DNA from: Thiomonas intermedia | GTDB lineage: Bacteria > Pseudomonadota > Gammaproteobacteria > Burkholderiales > Burkholderiaceae_C | Direction of reading: 5' to 3' | DNA: 64,000 nucleotides | NCBI GenBank assembly: GCA_020722545.1 | Contig: DYKQ01000001.1 | Location: 1-64,000, forward strand | Part shown: in pieces, positions 1 to 64,000 of the stretch | How positions within the stretch are numbered: position 1 is the stretch's first letter | Layout: the number at the start of each line of letters is the position of its first letter | Position numbers and translations under genes: made by a program | Notes under the pieces: model-generated | What the model was told of the DNA's origin: nothing | The model's database searches: none | What the model saw: the letters and a program-made list of their open reading frames with translations, nothing else

Positions 1-66
1 TGAGATCACTCCCTCCCCACTTGTGGGGAGGGTTGGGGTGGGGATTGCCCGGCCCCGGGGGCGCTC
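1..66 (+). repeat. Intergenic repeat copy with G-rich hairpin
   Basis: A stretch of C-runs followed by G-runs (CTCCCTCCCCAC, then GTGGGGAGGG) forms a hairpin and ends in CCCCGGGGGCGCTC. That end closely matches the ends of the repeats at 16271-16348 and 18631-18789. The window starts inside or next to the element, so its left limit is unknown. No coding function is seen between it and aceB. Confidence 0.5.
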
Positions 67-139
67 AAGACCGACAGGCTACTGGCGATGTATTTTTCCA
101 ACGCCACTTTCCGCAAGATCGTCTGCGCCGTACGGGCCA

Positions 140-171
140 AAATGTAAAACAGCCGCCAGGGTGGGCGGCTG
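140..171 (-). terminator. Rho-independent terminator of aceB
   Basis: On the minus strand an 8-bp stem (CAGCCGCC / GGCGGCTG) with a 6-nt loop is followed by TTTTACATTTT. It lies 33 bp past the aceB stop codon. Confidence 0.7.
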
Positions 172-203
172 TGCAGACGTCTATTGCTGGCCCGGTAGCG
201 CGT

Positions 204-1790
204 TCAGCTCAGTTCCTCATACAGCGGCAGGGTGAGGAAGTCGGTGAACTGCGCGCTGGTGGCTATCTGCTCAAAGATCTGCGCGGCCTTGTCGAACTGA
301 CCCGTCGCGCCGGTGGCTTTCACCTTGGCGAGTTCCTCCGGGATGATCGCGCGCACCAGATCGGCAGTGACTTTGCGGCCGTCGCTCAGCACGCCCTTGG
401 GGCTCTGAATCCATTGCCACACCTGGCTGCGCGAGATTTCTGCGGTGGCCGCGTCTTCCATCAGATTGTGGATGGGCACCGCGCCACTGCCCGCCAGCCA
501 TGCGCCGAGGTAGTGAATGCCAACGTTGATGTTGTTGCGCAGCCCGGCTTCGGTGATGGGGGCTTCGGGGCGGAAGTCCAGCAGGTCGGCGGCGCTCACG
601 CTCACATCGTCGCGGGTCTTGCCGATCTGGTTGGGCGCATCGCCGAGCACGGCGACGAACTCCTCCATCGCCACCGAGACCAGCCCCGGATGCGCCACCC
701 AGCCGCCGTCGTAGCCGTCGGTGGCGTCGCGGCGTTTGTCCATGCGGATGCCCTCCATGGCCTTGGCGTTTTTCTCCGCGTCGTTCTTGATGGGGATGAG
801 CGCGCTCATGCCGCCAATGGCTGGCGCGCCGCGCTTGTGGCAGGTCTTGAGCAGCAGCAGGGCGTAGGCGCGCATGAACGGCGCCGTCATGGTGATCTGC
901 GAACGGTCGGCCAGGCAGAAGTTGCGATCCACTTTGAACTTCTTGATGGCGCTGAAAATGTAATCCCACCGGCCTGCGTTCAGCCCGGCGCTGTGCTCGC
1001 GCAATTCAAACAGAATCTCGTCCATTTCGAACGCGGCGAGGATGGTTTCGACCAGCACGGTGGCTTTGATGGAGCCTTGCGGCAGGCCCAGGGTGTCCTG
1101 CGCCAGCACGAAAACCTCGTTCCACAGCCTTGCTTCCAGATGGCTTTCCATCTTGGGCAGGTAAAAGTAGGGGCCGGCGCCGCGCGCGATCAGCTCGCGG
1201 GCGTTGTGGAAAAAGAACAGCCCGAAATCGAACAGCCCGCCGCTCACCCGCTGGCCGTCCACCAGCAGGTGTTTTTCGTCCAGATGCCAGCCGCGCGGGC
1301 GAACCTGCAGGGTGGCGATGGTGTCGCCCAGCGCGTAGGTCTTGCCGTTTTGCTCCAGGTGGATGGTGCGGCGAATGGCGTCGAACAGATTGATCTGCCC
1401 TTCGATCTGGTTGGCCCAGTTTGGCGTGTTGGCGTCCTCGAAGTCGGCCATATAGCTGTCAGCGCCCGAATTGAAGGCGTTGATGATCATCTTGCGATCC
1501 ACCGGGCCGGTGATCTCCACGCGGCGACGCTGCAGCGCCTGGGGCAGCGGGGCGATTGTCCAGTCGCCCTCGCGCACCGCCCGGGTCTCGGCGAGGAAAT
1601 CGGGTTTTTCACCGGCATCGAGGCGGGCGGTGCGGGCCGCGCGGGCCGCCAGCAGGGACTGACGGCGCGGCTCGAAAGCGCGGTGCAACTGGGCGACGAA
1701 GGCCAGCGCGTCGGGAGTGAGAATGCGGTCGAAGCCCGGCTGCAGCGGGGCGTTCAAGGTGACGCCCTGAGGGGCGGAAGCGGTTGTCAT
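204..1790 (-). CDS. aceB: Malate synthase A
   Basis: Condenses glyoxylate and acetyl-CoA to malate, the second step of the glyoxylate shunt in the cytoplasm. The 528-residue product has the usual length of the A isoform and shows the family segments RPRGWHLDEKH, TVLVETILAAFEMDEIL and NINVGIHYLGAWL. The ORF is open 40 codons further upstream, but the ATG at 1790 is preceded by GGAG at proper spacing and gives the usual N-terminus (MTTASAPQGV). A LysR regulator is divergently transcribed, with a palindrome between the two genes, so acetate- or glyoxylate-responsive control is plausible (inference). aceK, which governs shunt flux through isocitrate dehydrogenase, is about 57 kb away in the same window. 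Confidence 0.95.
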   Translation of the reverse strand: MTTASAPQGVTLNAPLQPGFDRILTPDALAFVAQLHRAFEPRRQSLLAARAARTARLDAGEKPDFLAETRAVREGDWTIAPLPQALQRRRVEITGPVDRKMIINAFNSGADSYMADFEDANTPNWANQIEGQINLFDAIRRTIHLEQNGKTYALGDTIATLQVRPRGWHLDEKHLLVDGQRVSGGLFDFGLFFFHNARELIARGAGPYFYLPKMESHLEARLWNEVFVLAQDTLGLPQGSIKATVLVETILAAFEMDEILFELREHSAGLNAGRWDYIFSAIKKFKVDRNFCLADRSQITMTAPFMRAYALLLLKTCHKRGAPAIGGMSALIPIKNDAEKNAKAMEGIRMDKRRDATDGYDGGWVAHPGLVSVAMEEFVAVLGDAPNQIGKTRDDVSVSAADLLDFRPEAPITEAGLRNNINVGIHYLGAWLAGSGAVPIHNLMEDAATAEISRSQVWQWIQSPKGVLSDGRKVTADLVRAIIPEELAKVKATGATGQFDKAAQIFEQIATSAQFTDFLTLPLYEELS

Positions 1791-1890
1791 TTGGCGATCT
1801 CCGTGAGTTTGGGTGAGGGTTTGCGGCTGCCGCGTCGCAACGGATTGCGCAGCGCGTCGGCAGTCGCCCATCTTTTTGGGATGCTCAGAG

Positions 1891-1913
1891 TTTATGCTGC
1901 ACCGCGGCATAAA
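1891..1913. promoter_or_regulatory. Putative LysR-type operator
   Basis: A perfect 7-bp dyad, TTTATGC-N9-GCATAAA, lies in the 188-bp gap between the divergent aceB and lysR genes, 66-88 bp upstream of the LysR start. It contains a T-N11-A core typical of LysR-type boxes. Site identity is inferred from symmetry and position only. Confidence 0.6.
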
Positions 1914-1978
1914 TCTATCCGGCTCACGCCGGACATGCGCTAGATTGATGACTTTTACCGACCCAATTTCCGGCGAGC

Positions 1979-2884
1979 ATGGACAAACTCAAACAGTTGG
2001 AGACTTTTGTCGCGGTGGCGACCAAAGGGAGTCTGACCGCTGCGGCGCATGCCGAAGGCGTGGCGCCGGCCATCATTGGCCGTCGCATCGACGCGCTGGA
2101 AGCGCGCCTGGGCGTCAAGCTGCTGTTGCGCACCACCCGGCGCATCAGCCTGACCGACGAGGGCAGCGCCTTTCTCGAAGATTGCCAGCGCCTGCTGGCC
2201 GAGCTGCAGAACGCCGAGGCCAGCGTGAGCGCGGGCGGAGTGAAGGCCAGCGGCCATCTGCGCATCACCGCGCCGGCGGGTTTTGGCCGCCGCCACATCG
2301 CGCCGCTGATTCCCGGGTTTCTCGACCAGCATCCCGAGGTGAGTCTGTCGCTCGACCTGACCGATCGCCTGGTCGATCTGGTCAACGAGGGCTACGACTG
2401 CGCCGTGCGCGTGGGCGATCTGGCCGATTCTTCGCTGGTCAGCCTGCGGCTGGCCGACAACCGGCGCGTGTGCGTGGCCGCGCCCAGCTATCTGCAACGT
2501 CACGGCGCCCCGGCCACGCCGTCCGATCTCGCCCGTCACCAATGTCTGGCGTATTCCTCCGTGAGCAGCCAGCCGCGCGGCTGGATGTTCCAGGCCGAGG
2601 GCGAGATCCTGCATGTGCGCGTGGCGGGTCGCATGGACTGCACCGATGGCGCCGTGCTGCACCAGTGGTGTCTCGATGGCCGGGGCATCGCCTGGCGTTC
2701 GCTGTGGGAAGTGGGCGCCAGTCTGGAGCAAGGCAAGCTCGTGGCCCTTCTGGAAGACTATGCCGCGCCGCCCAACGGCATCTTTGCTGTTTTCACCCAG
2801 CGCAAGCATCAGCCCTTGCGGCTGCGCCTGTGGCTGGACTATTTAAAGCGCCATTTCACCCAGCCGCAGCGGGCGCCGGTGTGA
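1979..2884 (+). CDS. LysR-family transcriptional regulator
   Basis: A 301-residue LysR-type regulator. The N-terminal winged helix-turn-helix (MDKLKQLETFVAVATKGSLT through LRTTRRISLTDEG, residues 1-60) is followed by a periplasmic-binding-like effector domain (about 90-295). It resembles the CrgA/DmlR-like branch, with 'LRITAPAGFGRRHIAPLIPGF' features in the hinge region. It is divergent from aceB and separated by a 7-bp-arm palindrome that could serve autoregulation and aceB control. The stop lies 9 bp from the convergent tlpA-like gene. The effector is unknown. Confidence 0.85.
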   Translation: MDKLKQLETFVAVATKGSLTAAAHAEGVAPAIIGRRIDALEARLGVKLLLRTTRRISLTDEGSAFLEDCQRLLAELQNAEASVSAGGVKASGHLRITAPAGFGRRHIAPLIPGFLDQHPEVSLSLDLTDRLVDLVNEGYDCAVRVGDLADSSLVSLRLADNRRVCVAAPSYLQRHGAPATPSDLARHQCLAYSSVSSQPRGWMFQAEGEILHVRVAGRMDCTDGAVLHQWCLDGRGIAWRSLWEVGASLEQGKLVALLEDYAAPPNGIFAVFTQRKHQPLRLRLWLDYLKRHFTQPQRAPV

Positions 2885-2893
2885 AACAGGGGA

Positions 2894-3409
2894 TCAAGCC
2901 TGCCGCGCCAGCAGCTTGTCGATGATATGGTGCAGCTCGGCGAAGTTGGGCGTGCCGACGTATTGCTTGACGATGCGGCCCGACTTGTCGATCAGAAAGC
3001 TCGTCGGCGTCAGGCGCACATCCTTGAAGGACTTGGCGGTCTGCCCGCTGGCATCGAAGGCCACGGTGAACGGCAGCTGGCGCTGCTGCACAAAGTTGCG
3101 CACAAACTCAGGGTTGTCGTAGCTCATGGCCACGGCCACGAGGTCGAAGCCTTTGGGGTTGAGCTGGTCGTAGGTCTTCACCAGCTCGGGCATTTCCCCC
3201 ACGCAAGTGGGGCAGCTCGTTGCCCAGAAATTCACCAGCACCACCTTGCCGCGATAAGCCGAAAGATCGACCGTTTTGCCGTCGAGCAGGCTGAAGCTCG
3301 CGTTGGGCGCGTCGGGTTTCTGCTCCAGCGCCGACCAGCCGAGATAGCCGCCCACAGCCAGAACGGCCAGCACGACGGCGGCGATAAGCGATTTGGACAG
3401 GGATTTCAT
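2894..3409 (-). CDS. TlpA/ResA-like thiol-disulfide oxidoreductase
   Basis: A 171-residue membrane-anchored thioredoxin-fold protein. An uncleaved signal anchor (residues 7-27) precedes an AhpC-TSA/Redoxin-like domain with active site WATSCPTC (Cys about 69 and 72). The cis-proline region LTPTSFLID is also present. Proteins of this type reduce apocytochrome or copper-centre disulfides on the periplasmic side; the exact substrate here is unknown. It is convergent with lysR. A TAAAAT-like -10 lies about 45 bp upstream on the minus strand. Confidence 0.85.
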   Translation of the reverse strand: MKSLSKSLIAAVVLAVLAVGGYLGWSALEQKPDAPNASFSLLDGKTVDLSAYRGKVVLVNFWATSCPTCVGEMPELVKTYDQLNPKGFDLVAVAMSYDNPEFVRNFVQQRQLPFTVAFDASGQTAKSFKDVRLTPTSFLIDKSGRIVKQYVGTPNFAELHHIIDKLLARQA

Positions 3410-3452
3410 GGGGGCGCCTACAAAAGAAATTCAAAACAAATACAGCGTGAGG

Positions 3453-3458
3453 ATTTTA
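3453..3458 (-). promoter_or_regulatory. Candidate -10 box for the tlpA-like gene
   Basis: TAAAAT on the minus strand, about 45 bp upstream of the tlpA-like start, in the 121-bp gap. No convincing -35 element is spaced correctly. Confidence 0.25.
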
Positions 3459-3530
3459 GGCTGTTCCAGCCCGGCGGCATGCAACCCCGCGCGCCTCAAG
3501 GCAATTCCGGGCATTCGGAAAAATCCGATC

Positions 3531-4205
3531 TCAGTACGGCAACTCGACCGGCTGGCTCAGCGCCCAGTTGCGTTGCCAGTCGGCCAGATACTGCGCAGCC
3601 AGCTCGGGCGCATTCCACACCACCAAGACGTTCTCGGCATTGCCATGCGCCGCGGAGTAGGTGTAGTTGAAGCTGCCGGTCTGCACCGTGCGTCGGTCGA
3701 TCACCATGTATTTGTCGTGAAAGATGGGATAGACGTCGACCGAGCGCACGGCGATGCCCGCGTTGCGCAGAATGCCCAGCGCGTGCCGCGCGTAGCGGGC
3801 GTCTTCATCGAAATTGCTCTTCCAGTCCACCAGCACCTGCACTTGTACGCCGCGTTTTTTCGCCTGGACCAGCGCCCGGGCCACGTCGGACGAGGTGAAC
3901 AGATAAGCGGCCATCTGGATGCTGCTATGCGCCTGATCGATGGCTTGCAGCACCAGCGCCAGCGCGCCGCCCGAAGGCGAGAAGGCGCTGGAGATGTGTG
4001 CCCCCACGCTCGCTTGCGCGTGCTGCCCCCCGAGGGGGTCTCCCCCGCCTTGAGACGGATCAGCGGCGGGGGAGACGGCCTGCGTCGGCAGGGCGAGGGC
4101 TTGAGGCGCGCGGGCCTGCGCTGGCAGCGCGCAGGCGGCGGCGAGCAGGACGCAGGCCAGCAAGCGGGCGCAGGGAGAACGGGTGCAAAGAGCTTTGAAC
4201 GACAT
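3531..4205 (-). CDS. Secreted phospholipase D-type nuclease (Nuc-like)
   Basis: A 224-residue protein with an N-terminal signal peptide (hydrophobic LLACVLLAAACALPAQA) and a single PLD/HKD motif, HDKYMVIDRR followed by GSFNYT. This is the arrangement of the dimeric endonuclease Nuc and the minicell-type PLD hydrolases, so a periplasmic or secreted nuclease is likely. The ATG at 4205 was chosen because it places the signal peptide at the N-terminus; the upstream 73 codons of the ORF are not protein-like. A Gly/Pro-rich linker (PSQGGGDPLGGQHAQA) just after the signal peptide is encoded by a reverse copy of the window's hairpin repeat. The gene follows the SWIB gene across a terminator. Confidence 0.8.
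   Translation of the reverse strand: MSFKALCTRSPCARLLACVLLAAACALPAQARAPQALALPTQAVSPAADPSQGGGDPLGGQHAQASVGAHISSAFSPSGGALALVLQAIDQAHSSIQMAAYLFTSSDVARALVQAKKRGVQVQVLVDWKSNFDEDARYARHALGILRNAGIAVRSVDVYPIFHDKYMVIDRRTVQTGSFNYTYSAAHGNAENVLVVWNAPELAAQYLADWQRNWALSQPVELPY
4018..4075 (-). repeat. Hairpin repeat fragment inside the PLD gene
   Basis: The segment CCCCCCGAGGGGGTC and its flank match, in reverse orientation, the CCCCCTCGGGGGGC core of the repeat near 18755. The insertion is in frame and encodes the Gly/Pro-rich linker between signal peptide and catalytic domain. Confidence 0.45.
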
Positions 4206-4218
4206 GATGAATGCGCAT

Positions 4219-4241
4219 GAAAAAGCCCGGCTGCGCCGGGC
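4219..4241 (-). terminator. Rho-independent terminator of the SWIB gene
   Basis: On the minus strand GCCCGGC-GCA-GCCGGGC is followed by TTTTT. It lies between the SWIB stop codon and the PLD start, so the two genes probably form separate units. Confidence 0.8.
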
Positions 4242-4279
4242 CTGGACCGCGGGCGTTTTCGGCCCGTGGCGTCGCCAAC

Positions 4280-4579
4280 TCATTTCAGATGCGCGCTGAC
4301 CAGTTTGGTCATCTCGAACATGCTGACCTGATCCTTGCCGAAAATCGGCTTGAGCTTGGCATCTGCATTGATCATGCGCTTGTTCGCTGCGTCTTGCAGA
4401 TTGTGCTTCTTGATGTAATCCCACAGCTTTTTCACCACTTCGGTGCGCGGCAGCGGCGTGGCGCCCACGACGGCGGCCAGATGCGCCGAAGGGGTGAGCG
4501 GTTTCATGAACGCCGCGCTGGGCTGACGGGTTGTTTTAGCGGCGGTCGCCTTTTTTGCCGCGGGTTTTGCAGTGGCCAT
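4280..4579 (-). CDS. SWIB/MDM2 domain protein
   Basis: A 99-residue small basic protein. A Lys/Ala-rich N-terminal tail (MATAKPAAKKATAAK) precedes one complete SWIB/MDM2 fold (residues 24-98: LTPSAHLAAVVG, VVKKLWDYIKKHNLQD, KPIFGKDQVSMFEMTKL). Free-standing SWIB proteins occur in chlamydiae and many proteobacteria. Chromatin- or topoisomerase-related roles have been proposed for them, but the function is not settled. The tail resembles histone H1-like bacterial proteins, which is compatible with nucleoid association (inference). Confidence 0.85.
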   Translation of the reverse strand: MATAKPAAKKATAAKTTRQPSAAFMKPLTPSAHLAAVVGATPLPRTEVVKKLWDYIKKHNLQDAANKRMINADAKLKPIFGKDQVSMFEMTKLVSAHLK

Positions 4580-4677
4580 ATTGAGTGCACTCCGAGAAGT
4601 TGAGCTTGTTATCCACTGGCGTCAGCGGCCCGTTAGGGGGTACTGCGCGCCGTGCAGATTCACCGTTGTCATGGATT

Positions 4678-4700
4678 GCGGGCTGGACAGTCCGGCCCGC
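4678..4700. repeat. Isolated hairpin
   Basis: GCGGGCTGGA-CAG-TCCGGCCCGC, ten pairs with one wobble, followed by TAAAAA. It lacks a T-tract on either 3' side, so it is not a standard terminator. Function unknown. Confidence 0.4.
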
Positions 4701-4879
4701 TAAAAAGTTGAGCCGATCCAAGCCTTCCGGATCTGCATGACTGCGCCCCGATCGGCGCCATCGTGCCGGAGGATCGTGCTCAACCAGCCGCATATTAAGC
4801 CGAGTGCGCGAGCGTCCGACGCGGCATGGGCGGTTTTTTGCGTTTTGCGCGTTGTTTTGTTGTCTTGTTGGCGTCTGAA

Positions 4880-4965
4880 GCGACTACCCCGAAACCCTTC
4901 GCTTCGCTCGGCTCTCCCCCTCAAGGAGCAACAAACTCTTGGGGCGGTCTGGCGAGTTTGTTCAG
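4880..4965 (-). repeat. Covarying hairpin repeat, reverse copy
   Basis: The dyad AACAAACTC-N15-GAGTTTGTT encloses CTTGGGGCGGTCTGGC. Reverse-complemented, this matches the loop of the repeats at 16271 and 18631 (GCAGG-CCGCCCCAAG), while the stem arms differ completely. The adjoining GAGGGGGAGAGCCGAGCG corresponds to the second half of those copies. Confidence 0.5.
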
Positions 4966-5082
4966 AGCCCACCGGGAACCTCGGCTGCGCTCTGCAGCGC
5001 GGGTCACTTTTGTTTACACTCGCTGCGCCAATTGGCCCGCGCTTTTCCGCCCATTCGTTCCACCCAGCCAGGAGTCAGTTCC

Positions 5083-5556
5083 ATGAACCCAGCCTCGTTG
5101 CATCCCAAAAAGCTGTTCGCCGCCGTGCTTGCCTGTGGTCTGTTGGCCAGTGTGCCGGCGCAGGCGCAGTTCGCCAAGCCGCAAGACGCGGTGAAGTACC
5201 GTCAGTCCGCCTTCACCGTGATGGCGGCGAGCTTTGGCCGCATCGGCGCCATGGTGCAGGGCAAGGCGCCGTTCGATGCCAAGGCCGCGCTGCAAAACGC
5301 CGAAGTCGTGGCCTTCATGTCGCATCTGCCGTGGCAGGCTTTCGGCCCCGGCACCGATCTGCCTGATTCGCATGCCAAGCCTGAAATCTGGAAAGAGATG
5401 GACAAGTTCAAGGCCGATGCCAACAAGCTGCAGGAAATGACGCCCAAGCTGGTGGCCGCCGCGAAGACGGGCAAGCTCGACGAGATCAAGGTGGTGTTCG
5501 GCGAAACCGCCAAGACCTGCAAGGCTTGCCACGACGCGTTCCGCGAAGATCTCTGA
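5083..5556 (+). CDS. Cytochrome c' (class II c-type cytochrome)
   Basis: A 157-residue periplasmic haem protein. The signal peptide (LFAAVLACGLLASVPAQAQ) is followed by a four-helix domain. The haem motif CKACH lies near the C-terminus, the hallmark of class II cytochromes c. Such proteins bind NO or CO and are linked to nitrosative-stress protection. The ATG at 5083 has GGAG eight bases upstream; the ORF extends further but the upstream residues are not signal-peptide-like. It is monocistronic, ending at a strong terminator. Confidence 0.9.
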   Translation: MNPASLHPKKLFAAVLACGLLASVPAQAQFAKPQDAVKYRQSAFTVMAASFGRIGAMVQGKAPFDAKAALQNAEVVAFMSHLPWQAFGPGTDLPDSHAKPEIWKEMDKFKADANKLQEMTPKLVAAAKTGKLDEIKVVFGETAKTCKACHDAFREDL

Positions 5557-5574
5557 GCGTTTTCTACGCCCTCA

Positions 5575-5603
5575 CAAACCCGCCGTCGGCGGGTTTGTTT
5601 TTT
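5575..5603 (+). terminator. Rho-independent terminator of cytochrome c' gene
   Basis: CAAACCCGCC-GTC-GGCGGGTTTG followed by TTTTTT, 18 bp after the stop codon. The T-run touches the stop codon of the convergent phzF remnant. Confidence 0.9.
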
Positions 5604-5701
5604 CAGAGCGTGAGCATGCCCGTGATGAGGGGTTGAACCGCGCCTCCGACCCAGACCTGCCCGGCGGCGAAGACATCAAGCTGCAAGAACGGATGGGTCA
5701 T
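5603..5701 (-). pseudogene. PhzF-family remnant (both ends, core deleted)
   Basis: A 32-codon minus-strand reading frame. It starts MTHPFLQLDVFAA, the usual N-terminus of PhzF-type isomerases, and runs directly into GQVWVGGAVQPLITGMLTL, which resembles the C-terminal strand of the same family. A functional PhzF is about 260-300 residues, so nearly the whole core is missing while the frame is preserved. Its ATG lies 26 bp inside the upstream aminotransferase gene, as expected of an original translationally coupled partner. EamA-aminotransferase-PhzF next to a MocR regulator is a plausible ancestral operon. Family assignment from such short ends is an inference. Confidence 0.55.
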
Positions 5702-6887
5702 GGCGGGGTTCTGGCGGGTGTGTCGCGGAGAAGACTTCACCCAGGCGGGCAATGGCGGTGTCGATCTGCGCGGGCGTGGCGGTGGCGTAAGACAGTCGCA
5801 GCGTATTGCGCGGCACGACGCCTGCGGCGTAGAACGACGTGCCGGGCACATAGGCCACTTTGCGTTGCAGCGCCAGCGGCAGCAGCGCGGTGGCGTCGGC
5901 GCCTTGCGGCAGAGACAGCCAGATGAACATGCCGCCTTGCGGAGCGTCCCAATGCACGCTGCCGGGCATGTGGCGGGACAGGGCGGCGAGCATGGCGTCG
6001 CGCTGCGCGCGGTACAGGGCGCGGATGTGCGGCAGTTGCGCATCCAGCAGCCCGCCTTCGAGCACCTTGAGCACCAGGCGCTGCGTCAGACTGGAGGTCT
6101 GCAGATCGGCGGCCTGGCGCGCCAGGGCCATCTTGGCAATCACCTCGTGCGGCCCATGCACATAACCCAGACGCAGCCCGGGAGACAGCACTTTGGAGAA
6201 GGTTCCCAGCAAAAGGCTCTGGCCGGGAAGTTGTGCCGCCACGGGCGCGGGCGGCGGGCCGTCGAACCACAGCTCGCCGTAGGGGTTGTCTTCCACCAGG
6301 GCGATGGGGCGGCCCCGCAAGGCCTGCGCCCATTGTGTGCGCCGCACAGCCGTCATGGTCTGTCCGGTGGGGTTGCGGAAGTTGGGCTGCAGATAGACCA
6401 TGCGCGCGTCACGATGCGCCGGGTCGTCCAGCGTCGGCAGCGCGCCTTCGGCGTCGTCGTCGAGATCGGCAAAGCGTGGGCCGTAAGGCGCGAAGGCTTG
6501 CAGCGCACCAAGGTAAGTCGGGCGTTCCACCAGCACGGTGCTGCCCGGATCGATGAGCACGCGTCCGACCAGATCGAGGCCCTGCTGCGAACCGCTGGTG
6601 ATGAGCACTTCGTCGGCCTGGGCCGCCATGCCCTGTGCGCGCAAGTGCGCGGCCACCCATTCGCGCAAAGGGGCAATGCCTTCGCTCGGGCCATACTGCA
6701 GCGCCCCCTGGGCCTGCGTATCGAGGACGTCCACACAGGCCGCGCGCAAGGCCTGCACCGGAAAGCTCTCCGGCGCGGGCAAGCCGCCGGCCAGCGAGAT
6801 CATGCCGGGCTGCTCGGTGAGTTTGAGCAATTCGCGAATGGGCGAGACGGTGTAGTGCGCGCTGCGCTGCGACATGGTGAGGGTCAT
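5676..6887 (-). CDS. PLP-dependent aminotransferase, class I/II (MocR-associated)
   Basis: A 403-residue fold-type I aminotransferase of the 2-aminoadipate/multifunctional type. It has the N-terminal segment ISLAGGLPAPESFP, the cofactor-binding ITSGSQQGLDLVG, VEDNPYGELWFDG, and the Schiff-base lysine in GTFSKVLSPGLRLGYV. Substrate cannot be read from sequence. It lies 42 bp downstream of the EamA gene and overlaps the phzF remnant by 26 bp, suggesting one operon divergent from the MocR gene. The ATG at 6887 has GGAG about nine bases upstream; a second ATG four codons in is less well placed. Confidence 0.85.
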   Translation of the reverse strand: MTLTMSQRSAHYTVSPIRELLKLTEQPGMISLAGGLPAPESFPVQALRAACVDVLDTQAQGALQYGPSEGIAPLREWVAAHLRAQGMAAQADEVLITSGSQQGLDLVGRVLIDPGSTVLVERPTYLGALQAFAPYGPRFADLDDDAEGALPTLDDPAHRDARMVYLQPNFRNPTGQTMTAVRRTQWAQALRGRPIALVEDNPYGELWFDGPPPAPVAAQLPGQSLLLGTFSKVLSPGLRLGYVHGPHEVIAKMALARQAADLQTSSLTQRLVLKVLEGGLLDAQLPHIRALYRAQRDAMLAALSRHMPGSVHWDAPQGGMFIWLSLPQGADATALLPLALQRKVAYVPGTSFYAAGVVPRNTLRLSYATATPAQIDTAIARLGEVFSATHPPEPRHDPSVLAA

Positions 6888-6929
6888 GCGTCAACTCCGG
6901 GAGACAGGAACAGGACGAGGAACAGGACG

Positions 6930-7865
6930 CTACGCATCATGCACTGGCATGCGCCGCGCGACAAAAACAACGGCCAGCACCGCGCCGGCGAACAACAGGG
7001 TGGTGGCATCGAGCACTTCATGCAGCAAGGCCGCCGCAGCCAGCATCGACAAGAAAGGTTGTAGCAGTTGCAACTGCGAGATGCGCACGGCGCCACCCAG
7101 AGCGAGGGCGCGATACCACGCCAGAAAACCCAGCCACATCGACACCACGGCCACATAGGCAAAGCCGCCCCAGGCCGAGAGCTGCACCGGGGCTGCGGGC
7201 CGCAGCCACCACGCCGCAGGCACGGTGATGGGCAGACTGAGCACCAGCGCCCAGCCGATGACCTGCCCGGCAGGGCGAGACCGCGTGAGGTGGCCGCCCA
7301 GGGCATAGCCCGCCGCAGCCGACAGCATGGCGCCCACCAGCAGGCCATCGGCCCAGTGCAGATTCAAGGCGAAGTGTCCGGTGCCGTGCAGCAGGGTGTA
7401 GACCATCACCAGGGCCGCTCCCAGAATGGCGCAGAGCCAGAACCCGGCAGACGGCCGCTGTCCCGCCAGCAGCGCGCCGAGCGCTGCAGTAAACAAGGGC
7501 AGCAGCGCCAGAATGAGCGAGGCATGCACCGCATCGACTTCGCGCAGGGCGATGGAAGTCAGCAGCGGAAAACCGAACACCACGCCGCCGGCCATCGCGA
7601 CCAGCAGAGCCCAGTCGCGGCGTCCGGGCAAGGGCGCGCGCTGCCACACCAGCCAGACGGCTGCGAGCACGCCCGCCACGGCAGCGCGACCGAGCGCCAC
7701 GAACTCGGGCGAGAGTTGCGGCGCCTGCGTCGAGCCGACGGCCAGACGCGTCATCGGCAGCGAGAGCGCAAACAGACCCACGCCCAGCAGACCCAGAGCC
7801 AGCGCTTCGCCCTGCGCGGAGATCGGTGGCTGCGTTCGAGCGGCGGGATTGGAAGGTCTGGACAT
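6930..7865 (-). CDS. EamA/DMT-family transporter
   Basis: A polytopic inner-membrane protein of about 311 residues with around ten hydrophobic segments in two EamA repeats (for example LALGLLGVGLFALSLPMTRL and LHWADGLLVGAMLSAAAG). Members export amino acids or other metabolites. I start at 7865 (MSRPSNPAARTQP); the ORF begins 14 codons earlier at 7907, but those codons overlap the candidate MocR operator. It heads an operon with an aminotransferase and the PhzF remnant. Confidence 0.85.
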   Translation of the reverse strand: MSRPSNPAARTQPPISAQGEALALGLLGVGLFALSLPMTRLAVGSTQAPQLSPEFVALGRAAVAGVLAAVWLVWQRAPLPGRRDWALLVAMAGGVVFGFPLLTSIALREVDAVHASLILALLPLFTAALGALLAGQRPSAGFWLCAILGAALVMVYTLLHGTGHFALNLHWADGLLVGAMLSAAAGYALGGHLTRSRPAGQVIGWALVLSLPITVPAAWWLRPAAPVQLSAWGGFAYVAVVSMWLGFLAWYRALALGGAVRISQLQLLQPFLSMLAAAALLHEVLDATTLLFAGAVLAVVFVARRMPVHDA

Positions 7866-7888
7866 GGAGCGCAGCTTAAGGTTCAATG

Positions 7889-7907
7889 CAATACACCACC
7901 AATACAC
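7889..7907. promoter_or_regulatory. Direct-repeat operator candidate for the MocR regulator
   Basis: CAATACAC occurs twice with an 11-bp period (7889-7896 and 7900-7907), one helical turn apart, in the 67-bp gap between the divergent EamA and MocR genes. A third CAATACA is at 7947-7953 inside the MocR gene. GabR-like MocR proteins bind direct repeats in such divergent regions (family knowledge); the assignment here is inferred. Confidence 0.5.
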
Positions 7908-7932
7908 TTAATGAGTACAAAACAGCCTCTGT

Positions 7933-9402
7933 ATGGATGAGATCGCCAATACAGTGAACCCGGTCCCCGAGGCGGGCACGCTGCAGCGCCATGCGGCGAC
8001 CACCCTGGCGGAGCAACTCGGGGCCCAGTTTTCCGCCCGCATCCGCAACCGCTTGCTGCCCCCGGGAAGCCGCCTGCCGTCGGTGCGCGAATGCGCTCGG
8101 CGGTACGGGCTGAGCACGCAAACCGTGGTGGCGGCGTATGACCGGCTGCAGGCCCTCGGGCTGGTGGAGGCGCGCGCGCAGCGTGGGTATTTCGTGCGGG
8201 CGCCCGGTGACACGCCCGCGCTGGCGCGGCCCAGCGCCACGCAGACCGATGCCGCTGCGCCCATGTTGGCGCCGACGCACGCCACCGCGCTGGTGCGCGG
8301 CATGTTTCATCAGATGGGAGCGGGCGCTGCGGTGGCGCTGCGCGGCGCGCCCGGTTCCGGCGTGCTGCCCGCGCCGTGGCTGGAGAGTGCGGCGCTGGGC
8401 GCGGCCTTGCGGCGCATCGCCCGCGCGAACGAACTGGAGCAGGCTTCGCTGCACTACGGGCATCCGCTGGGCGATCTGGCCTTGCGCGAAGCCTTGTCGC
8501 GGCAATTGGCTGGCTTGTCTCTGCAAGTGCCGCCGCAGCAGATTCTGACCACCAATGGCGCATCACAGGCGCTCGATCTCGTGTTGCGCGCTCTCACCCG
8601 CCCCGGCGACGCGGTACTGGTCGAAAGCCCCGGCTGGGCGATGCAGTTCGCGCAGATGGCGCACCGCGGGCTCAAGCTGTTGCCGGTGCCGCGCGGCGCC
8701 GACGGGCCGGATCTCGACACGCTGGAGCAACTCGCCCGCGCGCATGCGCCGCGCCTGTTCATCTGCGTGAGCGTGCTGCACAACCCCACCGGGCAGTGCC
8801 TCAGCGCGGCCAGCGCGCACCGCGTGCTGCAGATCGCGCAGCGCCACGGCTTTCAGGTGGTCGAAGACGATGTCTATGCCGCGCTGGCCGAGCCCAGCAG
8901 CCCGCGCATGAGCGTGCTCGACCAACTGGAGCACACCATTTATCTCAGCGGGTTCTCAAAGATCCTCGCGCCCGGCTGGCGTGTGGGCTTTGTCGCGGCG
9001 GCGCCCGCCGTCATCGACCGTCTGATCGATCAGAAGTTGCTGGCCGTGCTCACCACGCCCACGCTCACCGAACGGGCGCTCGCCCATGTGCTGGGGCGGG
9101 GGCAGTTGCGCCGCACCACGCAGCAGGTGCGCGACCGGCTGGACGCGGCGCGTGCACGCGCGGTGCGGCTGGCCGAGAAAGCGGGCTGTCGCTTCGTCAC
9201 CCCGCCACGCGGGCTGCTGGGATGGGTGGACACCGGCGTGGACACGGCCACGCTGGCGCAGCGTCTGCTCGATGCCGGCTATCTGCTCGCGCCCGGCCAC
9301 CTGTTCGACCCGCAGCAGCAGCCTTCCACCCGCATGCGCATCAACTTCACACAGACGCAGGACGAAGCGTTCTGGCGTGCTTACGCTACTGCGCGGGGCT
9401 GA
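7933..9402 (+). CDS. MocR-family transcriptional regulator (GntR-aminotransferase fusion)
   Basis: 489 residues. A GntR-type winged helix (about 20-90; PPGSRLPSVRECARRYGLS and TVVAAYDRLQALGLVEARAQ) is fused to a fold-type I aminotransferase domain (about 130-485) with VEDDVYAALAE and the PLP lysine in LSGFSKILAPGWRVGFV. Proteins of this class, such as PdxR, GabR and TauR, use PLP adducts as signals and control adjacent genes. The neighbours here are a divergent EamA exporter and an aminotransferase, so control of amino-acid or amine metabolism is likely. Its 3' end overlaps the convergent DAHP synthase gene by 22 bp. Confidence 0.9.
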   Translation: MDEIANTVNPVPEAGTLQRHAATTLAEQLGAQFSARIRNRLLPPGSRLPSVRECARRYGLSTQTVVAAYDRLQALGLVEARAQRGYFVRAPGDTPALARPSATQTDAAAPMLAPTHATALVRGMFHQMGAGAAVALRGAPGSGVLPAPWLESAALGAALRRIARANELEQASLHYGHPLGDLALREALSRQLAGLSLQVPPQQILTTNGASQALDLVLRALTRPGDAVLVESPGWAMQFAQMAHRGLKLLPVPRGADGPDLDTLEQLARAHAPRLFICVSVLHNPTGQCLSAASAHRVLQIAQRHGFQVVEDDVYAALAEPSSPRMSVLDQLEHTIYLSGFSKILAPGWRVGFVAAAPAVIDRLIDQKLLAVLTTPTLTERALAHVLGRGQLRRTTQQVRDRLDAARARAVRLAEKAGCRFVTPPRGLLGWVDTGVDTATLAQRLLDAGYLLAPGHLFDPQQQPSTRMRINFTQTQDEAFWRAYATARG

Positions 9403-10523
9403 GCTGCGCCGCCCTTTCGGCGCTTGCGCACCGCATCGGCCAGCCCGCGCAACAACGGCACGGTGTCGTCCCAGCCCAGGCAGGCGTCGGTAATGGATAT
9501 GCCCGGCGCCAGCGGCTGACCCGGCTTGAGATCCTGTCGGCCTTCGCAGAGGTGGCTCTCGACCATCACGCCTAGGATGCGCCGCTCGCCCGCGGCGATG
9601 CGCTCGGCGATGCTGGCGGCCACGTCCATCTGCTTGCGCGGCTGCTTGGCCGAATTGGCATGCGAACAGTCGATCATCACCTGTTCCCGCTGCCCGGCTT
9701 TGGCGAGCACGGCGCAGGCCGCGTCCACCGACGCGGCGTCGAAGTTCGGCGCCTTGCCGCCGCGCAGAATCACATGACAGTCCGCATTGCCGCGGGTCTC
9801 GAAAATCGCTGCCACGCCCATCTTGGTCATGCCTATGAACGCATGGCCGCTGGCGGCCGACACCATGGCATCGGCCGCCACCTGCACCCCGCCGTCGGTG
9901 CCGTTCTTGAAACCCACGGGACAGGAAAGCCCCGAGGCGAGCTGGCGGTGGCTCTGGCTTTCGGTGGTGCGCGCGCCGATGGCGCCCCAGGCGATGAGGT
10001 CGCTGAAATACTGCGGCGACAGCAGATCGAGAAACTCGGCGCCCGCCGGTAAACCCAGCGAATTGATCTCCAGCAGCAACTGGCGCGCGCGCTGCAGACC
10101 CTCGTTGATGCGGAAGCTGCCATCCAGCCGCGGGTCGTTGATATAACCCTTCCAGCCCACGGTGGTGCGCGGCTTCTCGAAGTACACCCGCATCACCACC
10201 ACCAGAGCGTCGCTCAGCTCGGCCGCCGTGGCTTGCAGGCGGCGCGCGTAGTCGATGGCCTGATCGTGATCGTGAATGGAGCATGGCCCGACCACGACCA
10301 CCAGCCGGTCGTCGCGCCCATGCAGCACATCGGCCACCGCAGCGCGGCCCTGTTCCACCACGACTTCGATCTGGGCCGTGACGGGCAAGGCTTCAAGCAG
10401 CACCGCAGGCGAGATCAGCGCCCGCACCGCCTTGATGCGGGTGTCGTCGATGCGGGTGGTGTCGAGCGTGCCGTCAATGGCGCCAGCCTCGTGGTCATGG
10501 GTGGGGTCGTCGATGCGGGGCAT
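9381..10523 (-). CDS. 3-deoxy-7-phosphoheptulonate (DAHP) synthase, class I
   Basis: A 380-residue AroF/AroG/AroH-type enzyme that condenses phosphoenolpyruvate and erythrose 4-phosphate, the first step of the shikimate pathway. Motifs include VVGPCSIHDHDQAIDYARRL, GARTTESQSHRQLASGLSCP, GFKNGTDGGV and MIDCSHANSAKQ. Which aromatic amino acid inhibits it cannot be told from this reading, so no paralogue symbol is given. Only 3 bp separate it from the mrr gene upstream, so it is probably co-transcribed with aspS and mrr. A C-terminal basic tail (RKRRKGGAAQPRA) overlaps the MocR gene. Confidence 0.93.
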   Translation of the reverse strand: MPRIDDPTHDHEAGAIDGTLDTTRIDDTRIKAVRALISPAVLLEALPVTAQIEVVVEQGRAAVADVLHGRDDRLVVVVGPCSIHDHDQAIDYARRLQATAAELSDALVVVMRVYFEKPRTTVGWKGYINDPRLDGSFRINEGLQRARQLLLEINSLGLPAGAEFLDLLSPQYFSDLIAWGAIGARTTESQSHRQLASGLSCPVGFKNGTDGGVQVAADAMVSAASGHAFIGMTKMGVAAIFETRGNADCHVILRGGKAPNFDAASVDAACAVLAKAGQREQVMIDCSHANSAKQPRKQMDVAASIAERIAAGERRILGVMVESHLCEGRQDLKPGQPLAPGISITDACLGWDDTVPLLRGLADAVRKRRKGGAAQPRAVA

Positions 10524-10526
10524 GGG

Positions 10527-11450
10527 TCAGTCTTCCGCGAAAAAGTCGGAGTCGATACGTTTGAGTTGATAGGTCGCCGCCACCGAGACGCCGAGATCAT
10601 GTTCGATCATCAGCTCGGCCAGCCGTGGACCATCGATCAGCACGACTTTGTGTTGCGGGCTGCGGCGGGCGAACTGTTGCGCGTTGTCGGTGAACAGCCC
10701 CGTGGTGATGAACACGCCCTTGTTGGCGCCACGACTGACGAGGGCGCCCAGAAAGTCGCGCAGCGGCGGCTCACCTACCGAGCCCTGCCAGCGTTTGGCC
10801 TGAACGTAGATGGAATCAAGGCCCAGCCGGTCTTCGGCGATCACGCCATCGATGCCGCCATCGCCCGAGCGTCCGACCGCCTGACCCGCTTCGGCATGGC
10901 TGCCGCCGCAACCCATCTTCAATAACAGCTTAATCACGACGCCCTCGAAGAAGCCGGGATCGCAACTTTTCAATCGTTCCAGCAACTCGGCGCTCAGCGC
11001 TGCATTGGTTTCGTTCGAGATGAGCTTAAAGCGTTCTTCGGGCGGAATCGTGGGCTCTGTTTCGACAAAATCCACTGCCGATTCGGCGCTGGCGGGCGCT
11101 TGCTCTTTGCGCCATGCTCGATAGCCTGTTTGAGCCGCGCGGAAATAAGCCTCGGCGCCACCGCGCAAGGCAGCGGCTCCAGGTTCTGTGATCTGCCAGA
11201 CGCCTTTTTCTTTCAAGAGGAATCCGGCCTTGACCGAATCCACCGAAAAGAAATGGAGATACATGCGCCAACGCGGCAGGCCGTTGCTCTCGATGATCTC
11301 TTGCGCCCAGTCGTCAAACTCAAGCTGTTGAGCAACTCGGGCGGCCACGTCTCGGCTACGCAGCTTTCCATCAGCCTGCTGCAGCGCCTGCATGGCGGCG
11401 AACATGACCCGCGAGCCAAGCGCTTCAGAGCGGGAAAAGAGCTTGCTCAT
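10527..11450 (-). CDS. mrr: Mrr-type restriction endonuclease
   Basis: A 307-residue protein with an N-terminal winged-helix Mrr_N domain (about 10-95: QLEFDDWAQEIIESNGLPRW) and a C-terminal PD-(D/E)XK domain (about 160-290). The nuclease signature is GDGGIDGVIAEDRLGLDSIY followed by VQAKRW, giving the D...QxK pattern of Mrr enzymes. Family members cut modified DNA. No methyltransferase lies nearby, consistent with a stand-alone type IV enzyme. It is wedged between aspS (6 bp) and the DAHP synthase gene (3 bp) in the same direction, an unusual operon position for a restriction gene. Confidence 0.88.
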   Translation of the reverse strand: MSKLFSRSEALGSRVMFAAMQALQQADGKLRSRDVAARVAQQLEFDDWAQEIIESNGLPRWRMYLHFFSVDSVKAGFLLKEKGVWQITEPGAAALRGGAEAYFRAAQTGYRAWRKEQAPASAESAVDFVETEPTIPPEERFKLISNETNAALSAELLERLKSCDPGFFEGVVIKLLLKMGCGGSHAEAGQAVGRSGDGGIDGVIAEDRLGLDSIYVQAKRWQGSVGEPPLRDFLGALVSRGANKGVFITTGLFTDNAQQFARRSPQHKVVLIDGPRLAELMIEHDLGVSVAATYQLKRIDSDFFAED

Positions 11451-11456
11451 GCAGCC

Positions 11457-13280
<1,824 letters not shown>

Positions 13281-13361
13281 GTTCGAGAGGTACTTTCGGA
13301 AAACGGTCCTGCGGCTTCGGCGCGCAGGGGGCAGGAAAAGAAAGGATGGGAACGCCGACGT

Positions 13362-14000
13362 TCAGTGCACTTGCGGATTGTTCGGCCCGCCCGGCACGAC
13401 CACGCCCATGGAAATGATGTATTTGAGCGCAGTGTCCACGCTCATCTGCAGCTCGATCACTTCGCTGCGCGGAAACATCAGAAAAAAGCCGGAGGTCGGG
13501 TTGGGCGTGGTCGGCACATAGACGCTGACATGATCGCCCTGCAGATGCCCGGTCACCTCGCCGCCGGGCGTACCCGTCATGAACGCGATGGTCCACGAGC
13601 CCTGATGCGGATATTGCACCAGCAGCGCCTTGCGGAAGGCGTTGCCGCTGCTCGAAAACAGCGTGCCCGACACTTGCTTGACGCTGCTGTAAATGGTCTT
13701 GACCAGCGGAATGCGCGCCATCAGGCCATCCCAGCGGGCCAGCCACCACTGCCCCACCATATTGGCCACGGCCAGACCGGTGAGAAAAATGGCCGCCAGC
13801 ACCAAGACCACGCCCACGCCGGGAATGTTCACCAGCTTGTCCAGCGTCGGGGCCAGGCCGGGCGCCACCGTGCTCAGCGCGCTGACCATGGCCCGGAAGA
13901 TGCCGTCGAACACGGCCAGCAACTGCCACAGCACCCAGATGGTGATGGTCAGCGGCAGCCAGACCAGCATGCCGGCGATGAAAATACTTTTCAGGCTCAT
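13362..14000 (-). CDS. DUF502 family membrane protein
   Basis: A 212-residue integral membrane protein with two hydrophobic segments (residues 5-25, LKSIFIAGMLVWLPLTITIW, and about 60-80, GVVLVLAAIFLTGLAVANMV). A conserved soluble part follows, including LVKTIYSSVKQVSGTLF and SGFFLMFPRSEV. Function is unknown. In many Burkholderiales this family sits between fmdB and aspS exactly as here, which suggests shared expression rather than a shared pathway. Confidence 0.85.
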   Translation of the reverse strand: MSLKSIFIAGMLVWLPLTITIWVLWQLLAVFDGIFRAMVSALSTVAPGLAPTLDKLVNIPGVGVVLVLAAIFLTGLAVANMVGQWWLARWDGLMARIPLVKTIYSSVKQVSGTLFSSSGNAFRKALLVQYPHQGSWTIAFMTGTPGGEVTGHLQGDHVSVYVPTTPNPTSGFFLMFPRSEVIELQMSVDTALKYIISMGVVVPGGPNNPQVH

Positions 14001-14011
14001 GGAATGAAACA

Positions 14012-14032
14012 GCCTTCCGGGACGCGGAAGGC
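14012..14032 (-). terminator. Weak hairpin between fmdB and the DUF502 gene
   Basis: GCCTTCCG-N5-CGGAAGGC lies 12 bp upstream of the DUF502 start. On the minus strand it is followed only by TGTTTCATT, so at most it is a partial terminator or an mRNA-processing hairpin. Confidence 0.35.
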
Positions 14033-14086
14033 TTGGGGTTCAGGAAAGGGGCAGGGCGGTGGATCAGAGCCCTGGAGAGAATGAAT

Positions 14087-14359
14087 TCAATGGCAGGCAC
14101 ACGAGGCGCCGCAGGCCGGGGGTGCGGCACTGTCGGAGGAAGACGCTGCAGCCGCTGTCGATGCAGCAGCCGCGCCGCCGCCCTTGAAATCGGTGGCGTA
14201 CCAGCCCGAGCCCTTGAGCTGGAAACCTGCCGCGGTGACTTGCTTGTGCAGCGCAGGCTTGCCGCAATGCGGACAGACGGTCAGCGGGGCGTCGGATATT
14301 TTTTGCAGCGCGTCCAGGGTATGGCCGCAGGCATCACATTTATAAGTGTAGATCGGCAT
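14087..14359 (-). CDS. FmdB family zinc-ribbon protein
   Basis: A 90-residue protein with a zinc ribbon of two CxxC knuckles (MPIYTYKCDACGH and TVCPHCGKP), the FmdB/putative regulatory protein family. A Gly-rich patch (KGSGWYATDFKGGG) and an Ala/Ser-rich tail ending CGASCACH follow. The extra cysteines and histidine at the C-terminus could bind metal. The ATG at 14359 was chosen because the family starts MPIYxYxC; the 20 upstream codons of the ORF have no homologous character. First gene of the fmdB-DUF502-aspS-mrr-DAHP synthase run. Confidence 0.88.
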   Translation of the reverse strand: MPIYTYKCDACGHTLDALQKISDAPLTVCPHCGKPALHKQVTAAGFQLKGSGWYATDFKGGGAAAASTAAAASSSDSAAPPACGASCACH

Positions 14360-14507
14360 GATGGAAACCTCGTCAAAATCGGGGCGCCTGGAAATCGGCG
14401 TTTCAAATCCAGAGTTCAAGTCTTAAGTGGGGGCAAACAGGCGCGGAACAATGGCGGCATTATAAAAACGCCCCGCCTGTCGCGGCGGCGGCCATGCAGC
14501 CCCGGCC

Positions 14508-15101
14508 TTATCTCTCGTTGTCAACCGGAGGACGCGCCATGTAGGCCGGTGCGATGCCGGGCGGCGCCAGCGCGGGCGGGGTGAATTGCGGCGGACGGGG
14601 GGCGACGCCGGGGAAGCCGGTGGCTCCGACCTGAGCGCCCTGCGGATCCATTTTGAGTTCCTGACGCACGCCGTCGCGTTCCAGCCAGACCATTTTGTAG
14701 CCGGTGGCGCGCAAAATCACGCCCGGTGCGATGGCGTCGCCCACGCTGACGGCGCGGGGCGGCTGGCCGTCGATGCCGATGAGCGCCGAGCCGGTATCGC
14801 CCCCGGCAATCACCCCGTACAGCCGAAAGCGGCTGGGCGCGGCGGGTGCGCTGGCCGCGCCCGCCGGTGTGGCGCCATAAAGGCGCGCGGCCTGCTGCGC
14901 GGCCTGCTCGGGCGACAGCGCGCCGATGAGCTGGGCATCCGCGGGAACCGTTTGCGGCGAGGCGACCAGTCGCAGCACCCAGGTGACTGCCAGCGCCGCG
15001 CAGGCGAAGGCGAGAACGACGCTCAGCAGCGCCGCAGCCCGGCGGCTGCCGCGGGTGGAAACGCCGCTGGGCGCATGGAATGAGGGTGAGGTGCGCAACA
15101 T
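14508..15101 (-). CDS. gspC: Type II secretion protein GspC
   Basis: A 197-residue bitopic inner-membrane protein of the T2SS. A short cytoplasmic tail and a membrane span (about 22-48: AALLSVVLAFACAALAVTWVL) precede the periplasmic HR domain (about 92-155: FRLYGVIAGGDTGSALIGID, VSVGDAIAPGVILR), which contacts GspD. It stops in a Pro-rich tail with no PDZ or coiled coil, so it is a minimal GspC. It is transcribed away from gspG. GATAAT lies about ten bases before the ATG and there is no clear Shine-Dalgarno, so a nearly leaderless transcript is possible. Confidence 0.88.
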   Translation of the reverse strand: MLRTSPSFHAPSGVSTRGSRRAAALLSVVLAFACAALAVTWVLRLVASPQTVPADAQLIGALSPEQAAQQAARLYGATPAGAASAPAAPSRFRLYGVIAGGDTGSALIGIDGQPPRAVSVGDAIAPGVILRATGYKMVWLERDGVRQELKMDPQGAQVGATGFPGVAPRPPQFTPPALAPPGIAPAYMARPPVDNER

Positions 15102-15110
15102 GAGACGCTT

Positions 15111-15116
15111 ATTATC
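15111..15116 (-). promoter_or_regulatory. Candidate -10 box of gspC
   Basis: GATAAT on the minus strand, ten bases upstream of the gspC ATG, in the 113-bp gap between the divergent gspC and gspG genes. A good -35 hexamer is not evident. Confidence 0.35.
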
Positions 15117-15214
15117 CGCGCAGAACGTGTCTTCGCGCCGTCTTGTTGCAAGGAGTCATCAGCACGGCGGAAAAACCGAGGGCGCGCCCGGCGCTTTTCA
15201 AAAGGTGGAAGTCG

Positions 15215-15682
15215 ATGAATGCTGGTTTGAAGGGGGTTTCATCCGAGGTGCTGCGAGCGCCCGCGGCCCGTCGGAAGGCGCGCGGTTTCACGCTGATCGA
15301 GCTCATGGTGGTGCTGGTCATCATGGGCGTGCTGGCGGCGCTCATCGTGCCCAACATCATGGGCCGCACCGACGAGGCGCGGCAAACGGCCGCCAAGACG
15401 GATATCGCCACCATCATGCAGGCGCTCAAGCTGTACAAACTGGATAACGGCATTTACCCCACCCAGCAGCAGGGCTTGCAGGCGCTGGTGGTCAAACCCT
15501 CCACGCCGCCCATTCCCAACAACTGGAAGCCCTATCTCGAAAAACTGCCGACCGATCCCTGGGGCAACCCCTATCAATATCTCAACCCGGGCGTGAAAGG
15601 CCCGGTGGATGTGTTCAGCTATGGCGCAGACGGCAAACCCGGCGGAGAAGGGGCAAATGCCGACATTGGCAGCTGGCAGTAA
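15215..15682 (+). CDS. gspG: Type II secretion major pseudopilin GspG
   Basis: A 155-residue prepilin with cleavage site [18 protein letters not shown] (type III signal sequence with Glu at +5), the long N-terminal helix and the C-terminal calcium-binding loop region ([19 protein letters not shown]). It polymerises into the T2SS pseudopilus. The ATG at 15215, preceded by AAGGTGGA, gives a 33-residue leader; the ORF extends further to 15143. The last 26 bp overlap gspH, implying coupled translation. The prepilin peptidase gene is not in this window. Confidence 0.93.
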
Positions 15683-16352
15683 GCCCGGCTGCGTCCTGAG
15701 GGCAAGGCCGCCGCGCCAGCGGCAAGCGTGGGGCTTCACCCTGCTCGAAATGCTGGTGGCGCTGATCATCGTGGGCATGGTCACGGCGCTGGCGGCTTTT
15801 GCCTTGCCGCCCTCCGAAAATGCGCAGATGCAGCGCGAAGCGCAGCGGCTGTCGGCTTTGTTCGACGCCGCACGTCAACACGCCGCCGAAACCGGCGTGC
15901 CTCTGGCCTGGGCCAGCGGGCCGAGGGGCTATGCCTTTGTGCAGATCGGGCCGCAGGGCTGGGAGCCGGTGGACTCCGATCTGCTGCGTCCGCGGCTCTG
16001 GCCCTGGGTGGGCGGCGGCCGCGAAATTCCCCCGCAGGATTGGCGCGCCGCGCTCGGCGGCGAGCCGCGCGAGGCAGCCTACTCGGCAGGTACGGTGTCG
16101 GTGAGTCTGAGCGAAGGCGGCGTGCGCAGCTTAGGCACGCCGCCGAGCTGGTTGCTGTTCGGCTCCGAGCCGGTGGGCGGCCCGATCCGCCTCGTGCTGT
16201 CTGATGGCGCGGAGCGCGACAGCATCGAAACCGACGGCTTCGCGCCTTTTGTGGTCAGCCGCAGCCGGTCTCAAGGAAACGCAGGGCCGCCCCAAGTTTC
16301 CTTGACCCCCGCGGGGGGCGGGTCGGCGAGCCGACCCTGGGGGCGCTCATGA
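15657..16352 (+). CDS. gspH: Type II secretion minor pseudopilin GspH
   Basis: A 231-residue pseudopilin with cleavage site [18 protein letters not shown]. The start at 15657 has GGAGAAGGGG just upstream and overlaps gspG. The final 27 residues or so (from [10 protein letters not shown] to RPWGRS) are encoded by a copy of the hairpin repeat at 16271-16348, so the natural C-terminus has been replaced or extended. The stop codon shares ATGA with the gspI start. GspH forms part of the pseudopilus tip with GspI, J and K. Confidence 0.88.
16271..16348 (+). repeat. Covarying hairpin repeat, short copy inside gspH
   Basis: Stem CAAGGAAAC / GTTTCCTTG around the loop GCAGGGCCGCCCCAA, then CCCCCGCGGGGGGCGG, a second hairpin GGGTCGGC-GA-GCCGACCC, and the end CTGGGGGCGCTC. 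It abuts the gspI start codon and supplies the 3' coding end of gspH. Same family as 18631-18789 and 4880-4965. Confidence 0.75.
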
Positions 16353-16753
16353 GCAGGTGTGCCATGCGCCCCATTCGACGCACCGGAATTCGCCGTGCCG
16401 GACTTTGCGGATTCACCCTGCTCGAAGTGTTGGTGGCGTTGGCGGTGGTGGCCATTGCGCTGCTGGCGGCCATGCGCGCCGCAGGCGGGGTGGCGGACAA
16501 CGCGCAGCGCTATCGCATGACCGTTCTGGCCGAGCAGTGCGCGCAGAATTTTCTGGTCGATCAACGTCTGAGCAAGACGTTTCTGGCGGTGGGACAGAGC
16601 ACCAGCGCCTGCACGCAGGCGAATGTGCCGTTCACCGTGGCGGTGGACGTGATGCCCACGCCCAACCCCAACTTCCGCCGCGTGCAGGTCAACGTGCTCG
16701 ATGCCAGCGGCTGGAGCGCGTGGCAGGTGGTCGCCATCATCGGGAATCTGTAA
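16349..16753 (+). CDS. gspI: Type II secretion minor pseudopilin GspI
   Basis: A 134-residue pseudopilin with cleavage site CG|FTLLEVLVALAVVAIALLAAM and the typical AQNFLVDQRL and VNVLDASGWSAWQVVAI segments. The start ATG overlaps the gspH stop (ATGA). A second in-frame ATG five codons later is an alternative. The stop codon directly abuts the GTG start of gspJ. Part of the GspH-I-J-K tip complex. Confidence 0.9.
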   Translation: MSRCAMRPIRRTGIRRAGLCGFTLLEVLVALAVVAIALLAAMRAAGGVADNAQRYRMTVLAEQCAQNFLVDQRLSKTFLAVGQSTSACTQANVPFTVAVDVMPTPNPNFRRVQVNVLDASGWSAWQVVAIIGNL

Positions 16754-17503
16754 GTGAACCGGGCGCCTGTTTCGGTACAGCGGGGTTTCACCCTGATCGA
16801 GCTGCTGGTCGCGGTCACCATTCTCGCGGTGGTGGCGGTGCTGGGCTGGCGCGGGCTGGACGCGGTGGCGCGCAGCCGCGACGAAGCCAGCCGCGCGTTC
16901 ACCACCAGTTCGCGTCTGGCCGACGGCATGCAGCAGCTCGGCGACGACCTGCGCCATGCGGTGTCGCAGGGGGCCGGACTGCCTGCGGTGAGCATGCTCG
17001 GCGGCGGGCTGTTCATCGTGCGCCGTCCCGCGCAACCGCTGGGCGGCGATGTGCGCGCCGATGTCGCTGCGGGCGTCGGCCTGCCGCCGAATGCGGGCGA
17101 GCTGCAGGTGGTGCGCTGGACGGTGCAGGACGGCGCGCTCAAGCGCAGCGCCAGCGCGCCCACCGATAGCCGCGCCGTCTTGCTGTCGGCCTTGCAAAAC
17201 TCCTCCGCGCCTTTGCTGACCATCCTGCCCGGCGTGGCGAGCATGCAGATCCAGTTCTATCGCTACGCCGGTATCGGACTGCTGCAGCAATCGGGCTCTT
17301 GGGTCAATGCCGGGACGGCGGCCAATGCGGCAAACGCCAGCAGCAACACGCCGGCTGCATCGGCCAGCGCCGCGGCGGCCGCCGCCAACACGCTTGCCGC
17401 CAGCGCGACGACTCCGGCCGCCGTGCGCCTGCGGCTGCAGTTCGCCGACAAGGCGCTGGCGGGCGATTTGCAGCGCGACTTTTTGCTGGACGACCGCGAA
17501 TGA
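16754..17503 (+). CDS. gspJ: Type II secretion minor pseudopilin GspJ
   Basis: A 249-residue pseudopilin with cleavage site [20 protein letters not shown] and the usual family body (ELQVVRWTVQDGALKRSA). A GTG start immediately follows the gspI stop. An Ala/Asn-rich low-complexity stretch (NAANASSNTPAASASAAA) of about 40 residues is inserted before the last strand (VRLRLQFADKALAGDLQRDF). The stop overlaps the gspK start as ATGA. Confidence 0.9.
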   Translation: MNRAPVSVQRGFTLIELLVAVTILAVVAVLGWRGLDAVARSRDEASRAFTTSSRLADGMQQLGDDLRHAVSQGAGLPAVSMLGGGLFIVRRPAQPLGGDVRADVAAGVGLPPNAGELQVVRWTVQDGALKRSASAPTDSRAVLLSALQNSSAPLLTILPGVASMQIQFYRYAGIGLLQQSGSWVNAGTAANAANASSNTPAASASAAAAAANTLAASATTPAAVRLRLQFADKALAGDLQRDFLLDDRE

Positions 17504-18555
17504 GCGCTCCGCACGGCCGCTCCGAAGGAGCGCTCAACTCCCTTGGGGAGTCGAGCATAGCGAGTCCAGTGAGGCCCGCAACCCAGCATCAAACTGGGCA
17601 TCAAAGCGGCGCGGCGCTGATCACCGCCATGCTGATCGCCGCGCTGGCCGCGGTGATGGTCTCGGGCATGTTCTGGAGCCAGTGGAGCGCCATCGCTCGC
17701 GAGCAGACCGCGCGCGAACAGACGCAGGCGCGCTGGATTTTGCGCGGCGCGATCGACTGGGCGCGGCTGATTCTGCGCGAAGACGCCATGACCTCGACGG
17801 CCGATTACCTCGGCGAGCCCTGGTCGGCGCCGCTGGCCGAGGCGCGGCTGTCGACCTTTCTCGCCGCGCGCGGGCAAGACAGCGCGGGTCTGCCCGACGC
17901 CTGGCTCGAAGGGCGCATCGTCGATGCGCAAAGCCGTTTCAATCTGCGCGACCTGGCCCCGGCCGGGACGATCGATCCGCAGGCGCTGCTGGCCTTCCAG
18001 CGCCTGTGCGCCGCGTTGCAACTGCCGTCCAATGTGGCGGCCGCCATCGCCAATGGCGTGGCGGCGAGCAACCCCATCGGCGCTGCGGCGCGGACAAATG
18101 TTGCAAATTCGCCACTGCCGCTGCAGCAATTGCAGGACTTGGCGCGGCTGGGCCCCACCGTGGCGCAGGCCCTGCCCAAGCTCGCCGCTGCCGTCACCCT
18201 GCTGCCGCAGGCCACGCCGGTGAACGCCAACACCGCCAGCCCGGAGGTGCTCGCTGCCGTGCTCGGGGTGAGCGCCGATACGGCGCAGGCCTTGGTCGAG
18301 GCGCGCAAGCGCGCGTATTTTCGCAATCTGGGCGATATTTCAACCCTGCTGCCGCAAGGCGCAACCGTCAATCCGCAACTGGTGAGCGTGGCCACCGGCT
18401 ACTTCGACGCCATTGCCCGTGTGCGCATCGACAAGCTGGAATACGCCGAACGCGCGCTGATTCAGCGGGCCGGGGTGTTCTCGCAGGTGGTGCGCATCCA
18501 GCGCGTGCCCCCCTGGTTGGCGGCTGCGCCTGAGTCCGAACAGGGCGCAAACTGA
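17500..18555 (+). CDS. gspK: Type II secretion pseudopilin GspK
   Basis: A 351-residue GspK that caps the pseudopilus tip. The prepilin-like segment is QSG|AALITAMLIAALAAVMV, lacking the +5 Glu as GspK proteins do. The mature domain includes DAQSRFNLRDLAP and the HhH-like repeats VNANTASPEVLAAVLGVS. The leader before the cleavage site is about 38 residues instead of the usual ten or so. Most of it is encoded by a pair of hairpins (17519-17556), which looks like an insertion. Start chosen at the ATGA overlap with gspJ. Confidence 0.9.
   Translation: MSAPHGRSEGALNSLGESSIASPVRPATQHQTGHQSGAALITAMLIAALAAVMVSGMFWSQWSAIAREQTAREQTQARWILRGAIDWARLILREDAMTSTADYLGEPWSAPLAEARLSTFLAARGQDSAGLPDAWLEGRIVDAQSRFNLRDLAPAGTIDPQALLAFQRLCAALQLPSNVAAAIANGVAASNPIGAAARTNVANSPLPLQQLQDLARLGPTVAQALPKLAAAVTLLPQATPVNANTASPEVLAAVLGVSADTAQALVEARKRAYFRNLGDISTLLPQGATVNPQLVSVATGYFDAIARVRIDKLEYAERALIQRAGVFSQVVRIQRVPPWLAAAPESEQGAN
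17519..17556 (+). repeat. Double hairpin in the gspK leader region
   Basis: GCTCC-GAA-GGAGC is followed directly by an 11-bp-arm hairpin, GCTCAACTCCC-TTG-GGGAGTCGAGC, with one mismatch. It lies within the first 20 codons of gspK and encodes an atypical leader extension. Confidence 0.5.
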
Positions 18556-18630
18556 TTTCTCTCGCCAAACGCGATTGAAGAATGCATTGCAACATCGCGT
18601 ATTTCCTGTACCTTTACTGCCACAAAGCCT

Positions 18631-18789
18631 CTCAAGGAAACGCAGGCCGCCCCAAGTTTCCTTGTTCACCTCGCGGCTTGCAAGCCGCTCGGATTCGGCC
18701 CCGTCCAAGCTGCCGCAGGGCAGCTTGGAGCCGCGGGCCTCATCCCCCTCGGGGGGCGGGCTGGGCGTAGCCCGGCCCTGGGGGTGCTC
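18631..18789 (+). repeat. Covarying hairpin repeat, long copy between gspK and gspL
   Basis: Starts with the same CAAGGAAAC / GTTTCCTTG hairpin as the gspH copy. It continues with the palindrome GCGGCTTGCAAGCCGC, the stem TCCAAGCTGCC-GCA-GGGCAGCTTGGA, a CCCCCTCGGGGGGC core and GGGCTGGGCGTAGCCCGG, and ends CTGGGGGTGCTC. It fills most of the 252-bp gspK-gspL gap, so it could affect expression of gspLMNDEF. Confidence 0.75.
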
Positions 18790-18791
18790 TC

Positions 18792-18797
18792 TACAAT
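18792..18797 (+). promoter_or_regulatory. Candidate -10 box upstream of gspL
   Basis: TACAAT lies ten bases before the chosen gspL ATG and three bases after the repeat. If used, the repeat would mark the end of one transcript and the start of another within the operon. No good -35 hexamer is visible. Confidence 0.35.
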
Positions 18798-18807
18798 CGC
18801 CGTCATC

Positions 18808-20001
18808 ATGCAAACCCTGGTTCTCCGCCTGCCGCCCCTGGCTACCGCGCACCCGCTGCCGGAGCTGGAGTACGTGCTGCTGAGCGCCAGCGGCAAACTG
18901 CAATCGGCCGGTCGGGAGCAGGTTGCGCTGCTGCCGCGCGGCGCCCGGGTGGTGGCCGTGGTCGATGCGCTCGACGCCTCGGTCATGGCGTCGCCACTGC
19001 CCGCCATGCCGCCCTCCCGGCTGCAGGCAGCGCTCAACGGGGCGCTGGAAGACCGTCTGCTGCAGGACGCGGGGCAACTGCATCTGAGCGTCGGGCCGCT
19101 CGCCGAAGACGGCAGCGTGACGCTGACCTGCGCGGTGCAAAAGGCCGCGTTGCAGCAGGCCATTGCCGACCTCGCCCTGGCCGGGCAGGAGCCGGAGAAA
19201 ATCGTTCCCGAAGCCGCCTTGCTGGCGCCGGGCGATGCGCTGCTGCAAATCTCCGAGCAAGGCCCGCGCCTGCTGTGGCGCGACCTGCAGGGCGAGGCGG
19301 CCTGGTTGCCGCTCATCCTCGCGGCTGACGCCGCCGCGCCGCAGGCGCTGCCGCTGCCCGTCACGCCTGAACATCTCTGGGTGCAGGATCAGGCGCAGCC
19401 CCAACTCAGCTGGCTCGATCTGCCGCCCGAACTCACACCGGCCACGCTCAGCGACGCCGGCTGGATGGCGCGGGCGGCGCAGTCGCCGTGGAATCTGCGG
19501 CAGTTCGACCTGGCGCCCAAACATGCGCTGTCGCGAGGTTGGGCCGGGGTGAAGGAGCAACTCACCACACCCGCCTGGCGACGCGTCGGCGCTCTGCTGG
19601 GGCTGCTGGCGGTGGTGCAGTTGGTGGGCATGAACGCCGCCGCTTTCAAACTTTCACGGCAGGAAAGTCAGTTGCGACAAAAGCTCGACACCACGGCCGC
19701 CGAGGCGCTGCCCGGCGTGCCCGCCATTCTCGATGCACGCCTGCAGGTGCAGCGTGCGCTCAACGACGCGCGTTTGCGCACCGGTCGTCCCGGAGACGGC
19801 GATCTCGACGTGCTCATGGGGCGCGCCAGCGTGGTGGTGCCTCCGGGCATCGTGCCCACGGTGCTGAAATTCAGCCCGGGCCAGTTGCAGCTCAGTCTGC
19901 CGGGCGACGCGGCCGCGCAGGCGGCAGCAAGGTGCACGTCGGCCGGCCTGTCCTGTGTGGCGCAGGGCGATGTGCTGAGTGTGACGGGAGCGGCGCAATG
20001 A
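18808..20001 (+). CDS. gspL: Type II secretion protein GspL
   Basis: A 397-residue bitopic inner-membrane protein linking the GspE ATPase to the periplasmic platform. It has a cytoplasmic actin-like domain (about 1-240; LPARGARVVAVVDAL-like region, LEDRLLQDAGQLHLSVG), one membrane span (about 256-276: ALLGLLAVVQLVGMNAAAF) and a periplasmic ferredoxin-like domain. The ATG at 18808 starts MQTLVLRLPP; the ORF opens eight codons earlier at a GTG inside the repeat. The stop overlaps gspM as ATGA. Confidence 0.88.
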   Translation: MQTLVLRLPPLATAHPLPELEYVLLSASGKLQSAGREQVALLPRGARVVAVVDALDASVMASPLPAMPPSRLQAALNGALEDRLLQDAGQLHLSVGPLAEDGSVTLTCAVQKAALQQAIADLALAGQEPEKIVPEAALLAPGDALLQISEQGPRLLWRDLQGEAAWLPLILAADAAAPQALPLPVTPEHLWVQDQAQPQLSWLDLPPELTPATLSDAGWMARAAQSPWNLRQFDLAPKHALSRGWAGVKEQLTTPAWRRVGALLGLLAVVQLVGMNAAAFKLSRQESQLRQKLDTTAAEALPGVPAILDARLQVQRALNDARLRTGRPGDGDLDVLMGRASVVVPPGIVPTVLKFSPGQLQLSLPGDAAAQAAARCTSAGLSCVAQGDVLSVTGAAQ

Positions 20002-20558
20002 GCGCGACGCCAGGCAGCCGCATGGCGACGTTGTCGGGGATCTGGTACCGGGGCCTGCCGCAGACGGTGGCGCTCGGGCGTCAGCGCTGGGCCGCCTTGT
20101 CGCCGCGCGAGCGCGCGCTGATCGGCTCTGCCGCAGTGCTGGTGCTGGCAGCGCTGCTGTGGCTGCTGGCGATCAAACCCGCTTGGCACACCCTGCAAAC
20201 CGCGCCGCAGCGCATCGTCAGCCTGCAGCAGCAATTGCAAACCCTGCAGCAGGACGGTCAGCAGATCGCGGCTCTGCGCAGTGCGCCTTCCGCCCCGGCA
20301 TTCAGCGGCGATCTGCAGGCGGCCATCGTGGCCTGGTTCAAGCGTGTCGATCCGGGCGCCAAGGTTCAGGCGCAGGTGCTGCCGGGCGAGGTGACGCTGG
20401 ATCTTTCGGCGTTGCGACCGGCCACCCTGGCGGCACTGGCGCAAACGGCGCGACGCGACTGGTCGGCGCAGGTGGACGGCGCCGATCTCAAGCGCGGCCA
20501 GGACGGCGCGCTCAGCGGCACGGTGCATCTGTCGCGGCAAGGATCGGGTGGCGGATGA
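19998..20558 (+). CDS. gspM: Type II secretion protein GspM
   Basis: A 186-residue bitopic inner-membrane protein that pairs with GspL. A basic N-terminus and one membrane span (about 41-60: ALIGSAAVLVLAALLWLLAI) are followed by a coiled coil (VSLQQQLQTLQQDGQQIAAL) and a ferredoxin-like periplasmic domain. Translation is coupled to gspL (ATGA overlap) and the gspN ATG directly follows its stop. Confidence 0.88.
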   Translation: MSATPGSRMATLSGIWYRGLPQTVALGRQRWAALSPRERALIGSAAVLVLAALLWLLAIKPAWHTLQTAPQRIVSLQQQLQTLQQDGQQIAALRSAPSAPAFSGDLQAAIVAWFKRVDPGAKVQAQVLPGEVTLDLSALRPATLAALAQTARRDWSAQVDGADLKRGQDGALSGTVHLSRQGSGGG

Positions 20559-21488
20559 ATGGCCAGCGCACCCAAATCCACCGACCCGGCGCGCGCTGCG
20601 GCGTCTTCCGGCAAACGCTCGTCCGGGTCTTCCTCACGCGGGCGTTCGTCCGGGCGTTCGTCATCCCGCAAACCGGTCAAACGCCAACGCGCCTTCAGCC
20701 GCCGCTGGTTGTGGCTGGCGGCTTTGCTGGGCGTGCTGTGGGCGCTGCTGTGGCAGGCCCCGGCCAGCTGGCTGAGCGCGGCGGTGTGGAAGGCCAGCGG
20801 TCAGCACGTCTTGCTCGCCCAGGCGCAAGGCACCTGGCGCGACGGCTCGGCGCTGCTGGTGCTCGAAGGCGGGGCGGGCAGCCGCGGCGCCACTGTGCTG
20901 CCCGGCGCCTTGCACTGGACCATCAGTCTGGGCAATCTCTGGCGCGGGCAGCTGCTGGCGCAGATCGACTGGCCCAACGTCTCGCCACAGCCGCTGCAGA
21001 TCAGCGCCCAGCTCGGCTGGTCGCAGACCACCGTGGCGCTGCGCCCTGCGGGGGGTGCGCCGGATGCCCCCTGGCAGGGCGCCCTGCCGCTGTCGGTGCT
21101 CGACGGGCTGGGCACGCCCTGGAATACCGTTGCGCTACGGGGACAAGGGCAGTTCACCTTGCGTGGCCTGCTCCTAGAATCGGTCGCCGGGCGGATGCGG
21201 ATCGGGGGGCAGGTCCAGATCGACCTGCCGGATGTGGCGTCTCGCCTGAGTGTGGTGGCGCCCATCGGCAGCTATACCCTGAGCATCACCGGGCAGGGCG
21301 CCGATGCGCAAGTCGATCTGCAAAGCAGCAAAGGGCCCCTGCTGTTGCAGGGCAAAGGGGTCTGGAACGGTCAGGCCCTGCAGTTTCTCGGCACTGGCCG
21401 GGCGGCGCCCGGCAACGAAGCGGCGATGGCGAATCTGCTGTCGCTCCTCGGACGTCGCGAGGGTGACCATGTGCGAATTTCCATCTGA
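20559..21488 (+). CDS. gspN: Type II secretion protein GspN
   Basis: A 309-residue bitopic protein of the optional T2SS component GspN. A Ser/Arg/Lys-rich cytoplasmic tail (residues 1-48, GKRSSGSSSRGRSSGRSSSR) is unusually long. One membrane span follows (WLWLAALLGVLWALLWQAP). The periplasmic region has the tandem beta pattern of the family (GTWRDGSALLVLEGG, QVQIDLPDVASRLSVVAPIG). The start lies directly after the gspM stop. Confidence 0.82.
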   Translation: MASAPKSTDPARAAASSGKRSSGSSSRGRSSGRSSSRKPVKRQRAFSRRWLWLAALLGVLWALLWQAPASWLSAAVWKASGQHVLLAQAQGTWRDGSALLVLEGGAGSRGATVLPGALHWTISLGNLWRGQLLAQIDWPNVSPQPLQISAQLGWSQTTVALRPAGGAPDAPWQGALPLSVLDGLGTPWNTVALRGQGQFTLRGLLLESVAGRMRIGGQVQIDLPDVASRLSVVAPIGSYTLSITGQGADAQVDLQSSKGPLLLQGKGVWNGQALQFLGTGRAAPGNEAAMANLLSLLGRREGDHVRISI

Positions 21489-21542
21489 ATGCGACGACAC
21501 TCCGACAGCCACAGAACACGACAAGAATCAAGGAACGCCGCG

Positions 21543-24176
21543 ATGCATCCCGACTTGAACCCCAACTCTCATGCCCGCCGCAGGATCGGCCGCGCGGTGG
21601 CCTCGCTGCTCGTTCCTTTGCTCATGCTGCAACCGGTGATGGCGCAGGCGCCCTCGGGCGCGGCGGGAAAGACTCATCAGGCCAAACGCAGCGCCAATGG
21701 GGATCTCACCATCAACCTGGTCAACGCCGACATCGCCAGCGCGGTGCAGGCGGTGGCCGCGGCAACCGGGCGCAACTTCATCGTCGATCCGCGGGTGAAG
21801 GGCCAGGTCACTATTCGATTCGAAAAACCGGTGCCGCCGCAGAAAGTCTTCCAGGCGCTGCTCACGCAGCTGCGCCTGGCCGGGTTTGCCGTGGTGGAAC
21901 ATGACGGCGTGTATCAGGTCGTGCCCGAGGCCGACGCCAAGCTGCAGAGCGGGCCGGTGGGCGTCGGGCTGGCGCCTTCTCGCATTCCCGGTCGTGGCGA
22001 TCAGGTAGTCACGCAGATCTTCCAGTTGCGCAATGCCTCGGCCAGCAGCCTGCTGCCGGTGTTGCGGCCGCTGATCTCGCCCAACAACACCATCAACGTC
22101 AGCCCCTCCGGCAATGCGCTGGTCGTGACCGACTATGCCGACAACCTCAAGCGCATCGCCCGCATCATCGCCGCGCTCGACGTGCCCACCGGCACCGAAG
22201 TCACCGTCGTGCCGCTGACCTATGCGGTGGCCAGCGATCTGGCGCCCACGCTGCAAAAACTCATCGACATGCAGACGGTCACTTCGAGCGGCCCGGGCGC
22301 TCCCGGTGTGCAGGCAGCCGTCGCTGGCAGCGGCGCGATGCGTGCGGTCATCCTGCCCGAGTCGGCCAGCAACTCGCTGATCGTGCGGGCCACCAATGGC
22401 GCGCAACTTGCCGAAATCGAGCAGATGATCCGCCGCCTCGACCGGCCGCAAAGCGATCAGGACAACATCCATGTGGTTTATCTGCGCAATGCCAATGCGG
22501 CCGATCTGGCGCGCACCCTGCGCGGGGTGCTGGCCGCGCAAGGCACGGGCAGCGCTCTGGGCGGGCAGTCGCAGACCAAGCCGCTGGGAGGCTCGCAGTC
22601 GGCGGGGGGCAGCTACAACGGCAACTCACCTTCTTCAGGCTCGTCCGGCGCCGCCAGCCCGGGGCTGGGCCAGGCGCCGGAATTCGCCGCCGCCAGCAGC
22701 GACTCGGCGGTGACCTTGCCGCAGGGCGGCACGGTTTATGCCGACAACTCGCTCAATGCCCTCATCATCAACGCGCCGCAGCCGGTTTACATGCAACTGC
22801 GCCGGGTGATCGAGCGGCTCGACGTGCGCCGGGCGCAGGTTTATGTCGAGGCGCTGATCGCCGAGGTCGACGCCAACAAGGCGGCGCAACTCGGTATTCA
22901 GTGGCAAGCCATCGCCGGCAGCGCGGGCAATCAGAATGCCATCATCGGCGGCAGCAATTACGGCGCCGGCGGCTCGAACATCATCAATCTGCAGGCGGCC
23001 ATTTCCGGCGGCGGCAGTTCGGCGGCAACGGCGCTCGCCAGCGGTTCGCTGGCCATCCCCAATGGCTTGAACATCGGCATTCTGCACAACGTGGCGGGCA
23101 TGGCCACACTGGGTCTGCTGGCGAATTTTCTGCAGACGCAGGACGGCGCCAACATACTTTCCGCGCCCAACCTGATGACCCTCGACAACGAAGAGGCCAA
23201 GATCGTCGTCGGCCAGAACGTGCCCTTCGTCACCGGCCAGTATGCGCAAACCGGATCGAGCGCCACCGTCACGCCGTTCCAGACCATCGAGCGCAAGGAC
23301 GTGGGCCTGACCCTCAAGGTGCGGCCGCAGATCACCGCAGGCGGCGCGATCAAGATGGATGTCTACCAGGAGGTGTCGAGCATTTCCAGCACCACCAACG
23401 CCGCTGGCATCATCACCAACAAGCGATCCATCCAGACCGCCGTGCTGGTCAACGACGGCCAGACCATCGTGCTCGGCGGGCTGATGCAGGACAACGTGAG
23501 CGAGAACAACAGCAAGATTCCAGGCCTGGGCGACATTCCGGGGCTGGGCGCGTTGTTCCGCTCCAATTCGCGCACGGCGCAGAAGACCGATCTGATGGTG
23601 TTCCTGCGGCCCATCGTGGTGCGCACCGAAGATCAGGGCAACGCGCTGAGCCAGCAACGCTACGACGCCATGCGCGGCATGCAGGACAAGGCGCAACTGC
23701 CCGCACAGCTCGGCATGCCCGAGATGCCGGGGCCGGTGCTGCCGTCCATTCAAGTCGATACGGGGGCTGCGTCAGCGCCCCCCATGCCGCTGGGCGCAGC
23801 CAGCAGCGCCGACGCGGCGTCCTCGATCCTCGCCATGCCACCCGCTGCGCCCGGTGCAGCCAATGTCCTGCAGAGCCTGCAGGCGCAGAGCCAGGCTGAC
23901 GCGACCGTGGTGGAACTCGGCTTTGCGCAGCCCCTGGCCGCCCCGCCCGCCGCATTCACCTTGAGCGATCCGATTCGGCTGGTGCTCGATTTTCAGGGCG
24001 CCCATTCGGAGCTCAGCAGCAAGACCCAGAGCTTTCAGCTCGGGCCGCTGCAGTCTGCCAGCGTGGTCGATGGTCAGGGCAAGACCCGGGTGATTTTCAA
24101 CCTGACCCAGACCACGCGCTACGCCACCGAGGTGCAGGGCAAGCAACTGCGCGTCATTCTCACGCCGCAGCACTGA
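21543..24176 (+). CDS. gspD: Type II secretion secretin GspD with C-terminal AMIN-like domain
   Basis: An 877-residue outer-membrane secretin. A signal peptide precedes N0 (about 50-120, INLVNADIASAVQAVAAATG), N1-N3 repeats with a Gly/Ser-rich insert (GSQSAGGSYNGNSPSSGSSG), and the secretin domain (about 470-705: NILSAPNLMTLDNEEAKIVV, RKDVGLTLKVRPQI, NDGQTIVLGGLMQD). After a Pro/Ala-rich linker the last 90 residues (VVELGFAQPL, FTLSDPIRLVLDFQG, KTRVIFNLTQTTRY) look like an AMIN domain, a module usually at the N-terminus of PilQ. ATG 21543 is preceded by AAGGAA; the ORF begins 18 codons earlier. Confidence 0.92.
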   Translation: MHPDLNPNSHARRRIGRAVASLLVPLLMLQPVMAQAPSGAAGKTHQAKRSANGDLTINLVNADIASAVQAVAAATGRNFIVDPRVKGQVTIRFEKPVPPQKVFQALLTQLRLAGFAVVEHDGVYQVVPEADAKLQSGPVGVGLAPSRIPGRGDQVVTQIFQLRNASASSLLPVLRPLISPNNTINVSPSGNALVVTDYADNLKRIARIIAALDVPTGTEVTVVPLTYAVASDLAPTLQKLIDMQTVTSSGPGAPGVQAAVAGSGAMRAVILPESASNSLIVRATNGAQLAEIEQMIRRLDRPQSDQDNIHVVYLRNANAADLARTLRGVLAAQGTGSALGGQSQTKPLGGSQSAGGSYNGNSPSSGSSGAASPGLGQAPEFAAASSDSAVTLPQGGTVYADNSLNALIINAPQPVYMQLRRVIERLDVRRAQVYVEALIAEVDANKAAQLGIQWQAIAGSAGNQNAIIGGSNYGAGGSNIINLQAAISGGGSSAATALASGSLAIPNGLNIGILHNVAGMATLGLLANFLQTQDGANILSAPNLMTLDNEEAKIVVGQNVPFVTGQYAQTGSSATVTPFQTIERKDVGLTLKVRPQITAGGAIKMDVYQEVSSISSTTNAAGIITNKRSIQTAVLVNDGQTIVLGGLMQDNVSENNSKIPGLGDIPGLGALFRSNSRTAQKTDLMVFLRPIVVRTEDQGNALSQQRYDAMRGMQDKAQLPAQLGMPEMPGPVLPSIQVDTGAASAPPMPLGAASSADAASSILAMPPAAPGAANVLQSLQAQSQADATVVELGFAQPLAAPPAAFTLSDPIRLVLDFQGAHSELSSKTQSFQLGPLQSASVVDGQGKTRVIFNLTQTTRYATEVQGKQLRVILTPQH

Positions 24177-24189
24177 ACGACCGCTCGCC

Positions 24190-25614
24190 ATGTCCGTGCG
24201 TCATCCCTTGCCCTATACCTTCTGCCGCGACCAGGCGGTGCTGGCCGAAGACGTCGGTCAGGGCGTCGAACTCTGGATGTGCGAGGCCACCCGGCCCGCG
24301 GCGCTGGCCGAGGTGCAGCGCCAGCATGTGCTGTGCGCGGTGCATCGCACCACCGCTGAAGATCTGCAGGCGCGCATCGGCGCGGCCTACGCCGCCCGCG
24401 ATGGCAGCGCCGCCTCGGTCATCAGCGAAGTGGAGGGCGACGTCGATCTGGGCCGGCTGATGCAGGACATTCCCGCGGTGGAAGACCTGCTCGAAGCCGC
24501 CGACGACGCGCCCATCATCCGCATGCTCAATGTGCTGTTCACTCAGGCCGCGCGCGAAGGGGCTTCGGACATTCACATCGAGCCCTATGAAACCGCTTCG
24601 GTGGTGCGCTTTCGCGTGGACGGCACGCTGCGCGAAGTGGTGCGGCCCAACAAGGCGCTGCATGGCGCGCTGATTTCGCGCATCAAGATTCTTTCGCAGC
24701 TCGACATCGCCGAAAAACGTCTGCCGCAGGATGGACGCATCGCCCTGCGCATCGGCGGCCGCACCCTCGATGTGCGCGTGTCCACCCTGCCTTGCGCGCA
24801 TGGCGAACGCGCCGTGCTGCGCTTGCTCGACAAATCGGCGGCGCGGCTGAATCTGCGCGCCGTGGGCATGGCGCCCGACACGCTCGACCGCTTCGATGCG
24901 CTCATTCGCGCGCCGCACGGCATTCTGCTGGTCACCGGCCCGACCGGCAGCGGCAAGACCACCACGCTTTATTCCGCACTGAGTCGGCTCGATGCCAGCA
25001 CCACCAGCATCATGACGGTGGAAGACCCGATCGAGTACGACCTGCCCGGCATCGGCCAGACGCAGGTCAACGCCCGCATCGACCTCACCTTTGCCCGCGC
25101 CCTGCGCGCCATCCTGCGGCAAGATCCCGACGTGGTGATGATCGGCGAAATCCGCGACTTCGAGACTGCGCAGATCGCTATTCAGGCCTCGCTCACCGGC
25201 CACCTCGTGCTCGCCACCCTGCACACCAACGATTCCATCTCCGCCGTCACCCGCCTGACCGACATGGGCGTCGAGCCCTTTCTGCTTGCCTCATCTTTGT
25301 TGGGCGTGCTGGCGCAGCGGCTGGTGCGCCAGCTCTGCCCGGCCTGCAAAGTGCCATCGCCCGACGGCCAGGGTTTCGTGCCCGTGGGTTGCCCCGCGTG
25401 CAATCACACCGGCTACGCCGGGCGCACCGGCGTGTTCGAACTGTTCGAAGTCGACGACGGTCTGCGCGCCGCCATTCACGCCCGCGCCTCCGAGGCCGAG
25501 TTGCGGCGCCTGGCTCAGGCCACGGGGATGCGCAATATGCGCCAGGACGGGCAACGCCATATCGACACCAGCATCACCAGCCTGGCCGAGTTGCTGCGCG
25601 TGACGCGCGACTGA
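24190..25614 (+). CDS. gspE: Type II secretion ATPase GspE
   Basis: A 474-residue hexameric ATPase that powers pseudopilus assembly. It has N1E and N2E domains, Walker A GPTGSGKTTT (about 255), an Asp box (ILRQDPDVVMIGEIRD), a His box (GHLVLATLHTNDSISAVTRL) and a four-cysteine zinc site (LCPACK and GCPACNHTGY). It lies 13 bp after gspD and 28 bp before gspF. Confidence 0.95.
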   Translation: MSVRHPLPYTFCRDQAVLAEDVGQGVELWMCEATRPAALAEVQRQHVLCAVHRTTAEDLQARIGAAYAARDGSAASVISEVEGDVDLGRLMQDIPAVEDLLEAADDAPIIRMLNVLFTQAAREGASDIHIEPYETASVVRFRVDGTLREVVRPNKALHGALISRIKILSQLDIAEKRLPQDGRIALRIGGRTLDVRVSTLPCAHGERAVLRLLDKSAARLNLRAVGMAPDTLDRFDALIRAPHGILLVTGPTGSGKTTTLYSALSRLDASTTSIMTVEDPIEYDLPGIGQTQVNARIDLTFARALRAILRQDPDVVMIGEIRDFETAQIAIQASLTGHLVLATLHTNDSISAVTRLTDMGVEPFLLASSLLGVLAQRLVRQLCPACKVPSPDGQGFVPVGCPACNHTGYAGRTGVFELFEVDDGLRAAIHARASEAELRRLAQATGMRNMRQDGQRHIDTSITSLAELLRVTRD

Positions 25615-25642
25615 TCACGGCCGCCTTCGCTCTTGCTGCGCC

Positions 25643-26857
25643 ATGCCCGCCTACCGTTTCACCGCCCTTGACACCGCAGGCGCCGAACAGTCCGGCGTGC
25701 TCGAATCCGACAGCGCCCGTGGCGCCCGCACCCTGTTGCGCAGCCGCGGGCTCATTCCGCTGCAGGTCGAAGGCATCCACGAAGAAGCGGCGCAGGCCAG
25801 CGGCCGCCGGTTTGCGCGCCGGGTGTTCAACAACCAGGAACGCACCCTGTTCACCCGCCAGCTCGCGGGCCTGTTGGCGTCTGGCCTGCCGGTGGAGAAA
25901 GCCCTTGCCGCCCTGGCCGAGGATGCCGACCGAGCCGAAATCGGCAATCTGCTTTCCAACCTCAAAAGCGAGGTCTCAGCCGGTCACAGTCTGGGCGATG
26001 CGCTGGCGCAGTATCCGCGCGAATTCAAGCCCATCTACCGCGCGCTGGTGAGCGCCGGCGAAGATAGCGGCGACCTGGGTCTGGTGATGGAGCGGCTGTC
26101 CGATTACCTCGAAGACCAGCAGGCGCTGCGCGGCAAGCTGGTGCAGGCCTTCGCCTATCCGGCCATCGTGGTGCTGGTGGCCGTCACCGTGGTGGTGCTG
26201 CTGCTCACCTACGTCGTGCCGCAGGTGGTCGGCGTGTTTCAGGGTGCGCACCAGAAGCTGCCGCTGCTCACCCTCGGCCTCATCGCCGTGTCCGATTTCA
26301 TGCGGGCCTGGGGCTGGCTGATTTTGATCTTGCTCGCGGTTGGCGCCGTCGTGTTCGCGCAGGCCATGAAGCTGCCGGGGCCGCGTCTGGCGTTCGACGC
26401 CATGATGCTGCGCAGCCCGCTGTTCGGACGGCTGATCCGCGGCATCAACACCGCGCGTTTCGCCAGCACCCTGGGCATTCTGGGTGCGGCGGGCGTGCCC
26501 ATCCTGCGCGCGCTGCAGGCCGCCGCAGACACGCTGAGCAACAGCCTGCTCAAGGCCGACGCGGAAGAGGCCATCTCCCTGGTGCGCGAGGGCGCAACGC
26601 TTGCGCAGTCGCTGGCGCTGCACAAGCGCTTTCCGCCCGTGCTCATCACCTTCATCCGTCTGGGCGAGCAAACCGGCACGCTGCCGCAGATGCTCGACCG
26701 CGCCGCCGTGCAGCATGCGCAGGAAGTGCAGCGCCGCGCCATGACCCTGACCACCATTCTGGAGCCGCTGCTCATTCTGGTGATGGGCGGCATGGTGCTG
26801 CTCATCGTGCTGGCCGTGATGATGCCCATCATCCAGATGAACAACCTGGTGAAATAA
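25643..26857 (+). CDS. gspF: Type II secretion inner-membrane platform protein GspF
   Basis: A 404-residue polytopic protein with two GspF/PilC repeats (about 70-193 and 270-395) and three membrane spans (AYPAIVVLVAVTVVVLLLTY, WLILILLAVGAVVFAQAM, LLILVMGGMVLLIVLAVMMP). Typical segments are FTRQLAGLLASGLPVEKAL and LISAGEDSG-like LVSAGEDSGDLG. It forms the core of the T2SS inner-membrane platform and is the last gsp gene of the run; the 5'-nucleotidase gene starts 3 bp later. Confidence 0.95.
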   Translation: MPAYRFTALDTAGAEQSGVLESDSARGARTLLRSRGLIPLQVEGIHEEAAQASGRRFARRVFNNQERTLFTRQLAGLLASGLPVEKALAALAEDADRAEIGNLLSNLKSEVSAGHSLGDALAQYPREFKPIYRALVSAGEDSGDLGLVMERLSDYLEDQQALRGKLVQAFAYPAIVVLVAVTVVVLLLTYVVPQVVGVFQGAHQKLPLLTLGLIAVSDFMRAWGWLILILLAVGAVVFAQAMKLPGPRLAFDAMMLRSPLFGRLIRGINTARFASTLGILGAAGVPILRALQAAADTLSNSLLKADAEEAISLVREGATLAQSLALHKRFPPVLITFIRLGEQTGTLPQMLDRAAVQHAQEVQRRAMTLTTILEPLLILVMGGMVLLIVLAVMMPIIQMNNLVK

Positions 26858-26860
26858 GTC

Positions 26861-27775
26861 ATGCCTGCTGATTTGAACGACCGCCTGGTGGTGGCGATTT
26901 CCTCCCGCGCCCTGTTCGATTTCGAGGAGGAGAACCGCGTGTTCGAGCGGGCCGACGACGCCGCCTACATGCGGCTGCAGCTCGACCGGCTGGAGCGCCC
27001 GGCGCATCCCGGCGTGGCGTTCCAACTGGTGCGCAAGCTGCTGGCCTTCAACACCAGCGACGCCCAGCGCGACCGGGTGGAAGTGGTGCTGCTGTCGCGC
27101 AACGACCCGGTGTCCGGGTTGCGGGTGTTCAATTCCGCCAAACACCACGGCACGCCCATCGAGCGCGGCGTATTCACGCGGGGCCGCGCGCCTTATCAAT
27201 ATCTGCACGCTTTGCAGGCCCATCTGTTTCTGTCGGCCGAGCCAGACGATGTTCGCGCCGCGCTGCACGCCGGCTATCCGGCGGCGCAGGTTTACCCCGA
27301 GTCGGCGCGTGCGTCCGAGGCGCATCCCGATGAAGTGCGCATCGCCTTCGACGGTGACGCGGTGCTGTTCTCCGACGAAGCCGAGCGCGTTTTCCAGACC
27401 GAAGGCCTGCCCGCCTTCCAGCAGCACGAAGCCCGCAAGGCCGCGCTGCCGCTGCCGCCGGGGCCGTTCAAGCCCCTGCTCGAAGCCCTGCACCGCCTGC
27501 AAAGGGCCAGCGCCGATGGCTCCACCCCCATGCGCCTGCGTACCGCGCTAGTCACGGCGCGCAGCGCTCCGGCGCACGAGCGCGCCGTCCGCACCCTGAT
27601 GCACTGGAACATCACCATCGATGAAGCCATGTTTCTCGGCGGTCTGGACAAAGGGCCGTTCCTGCGCGAATTTCAGCCCGATTTTTTCTTCGACGACCAA
27701 GCTGGGCATGTGCAATCCGCCGCGCGTCATGTGCCCTCGGGGCAGGTGCACGCCGAGGCCACGCGCAAGTCATGA
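26861..27775 (+). CDS. 5'-nucleotidase (PF06189-type)
   Basis: A 304-residue cytosolic enzyme resembling the bacterial 5'-nucleotidase family related to eukaryotic cN-I. Recognisable blocks are LVVAISSRALFDFEEENRVF, VVLLSRNDPVSGLRVFNSAK, IAFDGDAVLFSDEAE and LDKGPFLREFQPDFFFDDQ; the aspartates in FDxD and FDD are candidate metal and catalytic residues. It probably dephosphorylates nucleoside monophosphates. It starts 3 bp after gspF, so it is transcribed with the T2SS genes, although a functional link is not expected. Confidence 0.82.
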   Translation: MPADLNDRLVVAISSRALFDFEEENRVFERADDAAYMRLQLDRLERPAHPGVAFQLVRKLLAFNTSDAQRDRVEVVLLSRNDPVSGLRVFNSAKHHGTPIERGVFTRGRAPYQYLHALQAHLFLSAEPDDVRAALHAGYPAAQVYPESARASEAHPDEVRIAFDGDAVLFSDEAERVFQTEGLPAFQQHEARKAALPLPPGPFKPLLEALHRLQRASADGSTPMRLRTALVTARSAPAHERAVRTLMHWNITIDEAMFLGGLDKGPFLREFQPDFFFDDQAGHVQSAARHVPSGQVHAEATRKS

Positions 27776-27874
27776 ACGCTGGCAGGGCGGACAAAGCGGA
27801 CGCCTGAAAAAAAGCGTTGCCGCCCCTGCCATGCAAGCCTTTCGCACCCGCTGACCCACGCCAAGGAGACTCGC

Positions 27875-28282
27875 ATGGCCACCACCCATCTGCACGGCAA
27901 CCCCGTTCCCGCCAGCGGCGAATTGCCCGCCAAAGGCAGCAAGGCGACCGACTTTCATCTGACCGACAAAGACCTGGCCGACTTCGCGGGCAAGCGCAAG
28001 GCGCTCAACATCTTTCCGTCCATCGACACCCCGACCTGCGCGCAGTCGGTGCGCACCTTCAATGCCCGAGCCAGTGAAAAGCCCGACACCGTGGCGCTGT
28101 GCATCTCCGCCGACCTGCCCTTCGCCCATGCCTATGGCGCGGGCATCGCCGGCGGCCCGCTTGCCGGGCTGTGCGCGCGGGCCGTGGTCGTGCTCGACAA
28201 GGACAACCCCGTGCAGCCCCCCGAGCTGGTGAACGAAATCGCCCACGAGCCCAACTACGACGCGGCGTTGGCCGCGCTGTAA
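27875..28282 (+). CDS. tpx: Shortened thiol peroxidase lacking the resolving-cysteine segment
   Basis: A 135-residue Tpx-type peroxiredoxin. Strongly conserved blocks remain: [33 protein letters not shown] (peroxidatic Cys55) and [11 protein letters not shown]. Compared with the usual 165-168 residues, about 25 residues between LPFA and AYG are absent. That segment normally holds the resolving cysteine (E. coli Cys95, in SRFCGAEG). About five residues are also missing before FAGKRK. A cysteine not usual for the family is at position 100 (AGLCARAVV). The reading frame is intact with a good AAGGAG site. It may work as a one-cysteine enzyme, use Cys76 or Cys100, or be inactive. Confidence 0.8.
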
Positions 28283-28291
28283 GGCAGCAAG

Positions 28292-28324
28292 CTCCGCGCG
28301 CAGAGTTCGTGCGTCGCGGAGTTT
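28292..28324 (+). terminator. Weak terminator after tpx
   Basis: CTCCGCG-N16-CGCGGAG followed by TTT, ten bp after the tpx stop. The T-run is short and the large loop reduces confidence. Confidence 0.35.
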
Positions 28325-28325
28325 C

Positions 28326-28331
28326 TAGAAT
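28326..28331 (+). promoter_or_regulatory. Candidate -10 box of ilvE
   Basis: TAGAAT within CTAGAATGGCCC, 30 bp upstream of the ilvE ATG. The same 12-mer stands upstream of lptA (43772-43783). The -35 region (TTCGTG) is spaced only 14 bp away, so the assignment is tentative. Confidence 0.4.
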
Positions 28332-28361
28332 GGCCCTTTTATTCTGCGGAGACAGCACATC

Positions 28362-29297
28362 ATGGTCATGCCCACATCCATGTCGGATCGCGACGGAAAA
28401 ATCTGGATGGACGGCCAGTTGGTGGAGTGGCGCGATGCCAAGATCCACGTTCTGACCCATACCCTGCACTACGGCTGCGGCGCCTTCGAGGGCGTGCGGG
28501 CTTACAAGACCGACAAAGGCACGGCGATCTTCCGCCTGCGCGATCACACCGAGCGCCTGTTCAACAGCGCCAAGATTCTGCGCATGGAGATTCCCTTCAC
28601 CATCGAGCAGGCCATGCAGGCGCAGATCGACGTGGTCAAGGCCAACGGTTTCGATTCCTGCTACATCCGTCCGCTGACCTGGATCGGCGACAAGAAGCTG
28701 GGCGTTTCGCCGCGCGGCAACACCATTCATCTGATGATCGCAGCGTGGCCGTGGGGGGCTTACCTCGGCGAAGAGGGACTGAAACGCGGCATTCGCGTCA
28801 AGACCAGCAGCTACACCCGCCACCATGTGAACATCACCATGTGCAACGCCAAGGCGGTGAGCAATTACACCAACTCCATTCTGGCGAATATGGAGGTCAC
28901 CAACGACGGCTACGACGAAGCGCTGCTGCTTGACCCGCAGGGCTTTGTGAGCGAGGGCGCGGGCGAGAATATTTTCGTCGTGCGCGAAGGCGTGCTCTAC
29001 ACCCCCGATCTGTCTTCAGGCGCGCTCAACGGCATCACTCGCAAGACCGTGTTCGCCATCTGCGAAGACCTTGGCCTGACCATCAAGGAAAAGCGCATCA
29101 CGCGGGACGAGGTTTACATCGCGGACGAAGCCTTCTTCACCGGCACGGCAGCCGAAGTCACCCCCATCCGCGAGCTCGACGGCGTGACCCTCGGCCCAGG
29201 ACATCGCGGCCCGATCACCGAGCGCATCCAGAACGCCTTTTTCGACATCGTCGGCGGACGCAACCCCAAGTACGCCAACTGGCTGTCGATGGTCTGA
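28362..29297 (+). CDS. ilvE: Branched-chain amino acid aminotransferase
   Basis: A 311-residue fold-type IV PLP enzyme interconverting leucine, isoleucine and valine with their 2-oxo acids. Motifs are HTLHYGCGAFEGVRAY, SCYIRPLTW, NAKAVSNYTNSILA (PLP lysine about 164) and GTAAEVTPIRELDG. GGAG lies about ten bases before the ATG at 28362. It is followed by the zinc-ribbon gene and waaF, a typical Burkholderiales order. Confidence 0.95.
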   Translation: MVMPTSMSDRDGKIWMDGQLVEWRDAKIHVLTHTLHYGCGAFEGVRAYKTDKGTAIFRLRDHTERLFNSAKILRMEIPFTIEQAMQAQIDVVKANGFDSCYIRPLTWIGDKKLGVSPRGNTIHLMIAAWPWGAYLGEEGLKRGIRVKTSSYTRHHVNITMCNAKAVSNYTNSILANMEVTNDGYDEALLLDPQGFVSEGAGENIFVVREGVLYTPDLSSGALNGITRKTVFAICEDLGLTIKEKRITRDEVYIADEAFFTGTAAEVTPIRELDGVTLGPGHRGPITERIQNAFFDIVGGRNPKYANWLSMV

Positions 29298-29332
29298 GCA
29301 AGATATCCCTATCACTTGACTGAGGTTTGCAC

Positions 29333-29533
29333 ATGAGCGCCATTCCCAAGCCCGACATGCCCGTGGTCGAACTCAAGGCCAAGGACCTGCCCGCGTATTG
29401 CCCCAACCCCAGTATGCCGATCTGGAGCAGCCACCCGCGCGTATTCATCGACGTGACGCACGGCGAAGCGGCCTGCCCTTACTGCGGCACCCGCTATCGT
29501 CTGGCGGAAGGCGAAGTGGTGCACGGCCATTGA
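29333..29533 (+). CDS. zf-CHCC zinc-finger protein
   Basis: A 66-residue small protein with the His...Cys...CxxC pattern of the zf-CHCC family (SHPRVFIDV, GEAACPYCGTRYRL). The fold is shared with the mitochondrial complex I subunit NDUFS6, but the bacterial role is unknown. The ATG at 29333 is preceded by TGAGG; the ORF could start two codons earlier at a TTG. It lies between ilvE (35 bp) and waaF (13 bp). Confidence 0.85.
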   Translation: MSAIPKPDMPVVELKAKDLPAYCPNPSMPIWSSHPRVFIDVTHGEAACPYCGTRYRLAEGEVVHGH

Positions 29534-29546
29534 GTGCGCATCCGGC

Positions 29547-30647
29547 ATGACCCGTGTTCTGCTGATCGCCCCGCAGTGGATCGGCGACGCGGTGATGGCC
29601 CAGCCTTTGGCGGCTTTGCTGGCTGTCCGAGGCGAACAGATCAGCGCGCTAGGGCTGCCCGGCGTGGCCCCGGTGTTGCGGGCCATGCCGGGCGTGAGCG
29701 AGGTCATCGAGGCGCCGTTCGCGCATGGTCAGCTTGATCTCGCGCTTCGCAGGCGCATCGCAAAGCAATTGCGTGGTGCGGGTTTCCAGCGGGCCTACAT
29801 TCTCGGCAACAACCTCAAGTCACGCCTGGTGCCGTGGCTGGCGCGCATACCGCAGCGCATGGGCTATACCGGCGAAGCACGCGGTCTGCTACTGACCGAT
29901 CGGGTTGAGGCGGACGAGCCAGCTCGGGTGAGAGCAGCCTCCGAGCCGATGGCGCTGTCGCCCGTGTCCTGCCGCGTTCCCCGGCCGGAGGGTGAGCGCC
30001 GACCGGACATGCGCCGACCGGACATGCGCCAACATTACGCCGCGCTGGCGAAGTTTGACGGCGCGCCCAGCCCGGTTTCGATTCCAGAGCCGACCCTGCG
30101 CATTTCCCCTGACGAAGCCGACGAGGCGCGCCGCCGGTTCGGTCTGCCGCCGCGCTGGATTGCCCTCTGCCCCGGCGCGGAGTACGGCCCGGCCAAGCAA
30201 TGGCCGGTCGCGCACTATGCGGCACTGGCCATACAGGCGCAGCAAGCCGGTTATGCCGTTGCCGTGCTTGGCGCCCCGCGGGATGCTGCGGCTGGCGCCG
30301 AGATTGCCGCGCAGGCTCCGGGCAGCGTGAATCTGTGCGGCGCCACGCGGCTGGCAGACGCCATTGCCCTGCTCGCCAGTTGCAGCGGTGCGGTGAGTAA
30401 CGATTCCGGTTTGATGCATGTGGCCGCCGCACTGCAGCGCCCGACCGTGGGGGTGTACGGCTCGACCGATCCGCGCCACACGCCTCCTGCGGCGCACCAC
30501 AGCGCAACGCTCTGGCTGCACCTCGATTGCAGTCCGTGTTTTCAACGCACCTGCCCGCTGGGGCATCTCAACTGCCTCAATCACATCACGCCCGATGCGG
30601 TCTGGCGTGAGCTGGCGCGACTGATGTCTGATGTCGCACCCGATTGA
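29547..30647 (+). CDS. waaF: ADP-heptose:LPS heptosyltransferase II
   Basis: A 366-residue GT9 enzyme adding the second heptose to the lipopolysaccharide inner core. Signatures are LLIAPQWIGDAVMAQPL, GNNLKSRLVPWLARIPQRMG, CPGAEYGPAKQWPVAHY and NDSGLMHVAAALQRPTVGVY. About 25-30 extra residues follow LLLTDRVEADEPA (residues about 118-150), containing RRPDMRRPDMRQ, encoded by a 15-bp tandem repeat. The extra stretch lies between the two Rossmann halves, where length varies, so activity is probably kept. Confidence 0.92.
   Translation: MTRVLLIAPQWIGDAVMAQPLAALLAVRGEQISALGLPGVAPVLRAMPGVSEVIEAPFAHGQLDLALRRRIAKQLRGAGFQRAYILGNNLKSRLVPWLARIPQRMGYTGEARGLLLTDRVEADEPARVRAASEPMALSPVSCRVPRPEGERRPDMRRPDMRQHYAALAKFDGAPSPVSIPEPTLRISPDEADEARRRFGLPPRWIALCPGAEYGPAKQWPVAHYAALAIQAQQAGYAVAVLGAPRDAAAGAEIAAQAPGSVNLCGATRLADAIALLASCSGAVSNDSGLMHVAAALQRPTVGVYGSTDPRHTPPAAHHSATLWLHLDCSPCFQRTCPLGHLNCLNHITPDAVWRELARLMSDVAPD
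29996..30030 (+). repeat. 15-bp tandem repeat inside waaF
   Basis: GCGCCGACCGGACAT occurs twice in tandem plus a partial third unit (GCGCC). It encodes the in-frame duplication RRPDM-RRPDM in a non-conserved insert. Confidence 0.8.
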
Positions 30648-30664
30648 GCGCCCAGGCGCTCAAT
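30643..30664. repeat. Stop-codon palindrome between waaF and copD
   Basis: ATTGAGCGC-CCAG-GCGCTCAAT. The TGA of waaF lies in the left arm and, on the other strand, the TGA of the convergent copD-like gene lies in the right arm. It could act as a bidirectional hairpin terminator, though no T-run follows. Confidence 0.5.
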
Positions 30665-31106
30665 GCCAGAGCAGAACAGCCGCAATCGCCATCCAGCCCA
30701 GCGTGAAGTTGAGCGCCACCAAGGGGTGAATCTGCTCCAGCGCGCGGCCCAGCGCGGGCCAGTCCTGCCTGGAAGCGGCCTGGCGCGCGCGGCGGAACGG
30801 TGCAAAGTAGATGTGCGCAAAGACCGCCATCATCACCAGGCCGATGCCCAGCATGGCGTGCCAGCCCACGGGCGCCTGGGCGAAACCGACCTGCAGCATG
30901 ATGATCAATCCCGAAATCAAAATCACCGCGATGCTGAGCCAGACGAGAGGGAAGAAGCGCTGCAGCGTCGCCAGAATGAACTGCGGGCGCACAGGAGCCT
31001 GCAGCAGGGCGAAAGCGGCGGGCCGCATGGCAAACAGAATGAACGCCATACCACCCATCCAGATCACCGCGGCGACAAGATGTAAAAAGACCAGCAGAGC
31101 CGTCAT
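30660..31106 (-). CDS. CopD-family membrane protein
   Basis: A 148-residue inner-membrane protein with four hydrophobic helices (ALLVFLHLVAAVIWMGGMAF, LVWLSIAVILISGLIIML, AMLGIGLVMMAVFAHIYFAPF, ALNFTLGWMAIAAVLL), the CopD domain pattern with conserved His in helix 1 and a His-Pro near the last helix. Related proteins are linked to copper uptake or haem handling, but stand-alone members are poorly understood. The ATG at 31106 places helix 1 at the N-terminus; the upstream 32 codons look like non-coding extension. Confidence 0.8.
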   Translation of the reverse strand: MTALLVFLHLVAAVIWMGGMAFILFAMRPAAFALLQAPVRPQFILATLQRFFPLVWLSIAVILISGLIIMLQVGFAQAPVGWHAMLGIGLVMMAVFAHIYFAPFRRARQAASRQDWPALGRALEQIHPLVALNFTLGWMAIAAVLLWH

Positions 31107-31414
31107 GAAAGTTCCCGAACTTGGATGAAATGCACGCCTGCATAAATTGCGGTCAGCGGCGACGCGGCGGTCAAGAGAAATGACAGAACGTTGACCCGAC
31201 ACAATGTTAGATGCAGCCGCACGAAAAAAGCTGGTGCTGTATCGACTTTCCCCTATACTCTTGCCGTTTGACCTTCACGCCAATTGTTACCCGTCGCAAC
31301 AACCATCGCAGCAACCCTAGCGAACTGCGCGGATTGGTGGAAGCGTTTTAACCCAAGTTCAACTCAAGGACTGGCGATACGGCCGTCCACAAAGCTGACC
31401 CGAGTGTTTTTGCC
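31107..31414. other. Gene-free region upstream of the atp operon
   Basis: About 308 bp between the divergent copD-like gene and atpI. It should hold the atp promoter and a long untranslated leader. TATACT at 31254-31259 is the best -10-like sequence. I see no ORF, tRNA or conserved riboswitch in it. Confidence 0.55.
31254..31259 (+). promoter_or_regulatory. Candidate -10 box of the atp operon
   Basis: TATACT, a five-of-six match to the sigma-70 -10 consensus, about 155 bp upstream of atpI. The -35 region (CTGGTG, 17 bp upstream) is weak. Confidence 0.35.
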
Positions 31415-31903
31415 TTGAACCCAACTGTGCCATCCATCGACCCCTGGAAAGACGAGCAAGACGTGCCGTCGGCTGCTCCCATGACGCGCGCCGAAGTGCG
31501 GAGCTTGCTTCTGCGCAAACCGCAGGTTTCGGTGTGGCGCGTGGTGACGCTGCAGGCGGTGGTCGGTCTGGTCGTGGCCTTGGTGAGCGGGTTTTTTGCG
31601 GCGGGCAGGCTCTCGGTCGTGTGGTCTGCCCTGTATGGCGCTGCCATCATTGCTGCGCCCTCCGCGCTGTTTGCCCTGTCCATTCAGCTTTGGCTGTCCA
31701 AATTGAAACCCGGCGTGGCGGTTTACGGTTTTGCGCTGGGCGAGTTGTTGAAAATCGGTTTGACCATCGTGCTTCTGTTTTTTGCGCCGCGCATTGTGCA
31801 GCCCCTCAGTTGGGCCGCGATGCTGATCGCTGTCGTCGCGACCCTGCAGGTGTACTGGGTCGCCCTGATCCTGCGCGGCAGGAAATCGAGTTGCGCAGCC
31901 TGA
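31415..31903 (+). CDS. atpI: ATP synthase protein I
   Basis: A 162-residue inner-membrane protein with four hydrophobic segments (VVTLQAVVGLVVALVSGFFA, LYGAAIIAAPSALFALSI, ELLKIGLTIVLLFFAP, AAMLIAVVATLQVYWVALIL), the AtpI family that assists c-ring assembly or Mg supply. The ORF starts at a TTG (31415), giving an acidic N-terminus like betaproteobacterial homologues. An ATG at 31481 is an alternative that would remove 22 residues. First gene of the atpIBEFHAGDC operon. Confidence 0.82.
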   Translation: MNPTVPSIDPWKDEQDVPSAAPMTRAEVRSLLLRKPQVSVWRVVTLQAVVGLVVALVSGFFAAGRLSVVWSALYGAAIIAAPSALFALSIQLWLSKLKPGVAVYGFALGELLKIGLTIVLLFFAPRIVQPLSWAAMLIAVVATLQVYWVALILRGRKSSCAA

Positions 31904-31951
31904 TCCATTCCAGCCGTGCCGCGCAGGCGGCCCTCCTCAAAATAGTCGACC

Positions 31952-33129
<1,178 letters not shown>

Positions 33130-33185
33130 TCCACGCTTGACTCCAGCAACGATCTGTTCACCCATCTGAAGCAAAGGTTAGCGCC

Positions 33186-33656
33186 ATGCATCTGGACGCA
33201 ACACTCATTGCGCAGATCATCGTTTTCTTGCTGCTGGCGTGGTTCACGAAGAAATTCGTGTGGCCCCCCATCACCAAGGCCCTCGATGAACGCGCAACAA
33301 AAATCGCCGACGGTCTGGCTGCCGCCGATCGCGCCAAGTCTGAACTCGCCTCGGCCAATCGCAAGGTCGAGGAAGAACTTGCCCGCTCGCATCAAGAGAG
33401 CGCGGGACGCCTGGCTGACGCCGAGCGTCGTGCGCAGGCCGTGATCGAAGAGGCGCGCAAGAAGGCCGAGGAGGTCGCAGCCAACATCGTGGCGCAGGCC
33501 AAGTCAGAGGCTGATCAGCAAGCGGTCAAGGCGCGCGAGCAATTGCGTGACCAGGTGGCAGCGCTGGCAGTCAAGGGCGCCGAAGCCATTCTGCATCGCG
33601 AGATCAATCCGCAGGTGCATGCCGATCTGCTGAACCGGCTCAAGGCCGAGCTGTAA
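33186..33656 (+). CDS. atpF: ATP synthase Fo subunit b
   Basis: A 156-residue stator subunit. One N-terminal membrane span ([21 protein letters not shown]) is followed by a long right-handed coiled coil rich in Ala, Glu, Lys and Arg ([20 protein letters not shown]). It dimerises and holds F1 via the delta subunit. It lies 12 bp before atpH. Confidence 0.95.
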
Positions 33657-33668
33657 TCGGAGTGCGCC

Positions 33669-34208
33669 ATGGCTGAACTCGCCACTATTGCCCGCCCCTA
33701 CGCCGAAGCCGCCTTTGCCGCCGTGCGCGAATCCGGCATTCCGCCTGCGCAAGCGGCAGAAGCCTTGGACCAGATTGCCCAGATTGCCGCCGATCCGGCT
33801 TTGCGCGAGGTGATGGGCAGTCCGAAGGTTTCCGCGCGACAACTCGCCGATCTGGTTCTAGGCGCTCTGCCCGGAACCGTCGCTCCTGTGCTGAAAAATC
33901 TGGTCGAGATGCTCGCCGAAAACCGGCGTTTCGCCGCCGTCGGGCAGATCGCCGATCAGTTCCGTGCGCTCAAGGACGAGGCCGAAGGCAAGGTCGAGGC
34001 CGTGGTGTCCAGCGCGTTCCCGCTGGAAGGCGAGGCGCTCGACAGCTTGCTGCAGGCGCTCGAACGCAAATACGGCCGCAAGCTGCACGCCACTGTGCAA
34101 ATCGATCCGTCGCTCATCGGGGGGGTGCGTGTCGCTGTAGGCGACGAAGTGCTCGACACCTCGGTTCGCGCCCGGCTGGAGCAGATGAAAGTCGCACTCA
34201 CCGCTTAA
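33669..34208 (+). CDS. atpH: ATP synthase F1 subunit delta
   Basis: A 179-residue subunit linking the b stalk to the top of the alpha3beta3 head. The N-terminal helical domain ([19 protein letters not shown]) and the C-terminal signature ([19 protein letters not shown]) are both clear. It lies between atpF and atpA with 12- and 16-bp gaps. Confidence 0.95.
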
Positions 34209-34224
34209 GTCTCAAGAGGCTCTC

Positions 34225-35766
<1,542 letters not shown>

Positions 35767-35834
35767 TTCATTCCACGAAAACGGACGGAGCTGGGCAAGG
35801 ATGGTCTTGCCCGGACTGACCCAGGAGTAATGCA

Positions 35835-38166
<2,332 letters not shown>

Positions 38167-38256
38167 GCCAGCGAGCTTGAAGCGATCCAATCCGGCTGAC
38201 GATGCGAAAGCCCGTCAGTCGGAGCCTGAAACCGCATCACGTTCCGGATTGAAGCC

Positions 38257-38691
38257 ATGAACACCATCCATGTCGACGTCGTCAGTGCCGAAGAGTCCAT
38301 CTTTTCCGGCGAGGCACGTTTTGTCGCCCTTCCCGGCGAATCGGGCGAACTGGGCATTCTGCCTGGTCACACCCCGTTGATCACCCGCATCAAGCCCGGT
38401 TCGGTGCGAATCGAACTGGTCGAAGCCAATGCCGCCGGCAGCAAGGAAGAGTTCGTCTTTGTCGCAGGCGGCATTCTTGAAGTGCAGCCCAAGCGAGTCA
38501 CCGTGCTGGCCGATACCGCCATTCGCGGCAAGGATCTTGACGAGGCCAAAGCCAACGAGGCTCTGAAAGCCGCTCAGGACGCGCGCGCCCATGCCAAAGA
38601 AGCGCAGGACGTCGCCGTGGTCGAGGGCGAGCTGGCCATGCTGGCCGCTCAGCTCGCGGCGATTCGCAGGCTTCGTGGCCGAGCGCACTGA
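38257..38691 (+). CDS. atpC: ATP synthase F1 subunit epsilon
   Basis: A 144-residue rotor subunit with an N-terminal beta-sandwich ([38 protein letters not shown]) and two C-terminal helices ([20 protein letters not shown]) that can inhibit the enzyme. Last gene of the atp operon, followed by a strong terminator. Confidence 0.96.
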
Positions 38692-38712
38692 GTTGAGTGT
38701 ATTTGCCGTTGT

Positions 38713-38748
38713 AAACAAACAGCCCGCGCACGCGGGCTGTTTGTTTTG
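38713..38748 (+). terminator. Terminator of the atp operon
   Basis: A perfect 16-bp inverted repeat, AAACAAACAGCCCGCG-CA-CGCGGGCTGTTTGTTT, with A-rich and T-rich ends, 21 bp after the atpC stop. Confidence 0.9.
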
Positions 38749-38799
38749 TGCTTCGCCGCCATTACGATGAACTGGACGAGAGCAATGTGGAGCCGATGA

Positions 38800-39927
38800 A
38801 TGAGCGCAGGTGGGGGCGTATGGACGCCAGACCAAGGAGATCGGGATAGCAGGCAGCGCCTGCCTGGCTCTGCGCTCGCCGTTGCACTGCTGCTGGGTTT
38901 GGCCTTGGGGGGCTGCGCCAGTGCGCCGCAGCGCAGCGTCTCGAGCGGGGCGCCAGTCAATGCGCAGGAGGGGTGCCACGCTCCACCGCCCAATCTGCGT
39001 GCGGCCTACAACCGCACTTATACCGTGCGGGGGCGCAGCTACAGCCCCTTGCGTAGCGCTGAGGGTTACGACGAAGTGGGCATCGCCTCCTGGTACGGTT
39101 GGGAGTCGGGCGCCACCACGTCGATGGGCACGCGTTTCAACCCGCGTGGCTTTTCGGCAGCCAGCCGCGTTTTGCCGCTGCCGACCTGCGTTCAGGTGAC
39201 CAATCTCGACAATGGCCTGAGCGCCCTGGTGCTGGTCAATGATCGGGGCCCGTTTGTCAGCGGACGTTTGCTCGATCTGTCGATGGGCGCAGCGCAGGCT
39301 CTGGGCGTGACCCGAACGGGAACGGCGCGGGTGCGCATCGTGGCCCTGCCCGATGGGGCCAACGCCCCCTTGCGGATCGCGCAGGCGGCCCCGCCGCAAC
39401 CGTCGCCGCAAACCAGGTCAGTACCGGTTGTGAGCCCGCCATCCACTCCCTTGTCGGATCAGTCGGCGTTTGCGCCGCAACAGTTCGCGGCGTTGCCCGT
39501 CGCGCAGGCGCCGTCGGGGCAAACGCCCGGTGCGAGCTTGCCCCAGCAGGCGCCAGAGCCTGCGCCCATCGAAGTGCAAGCGTTGCCGCCGCTCACGCCC
39601 GCTTCATTGTCAACTCCTGTGCCTGCCGCTTCCACAAGCGCTCAGCCGCCGATGCCGCAGCCTGCGTTGACTCTGCCCGAAAACGCCGCTTCACCACAAA
39701 GCTACGTGCAGACCGGCGCGTTCACGCTGCAAGCCAATGCCGAGGCGGAAAAGGCGCGTCTGCAGGCCGCGGGCATCGACGACGTACTGGTGGTGCCCGG
39801 CTATATCCGGGGTCAGACGTTCTATCGTGTGCAGATCGGACCGATCAAAGGCGTCGGACTAGATGCCACGCTAGTGCAGAAATTGCAGGGACTGGGTTTG
39901 AGCGGCTATTCCGTGGTGCGGCAGTAG
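38800..39927 (+). CDS. rlpA: RlpA-like lipoprotein with degenerate active site
   Basis: A 375-residue septal-ring lipoprotein. The lipobox is LALGGC|AS; a double-psi beta-barrel (about 95-180: GIASWYG, TCVQVTNLDNG, LVLVNDRGPFVSGRLLDLS), a long Pro/Ala/Gln-rich linker and a C-terminal SPOR domain (about 300-375: YVQTGAFTLQANAEAEKARL) follow. In active RlpA lytic transglycosylases a Glu in the NGE motif, a His in TAAH and an Asp in VNDRGPF are required. Here the first two read Thr (SMGTRF) and Ser (SAAS); only Asp remains. It probably binds denuded septal peptidoglycan but is likely not catalytic. The start at 38800 is uncertain. Confidence 0.88.
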   Translation: MSAGGGVWTPDQGDRDSRQRLPGSALAVALLLGLALGGCASAPQRSVSSGAPVNAQEGCHAPPPNLRAAYNRTYTVRGRSYSPLRSAEGYDEVGIASWYGWESGATTSMGTRFNPRGFSAASRVLPLPTCVQVTNLDNGLSALVLVNDRGPFVSGRLLDLSMGAAQALGVTRTGTARVRIVALPDGANAPLRIAQAAPPQPSPQTRSVPVVSPPSTPLSDQSAFAPQQFAALPVAQAPSGQTPGASLPQQAPEPAPIEVQALPPLTPASLSTPVPAASTSAQPPMPQPALTLPENAASPQSYVQTGAFTLQANAEAEKARLQAAGIDDVLVVPGYIRGQTFYRVQIGPIKGVGLDATLVQKLQGLGLSGYSVVRQ

Positions 39928-39946
39928 CGGTTATCGAAGAGAAAAT

Positions 39947-39969
39947 GAAAAACGCACCCGAAGGTGCGT
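39947..39969 (-). terminator. Terminator of psiF-like gene
   Basis: On the minus strand ACGCACC-TTCG-GGTGCGT is followed by TTTTTCATTTTC, 25 bp past the stop codon. Confidence 0.8.
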
Positions 39970-39993
39970 GCAAACCGCGTGCAGGCGTTTGAA

Positions 39994-40374
39994 TTACTTC
40001 TTGCGCAGGCATTCGCTCATGAATTTTTTACGCTCTTCGCCTTTCATGCCTTTGGCCTTGGCATCTTTGCTGCAGAACGACATTTTCTGCTGTTGGGGGG
40101 TAAGTTTCTTCTCTCCGGCAGCGGCTTTGTGTTCTGCTTTGCGTTCAGGCTTGGCGGCTTCTTTGCTCGCAGGCTTGGCTGTTTCGGCTGTGGCTGCGGG
40201 CTTGCTGGCCAGGCACTCTTTCATGAAGGTCTTGCGGGCCTCGCCGGTCTTGCCGGTGGCTTCCTTGTTGCATTGAGCCATGCGGCTTTGCTGCGGCGCG
40301 CCTTGAGCTTGAGAGAGCGCAGGCAGGGCCATCAGACCCAGGGCGAAACCGAGGGTGGCGAACAGTTTTTTCAT
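39994..40374 (-). CDS. PsiF-repeat protein
   Basis: A 126-residue exported basic protein. The signal peptide ([21 protein letters not shown]) is followed by two PsiF repeats, each with a conserved Cys pair ([20 protein letters not shown] and [20 protein letters not shown]). They are separated by a Lys/Ala-rich linker. PsiF was named as phosphate-starvation-inducible in E. coli; its role is unknown. GGAGGA directly precedes ATGATG, so the second ATG (40374) has the better spacing. Confidence 0.85.
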
Positions 40375-40506
40375 CATTCCTCCAAGTTGTGTTGTGACCG
40401 GACCGCAGCAGGCGGTAGTGCGATCAAGCCGTGCAACGAAAGGTTGCGAACCGGCAATTCATTACACCATAAGGTTGTGCGGGCGCGAAGAACGGCGACA
40501 GACCCA

Positions 40507-40512
40507 TAAAAT
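40507..40512 (+). promoter_or_regulatory. Candidate -10 box of argS
   Basis: TAAAAT overlaps the upstream in-frame ATG at 40511, which is one reason to prefer the ATG at 40544 as the argS start. No matching -35 was found. Confidence 0.35.
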
Positions 40513-40543
40513 GCCGACTTTGCGTCTTCACAACATTCCCATA

Positions 40544-42298
40544 ATGATCGAATTCACCGCGCGGTTGACCACGGCGCTGCAACAAGCGGCAACGGCCCTG
40601 CAGCCCGAGTTTTCAGGCTCTATCGAACTCAGCCGTCCGCGCAGCGACGATCATGGCGAATTGGCCAGCAATCTGGCGATGCAACTGGCCAGACCGCTCA
40701 AACGCAACCCGCGCGATGTGGCCCGGCAAATCATCGACATGCTGAGCGCGAATGCTGACTTGGCCGAGGGCATCGCCCGCACCGAAATCGCCGGGCCCGG
40801 ATTCATCAACTTTCATCTCCATGCTGCGGTGCTGCATCAGGTGATTGTGGAAGTCGAACAGGGCGCGGAGAAGTTCGGGCATTCCCGCGCGGGGCGCGAG
40901 CAGCCCATGCTGGTGGAGTTCGTCTCGGCCAATCCGACCGGGCCGCTGCATGTGGGGCATGGTCGCCAGGGGGCGTTGGGCGATGCCATTGCCGCCGTCC
41001 TGACCACTCAAGGCTGGGCGGTGCAGCGCGAGTTTTATTACAACGACGCCGGGGTGCAGATCCAGACGCTCGCGCTGTCGGTTCAGGCCAGGGCGCGTGG
41101 GTACAAGCCGGGCGATGCGCAATGGCCCGAATCGGCCTACAACGGCGACTACATCGCCGACATCGCGCAGGATTTTCTGGCGCGCGAATCGGTACCAGAC
41201 GATCAGGGTCAGCCCATCGTGGCCAATGGTCAAGCCGACGATCTGGACAATATCCGCCGTTTTGCCGTGGCCTACCTGCGCCGCGAGCAGGATCTCGATC
41301 TCAAGACTTTCGGCATTCGGTTCGACAACTATTACCTCGAATCCAGTCTCTACACCGATGGCCGGGTGCAAGACGCGGTGCAGCGCTTGCAGGCCTCGGG
41401 CCACACCTACGAGCAGGACGGCGCGTTGTGGCTGCGCACGACGCAATACGGCGACGACAAGGACCGCGTGATGCGCAAGTCCGACGGCACTTACACCTAT
41501 TTCGTTCCCGATGTGGCCTACCACCTGACCAAATGGCAGCGCGGGTTTCACCGCGCGGTGAACATTCAGGGCTCGGATCATCACGGCACCATCGCGCGGG
41601 TGCGCGCCGGGCTGCAGGCGCTCGACCTTGATATTCCCGTCGGCTATCCCGACTATGTGCTGCACAAAATGGTCACGGTGATGCGGGGCGGACAGGAGGT
41701 GAAAATCTCCAAGCGCGCAGGCAGCTATGTGACCGTGCGCGACCTGATCGAATGGTCGGGCGGCGTGCGCGACGACATGAGCGACGACGAGCGTCAGGCG
41801 GCTTTGCAGCGAGGGCGCGACGCCGTGCGCTTTTTTCTGGTCTCGCGCAAGGCCGATACCGAATTCGTGTTCGACGTCGATCTGGCCCTGGCGCAAAGCG
41901 ACGAAAACCCGGTTTACTACGTGCAATATGCCCACGCCCGGGTGAACTCGGTGTTCGAGCAATGGGCCGCCCGCGCCCCGCAAGAGGCCGCGCAGCCCGC
42001 GCTCATCGAGCAAGCCGACTTGTCGCTGCTGACCGCACCGCGCGAACGAGCGCTGCTCCTCACGCTCGCGCGCTATCCGCAAGTCCTGGCCGCTGCGGCG
42101 CAAGAACTGGCGCCGCATCAGGTAGCCTTCTATCTGCGCGATCTGGCTGCCGATTTCCACGCTTTCTACAACGCCGAACGCGTGCTCGTCGACGAACTTC
42201 CCCTGCGGCATGCGCGCCTGCGACTGCTGCGCGCCGTACGTCAGGTGATGCACAATGCACTGGCCGTGCTCGGCGTGAGCGCGCCGCAGCGCATGTAA
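40544..42298 (+). CDS. argS: Arginyl-tRNA synthetase
   Basis: A 584-residue class I synthetase. It has the N-terminal Add-1 domain, the HIGH-type motif [24 protein letters not shown], the KMSK-type motif [13 protein letters not shown] and a C-terminal anticodon-binding DALR domain ([19 protein letters not shown]). The start is ambiguous: the ORF is open to 40355 and ATGs exist at 40511 and 40544. I chose 40544 because homologues begin about there and 40511 overlaps a likely -10 box. No strong Shine-Dalgarno is seen for either. Confidence 0.94.
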
Positions 42299-42349
42299 GC
42301 GCACGGCGCTTCCGCAGGGCTTCATCGACAACGCACACTCCTGTCTTCC

Positions 42350-42976
42350 ATGTCTAAACGCACCACACTCCGCGGCCAGTTCGGCGGCGCCGTGATCGGC
42401 CTGATCGTCGGCCTGGTCATCGGCCTGGGTATCGCACTCGGCGTTGCCCTCTACATCACCAAGGCGCCGCTGCCCTTCATGAATCGATTTCAGGAGCGCC
42501 CCGCCAGTGCGGCTTCCGGGGCCGGCAACTGGAATCCCAATCAGGGCTTGAGCGGCGCAACCGCAGCGCCGCTCGCGGGCAGCGGTTCCATGCCCGTGAC
42601 AGTGGCGAGCAAGCCGCTGTCTCCTCAGGCGCTGGCCAAACTGGGGCAACCCGCTGCGGGCGCCTCACAGGCGGCAATTGCGCCGACGACAGGTGGCGTG
42701 ACAACCCCGGCCGCCCCGACCAAGCCGACCGCCCAAGGCCCCGTGCAGTATGTGCTGCAGATCGGGGCGTACAGCACGCGCGAAGACGCTGAGCGTCAGC
42801 GCGCCAAGGTGGCTCTGATCGGTCAGGAAGCGCATGTGGACGAGCGCGTTGTCAACGGGCGCACCCTGTATCGCGTTCGAGTGGGGCCGTTCACCTCGGC
42901 GCAGCAGGCCGAGCAGACGCAGAAACTTCTGGGCGATAACGGGGTTCAAACCGCCCTGCTGCGCACCGGTTCATAA
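42350..42976 (+). CDS. SPOR-domain membrane protein (FtsN-like topology)
   Basis: A 208-residue bitopic protein. A short cytoplasmic tail and one glycine-rich membrane span (GAVIGLIVGLVIGLGIALGVAL) precede a flexible Pro/Ala/Gly linker and a C-terminal SPOR domain (about 128-205: PVQYVLQIGAYSTREDAERQ, VRVGPFTSAQQAEQ). The topology matches FtsN and DedD, which recognise denuded glycan at the septum, but the essential FtsN helices are not recognisable. It lies in the conserved argS-SPOR-dsbA order. Confidence 0.88.
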   Translation: MSKRTTLRGQFGGAVIGLIVGLVIGLGIALGVALYITKAPLPFMNRFQERPASAASGAGNWNPNQGLSGATAAPLAGSGSMPVTVASKPLSPQALAKLGQPAAGASQAAIAPTTGGVTTPAAPTKPTAQGPVQYVLQIGAYSTREDAERQRAKVALIGQEAHVDERVVNGRTLYRVRVGPFTSAQQAEQTQKLLGDNGVQTALLRTGS

Positions 42977-43011
42977 AATCATTTTCTGATCTTCAAACCA
43001 AAGGACGACTC

Positions 43012-43677
43012 ATGTTTCAACGCTGGCTTGCCGTGGTGTTCATGGTGTTTTCAATGGGCTTTTTCGCTGCGGGCGCGCAGGCGCAGACGCCCGCCAAGAG
43101 CAGCCCCTTCAACGAGGGCTTTGCCTACAACCGCCTGGCCGTGCCGCAGCCGGTGAGCCCGTCGGACAAAATCGTGGTGTACGAATTTTTCTGGTACGAC
43201 TGCCCGCACTGCGCCGACTTCGACCCCCTGCTCGAGGCCTGGCAGAAAAAACTGCCCGCCGGAGTGGTGCTCGAGCGCGTGCCCGTCGCTTTTTCTCCCC
43301 AGTTCGTGCCGCAACAGCATCTCTATTACGCCCTGAAGGCGCTGGGCAAGCTCAACGATGCGATGCAGGCCAAGATTTTCAACGCCATTCACAAACAGCA
43401 CATTCCTCTGGGCACGGCCGATCAGATGGCCAACTGGCTGGCGCAGCAGGGCATTCCCAAAAAAGCGTTCCTGGACGCCTACAACTCGTTCGGCGTGAAT
43501 GCGCAAGTCCGGCAGGCCACGCAAATGGTGACGGACTATCAGATCAGCGGCGTGCCGACCATGGCGGTTCAGGGCACTTACACCACTTCTGCGGCGATGC
43601 CTGAAGCCAATAACAACAAGAAGGTGCTTGAGGTCGTGGACTACCTGATCAAGAAGGTGCAGGCGGAGAAAAAGTAA
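43012..43677 (+). CDS. dsbA: Thiol:disulfide interchange protein DsbA
   Basis: A 221-residue periplasmic oxidase. The signal peptide (VVFMVFSMGFFAAGAQAQ) is followed by the thioredoxin fold with inserted helical domain, active site FFWYDCPHCADF (CPHC) and cis-Pro loop SGVPTMAVQGTY. It introduces disulfides into exported proteins, which could include T2SS substrates made elsewhere in this cell. Ends at a strong terminator. Confidence 0.95.
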   Translation: MFQRWLAVVFMVFSMGFFAAGAQAQTPAKSSPFNEGFAYNRLAVPQPVSPSDKIVVYEFFWYDCPHCADFDPLLEAWQKKLPAGVVLERVPVAFSPQFVPQQHLYYALKALGKLNDAMQAKIFNAIHKQHIPLGTADQMANWLAQQGIPKKAFLDAYNSFGVNAQVRQATQMVTDYQISGVPTMAVQGTYTTSAAMPEANNNKKVLEVVDYLIKKVQAEKK

Positions 43678-43699
43678 GCGCGTCGCCCTGTCGCATCTC

Positions 43700-43732
43700 A
43701 ACACTGCCCGCGTACCGCGGGCAGTGTTTTTT
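43700..43732 (+). terminator. Rho-independent terminator of dsbA
   Basis: ACACTGCCCGCG-TAC-CGCGGGCAGTGT followed by TTTTT, about 25 bp after the stop codon. Confidence 0.92.
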
Positions 43733-43772
43733 GAGTCCCGCAAAATTGCTGCGAAATCGCCTGAACTGGCCC

Positions 43773-43778
43773 TAGAAT
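43773..43778 (+). promoter_or_regulatory. Candidate -10 box of lptA
   Basis: TAGAAT within CTAGAATGGCCC, 22 bp before the lptA ATG and just after the dsbA terminator. The 12-mer is identical to the one before ilvE. Confidence 0.45.
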
Positions 43779-43799
43779 GGCCCGACTAAAGCAAAACCC

Positions 43800-44435
43800 A
43801 TGCCGATGAAACGAGTGGCCCGAATCCTGTTGTTGACCCTGCTGTGTGCGCCGAGCCTGGCGCTGCCCGTGCTTGCGGCGCAGACCGACCGGAACCAGCC
43901 GATTCACATCGAGGCCGACGCCATGCGGTACGACGACGTGCACCAGACCAGTGTGTTCACCGGCAACGTGGTCGTCACCAAGGGGTCTCTGGTGCTGCGC
44001 GCCGCCACGGTCGATGTGCGCCAGGCGCCGGACGGCTATCAGTACGCGACGGCGATCGCCGCGCCGGGGCAGTTGGCCACCTTCCAGCAACAACTCGATG
44101 GGGCGCCCGGCCAGCCCGCGCAAACCATGGACGGCGCCGCGCAGCGCATCGAATACGACGGCAAGACCGATGTGGTGACGCTGCGTGGCCAGGCCATGCT
44201 CAGCCGACTGATCGACGGCAAGCTGGCCGACCGCAGCCAGGGCAATGTGATTGCCTACAACCAGATCACCGATGTGTTCACCGTCGAAGGCGGAGCGCAG
44301 GGCGCCACGGCCACCAATCCTGGCGGGCGGGTGCGGGTGATGTTGACGCCGCAGCCCGCCGCCCCATCCGCGCCGACGGCGCCCAAATCGCCTCCCGCGC
44401 TCAAAGTCGCCCCGAAGCTGGGGACGCAGCCTTGA
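43800..44435 (+). CDS. lptA: LPS transport periplasmic protein LptA
   Basis: A 211-residue periplasmic bridge protein carrying lipopolysaccharide from LptC to LptD. The signal peptide ([20 protein letters not shown]) precedes an OstA beta-jellyroll ([52 protein letters not shown]). A Pro/Lys-rich tail ends the protein. The usual upstream partners lptC and kdsC are not here; dsbA is. The stop overlaps the lptB TTG. Confidence 0.92.
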
Positions 44436-45286
44436 GCGTCCAGCCGCATTCCGTTGGACAGACCGTGGTGCGGGGCGGCCTGGAGCCCGTCGCCCCGACG
44501 GAAGCCGCGCGGACGCCTTCTGCCCCCTCGATCCGCGCGGCGACAGGTCCGGAGCTCGACGTTCAGCATCTGCAGAAACGCTATGCCGGTCGGCAGGTGG
44601 TGCGCGACGTCAGCTTCAGCGTGCGCTGCGGCGAGGTGGTCGGTCTGCTGGGGCCGAACGGCGCGGGCAAGACCACGTCGTTCTACATGATCGTCGGTCT
44701 GGTGCGGCCCGACGCGGGGCGCATCCACATCGACGGCCAGGACGTGAGCGATTCTCCGATGCATCGCCGTGCGCGCTTGGGGCTGTCGTATCTGCCGCAG
44801 GAGGCGTCGATCTTCCGCCGCATGACGGTGGCCGAGAACGTGAGGGCGGTGCTGGAATTGCAGCGCGACGCCCAAGGGCGCCGCCTGGGCAAGGCCGAAA
44901 TCCGCGAACGCGAAGATCATCTCTTGCGCGAACTGCACGTCGAGCATCTGCGTGACAGCCCCGCCCCGGCGCTTTCGGGCGGCGAGCGGCGGCGGGTGGA
45001 AATCGCCCGCGCTCTGGCCACGCAGCCGCGCTTCATCCTGCTCGACGAGCCGTTTGCCGGCATCGATCCGATTGCGGTCATCGAGATTCAGCGCATCGTT
45101 CAGTTCCTGAAAGAGCAGGGCATCGGCGTGCTGATCACCGACCACAATGTGCGCGAAACGCTGGGCATCTGTGACCGGGCCTGCATCATCAGCGAAGGAC
45201 AGGTGCTGGCGCAGGGCGACCCGCAATCCATCATCGACAACCCCGCGGTACGCAAGGTGTACCTCGGTGAAAACTTCCGCATGTAA
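44432..45286 (+). CDS. lptB: LPS export ABC transporter ATP-binding protein LptB
   Basis: A 284-residue ABC ATPase of the LptB2FG exporter. Walker A is [20 protein letters not shown], the signature [15 protein letters not shown] and Walker [13 protein letters not shown]. The start is inferred as the TTG overlapping the lptA stop (TTGA). It gives an N-terminal extension of about 40 Pro/Ala-rich residues before the domain begins at [16 protein letters not shown] codons near 44465 would shorten it. rpoN starts 6 bp later. Confidence 0.92.
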
Positions 45287-45292
45287 GCCGCG

Positions 45293-46807
45293 ATGAAGCC
45301 GTCGTTAAACCTGCGCCTGTCCCAGCATCTCGCGCTCACGCCGCAACTGCAGCAGTCCATCCGGCTGCTGCAACTCTCCACACTCGAACTCACGCAGGAA
45401 ATCGAGGGTCTGCTCGAATCCAATCCCTTCCTCGAATCTGAAGAAGAGCAAGAGGCGCCTGCCGCCGCGCCGACATCCGAGTCGCCAGCGCCTTTAACGC
45501 CCGACTCGTCTCAGACGTCGGTCGAAGGGCATGACAACGCCGCCGAGCCCGCCGCTGAGTTGCAACTCGACACGCAGGACTGGACGGCCAGCAGCGGCGA
45601 AACCGATCACGGTGCGGATACCGATGCCGACGCCGATTCCTGGGTCAGTTCAGGCCAGTCCGCCAGCGGGGGTGACGACGACGAATTCAGCGCGCTCGAC
45701 ATCGCCTCCGAACCCCTCGATCTGCGCGACCACCTGCGCGGCCAGTTGGCCGGGCTCGCGCTGAGCGCCACCGACCGCGCGGCCGCCGAAGCCATCATCG
45801 ACTCGCTCGACGACGACGGCTACCTGCCCGACACCCCGCTGGAACTGGCGCAGGCCCTCGCCCCCGCGGCAGATGCCGAGCAGCTCGAAGACCTGGCCGA
45901 GGCGCTCACCACGGCCATGCGTCTGATTCAGAGCTTCGACCCGGCCGGTGTCGCCGCCCACGATCTGCCCGACTGTCTCTGCCTGCAGCTTCAGCGCCAG
46001 CCGTCTTGCCCCGTGCGCGACCTCGCCTTGCAGATTTGCCGCGGCGGTCATCTCGATCTGCTGGCCAAGCGCGACTGGCGCAAGCTCGAACGCCAGCTCG
46101 AAGCCGATGAAGCCGCGCTGCGCTTGGCGCAGCAACGCATCGCCCAGCTCGACCCCCATCCCGGGGGCGCATTCCGCCGCGATGACGCGCAGGCCGTGAC
46201 CCCTGATGTGATCGCCCGCAAAACGCCGCAAGGCTGGGTGGCGCAGCTCAACGCCGAGGTCATGCCCCGGCTGCGCGTGAACCAGATCTACGCCGACGCC
46301 TTGCGCCGCGCGCGCGACAGCGGCGGCGCCATGCAGGGACAGCTTCAGGAGGCGCGCTGGTTCGTGAAAAACGTGCAGCAGCGTTTCGAGACCATTCAGC
46401 GCGTGTCGCAGACCATCGTCGAGCGCCAGCAGCGATTTTTCGACTTCGGCCCCGTGGCCATGCGGCCCATGGTGCTGCGCGAAATCGCCGACGAGCTCGG
46501 GCTGCACGAATCGACCATTTCGCGCGTGACCACGCAGAAGTTCATGCTCACCCCCTTCGGCACGGTCGAGCTGAAATACTTTTTCGGCTCAGGCCTGAGC
46601 ACCGATACCGGGGGCAACACCTCATCCACCGCGGTACGCGAGATCATCCGCCGCCTGGTGGCCGAAGAAGACAGCGCCAAGCCCTTGTCCGACAGCGAAC
46701 TGGCCGAACGCCTCACGCAGCAGGGCGTGAAGGTGGCGCGGCGCACCGTGGCCAAATACCGCGAGGCGCTGCGCATCCCTCCCGCCAACCTGCGCAAGAG
46801 CGGCTGA
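45293..46807 (+). CDS. rpoN: RNA polymerase sigma-54 factor
   Basis: A 504-residue sigma-54. Region I (LNLRLSQHLALTPQLQQSIR), an acidic region II (DHGADTDADADSW), the core-binding domain, the HTH (ADELGLHESTISRVTTQKFM) and the RpoN box (ARRTVAKYREALRIP) are all present. The lptB-rpoN order is standard in proteobacteria. The usual downstream hpf and ptsN genes are absent; a membrane protein gene follows instead. Confidence 0.96.
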   Translation: MKPSLNLRLSQHLALTPQLQQSIRLLQLSTLELTQEIEGLLESNPFLESEEEQEAPAAAPTSESPAPLTPDSSQTSVEGHDNAAEPAAELQLDTQDWTASSGETDHGADTDADADSWVSSGQSASGGDDDEFSALDIASEPLDLRDHLRGQLAGLALSATDRAAAEAIIDSLDDDGYLPDTPLELAQALAPAADAEQLEDLAEALTTAMRLIQSFDPAGVAAHDLPDCLCLQLQRQPSCPVRDLALQICRGGHLDLLAKRDWRKLERQLEADEAALRLAQQRIAQLDPHPGGAFRRDDAQAVTPDVIARKTPQGWVAQLNAEVMPRLRVNQIYADALRRARDSGGAMQGQLQEARWFVKNVQQRFETIQRVSQTIVERQQRFFDFGPVAMRPMVLREIADELGLHESTISRVTTQKFMLTPFGTVELKYFFGSGLSTDTGGNTSSTAVREIIRRLVAEEDSAKPLSDSELAERLTQQGVKVARRTVAKYREALRIPPANLRKSG

Positions 46808-46819
46808 GGGCCCGCAGCC

Positions 46820-46852
46820 CTTAGCGGAGCCAGTCGCTCACCTTGCGCTAAG
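46820..46852. repeat. Dyad after rpoN
   Basis: CTTAGCG-N19-CGCTAAG, 12 bp after the rpoN stop. There is no T-run, so terminator function is doubtful. Confidence 0.35.
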
Positions 46853-46864
46853 TCGTCCTCTCCA

Positions 46865-46915
46865 GAATGCCGTTGTCGCGCCACACGCGACGCCACGACA
46901 ACGCAAACGGCATTC
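46865..46915 (+). promoter_or_regulatory. Structured leader of the COG4705-like gene
   Basis: An imperfect hairpin: GAATGCCGT pairs with ACGGCATTC, TGTCG with CGACA, and an inner GTCGCG-N5-CGCGAC is possible. Its 3' arm ends two bases before the GGGAG ribosome-binding site of the downstream gene. It could be an operator or an RNA switch; no known riboswitch class was recognised. Confidence 0.45.
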
Positions 46916-46927
46916 AGGGAGTTCATC

Positions 46928-47737
46928 ATGCAAAACGCAGCAAAAATCTCGCAGCCCGATTGGGCGCTGGCGGTCAAGGTTCCGGTCGTCATCACGCTTT
47001 ACTTCTGGCTGATCAAAATCATGGCCACCACGGTGGGCGAAACCGCCGCAGACTATCTGGCCGTGGATCTGCATCTGGGCCTGGTCGCCACCAGCGCGGT
47101 GATGACCCTCTTGTTCATCGGTGTGCTGACGGCGCAGATGCGCGCCAGCCGTTACGTTCCCTGGCTTTACTGGTTGACGGTGACGCTCATCAGCGTGGTG
47201 GGCACCTTGCTTACCGACAATCTGACCGATCAGTTGGGCGTGCCGCTGCCGGTGAGCACAGCCCTGTTTGCGCTGGCCTTGCTGGCGACGTTTGCGATCT
47301 GGTGGGGTAGCGAGCGTGATCTGTCGATCCACAGCATTGCCACGCCAAAACGAGAAGGGTTTTACTGGGCGACGATTCTGTTCACCTTTGCGCTGGGTAC
47401 TGCCGGAGGCGATCTGGCCGCTGAGCGGCTGCAACTCGGCTATGCCTTGTCGGCCTTGTTGTTTGGCGGCGCCATTGCGCTGACGGCAGCGGCCTACTAC
47501 ATCTTCAAGGTCGGCGCCGTGACCACGTTCTGGATCGCTTATATCCTCACCCGTCCGCTGGGAGCGACCTTGGGGGACTGGTTGTCCAAACCCGGTACTG
47601 AAGGAGGGTTCGGTCTGGGAACCATGGGAACCAGCGCCCTGTTCCTGGTCACGATTCTGGCCCTGGTGATTTACCTCACTGCGACACGGCGAGACCAGTT
47701 GCAGATGAGTTCAGCCCCAAGTTCAACCCTCTCCTGA
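46928..47737 (+). CDS. COG4705-like polytopic membrane protein
   Basis: A 269-residue inner-membrane protein with about eight hydrophobic helices and an internal duplication. The N-terminal half has ITLYFWLIKIMATTVGETAA and the C-terminal half has VTTFWIAYILTRPLGATLGD. The paired TTVGETAADYL and RPLGATLGDWL motifs sit in equivalent positions, a pattern of small transporters. It resembles uncharacterised COG4705 membrane proteins; substrate unknown. It is preceded by a structured leader and its 3' end overlaps the convergent CYTH-CHAD gene by 15 bp. Confidence 0.75.
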   Translation: MQNAAKISQPDWALAVKVPVVITLYFWLIKIMATTVGETAADYLAVDLHLGLVATSAVMTLLFIGVLTAQMRASRYVPWLYWLTVTLISVVGTLLTDNLTDQLGVPLPVSTALFALALLATFAIWWGSERDLSIHSIATPKREGFYWATILFTFALGTAGGDLAAERLQLGYALSALLFGGAIALTAAAYYIFKVGAVTTFWIAYILTRPLGATLGDWLSKPGTEGGFGLGTMGTSALFLVTILALVIYLTATRRDQLQMSSAPSSTLS

Positions 47738-49267
47738 CTTCCTGCGGGCGGCTTGGAGCGCGCGCTGCAAACCGGTGCGGGCCTGCTTGAAGGCATCGTG
47801 TATGGCATGTTCGCCGAACGCGTTGGGCAATGACGGCTGAGTGGTTGGGTCGCTGATGATCCAGCGCGCCAGCCGCAGGGTGTCGAGCGCATTGCCCAGG
47901 TCGGTTTGCAGGACGCTGGTGAGTTTGAGCCAGGCTTTGCCTTCGTCGCCCAGCGACTGGCCGATCCAGGGGGTCAGCCATTCCAGCGCATAACGCAATT
48001 GCTTGGCGCGCAGACGCAGGGCGTGCAGTGCGCTCCAGGGGGCGTCGAGCGGCGTCGCGGCGAAGCCGTCCCAGATGGCCAGCAGTTCGGCCCAGCGCAG
48101 CGGGTGCAAATGCAGGTCGTCGCGGTGAAAGCGCAGCAGACGCCGGGCCAGTTGTTCGGTGGACATCTCGGCGGCAATGATCCGGCCGCCGCTCCAGCAC
48201 TCGGCCCAGCGCGTCTGCGCCAGCAGCACGCGGCCGAAGCGGGCGCTGCGCAGATAGGCCAGCAGGGCTTGAAGACGCGCCTGGCGGCGCTGGGCGAGAC
48301 CGTCGCGCACAGTGTCGGGTGTGCTGGTCTGTTCAAGGCAGACGTCGACGTCGCGCACCGCGCCCAGCAGTTGTCCGGCCCAGCGCCATTCGTCGCGCAG
48401 CCAGCGGCAGGCCGCGCGTTGCGACTTCGGCCCCGTGGTCTGGAACAGCCGCAGCAGCACCCGCAGTCGGCGCAACTGCAGCCGCATCTGGTGCACGGTT
48501 TCGGGCAGGGCCTGGTCGTGCAACAGATCGGCGCCGACGGCAATGACGGCGGTTGCCTGCTGCAGCACGTCGGCCACGGCCTGCCCGCCCTGTTCATGCG
48601 CGGGCAGTTCGCGGGCGAGCGCGGGCAGTTGCAGCGTGGCGGCGCCCGCGGCAATCGCTGCGAGCTGAAGCTTGCTGACGGGTGAGATCAGCAGCGGCAG
48701 GTCTTGCGCCAGGGCCCAGGCGAGGTCGAAAGCGTGGAGCCAATGACCGCTGATGAACTCGATCTCCAGCTCGCTGATCAAGAGGCTGGGCGCGTCTGGG
48801 GTGACGCCGCCCAGCGCCTGTCCGTCATCGAGGCAGACCTCAAGTTGCGAGCCTTCCCAATCGACCCGCCATAGGGTGCGTTGTACCCGTGTGCCGAGCA
48901 CCGCCTGCAACTGGCTGGCGAGGGCATCAAGGTCGCCCAGGCGGGCCAGTGGCGTCTCGCTCAGGCGTTGCAGCGACGCGGCGTCGGGCGTGTCGGCGTC
49001 GATGTCGAACTCCCATTCGCCGCGCGCGAGCTGCAGGCCCTGCGCCGGGCTGCTCTTGAGGGTGAGAATGCGCCGTCCGTCGCCCGTGTGTCGTACCCGC
49101 AGGGCCAGGCCAGCTTGACGCAGGGTGTGCGCTGGGGTGTCGAAGTACCAGGTTTGCAGCGCCTGGACGCGGGGCGGCTGCGCCATTGATTGCAAGACTG
49201 GATGGCGGCGCACGACATCAAACAGGGCGGGATCGAGTCGGAATTTGAGTTCGCGTTCCTGGCTCAT
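47723..49267 (-). CDS. CYTH-CHAD domain protein (inorganic triphosphatase-like)
   Basis: A 514-residue protein. The N-terminal CYTH domain (about 1-200) has the ExExK signature SQERELKFRLDP, a beta-barrel with LRVRHTGDGRRILTLKSS, and LLISELEIEFISG. The C-terminal CHAD domain (about 215-500) is a helical bundle with conserved histidines and arginines (ETVHQMRLQLRRLRVLLRLF, RLRAKQLRYALEWL). CYTH enzymes hydrolyse triphosphate. CHAD domains bind polyphosphate and can target granules, so a role in polyphosphate metabolism is likely. Confidence 0.88.
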   Translation of the reverse strand: MSQERELKFRLDPALFDVVRRHPVLQSMAQPPRVQALQTWYFDTPAHTLRQAGLALRVRHTGDGRRILTLKSSPAQGLQLARGEWEFDIDADTPDAASLQRLSETPLARLGDLDALASQLQAVLGTRVQRTLWRVDWEGSQLEVCLDDGQALGGVTPDAPSLLISELEIEFISGHWLHAFDLAWALAQDLPLLISPVSKLQLAAIAAGAATLQLPALARELPAHEQGGQAVADVLQQATAVIAVGADLLHDQALPETVHQMRLQLRRLRVLLRLFQTTGPKSQRAACRWLRDEWRWAGQLLGAVRDVDVCLEQTSTPDTVRDGLAQRRQARLQALLAYLRSARFGRVLLAQTRWAECWSGGRIIAAEMSTEQLARRLLRFHRDDLHLHPLRWAELLAIWDGFAATPLDAPWSALHALRLRAKQLRYALEWLTPWIGQSLGDEGKAWLKLTSVLQTDLGNALDTLRLARWIISDPTTQPSLPNAFGEHAIHDAFKQARTGLQRALQAARRKSGEG

Positions 49268-49375
49268 GGCGAGGGATTGTTCGAGGGAAGGAGGGTGTCA
49301 TTTGACCTGCTCGCCACGAGTGAAACAAGTCACGGCGTCAAGTGGGTGGCGATATTTTTCGTGACATTCACCAGA

Positions 49376-49381
49376 TTGACA
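49376..49381 (+). promoter_or_regulatory. Candidate -35 box before the PlcP-like gene
   Basis: TTGACA, a perfect -35 hexamer, 25 bp before the annotated ATG. TGACAT also occurs 15 bp upstream. No convincing -10 follows at 16-18 bp, so the transcription start, and perhaps the gene start, may be further downstream. Confidence 0.25.
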
Positions 49382-49405
49382 TATTGAAGCTATGCAATTC
49401 GCGAC

Positions 49406-50356
49406 ATGGTGATCCAAACCCTGTCCCGAATGATGCGCAGCAGTGCCGTGATTCCGCAAGACGGCGCCGCGGCGGGAACCCAGCGCACGGCTGCCCACAT
49501 CGACGCTCTGCAAGCCGGCGGTGAAGGCGAGCCGGAGTTGAAATGGCGCACTCTGTGGCTGTCCGACATTCACCTCGGCACGCGCGACTGCAAGGCGCCG
49601 CAGCTGCTCGAATTTCTGCGGCATTGCAGCGCTGACACCATCTACCTGGTGGGCGACATCATCGACGGCTGGCAGCTCAAGAAAAAGGGCATCTACTGGC
49701 CGCAGCCGCACAACGACGTGGTGCAGAAGCTGTTGCGCAAGGCGCGCAAGGGCACGCGGGTGGTGTTCGTGCCGGGCAACCATGACGAGTTCGCGCGGCC
49801 CTACGACGGGCTGCATTTCGGCGGAATCGAAGTCATCAACCAGGTGCGGCACGTCACCGCCGACGGCCGCACCCTGCTGGTGGTGCACGGCGACCTGTTC
49901 GACAGCGTGGTGCTGTACGCCAAGTGGCTGGCGCACCTGGGCGACGCCGCTTACATGTTCACCCTCAAGCTCAATCGCTGGCTCAATTACGCGCGGCTCA
50001 AACTCGGCCTGCCGTACTGGTCGCTGTCGCAGTTCCTCAAACACAAGGTGAAGGCGGCGGTGAACACCATCTCCAGTTTCGAGACCTTGCTCAGCGAAGA
50101 AGCGCGACGCCAGCAATGCGACGGCGTGGTCTGCGGCCATATTCACCGCGCCGAGCTGCGCAGCGAAGACCGGCAGATCTACGCCAACTGCGGCGACTGG
50201 GTGGAGAGCCTCACCGCGCTGGCCGAAGACTTCGACGGCCGCCTCAAGCTGCTGCACTGGAATGCCGGGCTGCAGGTGCTGACGGAGCTGGCGCCGCAGA
50301 CCGCAACGTCTCCCGCCCCTTTGCATCCCTCCCCCACACAACCCGTCCACGCATGA
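49406..50356 (+). CDS. PlcP-like metallophosphoesterase (UDP-diacylglucosamine hydrolase-like)
   Basis: A 316-residue calcineurin-type phosphoesterase related to LpxH and to the rhizobial phospholipase C PlcP. The metal motifs are all present: SDIHLGT, VGDIIDGW, PGNHDEF, VVHGDLFD and CGHIHRAEL. The segment WLAHLGDAAYMFTLKLNRWLNYARLKLG also fits the PlcP branch. PlcP cleaves phosphatidylcholine-type lipids to diacylglycerol under phosphate limitation. The domain starts at about residue 46, so the ATG at 49406 may be too early. The stop overlaps the next gene (ATGA). Confidence 0.8.
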   Translation: MVIQTLSRMMRSSAVIPQDGAAAGTQRTAAHIDALQAGGEGEPELKWRTLWLSDIHLGTRDCKAPQLLEFLRHCSADTIYLVGDIIDGWQLKKKGIYWPQPHNDVVQKLLRKARKGTRVVFVPGNHDEFARPYDGLHFGGIEVINQVRHVTADGRTLLVVHGDLFDSVVLYAKWLAHLGDAAYMFTLKLNRWLNYARLKLGLPYWSLSQFLKHKVKAAVNTISSFETLLSEEARRQQCDGVVCGHIHRAELRSEDRQIYANCGDWVESLTALAEDFDGRLKLLHWNAGLQVLTELAPQTATSPAPLHPSPTQPVHA

Positions 50357-51471
50357 TCGCTTCCGCTGTCGCTCCCCAAGTGGCCGCCGCGGCCGAAAAG
50401 CCCTGGCCCGCCGCCGCTGGCACGCTGCCGCTGCGCATCCTCATCGTTACCGACGCCTGGGAGCCGCAGGTCAACGGCGTGGTGCGCACCCTCAAGACCA
50501 CCATCGGGCAGCTGCGCGACATGGGGCAGGTGGTCGAGGTGGTGGAGCCGGGCAGTTTTCGCACCATTGCCTGCCCGACCTATCCCGAAATCCGCCTCAG
50601 CCTGTGGCCGCGGTCGCGCATCATGCAGCGGGTGACCGAGTTCATGCCCGACGTGGTGCATGTCGCCACCGAAGGGCCGCTGGGCCAGGCCGCGCGGCGC
50701 ATCGCACGGCGTCTGGACATTCCGCTGACCACGGCGTATCACACCCGCTTTCCCGAATACGTCCAGGCCCGCTTTCGTGTGCCGCTGGGCTGGACTTATG
50801 CCTATCTGCGCCGATTTCACAACGCCGGCCGCGCCGTGCTGGCGCCCACGCAAGTGGTGCAGCGCGATCTGCAAGAACATGGTTTTCGCAATGTGCGGCT
50901 GTGGTCGCGCGGGGTGGATCACCGCATGTTCTACCCGCGCGAAGGTGAACGGCTGGATGGCACGCCGCCCATTTTTCTGTACGTAGGCCGGGTGGCGGTG
51001 GAGAAGAACATCGACGCCTTCCTGCAACTTGATCTGCCGGGCACCAAATGGGTGGTGGGTGAAGGGCCGGAGATGGAGCGCATCCGCAAGCAATACCCCG
51101 GCGTGCGCTTTCTCGGCGTGCTCACGCAGGACGAACTCGCCAAGGTCTATTCCGGCGCCGATGTGTTCGTGTTCCCGAGCAAGACCGACACCTTCGGGCT
51201 GGTGCTGATCGAGGCGATGGCCTGCGGCTGCCCGGTGGCGGCGTTTCCCGTGACCGGCCCGCTGGACGTGATCGGTGAGAGCCCGGCCGGTGCGCTCGAC
51301 AACGACCTCAAGGCCGCCTGCCTGCGCGCCCTGCAGATTCCGCGCAGCGCGGCGCTGGCGCATGCGCGCAAATTCACCTGGGAGGCGGCCTCGCGGCAGT
51401 TTCTCGATCATCTGCGCAAGGCGGTGCGCGAAAGTAGTGCAGCTAATAGTGCGACGCAAACGGCGCACTGA
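50353..51471 (+). CDS. GT4-family glycosyltransferase (Agt/MgtA-like)
   Basis: A 372-residue GT-B glycosyltransferase. The N-terminal ILIVTDAWEPQVNGVVRTLK and ATEGPLGQAARRIARRLDIP, and the C-terminal VGRVAVEKNIDAFLQLDLPG and PSKTDTFGLVLIEAMACGCP (the donor-binding ExxxxxxxE region), fit family 4. It is translationally coupled (ATGA) to the PlcP-like gene. In rhizobia and marine bacteria such pairs convert phospholipid-derived diacylglycerol into glycolipid under low phosphate. Donor and acceptor here are inferred. Confidence 0.82.
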   Translation: MIASAVAPQVAAAAEKPWPAAAGTLPLRILIVTDAWEPQVNGVVRTLKTTIGQLRDMGQVVEVVEPGSFRTIACPTYPEIRLSLWPRSRIMQRVTEFMPDVVHVATEGPLGQAARRIARRLDIPLTTAYHTRFPEYVQARFRVPLGWTYAYLRRFHNAGRAVLAPTQVVQRDLQEHGFRNVRLWSRGVDHRMFYPREGERLDGTPPIFLYVGRVAVEKNIDAFLQLDLPGTKWVVGEGPEMERIRKQYPGVRFLGVLTQDELAKVYSGADVFVFPSKTDTFGLVLIEAMACGCPVAAFPVTGPLDVIGESPAGALDNDLKAACLRALQIPRSAALAHARKFTWEAASRQFLDHLRKAVRESSAANSATQTAH

Positions 51472-51631
51472 GAGGGTGTGAACAAATCCGCCATGTCCGC
51501 TCTTCGCGCCCAAACACCCCCGCTCGGCGTTGCAAATGCGCGCCGTGCCGACGGGCACGGCTGTGCTTTGCGCCTTGATCGGAGGCGTTTGGGCGCGCTG
51601 CTCGGCCACGCCGGATTCATTCACACCCTCT
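51471..51631. repeat. 161-bp imperfect palindrome
   Basis: Two arms of about 79 bp, complementary at roughly four of five positions, around the loop GACG. The outer ends are AGAGGGTGTGAA and TTCACACCCTCT, the middle CGCGCCCAAAC / GTTTGGGCGCG, and the inner GCCGTGCC / GGCACGGC. It contains no credible ORF. It may be a MITE-like element, a cruciform or a structured transcript between the glycosyltransferase and dgkA genes. Confidence 0.8.
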
Positions 51632-51637
51632 GAACCC

Positions 51638-52060
51638 ATGGCCCAGCAGCGCGAACGCGCGCCCCTCCCCAAGCCGCAGGCGGCGCCCAATCCCTACAAA
51701 ACCCGCACCGGGCTTTCGCGCGTGTATCACGCGGGCATCAACTCCATGAGTGGCCTGCGCGCTGCGTGGCAGACCGAGTCGGCGTTTCGCCAGGAGCTCA
51801 CGCTGGCCCTCATCCTGCTGCCGCTGGCGCTGTGGCTCGGGCGCACCTGGACCGAGCGGGCCGTACTCGCAGGCAGCGTGCTGCTGGTGCTCATTGTCGA
51901 GCTGCTCAACACCGCCATCGAGTACACCGTCGATCGCGTCTCGCTGGAGCGACACGATCTGAGCAAGACCGCCAAAGACCTGGGCAGCGCCGCCGTGCTG
52001 CTCACCCTGCTGCTGTGCGTGTTGATCTGGGCGGCTGTGCTGCTGCCGCGCTGGGTCTGA
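51638..52060 (+). CDS. dgkA: Diacylglycerol kinase
   Basis: A 140-residue trimeric inner-membrane kinase phosphorylating diacylglycerol to phosphatidate. Three helices and the signature VELLNTAIEYTVDRVSLERHD followed by LSKTAKDLGSAAVLL are clear. A Pro/Lys-rich N-terminal tail of about 30 residues is longer than in E. coli. The ATG at 51638 was chosen because the upstream part of the ORF lies in the palindrome. Next to the PlcP-like and glycosyltransferase genes it could recycle diacylglycerol. Confidence 0.92.
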   Translation: MAQQRERAPLPKPQAAPNPYKTRTGLSRVYHAGINSMSGLRAAWQTESAFRQELTLALILLPLALWLGRTWTERAVLAGSVLLVLIVELLNTAIEYTVDRVSLERHDLSKTAKDLGSAAVLLTLLLCVLIWAAVLLPRWV

Positions 52061-52139
52061 GTCCGGCCGGGTCCGAGTCAGCATCGCTGCGCGCTCTTGC
52101 CTAAGATGGGCGTCATGGAAAACCGACGCCGCCCCGCCT

Positions 52140-52472
52140 TTGCACGCCTCGCCTTTGCACCGCATTGCCCGCGTGTTTGAACAACTGCGCGCCGACCAGC
52201 TCGACGTGCTGGCGCAGGTTCACGCCCCGCAGGCCACGTTTGAAGACCCGTTCAACCGCGTGCAGGGGCTGCACGCCATCACGGCGCAGTTTGCGCATAT
52301 GTACGCCAAACTGCATGCGCCGCGTTTTGTGGTGAACGAGGTCACGTCAGCGCAAAACCACGTCGGCTGGATGTCCTGGGATTTCCACTTCGCGCTGCGC
52401 AAGGGCGCGTCTGCGCAGGTCGTGGCCGACGCCGTGATGCGACGGCTGAAACGCGCTGCCGCTACTGGCTGA
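52140..52472 (+). pseudogene. NTF2-like (SnoaL-type) protein with internal deletion
   Basis: A frame of about 110 codons matching the cystatin-like NTF2 family: FEQLRADQLDVL, ATFEDPFNRVQGLHAITAQF, FAHMYAKLHAPRFVV. Full members are 140-150 residues and continue with a GATHL strand, an HRDYWD block and a final LMRWLKR helix. Here FHFALRKGASAQVV runs straight into ADAVMRRLKRAAA, so about 35-40 residues are missing in frame. The start is also unclear: only a TTG is in frame, while an ATG at 52115 is in another frame across a duplicated CGCCTTTGCAC. It may be a decaying gene or a reduced protein. Confidence 0.6.
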
Positions 52473-52479
52473 ACAGGCT

Positions 52480-53445
52480 CTAATCGAGCCAGCCCTTTTT
52501 GCGGAAAAACCAGAAAGGCGCGATGACCGAGAACACCATCAGCGCCAGGGCGAAGGGGTAGCCGAGGGGCCAGTCGAGTTCGGGCATGTGTTTGAAATTC
52601 ATGCCGTAGATGCTGGCGATGAGCGTGGGCGGCAGCATGGCTACCGAGGCCACCGAAAAAATCTTGATGACCTTGTTCTGGTTGATGTTGATGAAGCCGA
52701 CCGTGGCGTCCATCAGGAAGTTGATCTTGTCGAACAGAAAGGCGGTGTGGCCGTCGAGCGAGTCGAGGTCGCGCAGGATCTGCCGCGCCTCCTGCGACTG
52801 ATCGGCGCTGAGATGGCGGCTGCGCAGCAGAAAACTCAGCGCGCGGCGGGTGTCCATCACATTGCGGCGGATGCGGCCGTTCAGGTCTTCCTGCTGCGCA
52901 ATGCCGGTGAGCGCCTGCGAGGCGTCCTGGTCGCTGGGGCGCGGCTTGAGGATGTGCGCGCCGATGGCCTCCAGATCGTCGTAAATGCCTTCGAGCGTAT
53001 CGGCGGAATATTCGGCGTCGGTGAGGTAGAGCGCGAGCAGCACGTCGGTGGCGTTTTCAATCAGCCCGGGCATGCGCCGCGCCCGCAGCCGCAGCAGGCG
53101 AAACACGGTGAGATCGTGCGTGTGGATGGAAAACAGCACGCTGCCGTGAATGATGAAGGCCACGCGCTCGTTGCGCGGACGCTCTTCGTCGCTGATGAGA
53201 AAGTCGGAACGCAGGTGGAGCTGGTTGTCGTCCTCCTCTTCGTAGAACCGCGCGGATTCTTCCAGATCCTGATCGAGGACGTCGGCGGGGATGGTCAGGC
53301 CGAAGCGGGCCTCGACCCAGCCGAGCTCGCGTGGATCGGCCGATTCGAGATCGACCCAGACGGGCTGCAGCTCCGCGAGGCTTTGCGGGTCGCCGATTTC
53401 CTGCTGCACCAGGCGACCATTCTTGAGGGTGAACACATTGAGCAT
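52480..53445 (-). CDS. corA: CorA-type magnesium/cobalt transporter
   Basis: A 321-residue pentameric channel. A large acidic N-terminal cytoplasmic domain and a long stalk helix precede two C-terminal membrane helices, with the selectivity motif YGMNFKHMPELDWPLG between them (GMN) and the basic end FFRKKGWLD. It lies 9 bp downstream of the patatin gene and is probably co-transcribed. Confidence 0.94.
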   Translation of the reverse strand: MLNVFTLKNGRLVQQEIGDPQSLAELQPVWVDLESADPRELGWVEARFGLTIPADVLDQDLEESARFYEEEDDNQLHLRSDFLISDEERPRNERVAFIIHGSVLFSIHTHDLTVFRLLRLRARRMPGLIENATDVLLALYLTDAEYSADTLEGIYDDLEAIGAHILKPRPSDQDASQALTGIAQQEDLNGRIRRNVMDTRRALSFLLRSRHLSADQSQEARQILRDLDSLDGHTAFLFDKINFLMDATVGFININQNKVIKIFSVASVAMLPPTLIASIYGMNFKHMPELDWPLGYPFALALMVFSVIAPFWFFRKKGWLD

Positions 53446-53454
53446 AGGGCTGCA

Positions 53455-54666
53455 TTATGCGCAATGCGGGTCGGGCGCGGCGGGGTTGAAAAATGCCGTG
53501 ATCGCATCGCGCTGCGCCAGCGCATCGGCCCGGCCGAGTTCGACCAAGGCGGAGAGGTAATCCGGCGTGAACAGCAGATAACTGGCCAGCGCCGATCCTC
53601 GGCCTGCGCCCATGCCCACCGATTGCAGCAGCAGCCGCGCGCCACGGGGCATGCTGTGCCAGTGCCGCGCGGCAATGGCGTCGATCGAGGTGGAGGGCAG
53701 CAGGGTCAGCGTGGGCAGGGCGCGGTAAGGCAGGTTGGCGCGCACTTGGGGCGGCAGATCCGACAACATGCGGTTGATGCGCCCGGCCTGCTGCGCATCG
53801 GCGCGCAGGGTGTCGAGAAACACGCTGGACATGGCGTGCGCCGCAATCTCCGCCACGCTGGGGTAGGGCGGCAGATGCCGGCGCATTTGCCCCGCCTCGG
53901 GATGCGGCTCGGCCACGCCGATGGCCAGTGCGCGTTCTGCACCCAGATGAATGGCAGGCGCCAGCGGGGCGAGCTGGCGCATGGCGCCGTCGCCAAAGTA
54001 TTCCGGCCCGACTTCGCCATACAGCGGCGTAGCCGGAAACACGAACGGCAGGGCGCTGGAGGCCAGCAGATGCTCCACGCCGATGGGCTGCGCAATGCCC
54101 CACAGCCCAGGCCGCCGCCAGGGCTGCACCTCGGGACGGGCCTGAAAGAAGGTGATGTGCCGCCCGCTGGTATAGCTGGAAGCGGCCACAGATAGCGCGC
54201 GCAAGGCGCCGCTCTGAATCGCGGCGTCCACCGCGTCGAAGTGCACCCGCCGACCCAGGGTGTCGGCCAGCGGGGTGTTGTCGAGCAGGGCGCGCGGGTT
54301 CTGCTTCCACAGCCAGCCGAACGCCATCAGCCCGAGCCAGCGCGCGCCGCCGCGCAGCAGTTGCCCTGTGCCGACTTCGAAGACCTCGTGCGCCTGCAGG
54401 GTGCTCCAAATTGTTTGCAGCTCATGCAGGGCGGCAGGCCAGTTGGCGCAGCGGCTGGCGAAATACGCCGCATTGATCGCCCCGGCCGAGGTGCCGCATA
54501 CCACGGGAAACGGGTTGCGCTGCGCGGGCCAGCCCTGCGCCTGCAGAATCTCGCCCACGCCGCCGAGCACGCCGGCCTGATAGGCCGTGCGCGCCCCGCC
54601 GCCCAGCAGCACCAGCGCCGCGCTTTGCGGCGGCGGGTTGTCGGCGGAGGTCGTGTTGTCAGGCAT
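53455..54666 (-). CDS. Patatin-like phospholipase
   Basis: A 403-residue lipid acyl hydrolase. The oxyanion hole is GGGARTAYQAGVL, the nucleophile elbow VVCGTSAGAINAAYF (Ser), and the dyad aspartate is in EYFGDGAMRQLAPLAPA. It probably hydrolyses phospholipid or neutral-lipid esters at the membrane; no signal peptide is visible. The ATG at 54666 was chosen as the first one consistent with homologues (MPDNTTS); the ORF extends 12 codons further. Confidence 0.88.
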   Translation of the reverse strand: MPDNTTSADNPPPQSAALVLLGGGARTAYQAGVLGGVGEILQAQGWPAQRNPFPVVCGTSAGAINAAYFASRCANWPAALHELQTIWSTLQAHEVFEVGTGQLLRGGARWLGLMAFGWLWKQNPRALLDNTPLADTLGRRVHFDAVDAAIQSGALRALSVAASSYTSGRHITFFQARPEVQPWRRPGLWGIAQPIGVEHLLASSALPFVFPATPLYGEVGPEYFGDGAMRQLAPLAPAIHLGAERALAIGVAEPHPEAGQMRRHLPPYPSVAEIAAHAMSSVFLDTLRADAQQAGRINRMLSDLPPQVRANLPYRALPTLTLLPSTSIDAIAARHWHSMPRGARLLLQSVGMGAGRGSALASYLLFTPDYLSALVELGRADALAQRDAITAFFNPAAPDPHCA

Positions 54667-54714
54667 GGATTCAAAATACCATCCTGCCGCCGCACAAACC
54701 ATGCGGGAAAGGGC

Positions 54715-55770
54715 CTATCGCCCGAAGCGGTAAACCCCGTCGTCAAACTGTCGGCGCAGCTGCCCATCGAACCACAGCTTGTGCAGATGGGCGATGGACT
54801 CGCCCATGGCGAAGGTCGTCTGGTGCAGATCCAGCGGGCGCTTGAACAGCACGGGCAGCAGGTCGGCGGCGGTCTGCGGCGTGGCGCAGGCCTGCATCAC
54901 TTCAGCCAGACGATCACGGTGATGCTGCTGCAACTGCGCGATGCGGACCAGTGCGCCGCGGAAGGGCAGGCCGTGCGAGGGGAAGATCAGCGTGTCGTCC
55001 GACAGCAAGGCGCCAAAGCGCGCCAGGCTGTCGAGAAACAGTTGCAGAGGGTTGGACAGCGGTTCGTTGTCGTTCACGCTGATGTTGGTGGAGATGCGAG
55101 GCAGCAGCATGTCCCCGGCGATGAACAGCGCGTCGGCCTCGCAGTGCAGGCTGATGTGTTCCGGCGCATGGCCGTAGCCCGCAACGCAGCGCCAGTCGCG
55201 CTCTCCGATGCGCAGCACGTCGCCGTCCTGCAGGCGCACGAAGCGCGTGGGCATGGCGGGCACGAGGCCGGTGTAGTAGTCGGTGCGCTTGCGGATGGCG
55301 GCCAGAGTCTGCGGGTCGGAGAGACCATGCGCGGCGTAGTGCGCGGCCATCGGCTCGCCGCCAATGGTCAGACAGCCGCGCGCCGCCATGCACGAGACGG
55401 CATAGTCGGTGGCGCTCATCCACAGCAGGCAATTCCAGCGCGCGGTCAGCCAGTGCGCCAGCCCGACGTGGTCCGGGTGCATGTGCGTGACCACCACGCG
55501 CAGCACCGGAAGGCCGCCCAGTTGCGTGGCGAACACCTGCTCCCACGCCGCGCGGGTGGGCGGGGAGTCGATGCCGCAATCCACAATCGTCCAGCCGCGC
55601 ACGCCGTCCAAGGTGTCTTCCAGCAGCCACAGGTTGATGTGGTTCAGCGCGAAAGGCAGCCCCATGCGCAGCCAGCGCAACCCCGGCGCGAGCTCGATGC
55701 TTTCTCCCAATGCGGGCGTCGTTTCTCCGAAGGGGTAGCGGATGGCATCAAAGGCGGGCTGGGCGGACAT
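54715..55770 (-). CDS. Metallo-beta-lactamase-fold hydrolase
   Basis: A 351-residue MBL-fold enzyme with the metal motif VVTHMHPDHVGLAHW, further ligands in CVAGYGHAPEHISL and FIAGDMLLPRIS, and FPSHGLPFRGALV. A C-terminal helical cap (QTAADLLPVLFKRPLDLHQT) is typical of the family found beside liu or fatty-acid genes, where an acyl-CoA or thioester hydrolase role is plausible (inference). It is divergent from liuR with a LiuR palindrome between them. The start is set at 55770 (MSAQPAFDAI); the listed ORF runs on into liuR antisense. Confidence 0.85.
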   Translation of the reverse strand: MSAQPAFDAIRYPFGETTPALGESIELAPGLRWLRMGLPFALNHINLWLLEDTLDGVRGWTIVDCGIDSPPTRAAWEQVFATQLGGLPVLRVVVTHMHPDHVGLAHWLTARWNCLLWMSATDYAVSCMAARGCLTIGGEPMAAHYAAHGLSDPQTLAAIRKRTDYYTGLVPAMPTRFVRLQDGDVLRIGERDWRCVAGYGHAPEHISLHCEADALFIAGDMLLPRISTNISVNDNEPLSNPLQLFLDSLARFGALLSDDTLIFPSHGLPFRGALVRIAQLQQHHRDRLAEVMQACATPQTAADLLPVLFKRPLDLHQTTFAMGESIAHLHKLWFDGQLRRQFDDGVYRFGR

Positions 55771-55810
55771 GGCGGGTGCTCGGTTGGAGTCGTTGCGGGG
55801 CAAACTACAC

Positions 55811-55826
55811 TTGACGTTAACGTCAA
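55811..55826. promoter_or_regulatory. LiuR operator, palindromic site 1
   Basis: TTGACGTTAACGTCAA, a perfect 16-bp palindrome in the 78-bp gap between the MBL-fold gene and liuR. It closely resembles the LiuR consensus known from proteobacteria (family knowledge) and overlaps a possible liuR -35 (TTGACG), suggesting autoregulation. Confidence 0.8.
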
Positions 55827-55848
55827 CTGGAGCCGAGTATAGGCACGC

Positions 55849-56253
55849 ATGAAAAAAGCCGCTGCTGCACCCGCCGCCCCCACTTTCACCATTGGTGAAC
55901 TCGCCCGCGAGTTCGACCTCACCACCCGCGCCATCCGCTTTTACGAAGAAGCCGGTCTGCTCAGCCCGCAGCGCGAGGGTCGGCTGCGCGTCTATACCCA
56001 AGGCGACCGTACCCGGCTGAAACTCACCCAGCGCGGCAAACGGCTGGGCCTGAGCCTGGCCGAGATCAAGGAGCTGGTGATGATGTACGAGTCGCCGCGC
56101 GACACCGTGCCCCAGTTGCGCCGCTATCTGGAAGTGCTGGCCGAGCACCGCGCCGACATCGAAGCCCGCATGGCCGATCTCAAGGCGACGCTGGAGGAGA
56201 TTCGCGCCTACGAGACCGAGGCGCGGGGGCTACTCAAGAAGCAGGGCGGGTGA
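55849..56253 (+). CDS. liuR: MerR-family regulator LiuR
   Basis: A 134-residue MerR-type regulator. The winged helix (FTIGELAREFDLTTRAIRFY, EEAGLLSPQREGRLRVYTQG) is followed by a long coiled coil (EVLAEHRADIEARMADLKAT). No metal-binding cysteine cluster is present. The operator sequence, the downstream isovaleryl-CoA dehydrogenase gene and the overall context identify it as LiuR, the regulator of leucine/isovalerate and related acyl-CoA catabolism. Confidence 0.85.
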   Translation: MKKAAAAPAAPTFTIGELAREFDLTTRAIRFYEEAGLLSPQREGRLRVYTQGDRTRLKLTQRGKRLGLSLAEIKELVMMYESPRDTVPQLRRYLEVLAEHRADIEARMADLKATLEEIRAYETEARGLLKKQGG

Positions 56254-56299
56254 GGTGGGCGCTGGTTCTGGATCGGTGCTGCATGAGTCACTATTCACG

Positions 56300-56315
56300 T
56301 TGACGTAAACGGAAG
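56300..56315 (+). promoter_or_regulatory. LiuR operator, site 2
   Basis: TTGACGTAAACGGAAG, 13 or so of 16 positions matching site 1, between liuR and the thioesterase remnant. It probably controls the remnant-ivd transcript. Confidence 0.65.
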
Positions 56316-56368
56316 GTAAGATCACCGGAAATCTGCCAGCAGAGCAGCCACTACGGAGACTTGCCGCC

Positions 56369-56482
56369 ATGACCAACGCCCCCGCCGTTCTATCGCCTGC
56401 GCAGGAGGCGGCCATTCGCCAGAGCTTTGCCCGCCAGGGCTTGATGCAGCAGACCATCGCGCCAGTGCCCAAGCGCTACTGA
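56369..56482 (+). pseudogene. PaaI-type thioesterase remnant
   Basis: A 37-codon frame starting MTNAPAVLSPAQEAAIRQSF and ARQGLMQ, like the N-terminal helix of hotdog-fold PaaI-like thioesterases. It then reads [10 protein letters not shown] and a stop, which resembles the C-terminal QxT strand of the same family. A complete member has about 140-150 residues, so the hotdog core is missing while the frame is kept. It is the first reading frame after LiuR site 2 and ends 43 bp before ivd. The alternative is a genuine small protein. Confidence 0.5.
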
Positions 56483-56525
56483 ACACCCGACACCGAATCA
56501 CAAACGGAGCAACCGAGGAGACCCC

Positions 56526-57704
56526 ATGCAACTGCCCGGACTGGACTTCCAACTCGGCGAGGACATCGCCGCTCTGCGCGAGGCCGTGCGCGACTTTGCC
56601 GAGCAAGAAATCGCCCCGCGCGCGGCCGAGATCGACCGCACCGATCAGTTTCCGATGGATCTGTGGCGCAAGTTCGGCGACCTGGGCCTGCTCGGCGTCA
56701 CCGTTCCCGAAGCCGACGGCGGCGCCGGAATGGGTTATCTGGCGCATATGGTGGCGATGGAGGAGATTTCGCGCGCCAGCGCCTCGGTGGCACTGAGCTA
56801 CGGCGCGCATTCCAACCTGTGCGTCAACCAGATCCGCCGCAACGGCAGCGCCGCGCAGAAGGCGAAGTACCTGCCCGGGCTGCTCAGCGGCGAGCACGTG
56901 GGCGCGCTGGCGATGAGCGAGCCGGGCGCGGGCAGCGACGTGGTGAGCATGAAGCTGCGCGCTGACCGGCGAGGTGATGTGTTTGTGCTCAACGGCAGCA
57001 AGATGTGGATCACTAACGGGCCGGACGCCGACGTGCTGGTGGTCTACGCCAAGACCGATCCGGCCGCAAGTTCCAAGGGCATCACCGCCTTTTTGGTGGA
57101 AAAGGGTTTCAAGGGTTTTTCGGTGGCGCAGAAGCTCGACAAGCTGGGCATGCGCGGCAGCCATACCGGCGAGCTGGTGTTTCAGGATTGCGAGGTGCCC
57201 GCAGAGAACGTGCTGGGCCATTTGAACGGCGGCGTCAAGGTGCTGATGAGCGGCCTGGATTACGAGCGCGCAGTGCTCGCCGCCGGGCCGGTGGGCATCA
57301 TGCAGGCGGTGATGGACAGCGTGGTGCCCTACGTGCACGAACGCAGGCAGTTCGGCCAGGCCATCGGCGAGTTCCAGCTCATCCAGGCCAAGCTGGCCGA
57401 TATGTACACCGTGCTGCAAGCCGCGCGCAGCCTGCTCTACACCGTGGGCAAGAACCTCGACGCGCTGGGAGACGGCCACGCCCGCAATGTGCGCAAGGAC
57501 TGCGCCGCGGTCATCCTGTGGTGCGCCGAAAAGGCCACCTGGATGGCCGGCGAGGGCATCCAGATTTTCGGCGGCAATGGCTATATCAACGACTACCCGC
57601 TGGGCCGCCTGTGGCGCGACGCCAAGCTGTACGAGATTGGCGCGGGCACATCCGAAATCCGCCGCATGCTGATCGGCCGGGAACTGTTCGCGCAAACGGC
57701 GTGA
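56526..57704 (+). CDS. ivd: Isovaleryl-CoA dehydrogenase
   Basis: A 392-residue FAD-dependent acyl-CoA dehydrogenase (also called LiuA), oxidising isovaleryl-CoA to 3-methylcrotonyl-CoA in leucine catabolism. The catalytic glutamate appears to be in [20 protein letters not shown], the position specific to isovaleryl-CoA dehydrogenases, rather than in the usual C-terminal loop, where the sequence reads [15 protein letters not shown]. Other motifs are [13 protein letters not shown] and [19 protein letters not shown] LiuR operator lies upstream. The methylcrotonyl-CoA carboxylase genes are not in the window. Confidence 0.93.
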
Positions 57705-57760
57705 AGCCGTGAAGCTGGGTAGCGAACAGGGCTGAGCGACTGATGCGGCGTGTGATTCAG

Positions 57761-57796
57761 TTACCGAGGCGCTTACCGAGGCGGCTACCGATGCGC
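57761..57796. repeat. 12-bp tandem repeat at an aminotransferase 3' end
   Basis: Three near-identical units, TTACCGAGGCGC, TTACCGAGGCGG and CTACCGATGCGC. Read on the minus strand each unit ends in a stop codon in the same frame (TAG, TAA, TAA), giving three tandem stops. Confidence 0.75.
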
Positions 57797-58939
57797 TTTT
57801 TCCGGCAGGTGCAAACCCACGGCGTCGAGCACTGCGTCCAGTCGCTGCACGGCGGCGGGCACGTCCTTCCATTTATCCAGCCCGAACAGGCCGAGGCGAA
57901 AGCTCATGTAGTCGGCCGGTTCGTCGCAGGCCAGCGGCACGCCGGCGGCAATCTGCATGCCCTGCGCCGCAAACGCTCTGCCGCTTTGAATCTCGGGATC
58001 ACGGGTGTAGCTCACCACCACGCCCGGCGCCTGAAAGCCGGGCGCCGCCACGCTCTTGACGCCGCGCCGCTCCAACGAAGCGCGCGCTGCGCGACCCAGT
58101 TCCATCTGCGCGGCCTTGAGCGCGGGCAGACCGTAGCTGAACGCTTCGCGCATCTGGTCGCGCACTTCCGCCAGGGTGTCGGTGGGCATGGTGGCGTGAT
58201 AGGCATGCGCGCCTTTTTCGTAGGCCTGCATGATCTGATGCCACTTTTTCAGGTCGCAGGAAAAGCTGTCGCTCGTGGTCGTCTCCAGCCGTTGCAAAGC
58301 CCGCTCAGACAGCATGGCAAAGCCGCAGCACGGCTGGCCGCTCCAGCCTTTTTGTGGCGCGCTGACCAGCACGTCCACGCCGGTGGCCTGCATGTCCACC
58401 CACATCGCACCGGAGGCGATGCAGTCGAGCACGAACAGGCCGCCCACCGCATGCACCGCGTCGGCCACGGCGCGCAGATAGTCGTCGGGCAGCATCATGC
58501 CGGCGGAGGTTTCCACATGCGGGGCGAACACCACGGCGGGCTTTTCGCGGGCGATGGCGGCGACCACCTCGGCGATGGGCGCGGGAACGAAGGGCGACTC
58601 CGGCGCCTCGTCGACGCGGCGGGCCTTGAGCACCGTCACTTTGTCCGACAAATGCCCGGTCTCGATGATCTGGCTCCAGCGATAACTGAACCAGCCGTTG
58701 CGCACAATGAGCACGGTTGCGCCCTGGACGAATTGCCGCGCCACAGCCTCCATGGCGAACGTGCCGCTGCCGGGCACGATGACTGCCGCCTGCGCGTTGT
58801 AGGCTTGTTTGAGCATGGACGACAGATCGCGCATGACCTGCTGGAACTTGGCCGACATGTGGTTGAGCGAGCGGTCGGTGTAGACCACCGAATACTCCAG
58901 CAGTCCATCGGGATCAACGTTGGGCAGCAAGGCGGGCAT
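57785..58939 (-). CDS. Class V PLP aminotransferase (alanine-glyoxylate/serine-pyruvate type)
   Basis: A 384-residue fold-type I enzyme of aminotransferase class V. It has [19 protein letters not shown] (PLP phosphate region), [33 protein letters not shown] and the Schiff-base lysine in [19 protein letters not shown]. Substrates may be alanine or serine with glyoxylate or pyruvate. Producing or using glyoxylate would tie in with aceB and aceK. It runs against the surrounding liu-region genes and ends in a tandem repeat of stop-bearing units. Confidence 0.87.
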
Positions 58940-59097
58940 CAGAAATCTCCTGGTCTTATGGTTCGAAAAAGTCGGTGCGGTGTCTATGCCGACAGCCTGA
59001 AAAGCCTAGCACGCAGCGGCGTCAGGCGCTGGGCGCTTTGCCTTGCCAGCGGCGCGGGCTTACAGTGGGCAGCGCGTCTTCGCGTTGCAGAGATCCG

Positions 59098-60912
59098 ATG
59101 AACCAATTTCCGCCCCGCCTCGATTCCCCGGTGGCTTTTGCCATGGCGCGCACCATGCTCGACGGCTTCAATCGCCATTACCGCCTGTTCCGTCAGGTGA
59201 GCGCCGCGGCCAAGCAGCGGTTCGAGCGGGCCGACTGGGCTGGACAGCAGGCGGCGCAGCGCGAGCGCATCGCGTTTTACGACCAGCGGGTGGACGAAGC
59301 CACCGAGCGCCTGCAGAACGAACTCGATGCTGGCAACCAGCCCATGGAGATTTGGCAGCAGGCCAAGCTGCACTACATCGGCCTGCTGACCAATCACCAC
59401 CAGCCCGAGCTGGCCGAGACGTTTTTCAACTCGGTGACGACCAAGATTCTGCGGCGCGAGCATTTCAACAACGAGTTTCTGTTCGTGCGCCCGGCACTGT
59501 CCACCGAGTACATCGAGAACGAAGAGCCTGCGGCCAAGCCGACCTTCCGTGTGTATTACCCGCACACCCACGAGGCGCTGCACGCCTGTCTGCGCCGCGC
59601 CATCGAGAACTTTCAGCTCGCGCTGCCGTTCGAAAATCTGGACCGCGACGTGCACCAGGTGCTGGCCGTCGTGCGCCAGCGCTTCGGCAGCGATGTGCGC
59701 CTGCGCGCCAACTTCCAGATCCAGATGCTCGACTCGCTGTTCTATCGCAACAAGGGGGCGTATGCGGTGGGCAAGGTGATCAACGGCTTTACCGAATTTC
59801 CGCTGGCGCTGCCCATTCTGCACAACGAGCGCGGCCAGCTCTTCATCGACACGGTGCTGCTCACCGAAGACGATCTGCTGCTGCTGTTCTCCTTCGCCCG
59901 CGCCTATTTCATGGTCGATATGGAAATCCCGTCGGCCTATGTGCAGTTTCTGCGCAGCCTCATGGCGCGCAAGCCGCGCGCCGAGCTGTACAACGCGCTG
60001 GGTCTGGCCAAGCAGGGCAAGACCCTGTTCTACCGCGATTTTCTCTATCACCTGCGGCATTCGAGCGATCAGTTCATCGTGGCGCCGGGCATCAAGGGCA
60101 TGGTGATGGTGGTGTTCACCCTGCCGTCCTTTCCCTTTGTGTTCAAAGTCATCAAAGACTTCTATCCGCCGCAGAAAGACACCACCCGCGACAAGATCAA
60201 GGGCAAGTACCTGCTGGTGAAACAGCACGACCGCGTGGGCCGCATGGCCGAGACGCTGGAATACTCCAACGTGGCCTTCGAGCGCGCGCGCTTCTCGCCC
60301 GAGCTGATTCAGGAAATCGAAACCTTCTGCCCCTCGCAGCTCGAATACGACGGCGACTCCATCATCATCCGCCACTGCTACATCGAACGGCGCATGATTC
60401 CGCTCAACATCTATCTGCAGGAAGCCGACGACGCGCAGCTCGAAGCCGCCGTCATCGAATACGGCAATGCCATCAAGGACATGGTGGCGGCCAATATCTT
60501 CCCCGGCGACATGCTGTGGAAGAACTTCGGCATCACCCGCCACGGCAAGGTGGTGTTCTACGACTACGACGAGATCGAGTACATCACCGACTGCAACTTC
60601 CGCCGCGTGCCCGCGCCGCGCAACGAAGAAGACGAAATGGCCGCCGAGCCCTGGTACGCGGTGGGCCCGCACGACGTGTTTCCCGAAACCTTCGGCCAGT
60701 TTCTGCTCGGCAATCCCAAGGTGCGCGCCGTGTTCATGAAGCACCACGCCGATCTGCTCGACGTGGCGTTCTGGCAGGAGCACCAGAGCCGCATCCGCGA
60801 GGGCCATCTGTACGACGTGTTCACCTATGACGTCACCCGCCGCTTCGCCCGCGAGAGCGATCTTGCGGCATCCAACCCACCCGTTCAACCTGTTCAGGAG
60901 ACTTCGACATGA
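59098..60912 (+). CDS. aceK: Isocitrate dehydrogenase kinase/phosphatase
   Basis: A 604-residue bifunctional enzyme that phosphorylates and dephosphorylates isocitrate dehydrogenase, directing carbon between the TCA cycle and the glyoxylate shunt. Characteristic blocks are [57 protein letters not shown] and [20 protein letters not shown]. The ATG at 59098 gives the usual [11 protein letters not shown] start; the ORF extends 41 codons further. The stop overlaps the thiolase start (ATGA), placing aceK in an acyl-CoA operon rather than next to aceB. Confidence 0.95.
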
Positions 60913-62087
60913 CTGACCCCATCGTGATTGTTTCTGCCGCGCGCACGCCCATCGGCGGACTGCTCGGCGACTTTGCCGCCGTGCCCGCCTGGGAGCTCGG
61001 CGCTACCGCCATCGCCGCTGCCGTGCAGCGCGCGGGCATCGCGGGCGACGCCGTGAATGAAGTGCTCATGGGCAACTGCCTGATGGCCGGGCAGGGCCAG
61101 GCCCCCGCGCGCCAGGCCGCACTCAAGGCCGGGCTGCCGCAATCGGCGGGCGCGGTCACGCTGTCCAAAATGTGCGGCTCGGGCATGCGGGCGATGATGT
61201 TCGCCCACGACATGCTGGCCGCGGGCTCGGCCGACGTGATGCTGGCCGGCGGCATGGAAAGCATGACCAACGCGCCGCACCTGGCCTTCGTGCGCAAGGG
61301 CGTGAAATATGGCCTCACCCAGTTTTACGACCACATGGCGCTTGACGGCCTGGAAGACGCCTACGACCGCGGCAAGGCCATGGGCGTGTTCGCCGAAAGC
61401 TGCGTGAGCAAATACGCCTTCAGCCGCGAGGAGATGGATGCCTTCGCCATTGCCTCGACTGAGCGCAGCAAAAAAGCCAACGAAGACGGCAGCTTCGAGT
61501 GGGAGATGGCGCCCGTCACGGTGGCGGGACGTGGCGGCGAGGTGAAAATCGCCCGCGACGAGCAGCCCTTCAAGGCCAAGCTCGACAAGATTCCTACGCT
61601 CAAGCCCGTGTTCAAGAAAGACGGGGCCATCACCGCCGCCACCTCGTCGAGCATTTCCGACGGCGCTGCCGCGCTGGTGCTGATGCGCCAGTCCGCCGCT
61701 GACAAGCTGGGCTGCGCGCCGATCGCTCGCATTCGCGCCCATGCGGTGCATGCGCAGGCGCCCGAGTGGTTCACTACGGCGCCCGTGGGGGCCATTCAGA
61801 AGGTGCTCGACAAGACCGGCTGGAAGGCGGCCGACGTGGACCTGTGGGAAGTCAACGAAGCCTTCGCCGCCGTCACCATGGCGGCCATGCGCGAATTCAA
61901 GCTGCCTCACGAGATCGTGAATGTGCACGGCGGCGCGGTGGCACTGGGCCACCCCATCGGCGCGTCGGGCGCGCGCATCGTCGTCACCCTGCTGGGCGCG
62001 CTGCGGCAACGCGGGCTCAAGAAGGGCGTCGCTGCGCTGTGCATCGGCGGCGGCGAGGCCACGGCAATGGCGGTTGAACTGCTCTGA
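60909..62087 (+). CDS. Acetyl-CoA C-acyltransferase (thiolase)
   Basis: A 392-residue thiolase. The acyl-accepting Cys is in [14 protein letters not shown], the His in [17 protein letters not shown] and the second Cys in [32 protein letters not shown] also fits. The acetoacetyl-CoA thiolase branch is likely, completing leucine or ketogenic carbon breakdown. Translation is coupled to aceK. Confidence 0.92.
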
Positions 62088-62093
62088 ATCGTC

Positions 62094-63221
62094 ATGCTGC
62101 TTTCTGACGATCACCGCATGATCCGCGACGCGGTGCGCGACTTCGCCCAGGCTGAAATCGCCCCGCATGCGGCCGACTGGGCGCGCGAAAGTCGCTTTCC
62201 GCGCGAGGCGTTGCAGGGCTTGGCGGCGCTGGGCTGCCTGGGCATCGCCGTGCCCGCGGAATGGGGCGGCGCCGGGCTCGACTACCTGTCTCTCGCGCTG
62301 GCCATCGAGGAGATCGCCGCGGCCGACGGCGCGACCAGCACCATCGTCAGCGTGAACAACTGCCCGGTGTGCTCCATCCTGATGGCCTGGGGCTCCGACG
62401 CGCAGAAAGACCAGTGGCTGCGCCCGGTGGCGCGCGGCGAGTGGATCGGTGCGTTCGCACTGACCGAACCGCAGGCCGGGTCGGACGCGTCGAACCTGCG
62501 CACCACGGCAAGGTTGGAGGGCGACCACTACGTCCTCGATGGCGTCAAGCAGTTCATCACCAGCGGCAAGAACGGACAGGTCGCCATCGTGCTGGCCGCA
62601 ACCGACCGGGCCGCGGGCAAGAAAGGCATCAGCGCCTTCCTCGTGCCGACCGACACGCCGGGCTACATCGTCGAACGCCTCGAAGACAAGGCCGGACAGT
62701 CGGCCAGCGACACCGTGCAGATCCGCTTCGAGGACTGCCGCGTGCCCGCCGCCAACCGCATCGGCGCCGAAGGCGAGGGCTACAAGATTGCGCTCTCCGG
62801 ACTGGAAGGCGGGCGCATCGGCATTGCGGCGCAGTCGGTCGGCATGGCGCGTGCCGCGTTTGAGGCGGCGCTGTGCTATGCGCGCGAGCGCACGGCGTTT
62901 GGCAAGCCCATTGCCGAGCATCAGGCGGTGCAATTTCGCCTAGCCGAGATGGCGATGCAGATCGAAGCGGCGCGGCAGTTGCTGTGGCACGCGGCCAGCC
63001 TGAAAGACGCGGGCCAGCCCTGTCTGAAGGAAGCCGCCATGGCCAAGCTGATGGCCAGCGAAATGGCCGAGCGGGTGTGCAGTGCGGCGCTGCAGATCCA
63101 CGGCGGTTACGGTTATGTGGCCGACTTTCCCGTCGAGCGCATCTGGCGCGATGTGCGGGTTTGCCAGATTTACGAAGGCACCAGCGATGTGCAGAAAATG
63201 CTCATTGCCCGTGCGCTGTAA
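62094..63221 (+). CDS. Acyl-CoA dehydrogenase (short-chain type)
   Basis: A 375-residue FAD enzyme with the signatures AFALTEPQAGSDASNLRTT, EYADKP-like LSGLEGGRIGIAAQSVGMAR, HGGYGYVADFPVERIWRDVR and the C-terminal catalytic Glu in QIYEGTSDVQKMLIA. This is the standard position, unlike Ivd. Butyryl- or short branched-chain acyl-CoA is the likely substrate. It lies 6 bp after the thiolase gene. Confidence 0.92.
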   Translation: MLLSDDHRMIRDAVRDFAQAEIAPHAADWARESRFPREALQGLAALGCLGIAVPAEWGGAGLDYLSLALAIEEIAAADGATSTIVSVNNCPVCSILMAWGSDAQKDQWLRPVARGEWIGAFALTEPQAGSDASNLRTTARLEGDHYVLDGVKQFITSGKNGQVAIVLAATDRAAGKKGISAFLVPTDTPGYIVERLEDKAGQSASDTVQIRFEDCRVPAANRIGAEGEGYKIALSGLEGGRIGIAAQSVGMARAAFEAALCYARERTAFGKPIAEHQAVQFRLAEMAMQIEAARQLLWHAASLKDAGQPCLKEAAMAKLMASEMAERVCSAALQIHGGYGYVADFPVERIWRDVRVCQIYEGTSDVQKMLIARAL

Positions 63222-63244
63222 AACGAGATTCCCAGGAGACTCCC

Positions 63245-63850
63245 ATGCCCGTCAGCCCGATCACCTTCTTTTTCGATTTTTCGTCGCCCTACGCCTACCT
63301 GGCGAGCACGCAGATCGAGGCCATTGCCGCGCGCCATCTGCGCGACATCGAGTGGGCGCCGATGCTGCTCGGGCCAGTGTTCCAGACGACAGGGTCGAAG
63401 CCGCTGATGGATCAGCCGCTCAAGGGCGACTATGCCCGCATCGACATTCCGCGTTCGGCCCGCTTTCTGGGCGTGCCTTTTGTGCAGCCGGAGCCGTTTC
63501 CCATTGCCACTTATCAGGCCGCACGGGTGCTCATCGGCCTGCAACGCGACCTGCCCGCGCAGGCCGCGCCGTGGCTGCATCGCTGTTTTTCGGCCTATTT
63601 CGCGCAGAACCGCAACATCGCCGAATTGCCCGTGCTTGAAGCCCTTGCCGACGAGCAGGGGCTGGCCAGCGACGCGGTGGCGCGCTATACCACCGATCCC
63701 GCCATCAAGGCTCAGCTCAAGGCCAACTGCGACCGCGCGCTGCAGCAAGGCATGTGCGGCGCGCCCTATATGGTGGTGGACGATCAACCCTTCTGGGGAG
63801 CAGACCGGCTGCCGCAGCTCGAACATTGGCTGCAGACCGGCGGGTTTTGA
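63245..63850 (+). CDS. 2-hydroxychromene-2-carboxylate isomerase-like protein
   Basis: A 201-residue DsbA-fold protein related to kappa-class glutathione transferases and NahD. ITFFFDFSSPYAYLASTQIE has the conserved catalytic Ser, and APYMVVDDQPFWGADRLPQL closes the fold. Such genes occur beside acyl-CoA genes in Burkholderiales without any naphthalene pathway, so the true substrate is uncertain. AGGAGAC precedes the ATG at 63245. Confidence 0.85.
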   Translation: MPVSPITFFFDFSSPYAYLASTQIEAIAARHLRDIEWAPMLLGPVFQTTGSKPLMDQPLKGDYARIDIPRSARFLGVPFVQPEPFPIATYQAARVLIGLQRDLPAQAAPWLHRCFSAYFAQNRNIAELPVLEALADEQGLASDAVARYTTDPAIKAQLKANCDRALQQGMCGAPYMVVDDQPFWGADRLPQLEHWLQTGGF

Positions 63851-63881
63851 AGCCGCCAAGAATGAAGACTGGAGAATCATC

Positions 63882-64000
63882 ATGACCGAACCAACCCCGC
63901 TGCTGCAGGCCTACGCCTGCGGCGCCACCGACCAGCCGCTGCTGACGCAGACGATAGGCGAATTTTTCGACGCCATGGCCGCGCGCCAAGGCCTGCAAGA
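63882..64000 (+). CDS. Acyl-CoA ligase (AMP-binding), 5' part only
   Basis: Only the first 39 codons lie in the window. PLLQAYACGATDQPLLTQTI and GEFFDAMAARQ resemble the N-terminus of fatty-acyl-CoA synthetases found in liu-type clusters. GGAG stands about nine bases before the ATG. Consistent with a fifth gene of the aceK operon; assignment from so short a part is tentative. Confidence 0.6.
   Translation, partial: MTEPTPLLQAYACGATDQPLLTQTIGEFFDAMAARQGLQ

Follow-up and report, generated by a model that had tools for sequence, protein, structure and literature searches.

The locus at positions 49,406 to 52,060 of the window, by which we mean the whole 64,000-nucleotide stretch of DNA that was analyzed, raises the question of whether a predicted phospholipid phosphodiesterase, a glycosyltransferase and a diacylglycerol kinase form one lipid remodeling operon, and what the kinase would contribute to it. 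The reading that we favor, with a probability of roughly 0.8, is that the locus is a PhoB-controlled PlcP–Agt remodeling operon extended by DgkA, which would serve as a safety valve for diacylglycerol (DAG). The window comes from a Thiomonas-like metagenome-assembled genome (MAG) of 2.41 Mb, which is 87% complete (G000), and the closest named relative is Thiomonas bhubaneswarensis, with 87% identity in plcP. The features of the region are as follows:

39994..40377, minus strand: ORF of a PsiF-repeat protein (PF07769, 96 bits)
47723..49267, minus strand: CYTH-CHAD protein (PF01928 and PF05235), divergent, 138 nt from plcP
49365..49382, plus strand: Pho-box-like direct repeat CATTCAC-CAGA-TTGACAT, 23 nt before the plcP start codon
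49393..49398, plus strand: putative -10 hexamer TGCAAT, 10 nt past the Pho box and 7 nt before the ATG
49406..50356, plus strand: plcP, predicted PlcP-type LpxH-fold phospholipid phosphodiesterase, 316 aa
50353..51471, plus strand: agt, predicted GT4 diacylglycerol glycosyltransferase, 372 aa
51472..51632, no strand assigned: 161-bp near-palindromic repeat inserted at the agt stop codon, with TGA on each side
51638..52060, plus strand: dgkA, prokaryotic diacylglycerol kinase, 140 aa

The original prediction described a translationally coupled pair of a PlcP-like phosphoesterase and a GT4 glycosyltransferase, followed by dgkA. The three genes were indeed found intact on the same strand in this order, and plcP and agt overlap in the sequence ATGA; translational coupling of the two is structurally plausible. 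The CYTH-CHAD gene reported next door is also present, and it adjoins plcP in all 11 plcP-bearing relatives from the genus, while no such neighbor of plcP was detected in T. delicata (L016) or in related MAG loci. Because plcP, agt, dgkA and the CYTH-CHAD gene occur together in 11 out of 11 plcP-bearing genus relatives, this four-gene arrangement is not a matter of chance. As for the PsiF-like gene mentioned as lying 9 kb away, an open reading frame does exist at that distance, but a functional tie to the operon was not found. A search of the locus against Rfam returned no RNA family.

The product of the first gene matched the calcineurin-like phosphoesterase family (PF00149) at 47.9 bits, and its set of metal ligands is complete (D54, H56, D84, N125, H161, H245 and H247) and invariant in 28 homologs; H126 is invariant as well. 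Homologs with 53%–65% identity were found in Bradyrhizobium, Rhodopseudomonas and Magnetospirillum. The comparison with LpxH models gave 43.9 bits (NF003743, cut-off 134) and 36.5 bits (TIGR01854, cut-off 190.35). In the phylogenetic tree, 28 PlcP-like and 15 LpxH proteins were split on one branch with support of 100/100; some LpxH branches are long and the bootstrap was incompletely settled, but the branch that decides the split is very long. The metal ligands are common to the esterase and LpxH, while the surrounding conserved residues are different, and the esterase carries the motif PGNHDE where LpxH has HGNRDF, so that the arginine of LpxH is replaced by histidine. A dedicated LpxH scoring above the cut-off is encoded in all 12 genus relatives, and 11 of them carry plcP too. 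The assignment of the esterase as LpxH was rejected on the basis of the model cut-offs, the tree, the PGNHDE motif and the separate LpxH genes of the relatives. Sequence comparisons thus give good support to a PlcP-type identity of the esterase, as originally predicted, and the motifs of Agt, the gene pairing and the Pho-box architecture agree with it.

It could be argued that the esterase is a divergent form of LpxH that functions in the synthesis of lipid A, and that the glycosyltransferase decorates LPS. The nearest PDB sequence and fold neighbors of the esterase are LpxH proteins (Foldseek 8e-11), its AlphaFold model (pLDDT 75) has an LpxH-like fold, and no LpxH above the cut-off was found in the source MAG itself. 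However, an LpxH-fold PlcP would be expected to have neighbors of this kind, and the helical lid of the model has low confidence, so the substrate was not inferred from it. The missing LpxH is most simply explained by the incompleteness of the MAG, and it was not counted as evidence, because only 87% of the genome is covered and all relatives have LpxH. With the scores far below the LpxH cut-offs, the clean separation in the tree, the loss of the HGNRDF arginine and the presence of both genes in 11 relatives, this explanation is highly improbable.

The predicted product of agt contains two motifs, GRVAVEKN starting at residue 212 and FPSKTDTFG starting at residue 274, as well as the catalytic residues His130 and Asp279, the latter in place of the usual Glu. 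Characterized GTcp/Agt enzymes have the motifs GRVAxEKN and FPSxTDTFG, a catalytic His, and an Asp at the position where Glu is usual (PMC8231724). The FPSxTDTFG motif was found in 31 of 50 plcP-adjacent glycosyltransferases, as compared to none of 14 other GT4 genes from the same loci. The plcP–glycosyltransferase pair is widespread across alpha- and betaproteobacteria, and in marine bacteria a glycosyltransferase is the gene most often reported near plcP (PMC4796936). Studies of mutants showed that plcP–agt makes glycolipid in Methylosinus (PMC9239053) and in Pseudomonas (PMC8528852). Judged by these features, plcP–agt of the window looks like a typical, already known remodeling pair.

The region upstream of plcP was scored for Pho boxes by counting matches out of 14 to CTGTCAYNNNNCTGTCAY. 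A plain scan of the window detected no site of at least 12/14, and hence the site before plcP was revealed only by comparison with relatives: when the upstream regions of the genus were aligned, a conserved block emerged just before the gene. In the window this site matches at 10/14, which has a per-position chance of 5e-4 there and is among the weakest scores of the genus, while at the aligned position most genus relatives score 11–12/14 and T. delicata scores 12/14. Its variants include CGGTCAC-GCGC-CTGACAT in several relatives and GTGTCAT-CCCC-TTGTCAC in T. delicata, and TGCAAT occupies the -10 place in every aligned locus of the Thiomonas clade. The original statement that there was no clear Pho box has therefore to be revised, since a weak Pho-box-like site is located at a position conserved in the relatives. 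Sites of at least 11/14 were present within 400 nt upstream of 54 out of 107 plcP loci versus 94 out of 2007 background windows, and in none of 15 lpxH upstream regions. The upstream region of pstS from the source genome reaches 11/14, and PhoB is present.

The spacing between the Pho box and the start codon was also compared among the loci. The data showed that, among 91 loci, the distance from the end of a box of at least 10/14 to an in-frame ATG is 22 nt in 9, 23 nt in 22 and 24 nt in 18, while other offsets have a mean of 1.06 loci; these counts are not independent, as Thiomonas and Bradyrhizobium are over-represented. Secondary peaks at offsets of 35 and 46 nt follow in steps of 11, which is the Pho-box period, and a peak at 14 nt corresponds to a second in-frame ATG located 9 nt upstream in Thiomonas. 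In about half of the plcP loci (L012–L120) the start codon is located 22–24 nt past the Pho box. The same fixed geometry, in which the box is followed after 10 nt by a -10 hexamer and the ATG lies 22–24 nt after the box, occurs in plcP of both alpha- and betaproteobacteria. In known PhoB promoters the -10 element is found about 10 nt after the box, and transcription starts about 7 nt further. When this spacing is considered together with the box-to-ATG distance, a leaderless plcP mRNA is predicted, with transcription probably beginning at the ATG or directly beside it.

The kinase assignment of the third gene is clear at the family level, with 120.3 bits to PF01219 against a cut-off of 22.3 and a match over nearly the full length of E. 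coli DgkA structures (~98 bits, 4e-27), and it is the single match of its family in the source genome. In all 11 plcP-bearing genus relatives dgkA is the third gene, after agt, at a distance that is mostly 4–7 nt in those relatives with a projectable start. T. bhubaneswarensis has the gene order of the window as well. Outside of the genus set, the order plcP–glycosyltransferase–dgkA was found in T. delicata (G045, the genome of locus L016) and in genomes G070, G079, G279 and G195, and the order dgkA–plcP–glycosyltransferase in G144 (L193) and G168 (L194), where a Pho-box-like site lies between dgkA and plcP. Altogether, dgkA adjoins plcP in 3 of 43 plcP-bearing non-genus relatives and in four further genomes of the phylum sample, and the cases of plcP–dgkA association collapse by kinship to about five families; besides the genus, about four other families have dgkA joined to plcP–agt. 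We estimate the frequency of chance adjacency at 2–5 in 10,000 per genome, given that dgkA is mostly single copy and the genomes are several Mb in size; by this estimate it would be expected in well under one of those genomes. A looser linkage was noticed in family f71 (G131, G151, G202, G271 and G274), in which dgkA and plcP are 11–15 kb apart on the same contig. In most Burkholderiales dgkA is located elsewhere, and therefore an adjacent kinase is not needed for the pathway. The conserved order, the tight spacing within the genus and the repeated association of plcP with dgkA in unrelated families support the coupling of dgkA to the operon. A literature search, which covered open-access papers, found no description of a plcP–agt–dgkA operon.

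Other possible sources of DAG were also considered. MdoG marks the synthesis of osmoregulated glucans, a process that supplies E. coli DgkA with DAG. Of 13 Thiomonas genomes, 4 contain MdoG, while the N-domain of EptA/B was detected in none. Because MdoG is mostly, and the EptA/B N-domain wholly, absent, PlcP appears to be the most obvious source of DAG in most Thiomonas genomes, in a comparison that covered MdoG and EptA/B; phosphatidate phosphatases would be another kind of source. In the complete relative G006 (G006:C2), a region with paired MdoG genes occurs twice, whereas MdoG genes are missing from most Thiomonas genomes; glucan synthesis in Thiomonas is patchy and possibly mobile.

The gap between agt and dgkA is 166 nt in the window and in one relative (G012), and it is explained by an insertion, because G006 has only 4 nt there. 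The inserted 161-bp repeat, which the original prediction did not mention, is predicted to fold as RNA into a hairpin of -105.5 kcal/mol (z -7.7), and it has 10 full-length copies in the same genome and more across the genus (L125–L143, L203–L212). Among 27 copies, TGA precedes the repeat in 21 and follows it in 22; in 18 the repeat directly adjoins the stop codon of a reading frame at least 75 codons long, and for 24 a start codon that opens a reading frame is located no more than 80 nt away. Judged by this pattern, the repeat seems to insert at stop codons where the next gene is close. In one genome (G010, L142) the same repeat is located directly behind dgkA, not before it. The hairpin between agt and dgkA was ruled out as a classical intrinsic terminator, as it is not followed by a U-run; attenuation, an influence on mRNA stability or no effect at all remain, and the repeat may uncouple the expression of the kinase in the window strain.

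These observations could be combined into the following mechanism. At low phosphate, the PhoB promoter would drive transcription from the plcP ATG or next to it, giving a leaderless mRNA. PlcP would then cut membrane glycerophospholipids into DAG and a phosphorylated head group. The DAG would be glycosylated by Agt with a UDP-sugar to phosphorus-free glycolipids. DAG left over by Agt would be phosphorylated by DgkA with ATP to phosphatidate, and so returned to phospholipid synthesis. DgkA would thus act as a DAG safety valve, which could also serve the return path once phosphate is available again. The steps assigned to PlcP and Agt are proposed from their family membership, while that of DgkA is proposed from its position and from the lack of the two other DAG sources.

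Two different roles of the kinase have to be weighed against this mechanism. In one of them, plcP–agt is the remodeling pair, and dgkA is merely a downstream housekeeping gene with its own expression, which recycles DAG from other reactions. The location of dgkA elsewhere in most relatives, the hairpin before it in the window and its place upstream of the Pho box in G144 and G168 are all consistent with this explanation, but the 4–7 nt spacing kept in most of the genus and the association with plcP in several families argue against it, as does the scarcity of other DAG sources of the kinds compared, so it seems unlikely, if still deserving real weight. In the other one, the operon is a true reversible switch, in which DgkA is turned off or starved of substrate at low phosphate, and brings DAG back to phospholipid when phosphate returns. 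The gene content permits such a switch, no second kinase of the DgkA family was found in the genome, and the hairpin in the window strain could separate the expression of dgkA. On the other hand, the placement of dgkA 4–7 nt behind agt in the genus suggests co-induction rather than counter-regulation, and there is no glycolipid hydrolase gene in the operon, which makes the switch quite unlikely. Co-induction of the lipase and the kinase would alone amount to a futile ATP cycle, and therefore a DAG safety valve has to be rated no less likely than a reversible switch, and it fits at least equally well. What speaks against the safety-valve operon itself is the weakness of the window Pho box and the strong hairpin that divides agt from dgkA in this strain, where dgkA could have its own promoter.

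The operon extends PlcP–Agt remodeling to Thiomonas, many relatives of which are represented here by metagenome assemblies, and it offers a testable answer to the question of the fate of the DAG which is released by PlcP and cannot be used by Agt. The rigid distance from the Pho box to the start codon offers a sharper genomic marker of plcP under phosphate control than the mere occurrence of plcP, and it leads to the prediction that a phosphate-starvation gene is translated from a leaderless mRNA. More tentatively, as a generalization that is possible rather than probable, DgkA could be a recurrent third core enzyme of the PlcP–Agt pathway, setting the branch at which DAG goes to either glycolipid or phosphatidate, with alpha- and betaproteobacterial plcP leaderless and driven by a PhoB promoter of fixed geometry.

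The arrangement of the window resembles the plcP–agt systems of Methylosinus trichosporium OB3b, Pelagibacter HTCC7211, Agrobacterium and Pseudomonas aeruginosa (PA3219–PA3218) in having an LpxH-fold phosphodiesterase gene directly upstream of a GT4 agt, the GRVAxEKN and FPSxTDTFG motifs, and an upstream Pho box (PMC9239053, PMC8231724, PMC8528852, PMC4796936). It differs from them in dgkA as the third gene and in the fixed box-to-start distance, from which a leaderless mRNA is predicted. LpxH has a common fold and metal-ligand pattern with PlcP of the window, but it belongs to another clade, has other conserved residues and is encoded by a separate gene in the genus. In Pseudomonas putida BIRD-1, PlcP and DagK were enriched together upon phosphate depletion and called Pho-dependent; a shared operon was not described there, while in Thiomonas the kinase gene directly follows plcP–agt (PMC5082522). 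The mcr-3–dgkA pair is similar in that dgkA is tied to an enzyme family releasing DAG from phospholipid, but there the DAG producer is a phosphoethanolamine transferase, and the pair is plasmid-borne and not known to be phosphate-regulated (PMC7559476). Hence, plcP–agt represents a known pathway, to which the kinase in the third place and the conserved phosphate-starvation promoter are probably a lineage-limited addition.
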